IMG/VR virus record: IMGVR_UViG_3300030329_000640
Span: 1 to 35,655 of that record
Source: a virus
Length of the DNA stretch: 35,655 bases
Reading direction: 5' to 3' (one strand)
Shown here: positions 1-35,655 of the stretch, piece by piece
How the letters are laid out: the number at the start of each line of letters is the position of its first letter
Numbering within the stretch: position 1 is the first letter of the stretch
The notes under the pieces: model-generated
Seen by the model: the letters and a program-made list of their open reading frames with translations, nothing else
Database searches by the model: none
What the model was told of the DNA's origin: nothing
Position numbers and translations under genes: made by a program

Positions 1-77
1 GGCTTTAAGATTCTCAAAGAAATCTGATCGCAAAAAAGACCACCTCAAAGAGAGGCGGTCGATTGAGCCATCCAGCT
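1..77. repeat. 77-bp end overlap, copy 1 (circle closure)
   Basis: The first 77 bases are identical to the last 77. An exact short overlap at both ends is what a circular or terminally redundant phage genome gives when a k-mer assembler closes it, so the unique genome is 35,578 bp. It is probably not the biological terminal repeat itself, which in T7-like phages is usually longer. Confidence 0.9.
32..60 (-). terminator. Rho-independent terminator ending the late transcript
   Basis: Read on the minus strand, a 9-bp stem (GACCGCCTC / GAGGTGGTC, one G-T pair) with a 5-nt loop is followed directly by six T residues. It lies after the last minus-strand gene and just before the early promoter across the circle junction, so it separates late from early transcription. 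Confidence 0.9.
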
Positions 78-289
78 GGCTGGCTGGATCTGGCATGGCA
101 TCGGATCGGTGGTCCTGATCAAATGCTGTCTATTGATAGTGGGAACGATGTAATGGGGTGGGGTGTGGCGGATTTACGTGGCGATCGCACCCCCCCGCGG
201 GGGAAATCGAAGGCCTACGATATACGTAAGCCCCCTCAGATTTTTGTGCCTAAAGATCCCAAGGTCAACAAAGCACCATATAGGGCATA
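61..289 (-). other. Noncoding 3' region between last late gene and terminator
   Basis: No credible reading frame is present on either strand. It contains a hairpin at 211-231 (arms GGCCTACG and CGTAAGCC), a CCCCCGCGGGGG palindrome near 190-201, and short tandem repeats (CTGG units near 71-85). With the early leader across the junction it forms a roughly 380-nt gene-free interval, a natural place for genome ends or packaging signals. Confidence 0.5.
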
Positions 290-574
290 TCAGCCAGTAG
301 GATCAACCGGGGCCAGAGCAGCAGTGTTACCAAAGGTCTTCAAGCTCCTTATGACCCCACGGGGTATGCAGTTGACGTTACCTAAAAGGCAACCGTCATC
401 TTCCCAGCTTCCGGCCACTGTGATGTACTCATCATTCTCAGCGACCAGAAGTCCCAAAGACGTAATTTCAGCGGGTCTTAGACCTTCAGCCTCTTCGGCC
501 TCATGCCAGGGTCGTTCGTGGCCTGTAATATCGAGCCATGTCACGACGACTAGCCTACGGTCTAGTGTACCCAC
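290..574 (-). CDS. Small conserved phage protein, 94 aa, function unknown
   Basis: A 94-residue soluble protein with a GTG start. Its pattern (VTWLDITGHERPWHEAEEAE, then SLGLLVAENDEYITVAGSW, then NCIPRGVIRSLKTF) matches a widespread family of small phage and prophage proteins of unknown function, which end in an IPRG-I-I-L-like strand. It starts 6 nt after the stop of the upstream 70-aa gene, and the only visible ribosome-binding sequence (AAGG) lies inside that gene, so translation is probably coupled. It is the last gene before the terminator. Its opposite strand also carries a long frame, but the composition here favours the minus strand. Confidence 0.7.
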   Translation of the reverse strand: MGTLDRRLVVVTWLDITGHERPWHEAEEAEGLRPAEITSLGLLVAENDEYITVAGSWEDDGCLLGNVNCIPRGVIRSLKTFGNTAALAPVDPTG

Positions 575-580
575 CGGATC

Positions 581-793
581 TCACCGGACCTTACGGATCT
601 TAAGTCGCAGGGGGTCTACAGCAAGCAGTCGGTCTTCAGGCCTATAGGCCTTATTGTTGTGGACTTTACTACGCAGTCGTTGGCTGGTCTTATTGGTCCG
701 GGGTCTTGTGGAGTCATTTTGACCCTTCTTGACTGTGAAGTTAAAGGTAGTCGTTCCTCGACCAGAGGAGACGATCTTAGTTCGTTCTGCCAT
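581..793 (-). CDS. Small basic protein, 70 aa, unknown
   Basis: A 70-residue, strongly basic protein rich in Lys, Arg, Ser and Thr, with no membrane segment. Start ATG at 793 has AAGGAA about 8 nt upstream. The composition (KIVSSGRGTTTFNFTVKKG near the N-terminus, PLRLKIRKVR at the end) would suit nucleic-acid binding, but no family is recognised. It follows a 351-nt noncoding interval and forms a two-gene unit with the 94-aa gene below it. A small basic protein in this position could be a late DNA-associated or virion protein; that is only inference from charge and place. Confidence 0.55.
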   Translation of the reverse strand: MAERTKIVSSGRGTTTFNFTVKKGQNDSTRPRTNKTSQRLRSKVHNNKAYRPEDRLLAVDPLRLKIRKVR

Positions 794-845
794 GGGGGTG
801 TTCCTTCAGGAATCTAGGGATATCTACAGAGCATAATGATCTATA

Positions 846-861
846 AGTACCTATAGGTACT
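846..861. other. Perfect 16-bp palindrome AGTACCTATAGGTACT
   Basis: This sequence is self-complementary over all 16 bases. On the minus strand it is preceded by TAATA and contains CTATAGG, which recalls the T7 promoter core but with three bases fewer between the two parts. It may be a protein-binding site or a diverged promoter upstream of the 70-aa gene. Confidence 0.35.
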
Positions 862-927
862 ATTAGATCTCGATGTGGACTTAAGATAGTCAACAACGTC
901 AATAAATAGCTTTAATTAAGGGGCTTG

Positions 928-976
928 AAGAGTCTTTAAGACTCTTAGGGTCTTAAGGTATTTTAAGATACTTAAG
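928..976. repeat. Two adjacent inverted repeats (AAGAGTCT and CTTAAG types)
   Basis: The first is AAGAGTCT-TTA-AGACTCTT at 928-946, a perfect 8-bp stem. The second is CTTAAGGTAT paired with ATACTTAAG at 952-976, a 9-bp stem with one bulge. Neither has a clear T-run after it on the minus strand, so they are not typical terminators. Confidence 0.45.
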
Positions 977-1144
977 ATCATATAGCGCATAGGCTCCCCC
1001 CGTAAGATTAAATGACCAGATTCTTGATCTTTTTTTCGTCTATTTTAGGGGAGTGGTTGATCGTCTCTACCGTCTACCGACGTCTTCCTGTGAGAGGGCC
1101 GGAGAGGCTGGTGGAGGGACTTTAGGATTTAGGGGTGCTGGGGC

Positions 1145-1408
1145 CTACCAATCCTCTGATTCTTCGTCAGAGGGGCTCTCAGGGCTGTTAAAGATGTCGT
1201 CTAGTGTCAGTCCAGTGATGATCTCATCTGGCAATGACTCTAAAAGCTCCTGCATCTCCTCGGCGAGGTCGATGTGGGTGGCTTTATCTAGGAGATACTT
1301 CTCGTAGATCAGGCAGATGATGTAGCATCGGGCGACCAGATCGCAATATGAGGACTTATAGGCCTTCAAGAGCTTTAATGCCTCTTGGTAGCTGAGGTCA
1401 TCAAACAT
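1145..1408 (-). CDS. Small acidic protein after terminase, 87 aa, unknown
   Basis: An 87-residue, mostly helical protein with an acidic tail (PESPSDEESEDW). The middle (DLVARCYIICLIYEKYLL) is hydrophobic but interrupted by charges, so a membrane segment is uncertain. The ATG lies 2 nt after the TAA of the large terminase gene, which indicates translational coupling. No family is recognised. T7 also carries small dispensable genes after gene 19, so this may be a comparable late accessory gene. Confidence 0.6.
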   Translation of the reverse strand: MFDDLSYQEALKLLKAYKSSYCDLVARCYIICLIYEKYLLDKATHIDLAEEMQELLESLPDEIITGLTLDDIFNSPESPSDEESEDW

Positions 1409-1410
1409 AG

Positions 1411-3075
1411 TTACATCCAGGTTGTAGGCCTTTTAGGGCGACCGAGGGCGTTTTTCATGAAGTTCTCCAGCTCATCGCGGAGTTTCACTTCTTTAGCGGC
1501 TGACATAAGCCGGTCCCGGTCAGCAGAGAGCTGCTCTACCCAGTACCCAATAGCCATCGACAGGACATCGAGGCGGTCATCGTGGACTAGGGCACCCTTC
1601 TGGCGAGTAATCCTGCTCATCTGGTAGAACAGTTGGTACTTGAGGGCCTTTTCAGGCTGAAGGTGTTGAGTTGAGTGGTAATCTTGCTCAATCAGCTTCC
1701 GATCTACAATGAGACGGTGGGATGAGAGCAATGGCTCTATTGTGTCGATTATGCGGCGTTCTTTCTGGATATTGTGCCTAACTTCCTCGATCGTGCAGGG
1801 GTGGATCTTAGCCAAGACCGGGGTCAAGAGGGCCGAGAACATGCCGTCGCCGAAGTTGGACTCAATGATTACCTGATTGACCTTCTGCTTCTGGGCAATC
1901 ATGGATAAGGACTTCAAGACCTTCTCGTCATACCCGCCTTGAAGACCTCCGGCCTCTAGGATGAAGACCTGGGAGTTGAGCATCTTGGCAACACAGTAAG
2001 ACGTTTCATCGGCACCCCTACCAGCGGGGTCAATCGCCAAGACAGAGCCGCTGTAAGGCAGCCACTCGCCCTGAGTAGCCATGGGGCGGTAGTACCTATC
2101 GCCATTGAAGCCGACATTGGGCAGCTCCTTGTCCACCAAGTCCGGGGACGCCGCCCACACCACCTTCTCAGGAGCATCATCAGGGTTCAGATTCATGACG
2201 ATAAGGTCACTGAGCTTCAGGGGGTAACGGTCCTGATCACTGAGGGACGTATCGAGCATGAACTGAAGGGCAAAGCCCGACCGGCCATAAGAGGCTTCAC
2301 GCTCCATGAGATCAATAGCGTCGAAACGCTTCGGGTCCGTAGGTTCACCAGACAAGTCCGGCTTCTCTTCCAAAGACTTACGGATCTTAGGAGCCAATCG
2401 GTTGCCAAGGTTGACCACCGTCTTCTCATCAGGGTAGCGAGCGGGCCAGATGTTGACGTCATACCCACGCTCTGGGAGAGACGTGTAGATTGACATCTCG
2501 GTCTGAGGAGTGCCCAAGAAGACAATGCGACCCTCGGGCTTAATGACAGCCTCGAACTCCCGAGTGGAGCTGACCAGCTTGTCCCGCATTCCCATGGTCG
2601 CCGAGTTGTTGAGGCTCTCACTGTCGTCGGAAATGATCAGGTCAGCACGTTGGCCGGTGATCTGGGAGGTGATCCCACGAGACGTGACCGAAGGGGCGTG
2701 ACTCGCCGGAGCAGGGCCGACGTCAAAAGCAATCTTAGAGTTCCGTTGGCCCTCACGGGGCTTAAGGTGCTGGAGGATCGGCATGTCCTCAATCAACCGC
2801 AACGTAAACGTCGAGAAGTCGTCAGCACGAGTCTTACTCGCCGACACCACGAGGATGTTCTTAGAAGGGTCCAGAAGTAACTGGTGGCACACGAAAGCAG
2901 ACGTGATCCAACTCTTACCCACACCCCGAAATGCTTGAATACACATACGGCGAGGGCCGTTCTGCAAGTAGTCAGCAATGTCGTATTGGATCGGGGTGGG
3001 CTCGGGGAGTTTAAGTTGACTCCAAGCCAGGAAGAGGAAGTTTCTGAAGTCTTGTATTCGTGGATCTATATCCAT
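1411..3075 (-). CDS. terL: Terminase large subunit (T7 gp19-like)
   Basis: The packaging motor and nuclease that pumps DNA into proheads at the portal and cuts concatemers. From the chosen ATG (554 aa) the Walker A motif (FRGVGKSW) is near residues 49-56 and Walker B (DLIISDD) near 145-151. The RNase H-like nuclease domain shows its acidic residues in AIDPAGRG (near 349), VIIESNFGDG (near 405) and HDDRLD (near 499-503). Phrases such as VSASKTRAD, DVGPAPASHAPSV, FLGTPQTEMS and ESNFGDGMF are close to T7 gp19, and length matches the family. A TTG five codons upstream (3090) would overlap the small terminase gene by 8 nt but has no ribosome-binding site, so the ATG is preferred. Confidence 0.97.
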   Translation of the reverse strand: MDIDPRIQDFRNFLFLAWSQLKLPEPTPIQYDIADYLQNGPRRMCIQAFRGVGKSWITSAFVCHQLLLDPSKNILVVSASKTRADDFSTFTLRLIEDMPILQHLKPREGQRNSKIAFDVGPAPASHAPSVTSRGITSQITGQRADLIISDDSESLNNSATMGMRDKLVSSTREFEAVIKPEGRIVFLGTPQTEMSIYTSLPERGYDVNIWPARYPDEKTVVNLGNRLAPKIRKSLEEKPDLSGEPTDPKRFDAIDLMEREASYGRSGFALQFMLDTSLSDQDRYPLKLSDLIVMNLNPDDAPEKVVWAASPDLVDKELPNVGFNGDRYYRPMATQGEWLPYSGSVLAIDPAGRGADETSYCVAKMLNSQVFILEAGGLQGGYDEKVLKSLSMIAQKQKVNQVIIESNFGDGMFSALLTPVLAKIHPCTIEEVRHNIQKERRIIDTIEPLLSSHRLIVDRKLIEQDYHSTQHLQPEKALKYQLFYQMSRITRQKGALVHDDRLDVLSMAIGYWVEQLSADRDRLMSAAKEVKLRDELENFMKNALGRPKRPTTWM

Positions 3076-3082
3076 ACACGAG

Positions 3083-3310
3083 TTATCCAACCGACTTTAT
3101 CGGCGACTCCGGGTCTTGGAATGGAAGGATTTCCGCAAGATTTAACAGCGGAGAGCCCTCGGTGACGTGGGCGTCGATGCCGTTGTCCTTGAGGAACTTA
3201 ATGGCTGCGGTCAACTCAGCAGCAGTAGCCTCGCCTGACTGGACACGAACAAGTAACTCCTCAGCAATCCCCTGATGGAGTTGGGAAAGGATCTTATCTA
3301 AGTCAGCCAT
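3083..3310 (-). CDS. terS: Terminase small subunit (T7 gp18-like)
   Basis: A 75-residue protein with the helical pattern of T7-like small terminases (EELLVRVQSGEATAAELTAA followed by IKFLKDNGIDA). It should recognise concatemeric DNA and deliver it to the large subunit. The ATG overlaps the stop of the upstream holin-like gene as TAATG, with AAGGAG 8 nt upstream, which makes this start better than an in-frame GTG at 3319. The terminase large gene follows at once. The protein is a little shorter than T7 gp18. Confidence 0.85.
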   Translation of the reverse strand: MADLDKILSQLHQGIAEELLVRVQSGEATAAELTAAIKFLKDNGIDAHVTEGSPLLNLAEILPFQDPESPIKSVG

Positions 3311-3528
3311 TATGACCACTCCTTGAATACTAATGAAATAACAGTTGCAGCAACGGACCCAATGACAGCAGCAGCTCCTAAGATAGCGGAGCGACCTTGC
3401 TCCAATATCCGAATACGCTTATCAAGTACGGTTAGTTCTTCGTCGTGGGCTCGTTGCATATGAAGCAAAGATTCGACTTTGCCTTCTAAGCGACCAAGGG
3501 CCAGAAGGATCTCGCGGGTATCTTCCAT
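3310..3528 (-). CDS. Holin-like coiled-coil/membrane protein, 72 aa
   Basis: An N-terminal amphipathic helix (about residues 1-45, with LGRLEGKVESLL and LDKRIRILEQ) leads into one hydrophobic C-terminal segment (SAILGAAAVIGSVAATVISLVF, about 48-69). This is the layout of XhlA-like or class III-type phage membrane proteins, often annotated as holins. It sits between the fibre and small terminase genes, exactly where T7 encodes its gp17.5 holin. AAGG lies upstream of the ATG. Role in lysis is inferred from topology and position; a second holin candidate exists at 18173-18367. Confidence 0.65.
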   Translation of the reverse strand: MEDTREILLALGRLEGKVESLLHMQRAHDEELTVLDKRIRILEQGRSAILGAAAVIGSVAATVISLVFKEWS

Positions 3529-3536
3529 GTGGAGCC

Positions 3537-4022
3537 TTATACGAAGTAGAAGCCAGAGAAGTTAATTGACGAAGCGGTGCTTGCAGCAATGTGCGTGGCC
3601 GACATGTTCGCCTGACTTCCCCCGGTAGCTGCGGAATTAACATGCAACGAAAGGGTTGAGCCTGAAGCTGCAACTAGCCCTACAAGGTTTGTGGCGTTAA
3701 TTGAGTTGCCGCAAAGCGTAGTAAGTGTGGCGACTCCTGACGCCGACGCGGCTACAGGCAGCCCAGTAATAGTCACGTCGCCCGTGTTGGTTCCACGGTT
3801 AAAGGCAATGTAAGCACAGAAGTAAACGATGGAGCCGATGCGGGTAAACTTAGCGTGGTTGGTAGACGTCGAAATCGTCGTCGAACCGATCTTCATGACC
3901 GGAGTCCAGGTTCCCTCATCGTACACGGTAAGGGTGTCTTCGCCGACGTTAATGCCTGCAAACACAGGGCTATCTGTAGTGTCAAGCCCCGGAATGGCAG
4001 CTTTAGGTAATGTTGTAACCAT
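3537..4022 (-). CDS. Putative receptor-binding / fibre tip protein
   Basis: A 161-residue protein that opens with GLDTTDSPVFAGINVG, then VYDEGTWTPVMKIG and FTRIGSIVYFCAYIAF. This is the pattern of a C-terminal module found in many phage tail fibres and spikes, usually followed by a short beta-rich head with many Ser, Thr and Ala. It lies directly downstream of the large fibre gene and has its own start (GAAGAAG upstream of ATG), so it is a separate subunit rather than a frameshifted fibre end. It may form the distal tip or a second receptor-binding protein. The binding target is unknown. Confidence 0.7.
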   Translation of the reverse strand: MVTTLPKAAIPGLDTTDSPVFAGINVGEDTLTVYDEGTWTPVMKIGSTTISTSTNHAKFTRIGSIVYFCAYIAFNRGTNTGDVTITGLPVAASASGVATLTTLCGNSINATNLVGLVAASGSTLSLHVNSAATGGSQANMSATHIAASTASSINFSGFYFV

Positions 4023-4043
4023 GATTCTTCTTCTTGTTGGGGT

Positions 4044-5783
4044 TTAACCGATTTCGATAACGTAAAATGTTGAAGAGTCTACTCGGACGCGGGCTTTATT
4101 TACATGTGTAGATGCGGCTCGGTGACATACATCAATGGTAAAGTCGTCCGCACTTCCCGGCTCATAGAGGTATGTGTGGATATTATGCCGATACTCTTCT
4201 ATGTTGCTTTCACTCGATAGAAACACACGATCAAGGCGAGTCTGAACTTCGGGGCCTACATTGGTGCCGTCTGTTTGTTGAGCACCAGCGGCAGAAGTAG
4301 TGTTTGCGACTAATTGTGTAGCTATGCCTAGCACTCGGTTGTCGTGACTACCGGGATCATCGGTGTCATAGTAATAGCAATCAAGGTTTGCTAACAGCAG
4401 GAACTTAGATGCGGCTGTTTTTGGAGTTACTGAGCATTTTAAGTCCGAAACTATTAGATAACTAGAACTCGAAGAATCTCTGTACGACCCCGCCGTCGCA
4501 GATACAATCTGGCGAATTGTCATCGCACCTTCGCCTTCGTACTGTAATGCTCCAGTCAACAAGTTCAGGTTGCCGGTAATATCCGCACCGTTGGCAGACA
4601 CAGTAAGCTTGTCGCTCGATGTTGTAGTGCCCGTAACTGCGGTAGCACCTGTAATTGCAGTAGCACCTGTAATTGCAGTAGCACCTGTAATTGTCGTAGG
4701 CCCTGCGGCTAAAGTGCCGCCAAGAGTGGTAGCTCCTGTAACACCCAGTGTACCTGCGACAGTTGTGTTACCGCTTGCAGCCGTGACGTTGAACTTATTC
4801 GTGTTGACGGCTACGTCACCTGTAACACCCATGGTCCCTGTGACCGCTGCGTTACCTGTGGCCGTTACGTCCACGAACGTCGCATCGCCATCCTCATTAA
4901 CCGACGCCAAGACAACAGGAGTTGCCGCCTCCGTAACCCACTCTTGCAGGTTGGCGGACTGGCCGTCTGTGTGCCTTTGAACCGTAAGGCTGACATCAGA
5001 CGCTGTAGCTCCCTTTAGAGGCTGGTCGATCCAGGTGCGTGCAACGCCGAAGTTGGTAATACTGATAATGTCCGTGGCCTTTTTGTCCGTCCACCCTAAC
5101 AACTTAATAATGTACGACTCACCTACTTGCGTAATCGTAAAGTCAGTAGTAGGCCGCTGCGTTAAGCCATTCAAAGCTACTACAAATAAATCTTGGTTGT
5201 CACTGGTAGGCGTGGGACTGCTTAGCGTCAGTTGCCAATCGTCTCCCGAGGGGTTTGACCACCCCGAATCGTTACCTAGATAAGACCATGATTGCGGAAG
5301 AGATACACTGCCCCCATACAGGCTCAGGCCGTCAACGTAAGCCTTCGTGGTAGCGTCGTTATCTCCGGTGACATCGCCGCTGAGGTTCTTAAGCCGTTTG
5401 GACTGTGCGTGGTAGTTGCCATCCCAGTCGAGAGGCAGACTAGAGGCTCCGGTTTCTTCAGCTTCTTGGGCGAGATAGAGAAGCTGGTTAGTAACCTTGT
5501 CCAGATCGGCCTCGGACAGTACCGAGCCGTCTTGGAAGTCTACAAGCAATGTAGACAGGTCAGCGGAGCGTCCTGGAGTTTCTCGGTGGACTTTAACGGT
5601 TTCGCCTGCGGCTGCTCCACTTGACAGCACAACTTTAGGAGTGCCTGAAACATCAACTGTAAAGGACGTTGTAGCAACGCCGTTAATTGATACTTTAACA
5701 TGCGTAGTGTCAAGGTAAGGAAAGGTAATTGTGAAGTCAGTTTGTGCCGCCGTCGCGGTGTAGGTGACGTATGTGAGAGCCAT
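4044..5783 (-). CDS. Tail fibre protein with T7 gp17-like N-terminus
   Basis: A 579-residue fibre. Residues 1-150 resemble the T7 gp17 virion-attachment domain (TYTATAAQTDFTITFPYLD, LSEADLDKVTNQLLYLAQEA, then NLSGDVTGDNDATTKAYVDG). The middle third is low-complexity beta-repeat sequence with VTG and ITGATA steps, consistent with a trimeric shaft. The last 150 residues form a distinct domain that probably contacts the host or an accessory tip. It has GAGGTAA before its ATG and begins 16 nt after the gp16-like gene. The repeat array at 4633-4704 encodes part of the shaft. Confidence 0.9.
   Translation of the reverse strand: MALTYVTYTATAAQTDFTITFPYLDTTHVKVSINGVATTSFTVDVSGTPKVVLSSGAAAGETVKVHRETPGRSADLSTLLVDFQDGSVLSEADLDKVTNQLLYLAQEAEETGASSLPLDWDGNYHAQSKRLKNLSGDVTGDNDATTKAYVDGLSLYGGSVSLPQSWSYLGNDSGWSNPSGDDWQLTLSSPTPTSDNQDLFVVALNGLTQRPTTDFTITQVGESYIIKLLGWTDKKATDIISITNFGVARTWIDQPLKGATASDVSLTVQRHTDGQSANLQEWVTEAATPVVLASVNEDGDATFVDVTATGNAAVTGTMGVTGDVAVNTNKFNVTAASGNTTVAGTLGVTGATTLGGTLAAGPTTITGATAITGATAITGATAVTGTTTSSDKLTVSANGADITGNLNLLTGALQYEGEGAMTIRQIVSATAGSYRDSSSSSYLIVSDLKCSVTPKTAASKFLLLANLDCYYYDTDDPGSHDNRVLGIATQLVANTTSAAGAQQTDGTNVGPEVQTRLDRVFLSSESNIEEYRHNIHTYLYEPGSADDFTIDVCHRAASTHVNKARVRVDSSTFYVIEIG
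4633..4704 (-). repeat. Four tandem 18-bp units in the fibre shaft
   Basis: Units begin at 4633, 4651, 4669 and 4687; the two middle units (GTAATTGCAGTAGCACCT) are identical and the outer ones diverge slightly. They encode a six-residue step, ITGATA. The unit is a multiple of three, so copy-number change would lengthen or shorten the shaft without breaking the frame. Confidence 0.85.
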
Positions 5784-5798
5784 ATGGTGTTACCTCGG

Positions 5799-8700
5799 TC
5801 AATAGTCCAGCAATGACTGGATGTCTCGCCCAGCCCTTCGGTATGCTTTGATCTGTGTGTTGCGATTATCAAGGTTCCCCAACTCAGGAAACTCTTGCAT
5901 TACTTGCTCCCGAGCGGCTGCTCGGAACTTGGTAAGAACTTTGCGAAGCTCTGCCATACGAGGGCTCCCCATGCCTTGGAGATCCTCAATCGGTAGGGCT
6001 TGATACTTACTTGATTTGATTAGCTTCTTAAGCGTCTGCTTCAAGCTGCGACCTCGAATACGGACCTGTCCGTGCAGCTCAGCCCAACGATCATAGGCCG
6101 TCTGGCCTGAGAAGTTGGTGTAAGCCTGCATGTCCACGCCGTTGCTTACACGAGGCGGAGCTCCTAAAGCACTTTGGTGCCCAAGGACGCTAAGCTCATT
6201 CATGATAATGTCGTCGTTGACTTCCGAGTAGTGGATCGGCAACGCATTGAGAGCCAAGCTGGGCCTCGCAACCTTATCGCCAAGCATGTCGCGGCGGTCC
6301 TCAACACGAGTAGTAATGCCCAAGAACGCCAAGTCCGTCTCGCCTGTTAAGCCATACTTGGCTCGAACAGCGTCGAGGACGCTTCTGATCTCTTTCTTGA
6401 ACTCACTGCTGCCGAGAGTCTGCCCAGCCGCTGAGGAGAAGGGGACCATAGAGGCCACAGTCTGCTCAAGGTAAGCACTGCCGTACCGATCCGGGTTGGA
6501 CAACACGTTAGCAACGCGAGCCATGCCCGTCAGATAACTCTTATTCGTGACGTTCTTAGCAGCCGCCGTAATCACAGCACCCATCAGGGCCTCAAGTGAT
6601 CCGCTCTCCTCGGGTGGGGCTTCTCTCAACGCTTCGCCAATGTCGGCGACCGTGCCGAAGAAGGAGGCGAAGGGATCAAAGCGACGATAGGAATACCACT
6701 CATCACCTACTCGGAAACTGTAGGGCTGCCAGCCTGTAGCCTCCAGAGTCTTACGGCGTTGGGGATCTGAAGGTCCGCCGCCTGTAAGGGTTCCAGAGTT
6801 GTAGGCAAGGTAGCCCCCGTAGAACAGCATAGATCCGGTGGAAATGCGGCCCAAGACGTCAGCTCGGGACTCACCGCCCTCACGGATGGCTTGTGCAATC
6901 TCCTTCTGAGAGCTACGCCAATGCTTGACGGAGCCTTTGTAGCCTGCTTTACCAAGCTCCACGAACAGTCCAGCACTGCGATCTAAGAAGAACGCGGCGA
7001 GGTTGGTAGGTGTGCGTACAAAGGGCGTAACAATCCGCAAGAAGGGGACGTCGTTGACAAGGTTGTTCCACTTGTCGGCTGCCTTCACAATCCCAGCCCG
7101 GTCGGGGTCATTCAGGGCTTGGGTGTACGTGGTCACACGCCCGTACTGACGAGCCGCCAGTGCCAAGGCTCCTCGCTCCTCGTCCCAGTTGTCAGCCATG
7201 TATTTAGTGACATAAGACTTGTGAGCCTTAATACGCTCAGGGCCTGGAGACATGTTGGCCGTTTGCTCTCGGGCAAACTTATCAGCGGCAAGCCTTACGT
7301 TCTTGTGAGAGTAGAACTGACTGTCCTTGATCATGGTGTCCATGCCGCCTTCGACATGTTCAGCCAACTCTGCACCAATCTTATTTTGCTGAGCACCCTC
7401 CTTAAAGAGCCCGGCTCGCACCGTGGCCCGATAGTTCAGGTGCTTGAAGAAGGCGTCTTCGGCAATCAAGAACCGACTAGGCAAGTTCAAGGCTTTACCA
7501 ATAAAGTCGATAGCCGCTCCGCCTACAGAGTCAGGGTCTACCTTTAGATTGCGGGCCGAGATTGCTCGATTAAAGCCCGTGTTGGTATCCATGATCGTAA
7601 GGTTGTCGAGGTCGTCTCCCCAATCCTTGAAAGCCGTAGTAGCCGCCGTCCATGCGTCAGAGAACTGGCTGTGGAGGTGGGCGTACATCTTCAGGCTCTC
7701 ACCGGCTTCCTTGAACTGGAAGGTAGCGGCGTTGCCTAATGCTTTCTCAAAGGGCAGGAATAACGTGTTAATCGTGTTCGAGGCCATGTTGACCATGTGC
7801 GTCAAAGGCCCTGAGAGAATGGAGTTCATCCAATACTCCACAAGCATTTGAGGCTTGGTAGCGAAGTCCTTCGCAGCCTTCACAGCAGCAGCACTGCCTT
7901 GGGCATCTTTAATGTTCTTAAGCGTAGTGGCTCGCTGTTTCATTACCTTCCTGCCGCGTTCGATGTTGCCCCCGCCCACGGCTTCAAAGTAGGCTTGACG
8001 AGTCGCCACTGCTTCGGGTGAATCGCCTCGGTACATATCTTCTGGCATGACGCGATCAATGCCTTCACGGCCTCCAGCCGCGTCGTCAGCCTTAACACTC
8101 GTGACATCTTTCGGGCGAGCGTCGGGAATAACTCCCTCACCTGCAATACGCTTTTGAGCCCGGAGTCCCTGCCCCAGAACGGTCCCGCCTTCGCGGGCGG
8201 CGATCAAGAACTCATTAGCCAAGATCATGATTTGATCGGCGTGTATCAGTTCCTCATCAAGCCCAGAGTCTGTGTGCCGCTTAATAGCAGCGTCGGCTTC
8301 ATTCATCAGACGATCAGCATGATCACGTATAGCAGCCTGTCGGTACACAAAGTTGCGACCTTCAGCCCCGTGTGCGGTAAGCCTCGCAATGAGGTCTCCA
8401 GGATCAGGCTCCCCAAGCATGTCGGCAATATCTGCCGTATGTGGGTTGACCTCAGCCGCAAGCTCGGCGTCCGTCATCGACTTACGGGTCACAAGGCGAT
8501 TGTAATCCCCCGATCGCATAGATTTCACAACTTCAAGCGTGGCGTCTCGGGAGGTAACTCGATCAAGGTTGATATGCTCATGCCTTGGAGTAGCTTGAGA
8601 AGGTGTAGCCGCTTCTTCAATACTCGCCGCAACTGTTTTCTCAGCCTCTTTAATCTCAATACGAACAGGCTCATCAGCCTCTTTAATTTGCTTAGCCAGC

Positions 8701-9365
8701 GGCTCCAGTTGCTGTTTAGTGGCCTCCTTCGGCGACTCACCCATTGCACGGGCGTTGCGTCCTGCCCGCATGGCTCGCAGCCCAATCATAAAGGGCTCCA
8801 TCATGCCACCAAGGATGCCACCTTCCATCAGGTTCTTAAGACGGCCCTCAATCTCGGTATCATCCTCGTCCGCTGCCAAGAACTCTGTGATTGGGTTCTG
8901 GAGGGAAGGGTACTTTTGGATCAAGTTAGACAGTCGAGCCTCTTGGGCATCAAAGACCGCGAAGTCAGCAATAGCTCCAGCCGCTGCTGCTTTCCCAAAG
9001 GACGCCGCCCACTGGGTAGCCTTCGAGGCTTTACCGACCTTAGCCGCCAAGCCTGTGGCTCTACCGGCCCATGACAGGGCTCCCATGCCCGGCACGAAGC
9101 CGACCATGAACTGAGTGATGCCCTCGGCTAATCCGCCTGCTAAGGTCTTTGAGTGCCCAAGGCCGAAGTTATCTTCAGCGTCTGGGAGGTAATCTCCTGT
9201 AACCCAATCAGCCAGATCATAGATCGCCTCACCCGCTCCAGCCAAACCACGCACCACGCCCATGCCAATATCGGCGGCGTGATCACCAAACCCCATGTCT
9301 TGAGCTGATAGGGCCTCCGGCATTTCGCCGGTTTGCGACAGCGGGGAGGATAGATTGAATTGCAT
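5799..9365 (-). CDS. Internal virion protein (T7 gp16-like), 1188 aa
   Basis: The largest protein of the window, placed after gp14- and gp15-like proteins exactly as T7 gene 16, and close to T7 gp16 in size. In T7 this protein is ejected into the cell envelope and helps to form the DNA channel. The N-terminal 150 residues hold long Ala/Gly-rich weakly hydrophobic stretches (GMGVVRGLAGAGEAIYDLAD; AAGAIADFAVFDAQ), and further hydrophobic segments occur in the middle (ILSGPLTHMVNMASNTINTL). No transglycosylase motif is visible at the N-terminus, unlike T7. Start ATG at 9365 has AAAGAGA upstream, next to a possible phage promoter. Confidence 0.9.
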   Translation of the reverse strand: MQFNLSSPLSQTGEMPEALSAQDMGFGDHAADIGMGVVRGLAGAGEAIYDLADWVTGDYLPDAEDNFGLGHSKTLAGGLAEGITQFMVGFVPGMGALSWAGRATGLAAKVGKASKATQWAASFGKAAAAGAIADFAVFDAQEARLSNLIQKYPSLQNPITEFLAADEDDTEIEGRLKNLMEGGILGGMMEPFMIGLRAMRAGRNARAMGESPKEATKQQLEPLAKQIKEADEPVRIEIKEAEKTVAASIEEAATPSQATPRHEHINLDRVTSRDATLEVVKSMRSGDYNRLVTRKSMTDAELAAEVNPHTADIADMLGEPDPGDLIARLTAHGAEGRNFVYRQAAIRDHADRLMNEADAAIKRHTDSGLDEELIHADQIMILANEFLIAAREGGTVLGQGLRAQKRIAGEGVIPDARPKDVTSVKADDAAGGREGIDRVMPEDMYRGDSPEAVATRQAYFEAVGGGNIERGRKVMKQRATTLKNIKDAQGSAAAVKAAKDFATKPQMLVEYWMNSILSGPLTHMVNMASNTINTLFLPFEKALGNAATFQFKEAGESLKMYAHLHSQFSDAWTAATTAFKDWGDDLDNLTIMDTNTGFNRAISARNLKVDPDSVGGAAIDFIGKALNLPSRFLIAEDAFFKHLNYRATVRAGLFKEGAQQNKIGAELAEHVEGGMDTMIKDSQFYSHKNVRLAADKFAREQTANMSPGPERIKAHKSYVTKYMADNWDEERGALALAARQYGRVTTYTQALNDPDRAGIVKAADKWNNLVNDVPFLRIVTPFVRTPTNLAAFFLDRSAGLFVELGKAGYKGSVKHWRSSQKEIAQAIREGGESRADVLGRISTGSMLFYGGYLAYNSGTLTGGGPSDPQRRKTLEATGWQPYSFRVGDEWYSYRRFDPFASFFGTVADIGEALREAPPEESGSLEALMGAVITAAAKNVTNKSYLTGMARVANVLSNPDRYGSAYLEQTVASMVPFSSAAGQTLGSSEFKKEIRSVLDAVRAKYGLTGETDLAFLGITTRVEDRRDMLGDKVARPSLALNALPIHYSEVNDDIIMNELSVLGHQSALGAPPRVSNGVDMQAYTNFSGQTAYDRWAELHGQVRIRGRSLKQTLKKLIKSSKYQALPIEDLQGMGSPRMAELRKVLTKFRAAAREQVMQEFPELGNLDNRNTQIKAYRRAGRDIQSLLDY

Positions 9366-9370
9366 ATATG

Positions 9371-9390
9371 AATCTCTTTAGTGATAGGTA
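9371..9390 (-). promoter_or_regulatory. Possible phage RNA polymerase promoter before gp16-like gene
   Basis: On the minus strand the gap reads ACCTATCACTAAAGAGA. The TCACTAAAG core equals the 3' half of the T3 promoter consensus, and it sits in the 28-nt gap before the gp16-like start. The AAAGAGA part also serves as the ribosome-binding site, so the match may be partly accidental. Confidence 0.35.
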
Positions 9391-9393
9391 GAG

Positions 9394-11850
9394 TTAGTCG
9401 GCGTCAATGGCGGCTAAGTCATCGGGAGATTGGTACGGCAGGGTAAACCGCCCAATGCCATGAATTGTTTGACTTAAGAAATCATTGAAACCCATAGCGT
9501 CATTTACTCCCACACGACGGGCATAGGCTTGGTAGCCCAGAATGATCCCATTGTCTTGAAGCGACTCGTGAGTCATCAATTCTTCTTGGCGCATTTGCGG
9601 GGTGTTGATCTTAGCAATCGCGGCAAAGTCATCTAAATAGGTATCGGGGTTGACCAAAAGCCATTGGCCTGGAATGGTAGACTCAGGGAAATTAGCCAAT
9701 GAAAGGCCGCTTTCCGTCATGCCTGCATCCTGCTCTTCAGGAGAAGTTCCAGCTAGTTTATGAGCTTGCAGCGCACGATTGGTGGCCTCAACATCAGGAT
9801 CATCATCCCACCCAAGGAGCGTAGCGGTACGGCGGTGAAGGCCGTCCGCCCTAACAAGGTAGCCGACCCCTGAATCGTTTATGCGCATAAACTTGGCACC
9901 GTTTGCCTCTGTGACCTCAAGCCGTTGGCGGGCGTCAGCCACTGCACCGGCATTCATCTCGTTGATCCGAGAGATATCACCAGTCGAAGCGGGAAGGCCT
10001 TTAGCAGCGTTTTTATCAATGCTAGTCCTCGCAGCAGCAGAGTCGTCGATGTTATCAATATAAGCGGGCCACCAAGCAAACCCAGTTCTAAGCGCAACGT
10101 CGGGAATATCAGAGCGGCCCTCAACCGGCGTCATTTGTTGTTTAGCAAGGGATGCCGCTGTCGATCGGCTGATATCTAACGCCGCTTGGATGTCCTCTTG
10201 GGAGAAGACAATGTAGGGACTCTCTTGATTAATTTCGTTCATGCGTTCAATATCGTAATCAGACCCGTCCCCGGCAACTTCCTGCCACCAGCGGCTGTGC
10301 TGTTCGTAGGCCGCCTTGGCGGCAGCTTCCTGCTCGTCCTGTGAGCCGCCCTCTTTGGAAACTCGCTCTGTTGCCGCCAGTGCAGCTTTATTAGCACCGA
10401 CCAGCCAAGAGCTGCCTAATTGATCAGCGTTACCTTCTTGACCATTAGGAGCATTCGCTATGATATCTTGCGCACGAGCACCAGTTAATGCACTTGACGT
10501 TTTTGTAGCGTCGGCGGTCACGCTCCGATCAAGCGATCGCACTGTCTGACCTTGACGATGTTCAGCATTCAGACGGCCCCACACTTCATGGGGGATCTCG
10601 CCATTGTTATCAGCAAGCCAAACTTTCTGCTCCGCTAGGTTTAAGCCACGAAACTCTTCGTAGACGTCATCTTCTTCTGAGGCGGACAAGGAGCGGGTGT
10701 CGTTCGCAATGTCATCTAAATCTTTGCCGAAATGTAAAGCCAAATAGTTATCCAGGCCTTGGCGTCCTGTAGGATCAAGATCGCCTAACAGCTCCCGTAT
10801 TCCCTGCTCTACAGCCTCTCTAGTTATGGGCGTCCCTGCGGCTTTCAGTTGTGCCACTGTGGTAGACATAGCGTCTCGTGCCGCGTTAGTTGCTTCGTTA
10901 ATGTCAGCCCGAGATCGCTTACTAGCGTCGTCGCCCGCATTGTCGATGAGGTCTTCAATTTGATCCAAAGCTCCGGCGTGCCGCTCTGACATGGCTAACG
11001 CACCAGACTGTTCTGTCCGTAGCATCTCCACAAGGGTTGCCAGCTTGCCCAGATCCTCTGGGTCGGCGTCTTGAATGGCAGTTTTCACATACGTATCAAG
11101 AGCCGCAACAATGTACTCCCGCCCAGCATCACCCTCGCGGTTGTAATAGGCATCCGATGCTTGCCCAATCAATTCCGCCATTTCACTGTAGCCAATCTTA
11201 CCGTCCCCAAACTCATTATAGGCGTGGTAGGCGGCGTCCGTTAGATCCGCACGCCCTTGGCTAACCATACGGCTTTGACGCTGAGACGACACTTGGGCCA
11301 GCCACTGACTGGAGTAGTTTGAATACAACTCCATAGCCTTGGCTTTAGCCCGTGGTCCCAGTCCTTCAGTAAGTGACGCAAAGGTGTCTCGGGCAAACTC
11401 AGCGGGGTTTAGGTTGGCAAGCGGATTCGAGTATTTAGATGTTTCAGAGATCAGCGTCTCTTTATACTCATCCCTCATCAGCCTCTCGGCCAGATAATCC
11501 TGAGCATACAGTTGCCTGTAGGGACTTGAACCGTAAGGGATATCCCCCGCCTGTTCGGCTGCACGGGCTTGGCCCATCAACTCAGCCTTAACTTCATCCA
11601 AAGTCAACTCACCCACTCGGACAAGTTCTTCCTGTGACGTCACCAACTGCTCAGTGGGCCTAGCAACTCGCAGGTTGTAGTTGGTCATCGCTGACACAAG
11701 CTGGTTAAGAGCCGGGGTGATCTGGTTTTCAACAAGCTCAGGCCGGGCTACGGGAGCCAGTCGTTGAGGAGCTTGGGGACCTGGATTGTTAGGGCGATAG
11801 TAAGTGTTAGTAATTCGGGCCTGCGGGGCCGGGAGTCGTTTTTTACCCAT
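9394..11850 (-). CDS. Internal virion protein (T7 gp15-like), 818 aa
   Basis: A large, mainly helical soluble protein with no signal peptide. Its position between the gp14- and gp16-like genes and its length (T7 gp15 is about 750 aa) identify it as the second core protein of the ejection complex. The N-terminus (LPAPQARITNTYYRPNNPG) is Pro-rich; the rest is rich in Ala, Glu and Gln with repeated helical segments. It starts 6 nt after the gp14-like stop, with GGGGATGG as a probable ribosome-binding site. Family assignment rests mainly on gene order. Confidence 0.85.
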   Translation of the reverse strand: MGKKRLPAPQARITNTYYRPNNPGPQAPQRLAPVARPELVENQITPALNQLVSAMTNYNLRVARPTEQLVTSQEELVRVGELTLDEVKAELMGQARAAEQAGDIPYGSSPYRQLYAQDYLAERLMRDEYKETLISETSKYSNPLANLNPAEFARDTFASLTEGLGPRAKAKAMELYSNYSSQWLAQVSSQRQSRMVSQGRADLTDAAYHAYNEFGDGKIGYSEMAELIGQASDAYYNREGDAGREYIVAALDTYVKTAIQDADPEDLGKLATLVEMLRTEQSGALAMSERHAGALDQIEDLIDNAGDDASKRSRADINEATNAARDAMSTTVAQLKAAGTPITREAVEQGIRELLGDLDPTGRQGLDNYLALHFGKDLDDIANDTRSLSASEEDDVYEEFRGLNLAEQKVWLADNNGEIPHEVWGRLNAEHRQGQTVRSLDRSVTADATKTSSALTGARAQDIIANAPNGQEGNADQLGSSWLVGANKAALAATERVSKEGGSQDEQEAAAKAAYEQHSRWWQEVAGDGSDYDIERMNEINQESPYIVFSQEDIQAALDISRSTAASLAKQQMTPVEGRSDIPDVALRTGFAWWPAYIDNIDDSAAARTSIDKNAAKGLPASTGDISRINEMNAGAVADARQRLEVTEANGAKFMRINDSGVGYLVRADGLHRRTATLLGWDDDPDVEATNRALQAHKLAGTSPEEQDAGMTESGLSLANFPESTIPGQWLLVNPDTYLDDFAAIAKINTPQMRQEELMTHESLQDNGIILGYQAYARRVGVNDAMGFNDFLSQTIHGIGRFTLPYQSPDDLAAIDAD

Positions 11851-11856
11851 TCGTGT

Positions 11857-12615
11857 TTACCATCCCCATGATTGATTACGCCACCCTTTGTCGCCATAGC
11901 CTTGATACCAAGAGCTATACCGTGACTGATACAGATTTGAAGCTGTCGGCTGTTGTGTAAGCCCTGCCAACTCGGGGTCGTAGTTTCGAGAGTAGATGTC
12001 CAGTGCGTTAGCACCAAAGGACAGTAAGGCCGCGAAGGGGTTCATGCCCTGAGCCTGTGGGGCCATAGGCGGCGGAAGATTCGGAAGCGGCACAGGCCCC
12101 GGAGTCGTAGAGTCAATCTGAGCCTGAGCCCGAGCCTCTACCTCATCCATCATGCCCATGTGGGCTCGGATACGCCAATCCTGCTCACGTCGTACATTCT
12201 CGACGTTCTGGAGTTCATTCATCTTGATCGAGTCAAGGAGATAATCGACGCTGGCTCCCTCGACGCCTCGCTCTGCATCTGTCCCCATTTGAGTAGCAGC
12301 CACTGAACGACTTGCATTGACGATCTCTTGAATCTCCATGCCTGCTACAGCGGCCTCTTCTCCCATGCGTTGTGCAATCTCAGCGTAGTTACGACCTGCG
12401 GAGGCCACGACCCGATCCCGGTTCTCGTAGTGAGTGTCGAGCTGGTGGGCAATGACCGCTTCCCGGTGGGCCATATCTTGGGCGTATTGAGCCTGCTGAT
12501 TAAGGTATACCTGCTGATTATATTGGTTCTGGGCTGACGCCTGTTGGCCGCTTTGGATCATTCCAGTAACCGTACCAGCAGCAGCCATGGCTATCTGGGC
12601 TTCAATAGAGCACAT
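11857..12615 (-). CDS. Internal virion protein (T7 gp14-like), 252 aa
   Basis: Starts with MCSIEAQIAMAAAGTVTGM, the Met-Cys plus small hydrophobic helix opening common among gp14-like proteins. A long Gln/Ala-rich helix follows (QASAQNQYNQQVYLNQQAQY), then a charged helical middle and a Pro-rich segment (about 168-190), and a Tyr/Trp-rich C-terminus (SRYSSWYQGYGDKGW). In T7, gp14 forms the outer-membrane pore at the start of genome ejection. AAGGATT precedes the ATG. Size is slightly above that of T7 gp14. Confidence 0.85.
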   Translation of the reverse strand: MCSIEAQIAMAAAGTVTGMIQSGQQASAQNQYNQQVYLNQQAQYAQDMAHREAVIAHQLDTHYENRDRVVASAGRNYAEIAQRMGEEAAVAGMEIQEIVNASRSVAATQMGTDAERGVEGASVDYLLDSIKMNELQNVENVRREQDWRIRAHMGMMDEVEARAQAQIDSTTPGPVPLPNLPPPMAPQAQGMNPFAALLSFGANALDIYSRNYDPELAGLTQQPTASNLYQSRYSSWYQGYGDKGWRNQSWGW

Positions 12616-12616
12616 A

Positions 12617-13069
12617 TCAGCGAATCCTTACGATTTCATAAAAGGGAAGACGACCTACGCCGAACTCTGGGTGAAGGTTAATAAACGTAAACCCAAGCCA
12701 GCGAAGCCATCGAATATGTAACGTGTTCCTTGCATCCACATAATTGAAGAGCAGAGGGTAATTTTCGTGGAGGTCATTGAGCCAGTAGTGAGACACCCTT
12801 AAGAACCCCACACGGGCATCATGGATCTTATCGGTGCCTACGAGCCACACACAGCCCACCTCATCCTGGAAATGGGAGACCCCAAAGACAATGAAGGGCT
12901 CATCCTCATACAGGCCAATGTAGGACTTCTCCGATTGCTCGTAACTGAACTGAACAACGTCCTCTGGATCTCTGCCCCCCAAAGCAATAGCCTCGTTGCG
13001 GTCAGCGTCCCGAAGGTGAGTCGCTACCCAATCAACATCCTTCTGAATGGCAGGGATAATTTCAACCAT
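12617..13069 (-). CDS. gp13-like protein (DUF2833, acetyltransferase-like fold)
   Basis: A 150-residue protein located between tail tube B and gp14, the position of T7 gene 13. Recognisable stretches are the N-terminal helix (DVDWVATHLRDADRNEAIAL), the central strand pair (SYIGLYEDEPFIVFGV) and the terminal IRWLRWLGFTFINLHPEFG, which has the look of a GNAT-like or DUF2833 protein. The ATG at 13069 is chosen because it lies just after the stop of tail tube B; a longer frame to 13120 would begin inside that gene. In T7 gp13 is needed for normal virion assembly; acetyltransferase activity is not shown. Confidence 0.75.
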   Translation of the reverse strand: MVEIIPAIQKDVDWVATHLRDADRNEAIALGGRDPEDVVQFSYEQSEKSYIGLYEDEPFIVFGVSHFQDEVGCVWLVGTDKIHDARVGFLRVSHYWLNDLHENYPLLFNYVDARNTLHIRWLRWLGFTFINLHPEFGVGRLPFYEIVRIR

Positions 13070-13073
13070 ATGA

Positions 13074-15554
13074 TCAGACGTGAAGGCCTCGGTCTCGGCG
13101 GGTGTTGACCGACATCTCAAACTCTGCGGCTGTAATAGAACAGGGCAAAGGCGTGTCGTTCTTGCACGTAATCGTTACCTGACTGTTCTTGGAGTATACA
13201 GGCACTCTGAAGTTTCCAGTCTCCAAGGGCACAGAGCCTACCTTGTTCCCACCGGACCCAAGGATTCGGCCTGTAAAGGGGTGAGTGCTTTGATCCCGAT
13301 AGTCTGGGGTAACTTCAACCTTGAAATACCCAGTATCGGAATAGCTCAGGGTCACATAGCGAACCTGAACCCGAGCCTCTGTAATGAGCGTGTTGCCCCC
13401 AGTTCCTGAAGGCTCCCGAAGGACCACATCACTGAACTGGTAAAGCATCTCATAGGCAGTGCCGAGCCAGAAATCTACGCCAGTCAACGAGGACTCCACC
13501 ACGATCTGGTTGGAATCGTTGGTCTGAGTGACCACAGGGATGCGAGCCCCTGCCTTTGTCATCACCTCGATTGTCGTGTTGGTGTAGGCCTTGTACGGCA
13601 TGGTGATTGTCAGCCCATCGCTTGACAGGGAACAGGAAGATTGATCCACCCGGCGATCCAGCAGAGTGCGATACGATACTCCTGTATCGACCAAACCCGA
13701 CTCCATCCTCATCTTATCGAGGAAGATTCCGTCGGCTCGCTTCACCACCATGTAGAGGGCGGTATCAAGGAACTCAATACCCAGGATCGTATCGTTGCTG
13801 GAGAACGTAAAGCGGCTCCAAGCTGATTGCAGCCGTTCGTTCCCAGAGTCGTGGAACTTATAGGCATAAAGAGAGCTACGATCCTCATCGCCCAGTAAGA
13901 ACAAGATGTCCTCATGCGAAGAGCCCGCCATGTCTCGAAGATTGCCTGAGATGTACTGAGGCACTTGTGCAGAGATGTCCGACGCATCAAAGAGCGTAGG
14001 GGTATCCCCAGCTACAAAGTATTGGCGAACTCCACTGTAAGAGCCCCTTGAGAACCCAAAGTAAATCGAGTTCCCAAGGGTCACGGGACGAACATCAGAG
14101 ACCGACTCGTAATTGGTGGTCTTAGTCATCGAGACAGTGCGAGTGCTTAGGGGGACGCCGCTCTGAAGAATGAATTGAGTCTGCTCAGAGAACAGGACCA
14201 ACTGGTTGGCAACAGGGATCGCCGAAGTGAGCAACGAGACGGACCCGTGCGTACTGGCGACATCAATGTTGTCGGTATCTAGGACATCCGTGACGGTAGT
14301 CCGCCAGAAGTTAAAGAACTCACCTGTCTCACTGAGGATGACGTTCTCGTCAGCTAGGAGCCCGAGGCGGTTCTTGAATAGGAAGATGTCATTAAGTTTC
14401 TTGCCCACAAAGGAGGGGTCGGCGTTGCTTACGTCGTCGCCGACGTTTCGCTCGCTCCACAGCGGCAGCTCAGTTGCTCCACCGTCTACAGCACCAAAGA
14501 TAAAGGTGCCGTCAGCCTTCCGTACAAGGACATGGGGCATGGTAGCGGGGTCGAGCTTGTACTTAATAGGGTCGCCTGCTGAGTCCTTGGAGCCTCGGAA
14601 CTCTTCCCAGATGCCCTTGCCGAATACGCCGTCGTCAGCCACAAACTTCACGTAGTAATCATCACGGGTATCCGTGGCATCTCCGACAATCTTGACCCTA
14701 AAGCCGTGAGGGGCTGAGGTCGGTAGATCCGACAGGTGCTGGATCTCATCCTTAATAGCGATCAGCGACGTGTCGCCCTGACCGTCAGCCGCGTCTACGG
14801 TAAAGTCAGTCGTGTCGTCACTCTTGACCCAAAGGACCGAGCCGGACTGTGTAAGAGTTACGCCGCTGTTGGCGTGGAGGCCTCCTCCAGTCAGTGTCTC
14901 CGTTGCGTCACCTTGAGCGGTGCCTGTCCGTAGGCCCGTCACAATCATGTCGGTAGCAATGTCATCCCTATCAGTAGCGACTGCACCATCGGGCGTAAGG
15001 ATCTTGGTGGCATATGTTGTACCTCCCATAGTGACCGTGGCCTCATACATGGAGCCATAGTCACCTTGGGCCAAGTAGAACAAAGCTTCTGGGTTGCGGC
15101 CTGCATCGGTGTCCGACGCCATCGCTACCTTTTGCGTGCGGTTTACAAAGAACGTGTAGTCCGCAATCGTAATGGCCCGTAGATTCGTATCCGCATACGT
15201 AGTGGCATCAGGCATTTGGAGATACGCGGTCGTATTTGGGGTCGCCACGGTTATAGGTTCGCCTGCTAAGTCGTTGACCTTAATGGTCGCCCCTGTGTGA
15301 TCAGCTTTGACGGTAACGATGTACCGCTCACTAATGTCACGATTGATCAGGTGCGTGAAGTAGTCTTCCGTAGCTCCGGGAGTCGCACTATCTAAGTTGG
15401 CAACATGCTCAGTAGGCATACGCTTTGTAAGCCCCTCAAGCACTGAAGGAAAGGCGTTATCCATCGCATCGCATTGGTTATCAAACCGAACAGCGTCCGG
15501 TTGCTGAGATACCCCACCGATGAGATTAGCAATTCCCTTGGAAAGTAAAGCCAT
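13074..15554 (-). CDS. Tail tubular protein B (T7 gp12-like), nozzle
   Basis: An 826-residue protein beginning LLSKGIANLIGGVSQQPDAV, the signature opening of T7 gp12-like nozzle proteins. It should form the hexameric tail nozzle below the gp11-like adaptor, with fibre attachment at their interface. Further typical phrases are FLFKNRLGLLADENVILSET and LFSEQTQFIL. The ATG overlaps the stop of tail tube A as TAATG. Length is close to T7 gp12 (about 794 aa). Confidence 0.95.
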   Translation of the reverse strand: MALLSKGIANLIGGVSQQPDAVRFDNQCDAMDNAFPSVLEGLTKRMPTEHVANLDSATPGATEDYFTHLINRDISERYIVTVKADHTGATIKVNDLAGEPITVATPNTTAYLQMPDATTYADTNLRAITIADYTFFVNRTQKVAMASDTDAGRNPEALFYLAQGDYGSMYEATVTMGGTTYATKILTPDGAVATDRDDIATDMIVTGLRTGTAQGDATETLTGGGLHANSGVTLTQSGSVLWVKSDDTTDFTVDAADGQGDTSLIAIKDEIQHLSDLPTSAPHGFRVKIVGDATDTRDDYYVKFVADDGVFGKGIWEEFRGSKDSAGDPIKYKLDPATMPHVLVRKADGTFIFGAVDGGATELPLWSERNVGDDVSNADPSFVGKKLNDIFLFKNRLGLLADENVILSETGEFFNFWRTTVTDVLDTDNIDVASTHGSVSLLTSAIPVANQLVLFSEQTQFILQSGVPLSTRTVSMTKTTNYESVSDVRPVTLGNSIYFGFSRGSYSGVRQYFVAGDTPTLFDASDISAQVPQYISGNLRDMAGSSHEDILFLLGDEDRSSLYAYKFHDSGNERLQSAWSRFTFSSNDTILGIEFLDTALYMVVKRADGIFLDKMRMESGLVDTGVSYRTLLDRRVDQSSCSLSSDGLTITMPYKAYTNTTIEVMTKAGARIPVVTQTNDSNQIVVESSLTGVDFWLGTAYEMLYQFSDVVLREPSGTGGNTLITEARVQVRYVTLSYSDTGYFKVEVTPDYRDQSTHPFTGRILGSGGNKVGSVPLETGNFRVPVYSKNSQVTITCKNDTPLPCSITAAEFEMSVNTRRDRGLHV

Positions 15555-16162
15555 TAGCTAGAGATCCTGTTGATTACGTTGCCTCGATCAATCGCCTTGT
15601 AGACGTCGTAGTTATCAAAGATCGTGAAATCTCCGCCGTCAGTCTCGGCTTCTCGAAGCGTGACTAGAGCCTGGAACTCGTCCATCTGCGTGAAGTCGTG
15701 GTGCTTGCCGGAGCCGACGACGCGGTCTTGGAACTTACGGGCGGCTCGGATCATGATGTAATTCCGAGCGGCTTGCGGAAGGTAGTCCCACTCAAGCAAG
15801 TAGGTGACAGTGCATTTCAGCGTGTCGGTGATCGTGTAAGTCCGATCGGTCTTGTTGTAGATTTTGGAGCCCCGCTGAATGTAGAGGGTTGTGCCAGCGT
15901 TTGCGGGCTCAACGTCAATACGAGCTATATTAGACCCTAAGACGATCTCGTTGTCCGTCGTCGGGTTGAGGGGCACTTCATACTCCCGATTGAAGTTCCA
16001 GCCAGCAGCTTGAACCTCGCGGGAGACCTCATCCAGTACCGTTTTAGCCATGATGACATCAGCGGTCTGCGAGGCGGCATCCAGCGTGTTGACTGGAGCC
16101 TCGCCAATAACACTCATCATGGTGTTAATGGCTTCCAGTTTGGAAGTTGCTGCAAGGGTCAT
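15554..16162 (-). CDS. Tail tubular protein A (T7 gp11-like), adaptor
   Basis: A 202-residue protein with the standard gp11 features: LEAINTMMSVIGEAPVNTLD at the N-terminus, a helical segment ending in VQAAGWNFN, and the strand plus helix PQAARNYIMIRAARKFQDRV. It forms the dodecameric adaptor between portal and nozzle. The ATG has AAGGAA upstream and follows the terminator that comes after the capsid gene. T7 gp11 is of nearly equal length (196 aa). Confidence 0.95.
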   Translation of the reverse strand: MTLAATSKLEAINTMMSVIGEAPVNTLDAASQTADVIMAKTVLDEVSREVQAAGWNFNREYEVPLNPTTDNEIVLGSNIARIDVEPANAGTTLYIQRGSKIYNKTDRTYTITDTLKCTVTYLLEWDYLPQAARNYIMIRAARKFQDRVVGSGKHHDFTQMDEFQALVTLREAETDGGDFTIFDNYDVYKAIDRGNVINRISS

Positions 16163-16187
16163 GGGAGTTCCTTAAGAGAAAGGCAGT

Positions 16188-16205
16188 GACCCCCCGAAGG
16201 GGGCC
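16188..16205 (-). terminator. UUCG-loop terminator after the capsid gene
   Basis: On the minus strand GGCCCCC-TTCG-GGGGGTC forms a 7-bp stem (one G-T pair) with the very stable UUCG tetraloop, followed by pyrimidine-rich ACTGCCTTTCTCTT. T7 has its main phage terminator (T-phi) at the same place, just after gene 10, so this probably reduces transcription into the tail genes. An alternative hairpin lies just before it (GGCCAC / GTGGCC). Confidence 0.75.
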
Positions 16206-16240
16206 ACCGCCGGAGTGGCCGGGACAATGGCCTAGTAGAA

Positions 16241-17242
16241 TCAGACAGCCAACTGCACGAGAGCTTCGTGACGAAGGACGTCGTGGCCCATGGCGTACCG
16301 AGCGACCATCAGGGTGCCCTGACGTTCAACTTGGTATTCACTCTCAACAGAGAGGTCCATGAGTTTAACTGTGCCAAGTGCGCTCCGCTGGAAGCAAAGT
16401 GCCTTAACGTCGTGACCGGCAGTGCCTACGAAGTCGTGAGCACCGGAAGCGGAGCCGAGGTCGCCAGCGTCTGGGGTCCAGTCTGCCGTGGGCAGGTGGT
16501 TGGACTTCAGGATCTGGATACCTGCAACGCTCAGAACAACACCACTAGCAAGGGAACCGTTGCCATCGTTACCGTAGTCACGGTTGATAGCATCCTTGTT
16601 CTCTTCGACCAGAAGGTAGTATTCTGCTGGTGCCATGACGCAGAAGCGATCATTGGCGGGCACGTTTTTCTCGTCCATTGCCTGTGCTGCATCAACGATG
16701 CCAGCCAACAGATGAGCACCGTTTGAAGCGTCACCGATGTCAATCTTCGTACCAAGGTACGTAGTGGGACTGGTGTTGCCGAAACGGTCGGTGGTTGCAC
16801 GGGCTCCTGCGAAGCCGTAATTGATCAGCGTAGTATCCGCTGCGTTGGCAAGGGCAAAGCCCATTTGCCTCGTATACTCTGATCTGACGTCCCAGTGGTT
16901 TTTAGCTTCGTCAATGTTTGCGACGAAGACACCAGAGACCAGCAGATCATTGATCGTAACGGTGATTTCACCAGTAGCCACTGGAGTTAAGTAATCGTTA
17001 CCGCCTGCATCCTGATCCTCGATGATTGACTCACCGGGAGTGTGATAGCGAGCGTTGGCAGTACCGACTGCCGGGAACTGAGCGGACTTACCGCTTGCGA
17101 TAGTACGCACGGTGTGACAGGGCATCATCACGCAAGCTTCCTCGAACGAGGCCAGCACTTCGCCGGCCCATTGTTTCAGGAAGAGTTCATTTTGATCCCC
17201 AGCATTATCGAGCATACCTGGCCGCGAAAGTTGCATAGCCAT
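16241..17242 (-). CDS. Major capsid protein (T7 gp10-like)
   Basis: A 333-residue HK97-fold capsid protein with T7-like sequence: ELFLKQWAGEVLASFEEACV, the basic turn HTVRTIASGKSAQFPAVG, YHTPGESI, LVSGVFVANIDEAKNHWDVR and near the C-terminus VARYAMGHDVLRHEALVQL. About 415 copies would be expected per T=7 head by analogy. Size is similar to T7 gp10A (345 aa), and no extended frameshift form is evident. AAAGG lies 10 nt before the ATG. Upstream are a T3-like promoter and a hairpin; downstream is a UUCG terminator, so the gene is set up for strong expression. Confidence 0.96.
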   Translation of the reverse strand: MAMQLSRPGMLDNAGDQNELFLKQWAGEVLASFEEACVMMPCHTVRTIASGKSAQFPAVGTANARYHTPGESIIEDQDAGGNDYLTPVATGEITVTINDLLVSGVFVANIDEAKNHWDVRSEYTRQMGFALANAADTTLINYGFAGARATTDRFGNTSPTTYLGTKIDIGDASNGAHLLAGIVDAAQAMDEKNVPANDRFCVMAPAEYYLLVEENKDAINRDYGNDGNGSLASGVVLSVAGIQILKSNHLPTADWTPDAGDLGSASGAHDFVGTAGHDVKALCFQRSALGTVKLMDLSVESEYQVERQGTLMVARYAMGHDVLRHEALVQLAV

Positions 17243-17247
17243 AGTAA

Positions 17248-17268
17248 ATACCTTTAATGAAGGTTAAG
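17248..17268 (-). promoter_or_regulatory. T3-like phage promoter upstream of capsid gene
   Basis: On the minus strand TTAACCTTCATTAAAGG matches the T3 RNA polymerase consensus TTAACCCTCACTAAAGG at 15 of 17 positions. It lies in the 102-nt gap before the capsid gene, where T7 has its strongest promoter. The phage's own polymerase need not have T3 specificity, so function is inferred. Confidence 0.55.
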
Positions 17269-17344
17269 GGGTTAGAACGTGTCGCGTTCACAACGCCTCG
17301 GACCACCAGTTATCCACCGCAATGGGCCGGTTCCTAATTCGTAG

Positions 17345-17584
17345 TTACTCTTGCGACTCAATAGATCCGGCATACCAACCTTCAGGAAGGTCTACCGAAT
17401 TGCTGGACAGCTCCCACGTGGAGCCGTTCCAGTAATAGACTTGGCCTCGTATTCCGGGGCCAAGCCGAATTAGTCCATCAGATTCAGGGACGAAGACCAC
17501 CCGTGAACCGCCGCAGCTTATCACGCCAACGGCGACGGATGTCATCAGGGACGCGAGGAGCGTCCATCGCTGTATCTGTCTCAT
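17345..17584 (-). CDS. Small phage lipoprotein, possible o-spanin
   Basis: A 79-residue protein with a classic lipoprotein signal: basic RQIQRW, a hydrophobic core, and lipobox VISC with Cys at residue 24. The mature part (FVPESDGLIRLGPGIRGQVY, then YYWNGSTWELSSN and LPEGWYAG) follows a pattern shared by many small envelope proteins near phage lysis genes. It would sit in the outer membrane facing the periplasm of a Gram-negative host. Its start lies inside the 57-aa gene upstream in another frame, an arrangement typical of overlapping spanin pairs, but the partner here is too short for a standard i-spanin. Role as o-spanin is possible, not shown. Confidence 0.65.
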   Translation of the reverse strand: MRQIQRWTLLASLMTSVAVGVISCGGSRVVFVPESDGLIRLGPGIRGQVYYWNGSTWELSSNSVDLPEGWYAGSIESQE

Positions 17585-17657
17585 GTGCTTTATTCCAAGT
17601 AAAGGGGATCAAAGCCTTAAATAAGGCAAACAGTGCTGTTGTTAAGGCTTCCCACAT
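17484..17657 (-). CDS. Short overlapping gene, 57 aa, membrane/amphipathic N-terminus
   Basis: A 57-residue protein (starts MWEALTTALFALFKALIPFT, then the basic segment APRVPDDIRRRWRDKLRRF). The first 20 residues are hydrophobic enough for a membrane helix or amphipathic anchor. Its ATG overlaps the stop of the 80-aa gene as TAATG, a strong sign of coupled translation, and its last 100 nt overlap the lipoprotein gene in another frame. The DAP-VPDDIRRR segment resembles small proteins of phage lysis cassettes. It might be the inner-membrane partner of the lipoprotein. Confidence 0.55.
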   Translation of the reverse strand: MWEALTTALFALFKALIPFTWNKAHETDTAMDAPRVPDDIRRRWRDKLRRFTGGLRP

Positions 17658-17899
17658 TACTCGGGCCTTATCCAGCCGTGCTGGTTAGGGGGCGTCGTCG
17701 TATACTTGCGAAGGGGCGGGGCATCTAGCCCGTACTTTCGACGGATACTGTAAAGGTGTTCGCGGTCTCGTTCGCTCAAACCATCAATACCGCGCTTTTC
17801 CGCCTTCTTAACAAGGCCCGCTTTCCCCGCCTCGCTCATTGCAAGAAGGACGTGCATACCTGACGTTTTCCTGCCAGAGTTGGTTGTTATGGTACACAT
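17657..17899 (-). CDS. Small protein with GWIRPE tail, 80 aa (paralogue A)
   Basis: An 80-residue basic protein starting MCTITTNSGRKTSGMHVLLA. A helical middle (RGIDGLSERDREHLYSIRRK) is followed by a Pro-rich C-terminus ending PPNQHGWIRPE. The same ending (PPNAWGWIRPE) occurs in the next upstream gene, so the two share a C-terminal element. AGGACT precedes the ATG. The function is unknown. Its place between the holin and capsid genes and its Met-Cys start, shared with the gp14-like protein, suggest a small virion or head-assembly component. Confidence 0.65.
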   Translation of the reverse strand: MCTITTNSGRKTSGMHVLLAMSEAGKAGLVKKAEKRGIDGLSERDREHLYSIRRKYGLDAPPLRKYTTTPPNQHGWIRPE

Positions 17900-17909
17900 C
17901 TAATTAGTC

Positions 17910-18170
17910 CTATTCTGGTCTTATCCAGCCCCAAGCGTTGGGCGGAGTGGTGTAACGCGGTTGCTGCGGCTGGGGCGGCGGTGCGGCTGGGGAAGCAGGA
18001 AAATCCTTTCGGGACAACAGGCCCTTAAACGGCGTGCCCGCCCGAGCGTATCGTGCATTTTCCCGCTTAATCTCATCCCGAGCGAGATTGTCGAACCACG
18101 TATCAGTTCGCCCCGGCTTATCTAAATAGGCTCGATCCACAGTGCCATCGGGATTTCTGGCGTAACACAT
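17910..18170 (-). CDS. Small protein with GWIRPE tail, 86 aa (paralogue B)
   Basis: An 86-residue protein starting MCYARNPDGTVDRAYLDKPG, with a charged helix (NLARDEIKRENARYARAG) and a Pro-rich tail (PASPAAPPPQPQQPRYTTPP) ending NAWGWIRPE. The tail matches that of the 80-aa neighbour, while the N-terminal parts differ apart from Met-Cys. The gene follows the holin-like gene with only the stop codon between. The function is unknown. The conserved aromatic ending could be a docking peptide for a common partner such as capsid or portal. Confidence 0.65.
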   Translation of the reverse strand: MCYARNPDGTVDRAYLDKPGRTDTWFDNLARDEIKRENARYARAGTPFKGLLSRKDFPASPAAPPPQPQQPRYTTPPNAWGWIRPE

Positions 18171-18172
18171 AT

Positions 18173-18367
18173 TTAAGAAGCTTCCCTTTTCAAAGTAAGG
18201 CGGGCTCCCGTGTAACCAAGTGCAACGAGTGCGGACTCAACAAGCCCAACAATCTGACCAGTTGCACCTTCAATAGGGAGGACGCCACTTGCGACAAAGG
18301 CTCCAAGAGCCACAGCAGCAAGAGCGAGATAGAACTCTGTCGTCTTGTATCCAGGTTTACTCGGCAT
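18173..18367 (-). CDS. Holin-like protein, 64 aa, two membrane segments
   Basis: The sequence starts SKPGYKTTEFYLALAAVALG and contains two hydrophobic segments, about residues 11-30 and 38-54, separated by a short hydrophilic turn, with a basic C-terminus (LTLKREAS). This KTTEFWLTLA-type opening and layout are typical of a small phage holin family seen in many proteobacterial phages. It would form inner-membrane lesions that release the endolysin. AGGAAT precedes the ATG. It lies far from the endolysin gene, as is usual in T7-like genomes. Confidence 0.75.
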   Translation of the reverse strand: MPSKPGYKTTEFYLALAAVALGAFVASGVLPIEGATGQIVGLVESALVALGYTGARLTLKREAS

Positions 18368-18377
18368 TTTAAGATTC

Positions 18378-19169
18378 CTACTTAAGATTGGAAACGGCGA
18401 GGCGTTGCTTCACCTCTTCTTGATATGCGGGATCGTTTCGGTAACGGTTGTCTTTCATAGCGGTCGTTACCTCGGCCCACGAACGGAAGCCTTGGGAAGC
18501 GTTTGCAGCTCCGACTTCACCTTTAATAAGATTAGGACGGCCCTCTGCTTGCTGATAGCGAGCGTGCAAGCCTTGGATGTTCATCATGATGGCGTTCTGA
18601 TCGCCTGAAGCCATGGCGTTGTCGTAGGCTTCAATCTCGGCATCTGATAAGTTCTTATCAGCCCATTGCGTCATAGCAGCATAGGCATCTTCACCGCCTA
18701 CGGAATCCAAGACGCTGGCCCGATGAGCGTTCATCAGGGCTTTTTGCCCCTCAACATACGCTTGAACCAAGTCCCGAGGGAGACCACGGGACTCAAGATC
18801 AGCATAAGACTCATCGGTAAGGTCGCCACTTTGCAGCAACTGCTCATTGTAGTTTTGCACGTCTTCTTGCGACACGAGAGCACCCTCTGCCCCCTCGGAC
18901 AGTTCGGTGTCTTGGGACATCTGGTCGCCCTCTTGAGGCATACCCGATTGCATTCTTTCGAGTTCTGCATACGACCTCGCCATTGCTTCAACATCGACGG
19001 TCCCATCTTCTTGGATGAACTTGTCCGGGACTTCAAAGGCGTATTCCTCGGGAGTTTGTTGGGCTTGCCCTTCCGACGAGGCTTCTTGCTCATTCACGCC
19101 TTCCAAGTTAGGTTGATTAGGGTTATTGGGGCCGGAAACGTCCCCACCGACTTCAATACGTTCAGACAT
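18378..19169 (-). CDS. Capsid assembly scaffolding protein (T7 gp9-like)
   Basis: A 263-residue, highly acidic, helical protein rich in Glu, Gln and Asp, placed between portal and capsid genes as T7 gene 9. The N-terminal half is disordered-looking (SGPNNPNQPNLEGVNEQEAS), and the C-terminus forms a basic helix (YRNDPAYQEEVKQRLAVSNL) that would bind the capsid protein. The ATG at 19169 is chosen because GGAGTG lies 7 nt upstream and the portal stop is just before it; a longer frame to 19202 would begin inside the portal gene. Expected to leave the head during maturation. Confidence 0.88.
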   Translation of the reverse strand: MSERIEVGGDVSGPNNPNQPNLEGVNEQEASSEGQAQQTPEEYAFEVPDKFIQEDGTVDVEAMARSYAELERMQSGMPQEGDQMSQDTELSEGAEGALVSQEDVQNYNEQLLQSGDLTDESYADLESRGLPRDLVQAYVEGQKALMNAHRASVLDSVGGEDAYAAMTQWADKNLSDAEIEAYDNAMASGDQNAIMMNIQGLHARYQQAEGRPNLIKGEVGAANASQGFRSWAEVTTAMKDNRYRNDPAYQEEVKQRLAVSNLK

Positions 19170-19173
19170 GTCC

Positions 19174-20733
19174 CTACACTCCTTGTTGTTTGATTTCTTC
19201 AACCGACTGCTTACCCAGCGTGTCGATCATTTGAGGCCCAAACTGTTGAGCCGCTTGTAGAATCTGTTGTTGTTGATATTCAGCTTGCACCTGCTCGGCG
19301 GACTTAATAAGCCCCTCGGTATCCAGGCCCAGAGCCATCGCTCTGCGATCCATATATTCCCGCATATTGACGAACTGGTTGACGACATCAGGGCCTAAGA
19401 GCTGGCCGACGCCCACGAGGAACTCATCCATCTTATTGAGATCATTACCTCGGCCCAGTGCCTCAACGCCTGTAATGATAGCCGGGCGGACCAGTTCATC
19501 AGGAAGCTCAGGGAGCCGCTGATCTCGTTGCATCTGATCCATTAAGCGGCCCACCAGCGGGAGCTGGAACTCTTGGCTTAGGACGCTGTAGATGCCGCCA
19601 AGTTGCCGCTCGATGCTTTGGGTCACAAGACGGACTTCTGCCGCCGTGACTCGCTCAGCATTTCGTATCGAGCTATCAGTTAGCAGAAACGCATACGACA
19701 GACGATCGCTGATCGTTTGCGACGTTTGATAAGCAATCGAGAGATCCGACGCTTTATTAAGTTGCAAGACCGACACGTCGTTCGCTGAACCTTCAACGAT
19801 AGCACCATTAGGGGCCTCCGCGAGAACCCTTGGGCGGGTCACTCCGTTAGGGGCAACAAGAAACAGAACCTTCGCCGCTGCTGCCGATGCTTCGACAATC
19901 GAGCCCGTAAGGGACTCAAGGCTGCGGAGGTCTCCGATATATTGTTCGACGTAGCCCCGGCCATAATCTTCGCCGTCCGTGCGATTCATACGCAGAACAA
20001 CGTAAGGACTCTTATCGGCTGGATAGGTGCCCTTTGATCCGGGCACAACTGCTCCATTGATTTCTTGATAGACCTCCATCATCCCGTCATCAAGCATCTT
20101 GATACAGGTGTAGATATCTACCGCGTTGTCTTTTGAAGTGGCGTCCATGCTGGGAGCCGCAAGGCCTTTCGCAGCTTCAGGAAGCAAGTCAACCGAAACG
20201 GACTCTTTAGTAATGATGATCCGTGGGTTCCCCATGGGATCACGCTTGCAAACGTAGCGATCCAGGTGGAATACCCGCATACCCCCCTCATCGGGGAGGT
20301 GCAGCAAGGCGTTTCCTGTCACGATCAAGTGACGCAAAGCCTCAAAGGTCTGGACTCGGAAAGCCTGAGTTTCAATCTCGGAACTGACCGACCGCTCAAT
20401 CTTGCTTAAAGACCGTTCGATCTGAGTCTTAATATCCCCATCCTGATCCTGCCCCTCCAATTCGCTCAGGGCGGCAGGGTCAATGACCAATCGAAAGAAG
20501 GGAGCATTTGGAGGAAGCAGACTCAGGAGGAGAGCCGAAGCCAAGTTATTCACGCCTCTAGCCCCTACGCTTTGGTAGGGGGTTGGCAGTTTACTGTGGC
20601 CGGTGTGCCCTTCATCCGTCATGATAGTGGGGATTGTCAGCTTGGCTGCATCCCGTGCACGTCGGATGTAAGGGTCACGCTCTGAGCACAGTTTGGTGTA
20701 GAGGCCTTTGGAGGCTCCGGTGCTTTTATTCAT
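19174..20733 (-). CDS. Portal / head-tail connector (T7 gp8-like)
   Basis: A 519-residue protein forming the dodecameric ring at one head vertex through which DNA is packaged. Characteristic phrases are ERDPYIRRARDAAKLTIPTI, PTPYQSVGARGVNNLASALL, SLLPPNAPFFRL and AFLLTDSSIRNAERVTAAEV. The Gln-rich C-terminus (QAEYQQQQILQAAQQFGPQ) is typical too. It follows the proline-rich gene by three bases and lacks a clear Shine-Dalgarno sequence, so translation is probably coupled. Length is close to T7 gp8 (536 aa). Confidence 0.95.
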   Translation of the reverse strand: MNKSTGASKGLYTKLCSERDPYIRRARDAAKLTIPTIMTDEGHTGHSKLPTPYQSVGARGVNNLASALLLSLLPPNAPFFRLVIDPAALSELEGQDQDGDIKTQIERSLSKIERSVSSEIETQAFRVQTFEALRHLIVTGNALLHLPDEGGMRVFHLDRYVCKRDPMGNPRIIITKESVSVDLLPEAAKGLAAPSMDATSKDNAVDIYTCIKMLDDGMMEVYQEINGAVVPGSKGTYPADKSPYVVLRMNRTDGEDYGRGYVEQYIGDLRSLESLTGSIVEASAAAAKVLFLVAPNGVTRPRVLAEAPNGAIVEGSANDVSVLQLNKASDLSIAYQTSQTISDRLSYAFLLTDSSIRNAERVTAAEVRLVTQSIERQLGGIYSVLSQEFQLPLVGRLMDQMQRDQRLPELPDELVRPAIITGVEALGRGNDLNKMDEFLVGVGQLLGPDVVNQFVNMREYMDRRAMALGLDTEGLIKSAEQVQAEYQQQQILQAAQQFGPQMIDTLGKQSVEEIKQQGV

Positions 20734-20736
20734 AGG

Positions 20737-21012
20737 TCATGCCGGGTAGTTCATTCCCGATCCTGTGTAGGGGATACGGAGGGCGGATTTTCCGCGCTTT
20801 CGGCGAATAGCCAAACTGCCTGTGCGAGCAGCGATACTCTCCGTGGTGTTTGTTCGCCGGGCCGTCTTAATCCCCTCTGGTCCTCGGGCTCTAGGGGGCG
20901 GAGCCGGGGCCTTGGGGGCTGGCAAAGACGGCATGAAGACGGGCGGGGGAGCCGGAGGGGGCGGTGGAGGTGGAGGGGGTGAGCCGCCACCGCCGAATGG
21001 ATTACTGCACAT
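20737..21012 (-). CDS. Proline-rich Met-Cys protein before portal (gp7.3-like?)
   Basis: A 91-residue protein beginning MCSNPFGGGGS, followed by runs of proline (about residues 12-45) and a basic C-terminus (RTGSLAIRRKRGKSALRIPY). Short Met-Cys, Gly/Pro-rich proteins directly upstream of the portal gene are common in T7-like phages; T7 gp7.3, a virion protein needed for tail assembly, has the same place and about the same size. The ATG overlaps the preceding stop as TAATG with GGAGAG upstream. The GC-rich proline coding also creates long frames in other readings, which are ignored. Confidence 0.7.
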   Translation of the reverse strand: MCSNPFGGGGSPPPPPPPPPAPPPVFMPSLPAPKAPAPPPRARGPEGIKTARRTNTTESIAARTGSLAIRRKRGKSALRIPYTGSGMNYPA

Positions 21013-21197
21013 TATTTACTCTCCAAGATGGTCTCGTTTTGACGACGTTGGTGTTCGATAAGCACGTCCACGACAGCCCGCTGCCCAGCACGAAACCATA
21101 CCATGCGTTCCGTGTCCTCAAGACGCGGGCAAGCGTCGGGGAACATTTCGCTTAGAACCTTGACTAACGCCGCCGAAATAGGGGGTAGGGGTTCCAT
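21012..21197 (-). CDS. Small conserved phage protein, 61 aa, unknown
   Basis: The sequence starts MEPLPPISAALVKVLSEMFP and continues with DACPRLEDTERMVWFRAGQR, an amphipathic helical protein that looks like a compact globular domain. Small proteins with a PPIS...L...L...FPD opening and a W-AGQR helix are frequent in phages before the portal region, but no function is known. The ATG at 21197 is preferred; a TTG at 21206 overlaps the upstream stop but sits too near its GGGAG site. It is coupled to the downstream Met-Cys gene by a TAATG overlap. Confidence 0.65.
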   Translation of the reverse strand: MEPLPPISAALVKVLSEMFPDACPRLEDTERMVWFRAGQRAVVDVLIEHQRRQNETILESK

Positions 21198-21202
21198 AAG
21201 AT

Positions 21203-21550
21203 TCAACGGCTCCCTTTTTCACGGCTAGAACTCACATACGCCGCAAGCAAGCAGACGTAGTTAATTACGTCGATGCAGGTGTCATCAAAGCTTTCGTCGG
21301 CTACCTCGAACTTCCCGGTCTTACAGAACCCAGAGAGCCTCTTGATCTTGTCGGCTATGCGGACCACGAAGCCCTGCTCGGTGGTGACGCCCACGCCCAG
21401 CTCCTCCACGAACATGAAATTCTGGAAGGGGTTCGTGCCATCGACCCCGCCGCTGTAATCGTGGTTCTTCTTAATTGAGAGTTCGAGGGCAGTCTTGCAG
21501 AGTTCCCGGTGAAACTTGAAGTAACCCTCACGGTTCATTTTGGATTCCAT
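21203..21550 (-). CDS. DUF1599-like protein (nucleotide-modification associated)
   Basis: A 115-residue helical protein starting MESKMNREGYFKFHRELCKT, with the diagnostic KKNHDYSG, NPFQNF, VRIADKIKRLSGF and DDTCIDVINYVCLLAAYV segments of the DUF1599 family, whose helical bundle resembles nucleotide-metabolism proteins and is listed among modification-associated domains. The ATG at 21550 has GAGGAGG 7 nt upstream, which rules out the longer frame to 21676. It overlaps the exonuclease end by 16 nt. A role in dNTP metabolism or DNA modification is inferred from the family only. Confidence 0.75.
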   Translation of the reverse strand: MESKMNREGYFKFHRELCKTALELSIKKNHDYSGGVDGTNPFQNFMFVEELGVGVTTEQGFVVRIADKIKRLSGFCKTGKFEVADESFDDTCIDVINYVCLLAAYVSSSREKGSR

Positions 21551-22248
21551 AGTTGTACCTCCTCGGTGATCGGATTCCATTCCCCCTCGCGGAGGATTCG
21601 AGCTACGCGAGCCTGTGAGAGCGCAAACTCTTCCCCTAGCCCCGCTTTTTGATACGCCCCCACCACTTCTTCCCACGTCCCCTCTTCCAGTATCTTCTCG
21701 GCACTAACAGGCCCCACCTTGGGGCACCCCTTGTACCCATCGGTGACGTCGCCCGTCAGGGCCTGGATCAGGTGGGAGCGGTCGGCCTCTTCAGGCGTGA
21801 TGGTCTTAAGTTCTTTAGTGGCTGGTCGGTACAAGCGTCCGGGGATGGTCTGAAGATCCTTATCGTCGCTCACGATGATTGTGTTATCAGTAGCGAGGAC
21901 GCCCATGACATCATCCGCTTCTAAGGTCTTGAAGCAAGCCGTGGGATATGCACTGATCAGGTACTCCCGAATGGGGACATAGATCACCGGCTTCCGCTTG
22001 CCCTTACGGTTCCACTTGTAGGTCGGAAGAACTGCGTGCCTCCAGTTCGTTTGGTCTGACAGGGCTATTAAGACACCCTCGGCCTCCAAAGTTTCTTGAA
22101 GGCCTGAAAGCTCCTGATCAACCATGTCCCTCGCAAGCTTGGCGTCAGCCGTCAGCGACCACCAATCATTGCCCCAGTGGATCGGTTGTTCTACAGCAGA
22201 GGTAATCTGGTAGATCAGGATGTCGCCATCAACGAGTAGGGTTGTCAT
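21535..22248 (-). CDS. 5'-3' exonuclease (T7 gp6-like)
   Basis: A 237-residue FEN/PIN-type nuclease. Acidic motifs are visible in LLVDGDILIYQI (residues 4-15), ACFKTLEADDVMGVLA (about 104-119) and IIVSDDKDLQTIPGRLY, and the helix-hairpin region reads ALTGDVTDGYKGCPKVGPVS. It degrades host DNA and removes primers, working with the DNA polymerase and helicase. The gene follows a small unknown gene with a 20-nt overlap, and its ATG has GGAGAAG upstream. It is shorter than T7 gp6 (300 aa), as is usual in marine relatives. Confidence 0.92.
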   Translation of the reverse strand: MTTLLVDGDILIYQITSAVEQPIHWGNDWWSLTADAKLARDMVDQELSGLQETLEAEGVLIALSDQTNWRHAVLPTYKWNRKGKRKPVIYVPIREYLISAYPTACFKTLEADDVMGVLATDNTIIVSDDKDLQTIPGRLYRPATKELKTITPEEADRSHLIQALTGDVTDGYKGCPKVGPVSAEKILEEGTWEEVVGAYQKAGLGEEFALSQARVARILREGEWNPITEEVQLWNPK

Positions 22249-22450
22249 CGTCTTCTCCGTCCTGTGATATGACCATCATCCGCCCTAATTCAATCATTCC
22301 CAAACAGCCATGGAACGGCCCACAGCACCCGAAGAACATAGCGTCCTCTTTATCCGTGCGGTTCGCCGAGCCAATAAAGACCATGGTGTCCATACGCTTT
22401 TGAAGTTCGGCCAGTAGCCGCCCAGTTGGAATAAACTCAAGGCTGTTCAT
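22229..22450 (-). CDS. Small unknown protein between nuclease genes, 73 aa
   Basis: A 73-residue protein (starts MNSLEFIPTGRLLAELQKRM). Its core (MDTMVFIGSANRTDKEDAMF, then GPFHGCLGMIELGRMMVIS) has the pattern of a small alpha/beta phage protein in which an E-L-L--L-K/R helix is followed by a strand and a C-terminal L-G-IEL-R helix. The tail is acidic. It overlaps the upstream nuclease gene by 14 nt and the exonuclease gene by 20 nt and has GAGGTGA before its ATG. No specific role can be given. Confidence 0.65.
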   Translation of the reverse strand: MNSLEFIPTGRLLAELQKRMDTMVFIGSANRTDKEDAMFFGCCGPFHGCLGMIELGRMMVISQDGEDDDNPTR

Positions 22451-22823
22451 TTGTCACCTCGTACACGTCCCACCCATAATTTCGGGCAGAGCCCCCGCAC
22501 TTCTCCAAATAGAGAGTTTGAGTCTTAGGGAGCTTAGATTCAGGGATTGACCAAAGGCGTCCATCCTTCGCCACAGCAACAAGTAGGTCGAAGTCCCCCG
22601 GCTTGTAGGACGTCGGCAGCTTACATCGCAGATAGGTAGAGCCGCTCTTTTCCCAACGTGAAGCCGTCTTGACTTGGACGCGGTGCGTGTCCCCATTGCG
22701 GACCATAACAAAGTCACAAGGGCTCTTACCTGTCGGGGGCCAGAAGACCTCCCATCCCCGCTCAGCAAAGTGGGCGGCGGCCCGGTATTCATTGGCCGAG
22801 CCAGTTTGGGAGTTGGGGTGCAT
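22437..22823 (-). CDS. PD-(D/E)XK nuclease, Holliday-resolvase-like
   Basis: A 128-residue protein with the core of a PD-(D/E)XK fold: helix SANEYRAAAHFAERGWEVFW, then PCDFVMVRNG (acidic residue), then HRVQVKTASRW with the Q-V-K catalytic strand, and a following strand FDLLVAVAKDG. Such small nuclease-fold proteins lie next to polymerase genes in many phages and may process branched DNA or host DNA. It starts 13 nt after the DNA polymerase stop, with AAAGGATT upstream. A second branch-cutting candidate (RusA type) is encoded at 27042-27569, so the two probably have different substrates. Confidence 0.8.
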   Translation of the reverse strand: MHPNSQTGSANEYRAAAHFAERGWEVFWPPTGKSPCDFVMVRNGDTHRVQVKTASRWEKSGSTYLRCKLPTSYKPGDFDLLVAVAKDGRLWSIPESKLPKTQTLYLEKCGGSARNYGWDVYEVTNEQP

Positions 22824-22836
22824 GTGAATCCTTTCA

Positions 22837-24645
22837 TCAATGCGTCTCCGCCCACGTCTTGCCTATCTTGAACTCCCCTTCAAGCGGGCATCTGAAATCG
22901 AACAACTTCCCTGCTGATCGAATGGCTTCCACAGCCAGCTCCCCCACATATGGGGCCTCTATCTCACTGGCTTCGTATTGGATTTCGTCATGGATATGGG
23001 CGACTTGTCTGACTTTAAGCTCGGTCTCGATGTGGAGATGACGAGCTTCGATAGTGGCCTGCTTCATCAGCACGGCACCGGCTGATTGTAACAAGGCATT
23101 AAGGGCTGAATGCTTAGATCGGATAGGTATGTGCCTGCCGTCCAGTCCCACAAGGTAATCTCGTTTCTCCAAGGTCTTATTGATCGCGTCCTTCAGGTGC
23201 TTAAGTGCTGGCATCTTCTTAAGGAATCGGCTCATCAATCGCTGGCCGTCCTTCACCCCGCCATTAACAATGCTCCCAATCTTCTGGGGGCCAGCTCCAT
23301 AAAGCCAAGCGTAGATAAAGGTCTTAGCTTGGTCACGGGTCTTCAAGCCCGCCGCCTTCTGGTTCGCGGTATGGATGTCGCCCTTGTCAATGATCTCGGC
23401 GTACAGCCCTCCATCAAAGGGAGCGAGGTAATGAGCCAAACACCGCAGCTCCAGGCCTGACGCATCTACACCAACGAGGAGCATCCCTTCAGGGGCATAG
23501 AAGAGGCTACGGCACTCCTTGCCATAAGGAGCATACGCGGCTGGAGTCTGAGCGACGTTCGGGCGTCGGTGTGTACACCGCCCCGTCACGGTGCCGTTCG
23601 TGTTGACCCGGCCATAAATGCGGCCATGGTCTTCCAACTTCATCCACGCTTCATTGCCCTCAGCCAGTTGGCCCAGCCGCTTGGCAATCGTCAAGTAGTC
23701 CACAAGGAGCTTAGCCTCTGTGTGCGTCATGGCCTTAAGAATAGACTCATCGACTTGTGGCTGACCCGAAGGCGTAAAGACCTCGGGCTTCCAATCGTAT
23801 TTATCCATAAGACACCGTGCAATCTGCTGCCGGGAGTCTGGGTTGAAGGGAGTCTCTCGCTCACGAGGCGGTCCCTTCGCAATCTCTGCGTCCTTGAAGC
23901 CCGCCTTCTTCGCTTCCGTCTTCGTCTTAAAGCGGCGATCTCCAACTCGCCAGTAAGCGGGGGTCTTCATGACCTCCACCGTAGGAGGGAAGGCGGAGAC
24001 AAGCTGCTCTTTCAACGCCTCCCGCTTTGACGACAAGTTAGCGTAAAGCTCGGCAGCTCCTGAGAGATTGAATGCGATCCCATTCCGCTCCTGCTCATAG
24101 ATGCAGCAAGCGAAGGCGTGCTCTAGTTGCACCGCCAACTCATCGACGTCTTGCTCCTCAATCAGCTCCCAGAGCTTCTGGGTCACAAGGGTATCTTGGA
24201 TGCAGTAGTCCAACATCTCATCATTGAGAGCGTCCCACCCGCCCTCGTAGTTGCCCTTGTGCTCCCCAAGCCGATGGCCCCAAGCCTCAAGGCTGTGGCT
24301 GCCTACAAGGTTCTTGGGAAAGTCTGACGAGTAGTTCTTAAAGTCCCGGTCCTTCTGGTCCGAAAAGGCAAGGCGAGCCATGACCATAGTGTCGCGGACA
24401 AGGCCACCGGGTCGCCAGCCTGGATAAAGCTTCTGGATAGCTGGGATGTCAAAGGCCATCCCGTTGTGCCCAACAATCAAGTCCTGATTCTTGAGGAAGG
24501 TCAGCCCCTGCACCATGTTCTCTTTGGTGTAGTAGGTGGTGTCGTTACCCTGACGGATTACCAAGCAATGAATCTCTTCCAGCCCTTCAAGAGTGCGGAA
24601 GTTATCAATCCCAGTAGTTTCGATATCAAAGATGGTAGGAGTCAT
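22837..24645 (-). CDS. DNA polymerase, family A (T7 gp5-like)
   Basis: A 602-residue replicative polymerase. The 3'-5' exonuclease domain has FDIETTG (residues 6-12), GHNGMAFDIP (59-68) and DYCIQDT (145-151). Polymerase motif A is GVDASGLELR (Asp about 393), motif B is RDQAKTFIYAWLYGAG (436-451) and motif C is HIHDEIQYE (Asp about 552). The residue equivalent to T7 Tyr526 and E. coli Phe762 is Tyr (about 444). It is shorter than T7 gp5 (704 aa), mainly in the thumb/thioredoxin-binding region, so processivity may be achieved differently. The ATG overlaps the upstream stop (ATGA). Confidence 0.97.
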   Translation of the reverse strand: MTPTIFDIETTGIDNFRTLEGLEEIHCLVIRQGNDTTYYTKENMVQGLTFLKNQDLIVGHNGMAFDIPAIQKLYPGWRPGGLVRDTMVMARLAFSDQKDRDFKNYSSDFPKNLVGSHSLEAWGHRLGEHKGNYEGGWDALNDEMLDYCIQDTLVTQKLWELIEEQDVDELAVQLEHAFACCIYEQERNGIAFNLSGAAELYANLSSKREALKEQLVSAFPPTVEVMKTPAYWRVGDRRFKTKTEAKKAGFKDAEIAKGPPRERETPFNPDSRQQIARCLMDKYDWKPEVFTPSGQPQVDESILKAMTHTEAKLLVDYLTIAKRLGQLAEGNEAWMKLEDHGRIYGRVNTNGTVTGRCTHRRPNVAQTPAAYAPYGKECRSLFYAPEGMLLVGVDASGLELRCLAHYLAPFDGGLYAEIIDKGDIHTANQKAAGLKTRDQAKTFIYAWLYGAGPQKIGSIVNGGVKDGQRLMSRFLKKMPALKHLKDAINKTLEKRDYLVGLDGRHIPIRSKHSALNALLQSAGAVLMKQATIEARHLHIETELKVRQVAHIHDEIQYEASEIEAPYVGELAVEAIRSAGKLFDFRCPLEGEFKIGKTWAETH

Positions 24646-24866
24646 AGGTCTTCCAAGATCAGAGGGGTTTGCTCACCACACCACAAGCACTCGATATTGA
24701 AGCTGTAGTATTCTTCAGCTTCCTCACGCGTCATGCCTTGCTGTTGAAGAGTTGTGATAATCTTCGCCTGTGAATAAACAGCCACCGGCTCTCGGGACCA
24801 CTGGCTGCCAAAGCCGAGGAGTGCGGAGTCCAGCCCATCAAAGACAATGGCGTTATCTTGGCTCAT
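24642..24866 (-). CDS. Small conserved protein upstream of polymerase, 74 aa
   Basis: A 74-residue protein with the pattern FDGLDSALLGFGSQWSREPV, then VYSQAKIITTLQQQGMTREE and AEEYYSFNIECLWCGEQTPL. This matches a family of unknown function common in T7-like and other marine phages (typically D-A-LGF, Y----I---L---GM--EEA-EYF-FNI). It is joined to both neighbours by ATGA overlaps, so it belongs to the DNA polymerase translation unit. The function is unknown. Confidence 0.75.
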   Translation of the reverse strand: MSQDNAIVFDGLDSALLGFGSQWSREPVAVYSQAKIITTLQQQGMTREEAEEYYSFNIECLWCGEQTPLILEDL

Positions 24867-25138
24867 AAATCATCCGGGCTTATCAGCCCCTCCTCACACA
24901 TCCACTCTCGGATCACCGGGTCGTCCATCAAAGCGTTCCGCAGCTTCTGGAGTGCTTGGTAACAAATGCTCTGTAGGTGCTGGCGGGTGTATGTGCGACC
25001 AGTTGTCACCTTCAGGTGCTCGCCGATCTGATCCCAACTCCAACTGCCTCTTGACTCGTAGCCAGTAGGCGTCAGTTCCCGCTTTCCAAGGACCACGCGG
25101 TCCCCCATTCCAGGTTCTTGCCATCGTTTCAAAGTCAT
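24863..25138 (-). CDS. HTH protein resembling sigma-70 region 4
   Basis: The C-terminal part (SWSWDQIGEHLKVTTGRTYT, then RQHLQSICYQALQKLRNALM, DDPVIREWM) follows the pattern of sigma-70 region 4 or related HTH domains, where W-I---L-VT/S---R-I---AL-KLR is typical. The N-terminal 30 residues are not distinctive and the true start may be internal; no good ribosome-binding site is seen before the ATG at 25138. About 245 nt overlap the endolysin frame. It could be a transcription modulator acting on host or phage polymerase; that is inference. Confidence 0.55.
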   Translation of the reverse strand: MTLKRWQEPGMGDRVVLGKRELTPTGYESRGSWSWDQIGEHLKVTTGRTYTRQHLQSICYQALQKLRNALMDDPVIREWMCEEGLISPDDL

Positions 25139-25610
25139 CGTTAGGAGCCCATCTATCGAGATACGCCCAGAAGATTCGCTTGGCGTACTCTAGGTTCTTG
25201 CAATCCTCATAACGTCCTCCCAACGCCATGTCGTGTTCGATGGCATCCTGCCAACAAGCACGCGATATCTGAAGGGGGCCAATCGATCGGCCACCATCAC
25301 CTACTGCATTCTCTGGGTCGGGGTGCCCCCCGGTCTCTACCATCCGCACGGCTTCAAAGAGACTAAAAGGGAACATCATCCACATATGCTTCGTTCCATT
25401 CGTGGAGGCGTCCGGTGCGAGAGTCGTACTTGACGCTACAGGCAACTCCGGTGTCTCCGGTGTATCGGTTCTTAAGGACTCTGAGGGTCGTGATGTTCTT
25501 ACGTTCTTCGTCTTGCTGATCCCTCTCCAGCCCGATGCAGATATCAGATAGCTGAGCAATAGCACCACTACCCCGCAAGTGACTAAGAGATACGTGCCCA
25601 CCTTCTTCAT
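24894..25610 (-). CDS. Endolysin, lytic-transglycosylase type, possibly with signal anchor
   Basis: The catalytic domain has a Glu in FEAVRMVETGG, followed by GGRSIGPLQIS and FETMARTWNGGPRG, the pattern of lysozyme-like transglycosylases. The frame opens at 25610 with MKKVGTYLLVTCGVVVLLLS, a basic start plus a weakly hydrophobic stretch to about residue 27, then a Ser/Thr/Pro linker to about residue 75. This would be a signal-arrest-release or secretory N-terminus, with GGGAGAAG just before the ATG, but it lies inside the helicase gene in another frame. A short form from ATG 25385 (163 aa) would be cytoplasmic and holin-dependent. The last 47 residues look unlike a folded domain and overlap the HTH gene. 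Confidence 0.75.
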   Translation of the reverse strand: MKKVGTYLLVTCGVVVLLLSYLISASGWRGISKTKNVRTSRPSESLRTDTPETPELPVASSTTLAPDASTNGTKHMWMMFPFSLFEAVRMVETGGHPDPENAVGDGGRSIGPLQISRACWQDAIEHDMALGGRYEDCKNLEYAKRIFWAYLDRWAPNDDFETMARTWNGGPRGPWKAGTDAYWLRVKRQLELGSDRRAPEGDNWSHIHPPAPTEHLLPSTPEAAERFDGRPGDPRVDV

Positions 25611-26976
25611 GGCTTCTCCCTTCGGGTCGTTTGAGATGTGAGACGATGACGAGGGCGATCTGAAGCTCTTCCACTAACGACCGGAGGCGGGTCATCGTGT
25701 TGTCTATCAGTCGCCGCTCGTCACCATCACCAATACCTGAAACCACGATACTCAAGTGATCCAGGAATATGTGCGTGCAGCCCATGCCGCGAGCCATGTA
25801 GCGTATGCGGCTCAACAGGTTTGCACTTTCCAACGAGCCCCAATGGTCGTACAGAACGCAGCGACCATTGCCCACCGTGGCCTCGAAGGCTTCCCTCTTC
25901 GTCTCTTCCGTCACCTCTTCCTGCCCCCACTTGAATGGGGGGATCTCCATATGAAGACCCATAAGGCACTCGGCTGATTGTTTGACGTTCTCTTCCAACG
26001 CCACAATCCCTACCCGATGCCCTTTGTTCAGCAGCCATAGCTGCCACTCTCGGCACACGCTACTCTTCCCAAGCCCCGTGCCACTGGAGAGGGTGACGAC
26101 CTCCCCTTGTCGGAGCCCATACGTCTTTTCATTCAAGCCAGCCCACGGGTACTCAACGCTCTCCTGATCCCGCTCCTCAATGATGCGTTCCCACAGCTCC
26201 TCACCGGGGACCACGCCATCAGGGCGGTAGGCCTTTGCTTCCCAGATGGCAGAGATCAACTCCTTAGTCCGACCGGCTACCAGCATTTCATTTGGGTCGT
26301 TGAGGGGGAGGGACGCTATAGCCGCCTTGCCCGGTGAGAGCAGTAGCGCACACTCGACTGCTGCCTTCTGTCCCGGCTCATCCTGATCCAGCATGAAGAC
26401 AACAAGGTCAAAGCTTTCCAGCCACTCTAAGTGCTGGCGGATTACCTTGGCAGCCCCGGCTGCACCGGAAGGTACAGACACTACAGGCCATCGATTGTTC
26501 TGCGCTTGGGAAACCGACATCGCGTCGATCTCCCCCTCTGTGACCACTAACTTCTTTCCCCCCTCGCCCCATAGGCGCATGCCCCACAGGCCGAGGTTCT
26601 TCCCCTCGCCAAGAATTGCGAAGTCCTTGTCTTTAGTTCGTACCTTCTGGGCAACCACCGCACCCTCTTCGTTGCGGTAGTTAGCTACCTGCACCGGCTT
26701 GCCCTTCCACTCCCCAGTTCCATACGAGAACTTTCGGCAAGTGTCTGTGGAGATGCCCCGCTTAACTAACGGCCCATACTCGAACGTGATCATGCCGCCA
26801 GAGTGGGGAGTCTGTTCTACCACCTTCACCGTTCCTTCAGTTTCCAGGTGGCCGCACCCAAAGCAGTAGCCATGGCCGTCATCGTAGCGGGCCAAGTTGT
26901 CCCGGCTGCCACAGGAGGGACAAGGCTCGTGAGCTACAAACTCACTCTCACGATCATCCAAGGACATAGCGAGCAT
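25363..26976 (-). CDS. Primase-helicase (T7 gp4-like)
   Basis: A 537-residue bifunctional replication protein. The N-terminal zinc-binding domain has CPSC (19-22) and CFGC (38-41); the Toprim primase core has VVTEGEIDAMS (about 144-154) and FMLDQDEPGQ (about 194-203). The helicase domain has Walker A SSGTGLGKSS (about 297-306), IFLDHLSIVVSG (Walker B) and LSHLRGSGAIAQLSD (about 465-480). The acidic/aromatic ending VDDVPF resembles the T7 gp4 tail that contacts DNA polymerase. It overlaps the HTH gene upstream by 23 nt; ATG at 26967 is an alternative. Its last 248 nt also carry the endolysin N-terminus in another frame. Confidence 0.96.
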   Translation of the reverse strand: MLAMSLDDRESEFVAHEPCPSCGSRDNLARYDDGHGYCFGCGHLETEGTVKVVEQTPHSGGMITFEYGPLVKRGISTDTCRKFSYGTGEWKGKPVQVANYRNEEGAVVAQKVRTKDKDFAILGEGKNLGLWGMRLWGEGGKKLVVTEGEIDAMSVSQAQNNRWPVVSVPSGAAGAAKVIRQHLEWLESFDLVVFMLDQDEPGQKAAVECALLLSPGKAAIASLPLNDPNEMLVAGRTKELISAIWEAKAYRPDGVVPGEELWERIIEERDQESVEYPWAGLNEKTYGLRQGEVVTLSSGTGLGKSSVCREWQLWLLNKGHRVGIVALEENVKQSAECLMGLHMEIPPFKWGQEEVTEETKREAFEATVGNGRCVLYDHWGSLESANLLSRIRYMARGMGCTHIFLDHLSIVVSGIGDGDERRLIDNTMTRLRSLVEELQIALVIVSHLKRPEGRSHEEGGHVSLSHLRGSGAIAQLSDICIGLERDQQDEERKNITTLRVLKNRYTGDTGVACSVKYDSRTGRLHEWNEAYVDDVPF

Positions 26977-27187
26977 AGCTTTTTCCCAGCGTATCCTGCT
27001 TCATGTCCGTCTCAATTTCATACCCACGATCTCGGAGGTCTTTAATCCGAGCCGCCAGCCGGTAGATCCGGTACAGAAGTAAAGCCTCCTGCGCTGAAAT
27101 CGAACCCTTCATCTCCAAATGATTCAGGATGAGCTGTGCCTGTGACGCCTTCTTCATCTTTCCGCCGAACAAGTCCATTTGTGTCAT
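26954..27187 (-). CDS. Small HTH protein (HTH_39-like), 77 aa
   Basis: A 77-residue protein starting MTQMDLFGGKMKKASQAQLI. It reads LILNHLEMKGSISAQEALLL, then YRIYRLAARIKDLRDRGYEI and a short wing (KSYARYVLG), which is a compact winged-helix pattern found in many phages and often described as a helix-turn-helix domain of unknown role. GAGGAGAAAA lies before this ATG, which is preferred to the longer frame to 27250. The first 146 nt overlap the RusA-like gene in another frame, and it precedes the primase-helicase gene. It may regulate middle genes or assist replication. Confidence 0.72.
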   Translation of the reverse strand: MTQMDLFGGKMKKASQAQLILNHLEMKGSISAQEALLLYRIYRLAARIKDLRDRGYEIETDMKQDTLGKSYARYVLG

Positions 27188-27569
27188 TGGTTTTCTCCTC
27201 GACCCAGAGGTCGATAAAGCCTTCGTCGTCTGCAAAGTCTTTATGGGCACAGATGTTTTCGATCTGTATGTCGTCCTCCCAGACGATCCCGTTGCAGCAG
27301 TCCAGTAAGATTTTCAGGTAGTTGTCGATGTCACCCCGAGGTGTGTTGAGCTTGGAAGTCTTTGGCCGCTTGACGGCAAAGGCTACCCAAACCCGAAGCG
27401 ATCCGCTCATTGGCTTAGCGGGGAGAAATCCTTGCTCCCGCATACTACTCAGCAAGGCCACGGCCTCTGAGCGCATCGCCTGATGCCGCTTCCCGTAGTA
27501 AGTGCCCCACTTGGAGACACGCGGGCGAGAAGCTGGCACGGGGTTGACTTCGAGGCGAACCTTCAACAT
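27042..27569 (-). CDS. RusA-family Holliday junction resolvase
   Basis: The sequence starts MLKVRLEVNPVPASRPRVSK, continues with YYGKRHQAMRSEA, and has the acidic cluster TPRGDIDNYLKILLDCCNGI followed by VWEDDIQIENICAHKDF. These are the RusA hallmarks, with conserved Asp residues around 80-100. It lies between the ssDNA-binding protein and the helicase, the place of T7 gp3 endonuclease I, and probably replaces it in resolving branches before packaging. The fold should end near residue 125; the last 49 residues are Gly/Asp/Ser-rich and overlap the HTH gene. The ATG overlaps the preceding stop as TGATG. Confidence 0.85.
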   Translation of the reverse strand: MLKVRLEVNPVPASRPRVSKWGTYYGKRHQAMRSEAVALLSSMREQGFLPAKPMSGSLRVWVAFAVKRPKTSKLNTPRGDIDNYLKILLDCCNGIVWEDDIQIENICAHKDFADDEGFIDLWVEEKTNDTNGLVRRKDEEGVTGTAHPESFGDEGFDFSAGGFTSVPDLPAGGSD

Positions 27570-28141
27570 CAGAAGTCGGCAGCCTCGAAGCTGACGTCAT
27601 CGCTAAGAGTGGATGCAGCAGATTCAAAGCCCTCAACAGCTTCAAAGCTACAGGCCGCTCCGCCCTTATGTTCCTTAAGATCCAGAACCTGAACGCCCCG
27701 AAGTCGTAGGGTCATCCCCACGCCCAGAGCGGCTACGAACCAAGTGTAAGGCTCGAACTCAATGACCAACGTAGAGCCGCCGCCAATCGGTTCAGACAAC
27801 GGATTGACCTTCGCATCCACAAGAACCGGACGCTGCTCCAGGCCCCGCGATGTCTTCGCTTTCATTTTGAATCGGAAAAGATAGTTACCAGTAAGCTCGC
27901 CATCGTCGTCGTACTCTTCAGAGAACGGGAGGTCGGCCTTCTTGAGCTTTGGCTTCTTATGCTCTTTGCACTCAGCCGCGTAAGCATCGTCGTGTAGCTT
28001 CTCTAGTGCATTGATAAGCTTCTGCCCGGCTTCACCGTCCAGCTTAAGCTGTGTTTGGTACACGCCGTTCTCATCGAACTTAGTGTCGGGCTCATTGAGG
28101 TGAGGGTATACCGCGATACCCTTGGCTTTCATGATTGGCAT
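27569..28141 (-). CDS. Single-stranded DNA-binding protein (T7 gp2.5-like)
   Basis: A 190-residue OB-fold protein with the opening KAKGIAVYPHLNEPDTKFDE, YQTQLKLDGEAG, the middle YLFRFKMKAKTSRGLEQRPV and GGGSTLVIEFEPYTW. The C-terminus is acidic and ends in an aromatic residue (DDVSFEAADF), the tail by which gp2.5-type proteins contact DNA polymerase and helicase. AAAGGAGA lies upstream of the ATG. It starts 33 nt after the RNA polymerase stop, a gap that also contains a weak T3-like promoter match. Confidence 0.92.
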   Translation of the reverse strand: MPIMKAKGIAVYPHLNEPDTKFDENGVYQTQLKLDGEAGQKLINALEKLHDDAYAAECKEHKKPKLKKADLPFSEEYDDDGELTGNYLFRFKMKAKTSRGLEQRPVLVDAKVNPLSEPIGGGSTLVIEFEPYTWFVAALGVGMTLRLRGVQVLDLKEHKGGAACSFEAVEGFESAASTLSDDVSFEAADF

Positions 28142-28174
28142 GTCAGTCTCCTTTTAATGCCTGAGTGGATTAAA

Positions 28175-30571
28175 TTAATGGTAGAAATACTCACTTTCTC
28201 GGGCGAGTCGTACGTCCAGAGTTCCTCGCTGTGGAGGCTCTGGCAATGTAACACCATTCGGCAAGTAGCACGTGATCTCATTACTAAATCTTTGAAGTAT
28301 GTCTTCGCTAAAGATTTCGACAACACTATCGAGCACATTGGTACGCATAGTGCCCATGTCAGCAGCAAGGCATAAGAAAGCGTCGTGGATAGTTGTTTGA
28401 AACGTCATGCCCATTGACGAGTTCATAAGCGTCGCCATCTCCCCAATGGCTTTATCAAGCGAATGGATCACATTTGGTGCTATACCGTTACGGTTCTTAG
28501 CTTTCCCTAGTTTCCCGGTGCCTACCCGAACGCGGTGCTGGCGAATGACATCGCCGATAACCGTGCGAACAGACTGCCCCGCCCATGTTTCATAAGCTTG
28601 CTTGACCATAAAGCCTGTGGGAGTTGTCCACCGGATAGCCACACCTTCGCTAATACAGATGTTCGAGACCTCTTGAAGCCACGACATAGCTTTACGGGCC
28701 TCACCAACAACGTCACCAATAGCATCCCACACAAGCCGACTAAGGAAAGAACAGGGCTGAAAGACTTCCTCCCATCCAAAGGGGTTTTCTATCTGCCGCT
28801 TCTTCCGCTCGTCATTAAACCACTCAATGATGTAGGTAGTGCACGAGTGTAGGGTGCCACTGTATGGAATAACCATGCACGGGCGTTTGGTAGCCTTGCG
28901 AGTAACTCCGAAGTCCAGCCACACCTGGGCCATTGGATGATCCGAAGCCTTAAGGCGTGCGATCGTTCCGTCCGCTACGTCTTGGTAGATGTCGCGGGGC
29001 CGGTCGTTAGGCAATACGTTTGTGGCGGCTGCTCCCACCGGGTCACGCATGAGCAAGGAATAAAGTTGCAGACCATTCGATGAGCCATCAATCGCACAAG
29101 GCAGGTGGGAAACATAACCACGCCCCACCCTCATATATGCAGCCCAGTCTTTGCAGAACGCTAAGAAAGCCCACGGCTTATCGACCTTGCCCCACAACGA
29201 TGTAGTGCCGCAGGGGTCTGCGCTAATAGCTTCAATCATATCTCGGTTGGCGTGCACCCATTGCTGCCGCTCGTCTAGTGTGCACTTGTCTTCGCCAGCG
29301 ACGTTTGCCCCATGGACTGCCAGCCACTTCTCAGCCTCATCAGTTTCGATAGGCTTCCCCTCAGCCGCCATCAACAAGGACCGGGCTTCGTCGCTGCCCT
29401 GTGGCTGTAGGAAATAAACCCGTGGATATTTTCGGCCCCGAAAGTCACAGTACCAAGGGAAGTACATCTCTTCGTTACGAAACTTATTCGCCATCCACAG
29501 GATCTTGGTGAGCTGAAGCCGCTTAGATGATTCCGCCTCATTCTCGAAACGAATCCGGGCCGCTAACTTCCGCCACTTGCGGCGAGCGTCAGCGTTTGTC
29601 TCGATGTCTACAGGCTTTGTGGGCATTGGTTGCCCACTTGCCGAGGGAAGCCCACCGATCTCGATGTCCGCCTCCCAGCAGTACGTCATCGTCTCAAGGA
29701 TGTGCTCGTTAATAATCCACGGCACTCGTTGTAGTTGATTGACCGTTGCTTTCGTGGAGTAAAGCTCAAGGGCATCAAGCTCTTCGAGGTGCGTTTTGTC
29801 CCGCGTCTTGATTAAAGGCCGAGGCACTACGTTCTCGGTGAGGTAGCCCCCAGTGTAGACGTCAGTCCAGTCTGCCGGTCGCTCCACCATAGGTAGGTAC
29901 ATCGGCGACAAGTCTTCGGCATACTTGTGTGCCCCCTTCATCCACTCCATCAAGGCATCCGTAGCGTGGACATACGTAACCCGCTTGCCCAGTAGGCCGG
30001 TACGTGTTGTGATATCAATCAGACCAGTAGCTTGGTGCATCAACTCAATCAACACCATGCCGACCTTTACGCGGTCATTGGTCGGCCACTTCTTAAAGTT
30101 CTGCTTGGTGAACTTCTCAGTGTTCTGGAGGAACCTTCGTTTCGTGGTGTATCCAGGTATCCTCTTAATCTTCTTGAGTTGATCCTGCCAGAGGTGGGGC
30201 TCCTTGGCCTTAAGGTCTCGCCATCTCACCTCGTCCTCAACCATGCGGACTACTTTGAACGCCGCTTTCGTCAGCGTCTCGTGCATGGAGATCGAGTCAA
30301 GCACTGTCCGGGCAGCAATGGCTGCGATCATGTCTACCGGCAAGCTGTCGATGTAAGGGTACGCAGCACTCCTCTGGCCCACAGGCTTCTGCGTCACCAT
30401 TCGCTTCCAGCCCTTAACAGCTTCAGCCAATAAGCTCACAGATTCCGTAAGGAGCCGACGCCCTACAGGGTGCTGGGTCTCCATGCCGATATGAGCAACA
30501 CGATCGACCTTCTTCCAATACCGCTCGATACCGGTATCTCGCATCTCTCGCTCTAAATCAGATTGTCGCAT
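28175..30571 (-). CDS. Single-subunit RNA polymerase (T7 gp1-like)
   Basis: A 798-residue DNA-dependent RNA polymerase for middle and late phage genes. Motif A is AIDGSSNGLQ with catalytic Asp about 495; motif B is RKATKRPCMVIPYSGT (Arg 558, Lys 562, Tyr 570, matching T7 Arg627, Lys631 and Tyr639); motif C is TTIHDAFLC with catalytic Asp about 730. The segment NRNGIAPNVIHSLD follows the promoter-specificity loop, which is shorter than in T7. The end (ESEYFYH) resembles the T7 aromatic terminus. Length is below T7 (883 aa) and near marine relatives. A hairpin terminator lies upstream. Confidence 0.97.
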   Translation of the reverse strand: MRQSDLEREMRDTGIERYWKKVDRVAHIGMETQHPVGRRLLTESVSLLAEAVKGWKRMVTQKPVGQRSAAYPYIDSLPVDMIAAIAARTVLDSISMHETLTKAAFKVVRMVEDEVRWRDLKAKEPHLWQDQLKKIKRIPGYTTKRRFLQNTEKFTKQNFKKWPTNDRVKVGMVLIELMHQATGLIDITTRTGLLGKRVTYVHATDALMEWMKGAHKYAEDLSPMYLPMVERPADWTDVYTGGYLTENVVPRPLIKTRDKTHLEELDALELYSTKATVNQLQRVPWIINEHILETMTYCWEADIEIGGLPSASGQPMPTKPVDIETNADARRKWRKLAARIRFENEAESSKRLQLTKILWMANKFRNEEMYFPWYCDFRGRKYPRVYFLQPQGSDEARSLLMAAEGKPIETDEAEKWLAVHGANVAGEDKCTLDERQQWVHANRDMIEAISADPCGTTSLWGKVDKPWAFLAFCKDWAAYMRVGRGYVSHLPCAIDGSSNGLQLYSLLMRDPVGAAATNVLPNDRPRDIYQDVADGTIARLKASDHPMAQVWLDFGVTRKATKRPCMVIPYSGTLHSCTTYIIEWFNDERKKRQIENPFGWEEVFQPCSFLSRLVWDAIGDVVGEARKAMSWLQEVSNICISEGVAIRWTTPTGFMVKQAYETWAGQSVRTVIGDVIRQHRVRVGTGKLGKAKNRNGIAPNVIHSLDKAIGEMATLMNSSMGMTFQTTIHDAFLCLAADMGTMRTNVLDSVVEIFSEDILQRFSNEITCYLPNGVTLPEPPQRGTLDVRLARESEYFYH

Positions 30572-30638
30572 GTTCTCGTTTCGTCCCTGAAACGCGGCAG
30601 CAAATCTGCCACACCTACCTAATCGGCAAAGTCCCTCG

Positions 30639-30657
30639 CCTTAGTGGATAGTTTATA
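30639..30657 (-). promoter_or_regulatory. Possible promoter upstream of RNA polymerase gene
   Basis: The minus strand reads TATAAACTATCCACTAAGG. TATAAA could serve as a host -10 box without a convincing -35, and CTATCCACTAAGG resembles the CTATCACTAAAG motif before the gp16-like gene. It lies between the hairpin terminator and the polymerase start, where a second promoter would be useful. Confidence 0.25.
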
Positions 30658-30662
30658 CCAAA

Positions 30663-30695
30663 CAGAAACCCAAAGGCCGGAGCCCTTGGGTTCTG
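30663..30695 (-). terminator. Hairpin terminator between tRNA and RNA polymerase gene
   Basis: On the minus strand CAGAACCCAAGGGC-TCCG-GCCTTTGGGTTTCTG forms a stem of about 13 bp with one mismatch and one bulge, followed by TTTGG. There is no long T-run, so it may act as a weak terminator or an RNA-processing site. Confidence 0.55.
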
Positions 30696-30737
30696 AGAGA
30701 AGAAGAAAGACTTGTCGCTGTGGATGGATACTAGATG

Positions 30738-30750
30738 GATTTTAAGTCTG
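30738..30750 (-). repeat. 13-bp copy of tRNA-Leu anticodon loop sequence
   Basis: CAGACTTAAAATC on the minus strand is an exact copy of 30805-30817 within the tRNA anticodon stem-loop. It lies 8 nt beyond the encoded CCA end. Anticodon loops are common crossover sites for tyrosine integrases, so it may be a secondary core site, an arm site or a remnant of recombination. Confidence 0.6.
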
Positions 30751-30757
30751 ATGCAAG

Positions 30758-30845
30758 TGGTGCGAGCGGCGGGAGTCGAACCCGCATCCCATTGTGTGGG
30801 GGCAGATTTTAAGTCTGCTGCGTATACCAGTTCCGCCACGCTCGC
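30758..30845 (-). tRNA. tRNA-Leu (UAA) with encoded CCA, probable attP
   Basis: A complete class II tRNA: acceptor arms GCGAGCG and CGCTCGC, D-arm GCG/CGC, anticodon stem GCAGA/TCTGC with loop CTTAAAA giving anticodon TAA, variable arm CCCA-CACAA-TGGG, T-arm GCGGG-TTCGACT-CCCGC, discriminator A and encoded CCA. It lies 12 nt downstream of the integrase stop. Phages that integrate into tRNA genes usually carry only the 3' part of the target; here every arm is intact, so it can restore the host gene or work as a tRNA. Host tRNA-Leu(UAA) is the likely attB. Confidence 0.93.
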
Positions 30846-30856
30846 TTGGATCTGCC

Positions 30857-31900
30857 TCAAGCCCATACCACATTGGCAAGCGAAAGACTAGCGGGTCCGC
30901 TGGGCTCCAACAAGTTCACCGCGTCCACTAAGTTATGAGGGGCTAGGTGAGCGTACCGAAGCGTGGTCTCAAGGGACAAATGCCCGGCTAACTCCTTCAC
31001 AGTAAGGATGGGAACACCACGCTGCACTAACCTGGAGCAGAACGTATGACGTAACGCATGCGGCACGGCCTCCTTATCGTTGGCCCATTCCATATGCAAC
31101 CGAAGTCTATCCCACCAGTTGCGGATATGCCCCGCAGTTGCCCACTTGAATGGCCCTTGCTTGTGGAGCCGCATAGCTTCCACAGCAGCACGGGCTGCCT
31201 TGGTCATCGGGACGCCACGAGGTGATCCAGACTTGGAGTCTGGCAAGATCACAAAGTCCCCTTGGATATCCTGCCACTCAAGACTGCGAGTCTCCCCACA
31301 CCTGAAGCCCGTGTCCGCTTGAAACCTCACCCAATGAGCAAAGTCTGAATGCCCCAAATGATTGAAGTATGCCGTCATCTCCCGAAGCTCATCGTCGGTA
31401 AACCATCGGATACGCCCCACCTTCTCGGTACGCTTCGTGACCTTGGGCTTAGAATCAATGATGCCTAAGTCCTTGGCAATCGTCAGGCACTTAGACAACG
31501 CCGCTAACTTTCGATTGATTGTCCCATTCCCAAGCCCCTCGGCCTGAAGCCCTAACGTCAGCCGGTCAATCATGAACAAGTCCACCGACTTAATAGGCGT
31601 ATGGGCTCCCAAGATATCACAGCACTTCAAGGCATTCCGGTGGCTGTCCGCCCCAGACTTCTGCCCGCTCCAGTGATTGCGATACGTGTACTCGACAATC
31701 TCGCCAAGGGTCTTGGGCTTGCCGGGCTCCGCTCGCTGGGGAGTGTCCCCCATATCAGGGAGACGGCCAGCCACTAAGTCAGCCTTCGCCTGTGCAGCCC
31801 ATATCTCAGCGTCTTCAAAGGTTCCAAAGCGTCTACGCTTCCGCACGCCCTTGTGGACTACGGTAGCCTGAAAGGTACGGCCATCGGCTCGTATGCTCAT
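30857..31900 (-). CDS. int: Tyrosine-family integrase
   Basis: A 347-residue recombinase. The N-terminal arm-binding domain (TFQATVVHKGVRKRRRFGTF) is followed by a SAM-like core-binding domain (about 63-150) and the catalytic domain with Arg 200 (TGFRCGETRSLEW), Lys 223, His 281 and Arg 284 (HALRHTF), His 307 (LAGHLSLETT) and Tyr 316 (LRYAHL). The complete catalytic set implies activity. The ATG at 31900 has TGGAGAAAC 4 nt upstream; a longer frame to 32005 would translate through a strong hairpin and lacks a ribosome-binding site. The gene ends 12 nt before tRNA-Leu, the expected attachment site. Confidence 0.95.
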   Translation of the reverse strand: MSIRADGRTFQATVVHKGVRKRRRFGTFEDAEIWAAQAKADLVAGRLPDMGDTPQRAEPGKPKTLGEIVEYTYRNHWSGQKSGADSHRNALKCCDILGAHTPIKSVDLFMIDRLTLGLQAEGLGNGTINRKLAALSKCLTIAKDLGIIDSKPKVTKRTEKVGRIRWFTDDELREMTAYFNHLGHSDFAHWVRFQADTGFRCGETRSLEWQDIQGDFVILPDSKSGSPRGVPMTKAARAAVEAMRLHKQGPFKWATAGHIRNWWDRLRLHMEWANDKEAVPHALRHTFCSRLVQRGVPILTVKELAGHLSLETTLRYAHLAPHNLVDAVNLLEPSGPASLSLANVVWA

Positions 31901-31947
31901 TCGAGTTTCTCCAGGATAATAAGGTGATAAGGATATTTGGCAACAAA

Positions 31948-31987
31948 GAGCCCCCGCCGATCCAGTTGACCAGAAGGGCGGGGGCTC
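31948..31987 (-). terminator. Strong hairpin between early genes and integrase
   Basis: A perfect 11-bp GC-rich stem (GAGCCCCCGCC / GGCGGGGGCTC) with an 18-nt loop; on the minus strand TTTGTTG follows. It should stop or attenuate early transcription before the integrase, or act as a processing site, letting integrase be regulated separately from the early operon. Confidence 0.65.
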
Positions 31988-32001
31988 AGGAGAAACCAAA
32001 G

Positions 32002-32079
32002 TCATGTATCAGGTAACAGTATACCAATAATCATACAGGCCAGAGTTCCGGCTCCGATGAGGGCCAGCACAGTAATCAA
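32002..32079 (-). CDS. 25-residue membrane micropeptide (TTG start)
   Basis: The frame runs from a TTG that overlaps the stop of the 71-aa gene (TTGA) and reads MITVLALIGAGTLACMIIGI then LLPDT. Almost the whole peptide is hydrophobic, long enough for one membrane helix. A GGGGTGG ribosome-binding sequence lies 4-10 nt upstream. It is the last frame before the strong hairpin preceding the integrase. Very short single-span proteins are common in phage early regions, where they may act on the membrane or host enzymes; the function here is unknown and the call rests on coupling and composition. Confidence 0.4.
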   Translation of the reverse strand: MITVLALIGAGTLACMIIGILLPDT

Positions 32080-32291
32080 GAGCCACCCCCCGGTATCTTC
32101 TTGAGCCGAGTACGCTTCTGCATCTCAGCCGCCTGCACTAGCAGCTTGCCAGAGATCACCCAAGCCTCGTCTTTCTTCTTACCAGCGCCCATGTGGTGCT
32201 GAGCAGCCACGTAGTCCAATAAAGTCCCAAGGCGATTGCGTACCATCGTCAGCGTTTCGATATAGGTCTGCTCTGGTATCTGATTGCTCAT
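32076..32291 (-). CDS. Early protein, 71 aa, unknown
   Basis: A helical, fairly basic protein starting MSNQIPEQTYIETLTMVRNR with LGTLLDYVAAQHHMGAGKKK in the middle and LLVQAAEMQKRTRLKKIPGG near the end. The ATG overlaps the upstream stop (ATGA) with AGGAG 8 nt before it, so it is translated with its neighbour. No family is recognised. In T7-like phages genes at this position often encode inhibitors of host functions. Confidence 0.6.
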   Translation of the reverse strand: MSNQIPEQTYIETLTMVRNRLGTLLDYVAAQHHMGAGKKKDEAWVISGKLLVQAAEMQKRTRLKKIPGGGS

Positions 32292-32497
32292 GAGGTGGGC
32301 TCCTGCTTCTGGCGGTAGTCCTGGATCTCGACAGTTCCATCGTTATGGATGATCTTGATAACATCACGAGGCAGTGGGGCCTCGCCCTGTCCCGCCATGT
32401 GATCGGCGAAGTCCCGTTGATGGGCTTGGTAGTTCCTTAGATCCCGCAAGGGCACAGCGTCCCGCTCAGCTTGTGAAGGTTTCTTAGGCTTATCCAT
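32288..32497 (-). CDS. Early protein, 69 aa, unknown
   Basis: A small hydrophilic protein starting MDKPKKPSQAERDAVPLRDL, with a basic N-terminus, helix NYQAHQRDFADHM and a C-terminal strand pair (DVIKIIHNDGTVEIQDYR). The ATG overlaps the upstream stop as TAATG, with the recurrent early leader CACCTGGAGAAATC before it. The beta-hairpin near the end suggests a compact domain, but no family is recognised. Confidence 0.6.
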   Translation of the reverse strand: MDKPKKPSQAERDAVPLRDLRNYQAHQRDFADHMAGQGEAPLPRDVIKIIHNDGTVEIQDYRQKQEPTS

Positions 32498-32693
32498 TAG
32501 ATGATTTCTCCAGGTGATAAGGATCTACGGTATTGATCTGGGGCACGTCCCCGTTCATACAGATGGACTCGATCGAAGGAGTAAGGCATCGACGATCGTC
32601 CATACCGACGAATACGATGATTCGATCCTCCCAGTGCTTGAGGATCTGGTAGACATCGTAGGCCGTTAGGGCTTGGAGGTCTTGAGGAGTCAT
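32490..32693 (-). CDS. Early protein, 67 aa, unknown
   Basis: The sequence starts MTPQDLQALTAYDVYQILKH, continues with WEDRIIVFVGMDDRRCLTPS and SICMNGDVPQINTVDPYHLE. It looks like a small alpha/beta protein with a helix followed by short strands. GGAGGCGACGT precedes the ATG, which overlaps the stop of the upstream gene. The reading frame is supported by its tight fit between neighbours; the function is unknown. Confidence 0.6.
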   Translation of the reverse strand: MTPQDLQALTAYDVYQILKHWEDRIIVFVGMDDRRCLTPSIESICMNGDVPQINTVDPYHLEKSSNG

Positions 32694-33073
32694 ACGTCGC
32701 CTCCTGTAGCCTTGGCGATTGCGCGTTGAGCCATTTCAACGGCCGCCAAGTAGAAGCGTCGAGTCTCGGAGGTCTTGCCAGCCCTCGACTCATAAACTCT
32801 GAAAAACACAAGCATCGCTCCAAGTGCCTGCACTAGATCAGGCAGAGCCGCCACGTTGTAGGACGATATTAGGTCACCGTCATCAGGGCCGGGGCGCTCG
32901 TCCATATCCTCATAATCGGTAGTCCACACCTCCATAGTGCAGCCGTCCGCAGGTTCGATGGTATCGTCGTCGCTCAACACGACTATGGTATGCGTTGTAC
33001 TAGGCTCACCGTGGGCTAGTTGGTACTTGCCTTGGTCGGTAAGGTCGTTGGATAGGGGTCTTCGTTCAGTCAT
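32690..33073 (-). CDS. Early acidic protein, 127 aa, unknown
   Basis: The first 75 residues are rich in Asp and Glu (VLSDDDTIEPADGCTMEVWT, then TDYEDMDERPGPDDGDLISS), and the rest is helical (LPDLVQALGAMLVFFRVYES and RRFYLAAVEMAQRAIAKATG). The strong acidity could mimic nucleic acid, as with some host-takeover proteins of T7-like phages such as gp0.3, but there is no sequence match. The ATG follows leader CTGGAGAAAC. Confidence 0.62.
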   Translation of the reverse strand: MTERRPLSNDLTDQGKYQLAHGEPSTTHTIVVLSDDDTIEPADGCTMEVWTTDYEDMDERPGPDDGDLISSYNVAALPDLVQALGAMLVFFRVYESRAGKTSETRRFYLAAVEMAQRAIAKATGGDV

Positions 33074-33097
33074 CTTGTTTCTCCAGAGGTTAGGGCG

Positions 33098-33358
33098 TTA
33101 GTTTGCACGGGCGGGCACCGCCGGGCCAAGTATTTCTATAAGTGTTTCCGGCTCGACTCTGCCATCGACTGTGATGCCGCCGACGGTCAGCGTGAAGTCT
33201 TCCGGGTACTTGTGCGGATACTTGGAGGCGGGCCGCACCTTGCAGGTACCTGAATCAAAGCACCCTGGAAATCGCCGCTCCAAAGCCAACGATCGCTCCA
33301 GTTTGGTCAGCGTTTCAAGTTGGGCCGCTATTAGTTTACGATGGTGATCGAGATTCAA
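33098..33358 (-). CDS. Early protein, 86 aa, unknown (TTG start)
   Basis: Begins at a TTG that overlaps the upstream TGA, with GGAGGTG close before it, so translation is probably re-initiated after the 213-aa gene. The N-terminus is a charged helix (HHRKLIAAQLETLTKLERSL); the C-terminal half appears beta-rich (EDFTLTVGGITVDGRVEPET) and ends LIEILGPAVPARAN. No family is recognised. Confidence 0.55.
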   Translation of the reverse strand: MNLDHHRKLIAAQLETLTKLERSLALERRFPGCFDSGTCKVRPASKYPHKYPEDFTLTVGGITVDGRVEPETLIEILGPAVPARAN

Positions 33359-33996
33359 GCGTCACCTCCTGGAATAGGGGCAAGGGCGGCATCAATCACA
33401 TCGGCATCAAGGGCATCAGCTGCCCATTCAATACGGACGTACGTACCGCCATTATCTGATGTATAGTGCTCGCAAATATCCGCAGCCATATACAGAGCCC
33501 AGAGGGAGTCCGTGTCTAAGGCCTCAAGGCGTGCACGTAGGGCGGGGAAGCGTTCAATCACACGCTCGCGGAAATCGTCCGCTTCATCCTTGAATGCGTC
33601 ATATGCGGCCTCCTCCTCCGCTGCGAAGAAATGGTCCTCATCAAGTATCGGGTACGCTTCGAGGGCTTCGGATACTTCCAGCGCGTACTGGATCAATACA
33701 GCCGCATCAGGATGTATGGCAATCCATTCTACCCAGCCAACTAGGCTGCACCGCTCGTGCACTATCTCAAAGGGCCCGCATTCTTCGCCTGTATACGGAT
33801 CGATCCAGTCGCCAGATAGGCTACCATCGGATTCCATAAGGCCGTCAAGGCGGGACACGACTATTTCCCAGTTGGAAAGTGTAAGGATATCGGAGTCACG
33901 ATGACGGGATACAGGCGCGATAAGCCACCCGTGCCAGGCCCGGCCAATATATGAATCAGGTCGGGTCCATGTTGGGAGTGTTTCATTAGGTTTCAT
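33355..33996 (-). CDS. Largest early protein, 213 aa, unknown
   Basis: The ATG at 33996 follows CTCAACCTGGAGAAAC and opens KPNETLPTWTRPDSYIG. The N-terminal half contains WDIxPYTGE-like text (SGDWIDPYTGEECGPFEIVH), then WIAIHPDAAVLIQYALEVSE. The middle YPILDEDHFFAAEEEAAYDA is followed by a helical DDFRERVIERFPALRARLEA and a last segment YTSDNGGTYVRIEWAADALD. The YPILDED and following helix pattern occurs in other phage proteins of unknown function. It is strongly acidic. Its size suggests an important early role, but none can be named. Confidence 0.68.
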   Translation of the reverse strand: MKPNETLPTWTRPDSYIGRAWHGWLIAPVSRHRDSDILTLSNWEIVVSRLDGLMESDGSLSGDWIDPYTGEECGPFEIVHERCSLVGWVEWIAIHPDAAVLIQYALEVSEALEAYPILDEDHFFAAEEEAAYDAFKDEADDFRERVIERFPALRARLEALDTDSLWALYMAADICEHYTSDNGGTYVRIEWAADALDADVIDAALAPIPGGDA

Positions 33997-34040
33997 GTGT
34001 TTCTCCAGGTTGAGCAAGCCACCATAGGCCAGCAAGTCCC

Positions 34041-34054
34041 TGCCCCGTGGGGCA
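34041..34054 (-). other. GC-rich hairpin in early operon
   Basis: TGCCCCGTGGGGCA is self-complementary and folds as a 5-bp stem with a 4-nt loop in the 76-nt gap between two early genes. No T-run follows, so it is more likely a processing or pausing element than a full terminator. Confidence 0.35.
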
Positions 34055-34072
34055 AGGTGTTGCGGGTCTTGG

Positions 34073-34288
34073 TTATCCTATCCGTCGAAACTCCGCCTTG
34101 CGGCTCAGTCTCCCCGGAGTGTGCGATGCGTTCCACTCTTCACACATCAGCCTAGCCTGCTCAATGGTAGAGGCGGTGCCGATCTTACGAGAGGGGCCTA
34201 TGCACGGTTCGAGTCCGCGTGGATAATCGGGATTGGCCTTCCACCACGTACGGGTGAAGATTTCCCACGTTCCATAATCAATACTCAT
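34073..34288 (-). CDS. Small conserved phage protein, 71 aa
   Basis: The sequence starts MSIDYGTWEIFTRTWWKANP, then PCIGPSRKIGTASTIEQARL and MCEEWNASHTPGRLSRKAEF. The ending EW-N-SH-PGRLSRKAEF is a recognisable pattern of small phage and prophage proteins of unknown function. Two-stranded and helical elements suggest a compact fold. The ATG overlaps the upstream stop and has GAGGTGA before it. Confidence 0.68.
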   Translation of the reverse strand: MSIDYGTWEIFTRTWWKANPDYPRGLEPCIGPSRKIGTASTIEQARLMCEEWNASHTPGRLSRKAEFRRIG

Positions 34289-34794
34289 GCTTCACCTCTT
34301 GGCATGGCGACTAGTTCCTTGTATTCAGTTGCTGATACATGCACCCGCATCGCTTCATAGCTGTAATGCTTTGGCGCGCCTCGATACCCATGATCGGCCG
34401 TCTCGATAATGCCCCGAGTGGGGCTAATCTGGACCGATACCCGCCGTGGATTCCCGTTTCGATCATGAGGAGCAGCAGCGACAATATGCACCGGAGGGGC
34501 GGTCTGCTGCCCGATGCGGATTCCGTCGATTAGGGCATTGAGGCGCTCATATGTTTCTCGTTTGGTCCCCAGTGGGAGGATATCCCGAGCCCCTCCACCG
34601 GAGGACATCTGATCAACTCCAACTGCACCATAGGCCCAGTTGAGAAGATAATGTCCACTACAGGACACAAGACACCCGTTGATGCGTAGACACTCCCCGG
34701 CGTCATCCTTGGCGTACGCCTCCATAGGCTGGCCTGTAATCTCATTGAGGAGCTCAATACGACTGTCGAGGTGCTTCTTGGTTATACGTTCCAT
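34285..34794 (-). CDS. Early protein, 169 aa, two-part, unknown
   Basis: Residues 1-93 read as a family common in phages (ITKKHLDSRIELLNEITGQP, LNWAYGAVGVDQMSSGGGAR, KRETYERLNALIDGI), and residues 94-169 form a second part, probably beta-rich (VSVQISPTRGIIETADHGYR). The first part usually occurs alone, so the gene may be a fusion. Leader TCAACCTGGAGAAAC precedes the ATG. It is not known what either part does. Confidence 0.68.
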   Translation of the reverse strand: MERITKKHLDSRIELLNEITGQPMEAYAKDDAGECLRINGCLVSCSGHYLLNWAYGAVGVDQMSSGGGARDILPLGTKRETYERLNALIDGIRIGQQTAPPVHIVAAAPHDRNGNPRRVSVQISPTRGIIETADHGYRGAPKHYSYEAMRVHVSATEYKELVAMPRGEA

Positions 34795-34818
34795 TTCGGT
34801 TTCTCCAGGTTGAAGGGT

Positions 34819-34953
34819 TTACTTCGATTCGGACTCGTGCCGAGCAGTATCGTTGATATCAGAGTGTAGGCTCGTGAAGGTGTCTATGTACTTTAAGGCT
34901 GTGAGGGCTCCAAGGATAAATAGAAATGTAAGGATGATGTCGATGATGGGCAT
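34819..34953 (-). CDS. 44-residue membrane protein
   Basis: The frame reads MPIIDIILTFLFILGALTAL then KYIDTFTSLHSDINDTARHE and SESK. Residues 2-20 form a clear membrane helix, followed by a hydrophilic tail. The start is supported by a strong CAACTGGAGAAAC leader identical to that of neighbouring early genes. With the N-terminus probably outside or short, the tail would lie in the cytoplasm. It may act on the host membrane or exclude other phages; the role is unknown. Confidence 0.65.
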   Translation of the reverse strand: MPIIDIILTFLFILGALTALKYIDTFTSLHSDINDTARHESESK

Positions 34954-34986
34954 GATGGTTTCTCCAGTTGAGTGTTGAGTGGTTTA

Positions 34987-35259
34987 TCAGCTCAGAGCGT
35001 TCAGCGCGTGACACACTTTCCAGTCGGCAGATTCCAGAGCGTAGAGCTCAGCATGTCGCTGGTCGATGATGGTGCACGCCTTTGGACTGAATAGCGGGCG
35101 TCCCCAGTCCGTGCCGTGCATGTTGGAGCTGGCCCTGCTGCTTGGACTGTAATCAAACCCGTACGTCTCAAACATGATAAGAAGGAAATGCTTCGCTCGC
35201 CCGATGTCATTGATAGGGCAGTGTACAGCGTCGGGAAGATCGGCGATTGTGTGTGGCAT
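34987..35259 (-). CDS. Early protein, 90 aa, unknown
   Basis: The sequence starts MPHTIADLPDAVHCPINDIG, then RAKHFLLIMFETYGFDYSPS and GRPLFSPKACTIIDQRHAEL. It has a mix of short helices and turns and no membrane segment. AACAGGAGAAACC lies before the ATG. It is the second gene after the early promoter, so it will be made right after infection. No family is recognised. Confidence 0.6.
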   Translation of the reverse strand: MPHTIADLPDAVHCPINDIGRAKHFLLIMFETYGFDYSPSSRASSNMHGTDWGRPLFSPKACTIIDQRHAELYALESADWKVCHALNALS

Positions 35260-35294
35260 TGTGGTTTCTCCTGTTGGAAGTGGTGGTGGTTAGG

Positions 35295-35486
35295 TCATTT
35301 GGCTTGAGCGTTCATTTCAACTTCGACGGCATCCAAGAACTGCTTGACAGAGGCTGGACGGGTGGCGATAGATTGCCAAGTAAGGCTGCCGTTTGGAGAA
35401 GCGTACTTCACAGCCGCTTTGATTCGGCGGAGTGTTGCAGGTGATACGTGGTAGATAGTGCTTCCAACTTTGGTCTCATGTGTCAT
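35295..35486 (-). CDS. First early protein, 62 aa, unknown
   Basis: The ATG at 35486 follows CAACTGGAGTAATACG and opens THETKVGSTIYHVSPATLRR, then IKAAVKYASPNGSLTWQSIA. It is small, basic and compact, with a turn before the helix. A longer frame to 35528 starts in the leader without a ribosome-binding site and is not favoured. As the first gene behind the early promoter it is a candidate for host takeover, such as an anti-restriction or inhibitor protein; the sequence itself gives no proof. Confidence 0.6.
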   Translation of the reverse strand: MTHETKVGSTIYHVSPATLRRIKAAVKYASPNGSLTWQSIATRPASVKQFLDAVEVEMNAQAK

Positions 35487-35518
35487 CGTATTACTCCAGT
35501 TGAGTGTTTCATCCAGTC

Positions 35519-35533
35519 CGGCATTCATTGCCG
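35519..35533 (-). other. Leader hairpin downstream of the early promoter
   Basis: CGGCA-ATGAA-TGCCG on the minus strand forms a 5-bp stem in the first part of the early transcript. It may stabilise the 5' end of the RNA. Confidence 0.35.
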
Positions 35534-35544
35534 AGTTGCATAGG

Positions 35545-35572
35545 ATGTTACAGTCCTTTGTCGACCAGTCAA
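35545..35572 (-). promoter_or_regulatory. Early sigma-70 promoter
   Basis: On the minus strand TTGACT (35567-35572) and TAACAT (35545-35550) are separated by 16 nt, close to the sigma-70 consensus (5/6 and 4/6 matches). It lies right after the late terminator across the circle junction and upstream of the first early gene, so host polymerase should begin early transcription here. Confidence 0.7.
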
Positions 35573-35578
35573 CCAGTA

Positions 35579-35655
35579 GGCTTTAAGATTCTCAAAGAAA
35601 TCTGATCGCAAAAAAGACCACCTCAAAGAGAGGCGGTCGATTGAGCCATCCAGCT
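35579..35655. repeat. 77-bp end overlap, copy 2 (circle closure)
   Basis: Identical to bases 1-77. The overlap runs from just upstream of the early promoter through the final rho-independent terminator, so no gene is cut by the contig ends. Confidence 0.9.

Follow-up and report, generated by a model that had tools for sequence, protein, structure and literature searches.

A T7-like phage lysozyme gene with its predicted membrane signal in a second frame of the primase-helicase gene

Overprinted lysis genes, signal-arrest-release (SAR) endolysins and gene 4.2 of phage T7 are each already known. In phiX174, the textbook case, gene E lies within gene D, and T in the third codon positions of gene D makes the lysis membrane segment encoded by the second frame hydrophobic (PMC8227390). 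The SAR endolysins of the T7-like phages phiKMV and JG068 require their N-terminal signal, and the lysis of E. coli by that of JG068 depends on it (PMC3765740, PMC6115819). As for gene 4.2, its ORFs carry ribosome sites in published annotation (PMC4925675) and 493 phage records match its product gp4.2; our search of the open-licence PMC literature found no function for it.

The window studied here, a stretch of 35,655 nucleotides corresponding to positions 1 to 35,655 of IMG/VR record IMGVR_UViG_3300030329_000640, comes from a T7-like phage of the Autographiviridae type, with a single-subunit RNA polymerase, a DNA polymerase and a primase-helicase. Its lysin gene starts inside the helicase gene, and a family of aquatic T7-like phages shares this predicted lysin signal overprinted on the helicase.

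Layout of the overlap and nature of the enzyme

All features of the overlap are on the minus strand of the window (Table 1). The first-pass annotation of this DNA, made from the letters alone, had noticed that the lysin frame stays open for 82 codons within the 3' end of the helicase gene, and we confirmed its coordinates: the ORF runs from 25610 to 24894, and its frame is the +1 frame of the helicase. The Shine-Dalgarno sequence (SD) that it placed ahead of the ATG, the hydrophobic N-terminus and the 163-aa form from 25385 are likewise correct in the sequence. The long form begins MKKVGTYLLVTCGVVVLLLSYLISASGWRG... and is preceded by gaagggagaagccATG; the helicase peptide PEGRSHEEG spells both the SD and the ATG of the lysin (gaaggGAGaagccATGaagaag).

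Table 1. Features of the helicase-lysin overlap and its surroundings, in window coordinates
Feature	Position	Strand	Remarks
T7-type primase-helicase gene, 537 aa	25363..26976	-	phrog_239 DNA primase/helicase, E 1.5e-182; DnaB_C, Helic-prim_T7_N; host frame of the overlap
Lysin gene, long form, 238 aa, ATG start	24894..25610	-	helicase +1 frame; same layout in 27 relatives
Shine-Dalgarno sequence GAAGGGAG	25616..25623	-	written by helicase PEGR codons, 5 nt before the ATG; duplex -8.4 kcal/mol
Helicase HEEG motif	25600..25611	-	CAT GAA GAA GG gives ATG AAR AAR (MKK) in +1; equals the T7 gene 4.2 start
Predicted hydrophobic signal/anchor segment of the lysin, residues 8-25, LLVTCGVVVLLLSYLISA	25536..25589	-	overlies the helicase LRGSGAIAQLSD motif
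Polar linker rich in Ser/Thr/Pro, residues 27-78	25377..25532	-	inside the overlap; disordered in a low-confidence model
ATG of a possible 163-aa short cytoplasmic form	25383..25385	-	weak SD, -3.3
Predicted i-type (destabilase) lysozyme catalytic domain, residues 80-191	25038..25373	-	by profile, PF05497 and domain model
Small ORF, sigma-70 region-4-like HTH	24863..25138	-	overlaps the lysin 3' end; assigned by eye, no family match

By profile and by predicted fold, the domain encoded past the overlap is an i-type (destabilase) lysozyme. PF05497 is matched in 48 of 53 homologues (best E 6.8e-12; 0.11 for the window sequence alone), and a profile comparison of the catalytic domain with PDB 8bbu gives E 1.5e-18. 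The AlphaFold model of the domain (pLDDT 86.8) is placed by Foldseek on leech destabilase with a TM score of 0.72-0.81, with nothing but destabilase and bivalve i-type lysozymes among the top matches (E 1.7e-5 to 2.7e-3). Across the 53 homologues neither E92 nor D98 varies, and E92 aligns with the Glu of the family; D105 is not invariant whereas D98 is, which does not fix the identity of the second catalytic acid. A hydrophobic N-terminal signal of their own is found in 25 of the 28 free-standing relatives of the lysozyme, as well as in the annotated lysozyme of the cultured Cellulophaga phage Calle_1. Since the free-standing relatives mostly have such signals, the family appears to be normally exported, and here the signal sits in the helicase gene. 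A tblastn search in cultured phages returned nothing beyond distant Cellulophaga phage lysozymes, and a profile search of genome contigs with the lysin alignment found no relative.

Equivalents of the small HTH ORF stand behind the lysin or the helicase in three other loci (L013, L008 and L094). Elsewhere in the window, a tyrosine integrase gene (30857-32005, minus strand) lies beside the T7-type RNA polymerase gene, which suggests a temperate T7-like phage.

The second frame in helicases with and without the lysin

We fetched 80 helicase loci and 75 + 80 lysin loci from IMG/VR and read all their frames. Dereplication at 95% gave 25 helicases with the lysin directly behind a HEEG-type start and 38 without lysin. 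Two carriers found later (L187 and L207) are open as well, which makes 27/27 distinct lysin carriers of this layout in which the +1 frame runs uninterrupted from the HEEG ATG to the end of the helicase. The 25 carriers analysed in detail, among them one (L128) with ACG at the HEEG start codon and the nearest ATG four codons upstream, have no stop in the 2107 codons of the +1 overlap, against 4.56 per 100 codons upstream in the same genes (423/9273) and 6.88 per 100 when the overlap is read in +2 (145/2107). In lysin-less helicases the +1 frame of this stretch contains 5.12 stops per 100 codons, and each of the 38 is closed, by 1-11 stops. Closed frames are found even in near sisters of carriers on the helicase tree (L015, sister to L094, and L008, sister to the L012 group), which have no lysin and a decayed frame. 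The first-pass annotation had stated that dual coding would be refuted by relatives with a conserved helicase and stop codons in this frame upstream of 25385; such stops occur only where the lysin is missing, and in no carrier with the lysin behind the HEEG-derived ATG. The tree provides merely 4-5 independent contrasts, none of them opposite, which are too few for a sign test, so that significance has to rest on tests made within genes.

The relation between the two frames makes such tests possible in a direct manner. The third base of a helicase codon always occupies the middle of a lysin codon. A substitution there that is silent for the helicase thus necessarily changes the lysin residue, and T at this position encodes Phe, Leu, Ile, Met or Val in the lysin. 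In carriers, third-position T more than doubles over the hydrophobic segment, from 0.235 to 0.513 (p 6e-8), whereas in non-carriers it goes merely from 0.27 to 0.31 over the same segment. When only residues that permit a T are counted, its frequency in the segment versus the rest is 0.58 versus 0.31 in carriers and 0.35 versus 0.34 in non-carriers. The enrichment has the same direction in 14/14 carrier sub-clades (p 1.2e-4), and the window itself shows third-position T of 0.65 in the segment and 0.16 upstream. We also redrew helicase codons synonymously, following the codon usage of each gene. The +1 frame of the window was left open in 1.3% of the draws, and its hydrophobicity (maximum KD over 17 residues, 2.51) was matched in 0/5000; redraws matching the observed hydrophobicity amount to less than 1% for most carriers, versus about 50% for typical non-carriers.

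Selection seems to extend to both sides of the segment. At codons 0-5 (ATG AAR AAR), pairs of genes with the same residue use the same codon in 75% of cases among carriers and 42% among non-carriers, and the SD before the HEEG ATG is stronger in carriers (p 4e-4). Over the linker, C is raised and G lowered at helicase third positions compared with elsewhere in these genes. We had considered the Ser/Thr/Pro linker as a mere by-product of C-rich third positions, and discarded this idea because the shift is confined to carriers, which makes some selection on the linker likely.

These data bear directly on the possibility that the short cytoplasmic form from 25385 is the sole product, the open and hydrophobic +1 frame being a by-product of codon usage and conserved motifs in the helicase. 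MKK and the SD do derive from helicase PEGxxHEEG, the ATG is also present in many lysin-less helicases, and the chance of an open frame in single genes is not tiny (P(open) up to 0.15). However, the lysin-less helicases are closed in 38/38 cases despite encoding nearly the same peptide (L008 shares the motif peptide of carriers exactly and has 5 stops), the T enrichment is restricted to carriers and to the segment, two carriers have re-made the signal elsewhere (L147 and L241, see below), and one, L102, has no start codon for the short form. The first-pass annotation had kept the cytoplasmic form as its alternative; these observations contradict it, and we consider it very improbable that nothing else is made.

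A fusion of helicase and lysin through ribosomal frameshifting into +1, without initiation at the ATG, is harder still to credit. It is true that every carrier has some open +1 codons ahead of the ATG. Yet this open run is brief and of differing length (5-27 codons, median 13), and an MKK start followed by a hydrophobic N-terminus would be purposeless in a fusion. With stops as near as 6 codons upstream of the ATG, openness is conserved only from the ATG onward, and we rejected the fusion on these grounds.

The criterion for overprinting, a second frame whose conservation exceeds what the helicase frame requires, is thus fulfilled. As far as sequence comparison can show, selection maintains both the second frame and its hydrophobicity, the frame accompanies the lysin, and the dual-coding reading of the first-pass annotation is supported by an open frame and a third-position T bias that are specific to carriers.

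The exceptions are instructive. At first sight L147 is a counter-example, with a stop in the old frame and AEEG in place of HEEG, by which the ATG is lost. Its lysin start has instead moved downstream to 4112, 51 codons inside the helicase and in the same frame, with an SD of -8.5 and the N-terminus MKTIPQLSVFLKTATTAVLVLLAFWFG...; the new hydrophobic segment differs from the old one, and third-position T there is again 0.50. We therefore read L147 as a relocated signal. In L241, FEEG replaces HEEG, the ATG is lost and the old frame is closed; a new in-frame lysin start lies further downstream, 95 nt before the helicase end (about 31 codons inside), with a new hydrophobic segment, MNKIHTSVLMIISLLLMTTHASQ. 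So, judging from these two sequences, when the old start is lost a membrane signal is made anew elsewhere in the overlap.

The opposite situation is found in L011 and L014, where the lysin domain is gone through a 244-nt deletion relative to the near-identical L013 and the +1 frame is still open. The helicase 3' end of L011 is identical to that of L013. An open frame without lysin counts against our interpretation, and may reflect either recent loss or another use of the frame. In both loci the overprinted lysin N-terminus is now fused in frame to the HTH gene (L011:5355-5867 and L014:3653-4165). On the whole, given that the relatives are not independent sequences, the strength of the evidence lies in the within-gene controls, the consistency among sub-clades and the two relocations.

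Membrane targeting, release and a possible short form

We propose that ribosomes would initiate at 25610, on an ATG and an SD that the helicase peptide PEGRSHEEG happens to spell. Translation in +1 would then yield a tip with positive charge, a hydrophobic helix of 18 residues and a polar linker, with the i-type lysozyme following past the helicase stop. The helix would direct the lysin to the Sec machinery and keep it tethered in the inner membrane, the lysozyme lying in the periplasm, as a signal anchor of the kind found in SAR endolysins, and release or activation would most probably come when the phage depolarises the membrane. We regard it as highly probable, and as the best explanation, that 25610 is the functional start and that the long form is Sec-targeted, most likely as a SAR-like signal-anchor endolysin. 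Translation of the long form, its export or membrane targeting and its SAR-like control are inferred, in the absence of proteomic, ribosome-profiling or fractionation data: all the evidence comes from comparing sequences, and none for the long form is at the protein level. The topology of the membrane segment, in particular, rests on hydropathy and on a low-confidence model alone (the full-length AlphaFold model is poor, with pLDDT 52 and a helix at residues 4-26).

The first-pass annotation had seen in the first residues a signal-arrest-release or secretory N-terminus. Its charge and hydrophobicity are indeed present and under selection. In SAR endolysins the hydrophobic segment behind the charged tip stays uncleaved; for this lysin a released, a cleaved or a permanent anchor is possible. 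Known SAR enzymes are compact, unlike this lysin, in which a linker of about 50 residues separates the helix from the catalytic domain. An ordinary signal peptide, cleaved to leave a free periplasmic lysozyme in place of an anchored SAR-like one, is a possibility that we keep, although we think it rather unlikely. Classical signal peptides do occur in L241 and in free-standing relatives (THA-S, AVA-V, SQA-A), and small residues follow the helix in some carriers, with possible cleavage sites in L089 (FASA-W) and in the window (ISAS-G). But no signal-peptidase motif (AxA) is conserved after the helix among HEEG-type carriers, and in L087, L091 and L104 the invariant W comes after residues such as D, P and L. 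The helix, of 16-20 strongly hydrophobic residues, is anchor-like, and a free periplasmic lysozyme made alongside replication genes would risk early lysis.

The signal-anchor reading does not require that the long form be the only product. A pair made from one frame, with an anchored long form from 25610 and a cytoplasmic, holin-dependent short form from 25385 that together set the timing of lysis, can be envisaged tentatively. Most carriers have an ATG 15 codons ahead of the catalytic Glu, the SD at this second ATG is very strong in some (-10.2 kcal/mol in L094, -12.2 in L096 and -10.3 in L131), and the window has two holin-like small membrane ORFs. However, the acidic tail of the helicase (DDVPF-type) would spell ATGs and SD-like GAGGAG runs by chance, the SD of the short form is weak in the window itself, and L099, L108 and L109 have only GTG or TTG at the short-form start. 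In L102 there is no ATG, GTG or TTG from 37 codons before the catalytic Glu up to the domain, so the short form cannot be universal. A short product is possible in lineages whose second ATG is preceded by a strong SD.

The window contains two small ORFs that resemble holins, both on the minus strand. One (18173-18367) encodes 64 aa with two hydrophobic segments and a basic C-terminus, has an SD of -5.2 and no family match, and fits the description of phiKMV/JG068 pinholins in PMC3765740, which makes it a pinholin candidate. The other (3310-3528) encodes 72 aa with a coiled coil and a C-terminal membrane segment, has a weak match to phrog_1103 (E 3e-4), and lies between tail and terminase genes, which is the position of the T7 holin.

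Gene 4.2 and other known systems

The closest parallel is in T7 itself. Gene 4.2 (phrog_5140, Studiervirinae) starts at the homologous HEEG ATG, in the same +1 frame, overlaps the helicase by 92-96 codons and has a hydrophobic N-terminus, all of which is lysin-like. Its frame is open in 9/9 T7-like phages that we read (L086:1989-2327, equivalent to T7 12988-13326, and L159-L166) and unannotated in many, such as T3 and several Klebsiella phages; in the nine, third-position T is 0.47-0.59 in the segment versus 0.19-0.31 upstream. Unlike the lysin, gp4.2 (about 100-137 aa) stands alone, lacks a lysozyme and contains a further hydrophobic stretch. Judging from its sequence, it is probably a real membrane protein with two segments, for which no function is known. 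The lysin N-terminus matches the phrog_5140/gp4.2 profile (E 4.5e-4 to 3e-3), and the match does not extend over the whole length: residues 1-34 alone are aligned (E 0.0019), and the lysin runs on into the lysozyme. This does not prove that the lysin N-terminus descends from gp4.2, since +1 translation of homologous helicase DNA yields similar peptides in any case.

It is tempting to go one step further, in a speculation that we think has less than an even chance of being correct. PEGxxHEEG may be a built-in internal ribosome start of T7-type phages, used repeatedly for +1 membrane peptides: for gp4.2, and for a lysozyme anchor that would have arisen when a captured lysozyme domain was joined to an overprinted membrane peptide already in place. 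Where the second start is strong, the phage would then make both an anchored and a cytoplasmic lysozyme, as a lysis timer tied to helicase expression.

We found no earlier description, in the open-licence PMC literature, of endolysins overlapping in this way or of the link with gene 4.2. As far as these searches show, an endolysin of which the export domain alone is dual-coded in an essential and highly conserved replication gene is undescribed. Such an arrangement implies that an enzyme can acquire a membrane anchor without new DNA, and the carriers, recent losers and re-inventors of the signal constitute a clean natural experiment. It also predicts that members of this lysin family are frequently annotated in truncated form, and gives a hint, based on selection, that gp4.2 of T7 is a real membrane protein.

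Among other T7-like phages, phiKMV and JG068 (Autographiviridae) share with our phage an N-terminal signal-anchor on a lysozyme. Their SAR endolysin genes belong to late lysis cassettes and, unlike the lysin, are not overprinted on the helicase; the passages of PMC3765740 and PMC6115819 on these endolysins describe no i-type lysozyme. Leech destabilase and the i-type lysozymes (PDB 8bbu, 2dqa and 4pj2), with which the lysin domain has fold and profile in common, are secreted animal enzymes, whereas the phage version has a dual-coded anchor and a linker. Finally, in phiX174 the T bias is genome-wide, and in lysin carriers the enrichment is local to the segment. The E protein inhibits cell-wall synthesis and its whole gene lies inside another, whereas in the lysin, a murein hydrolase, overprinting is limited to the targeting domain.
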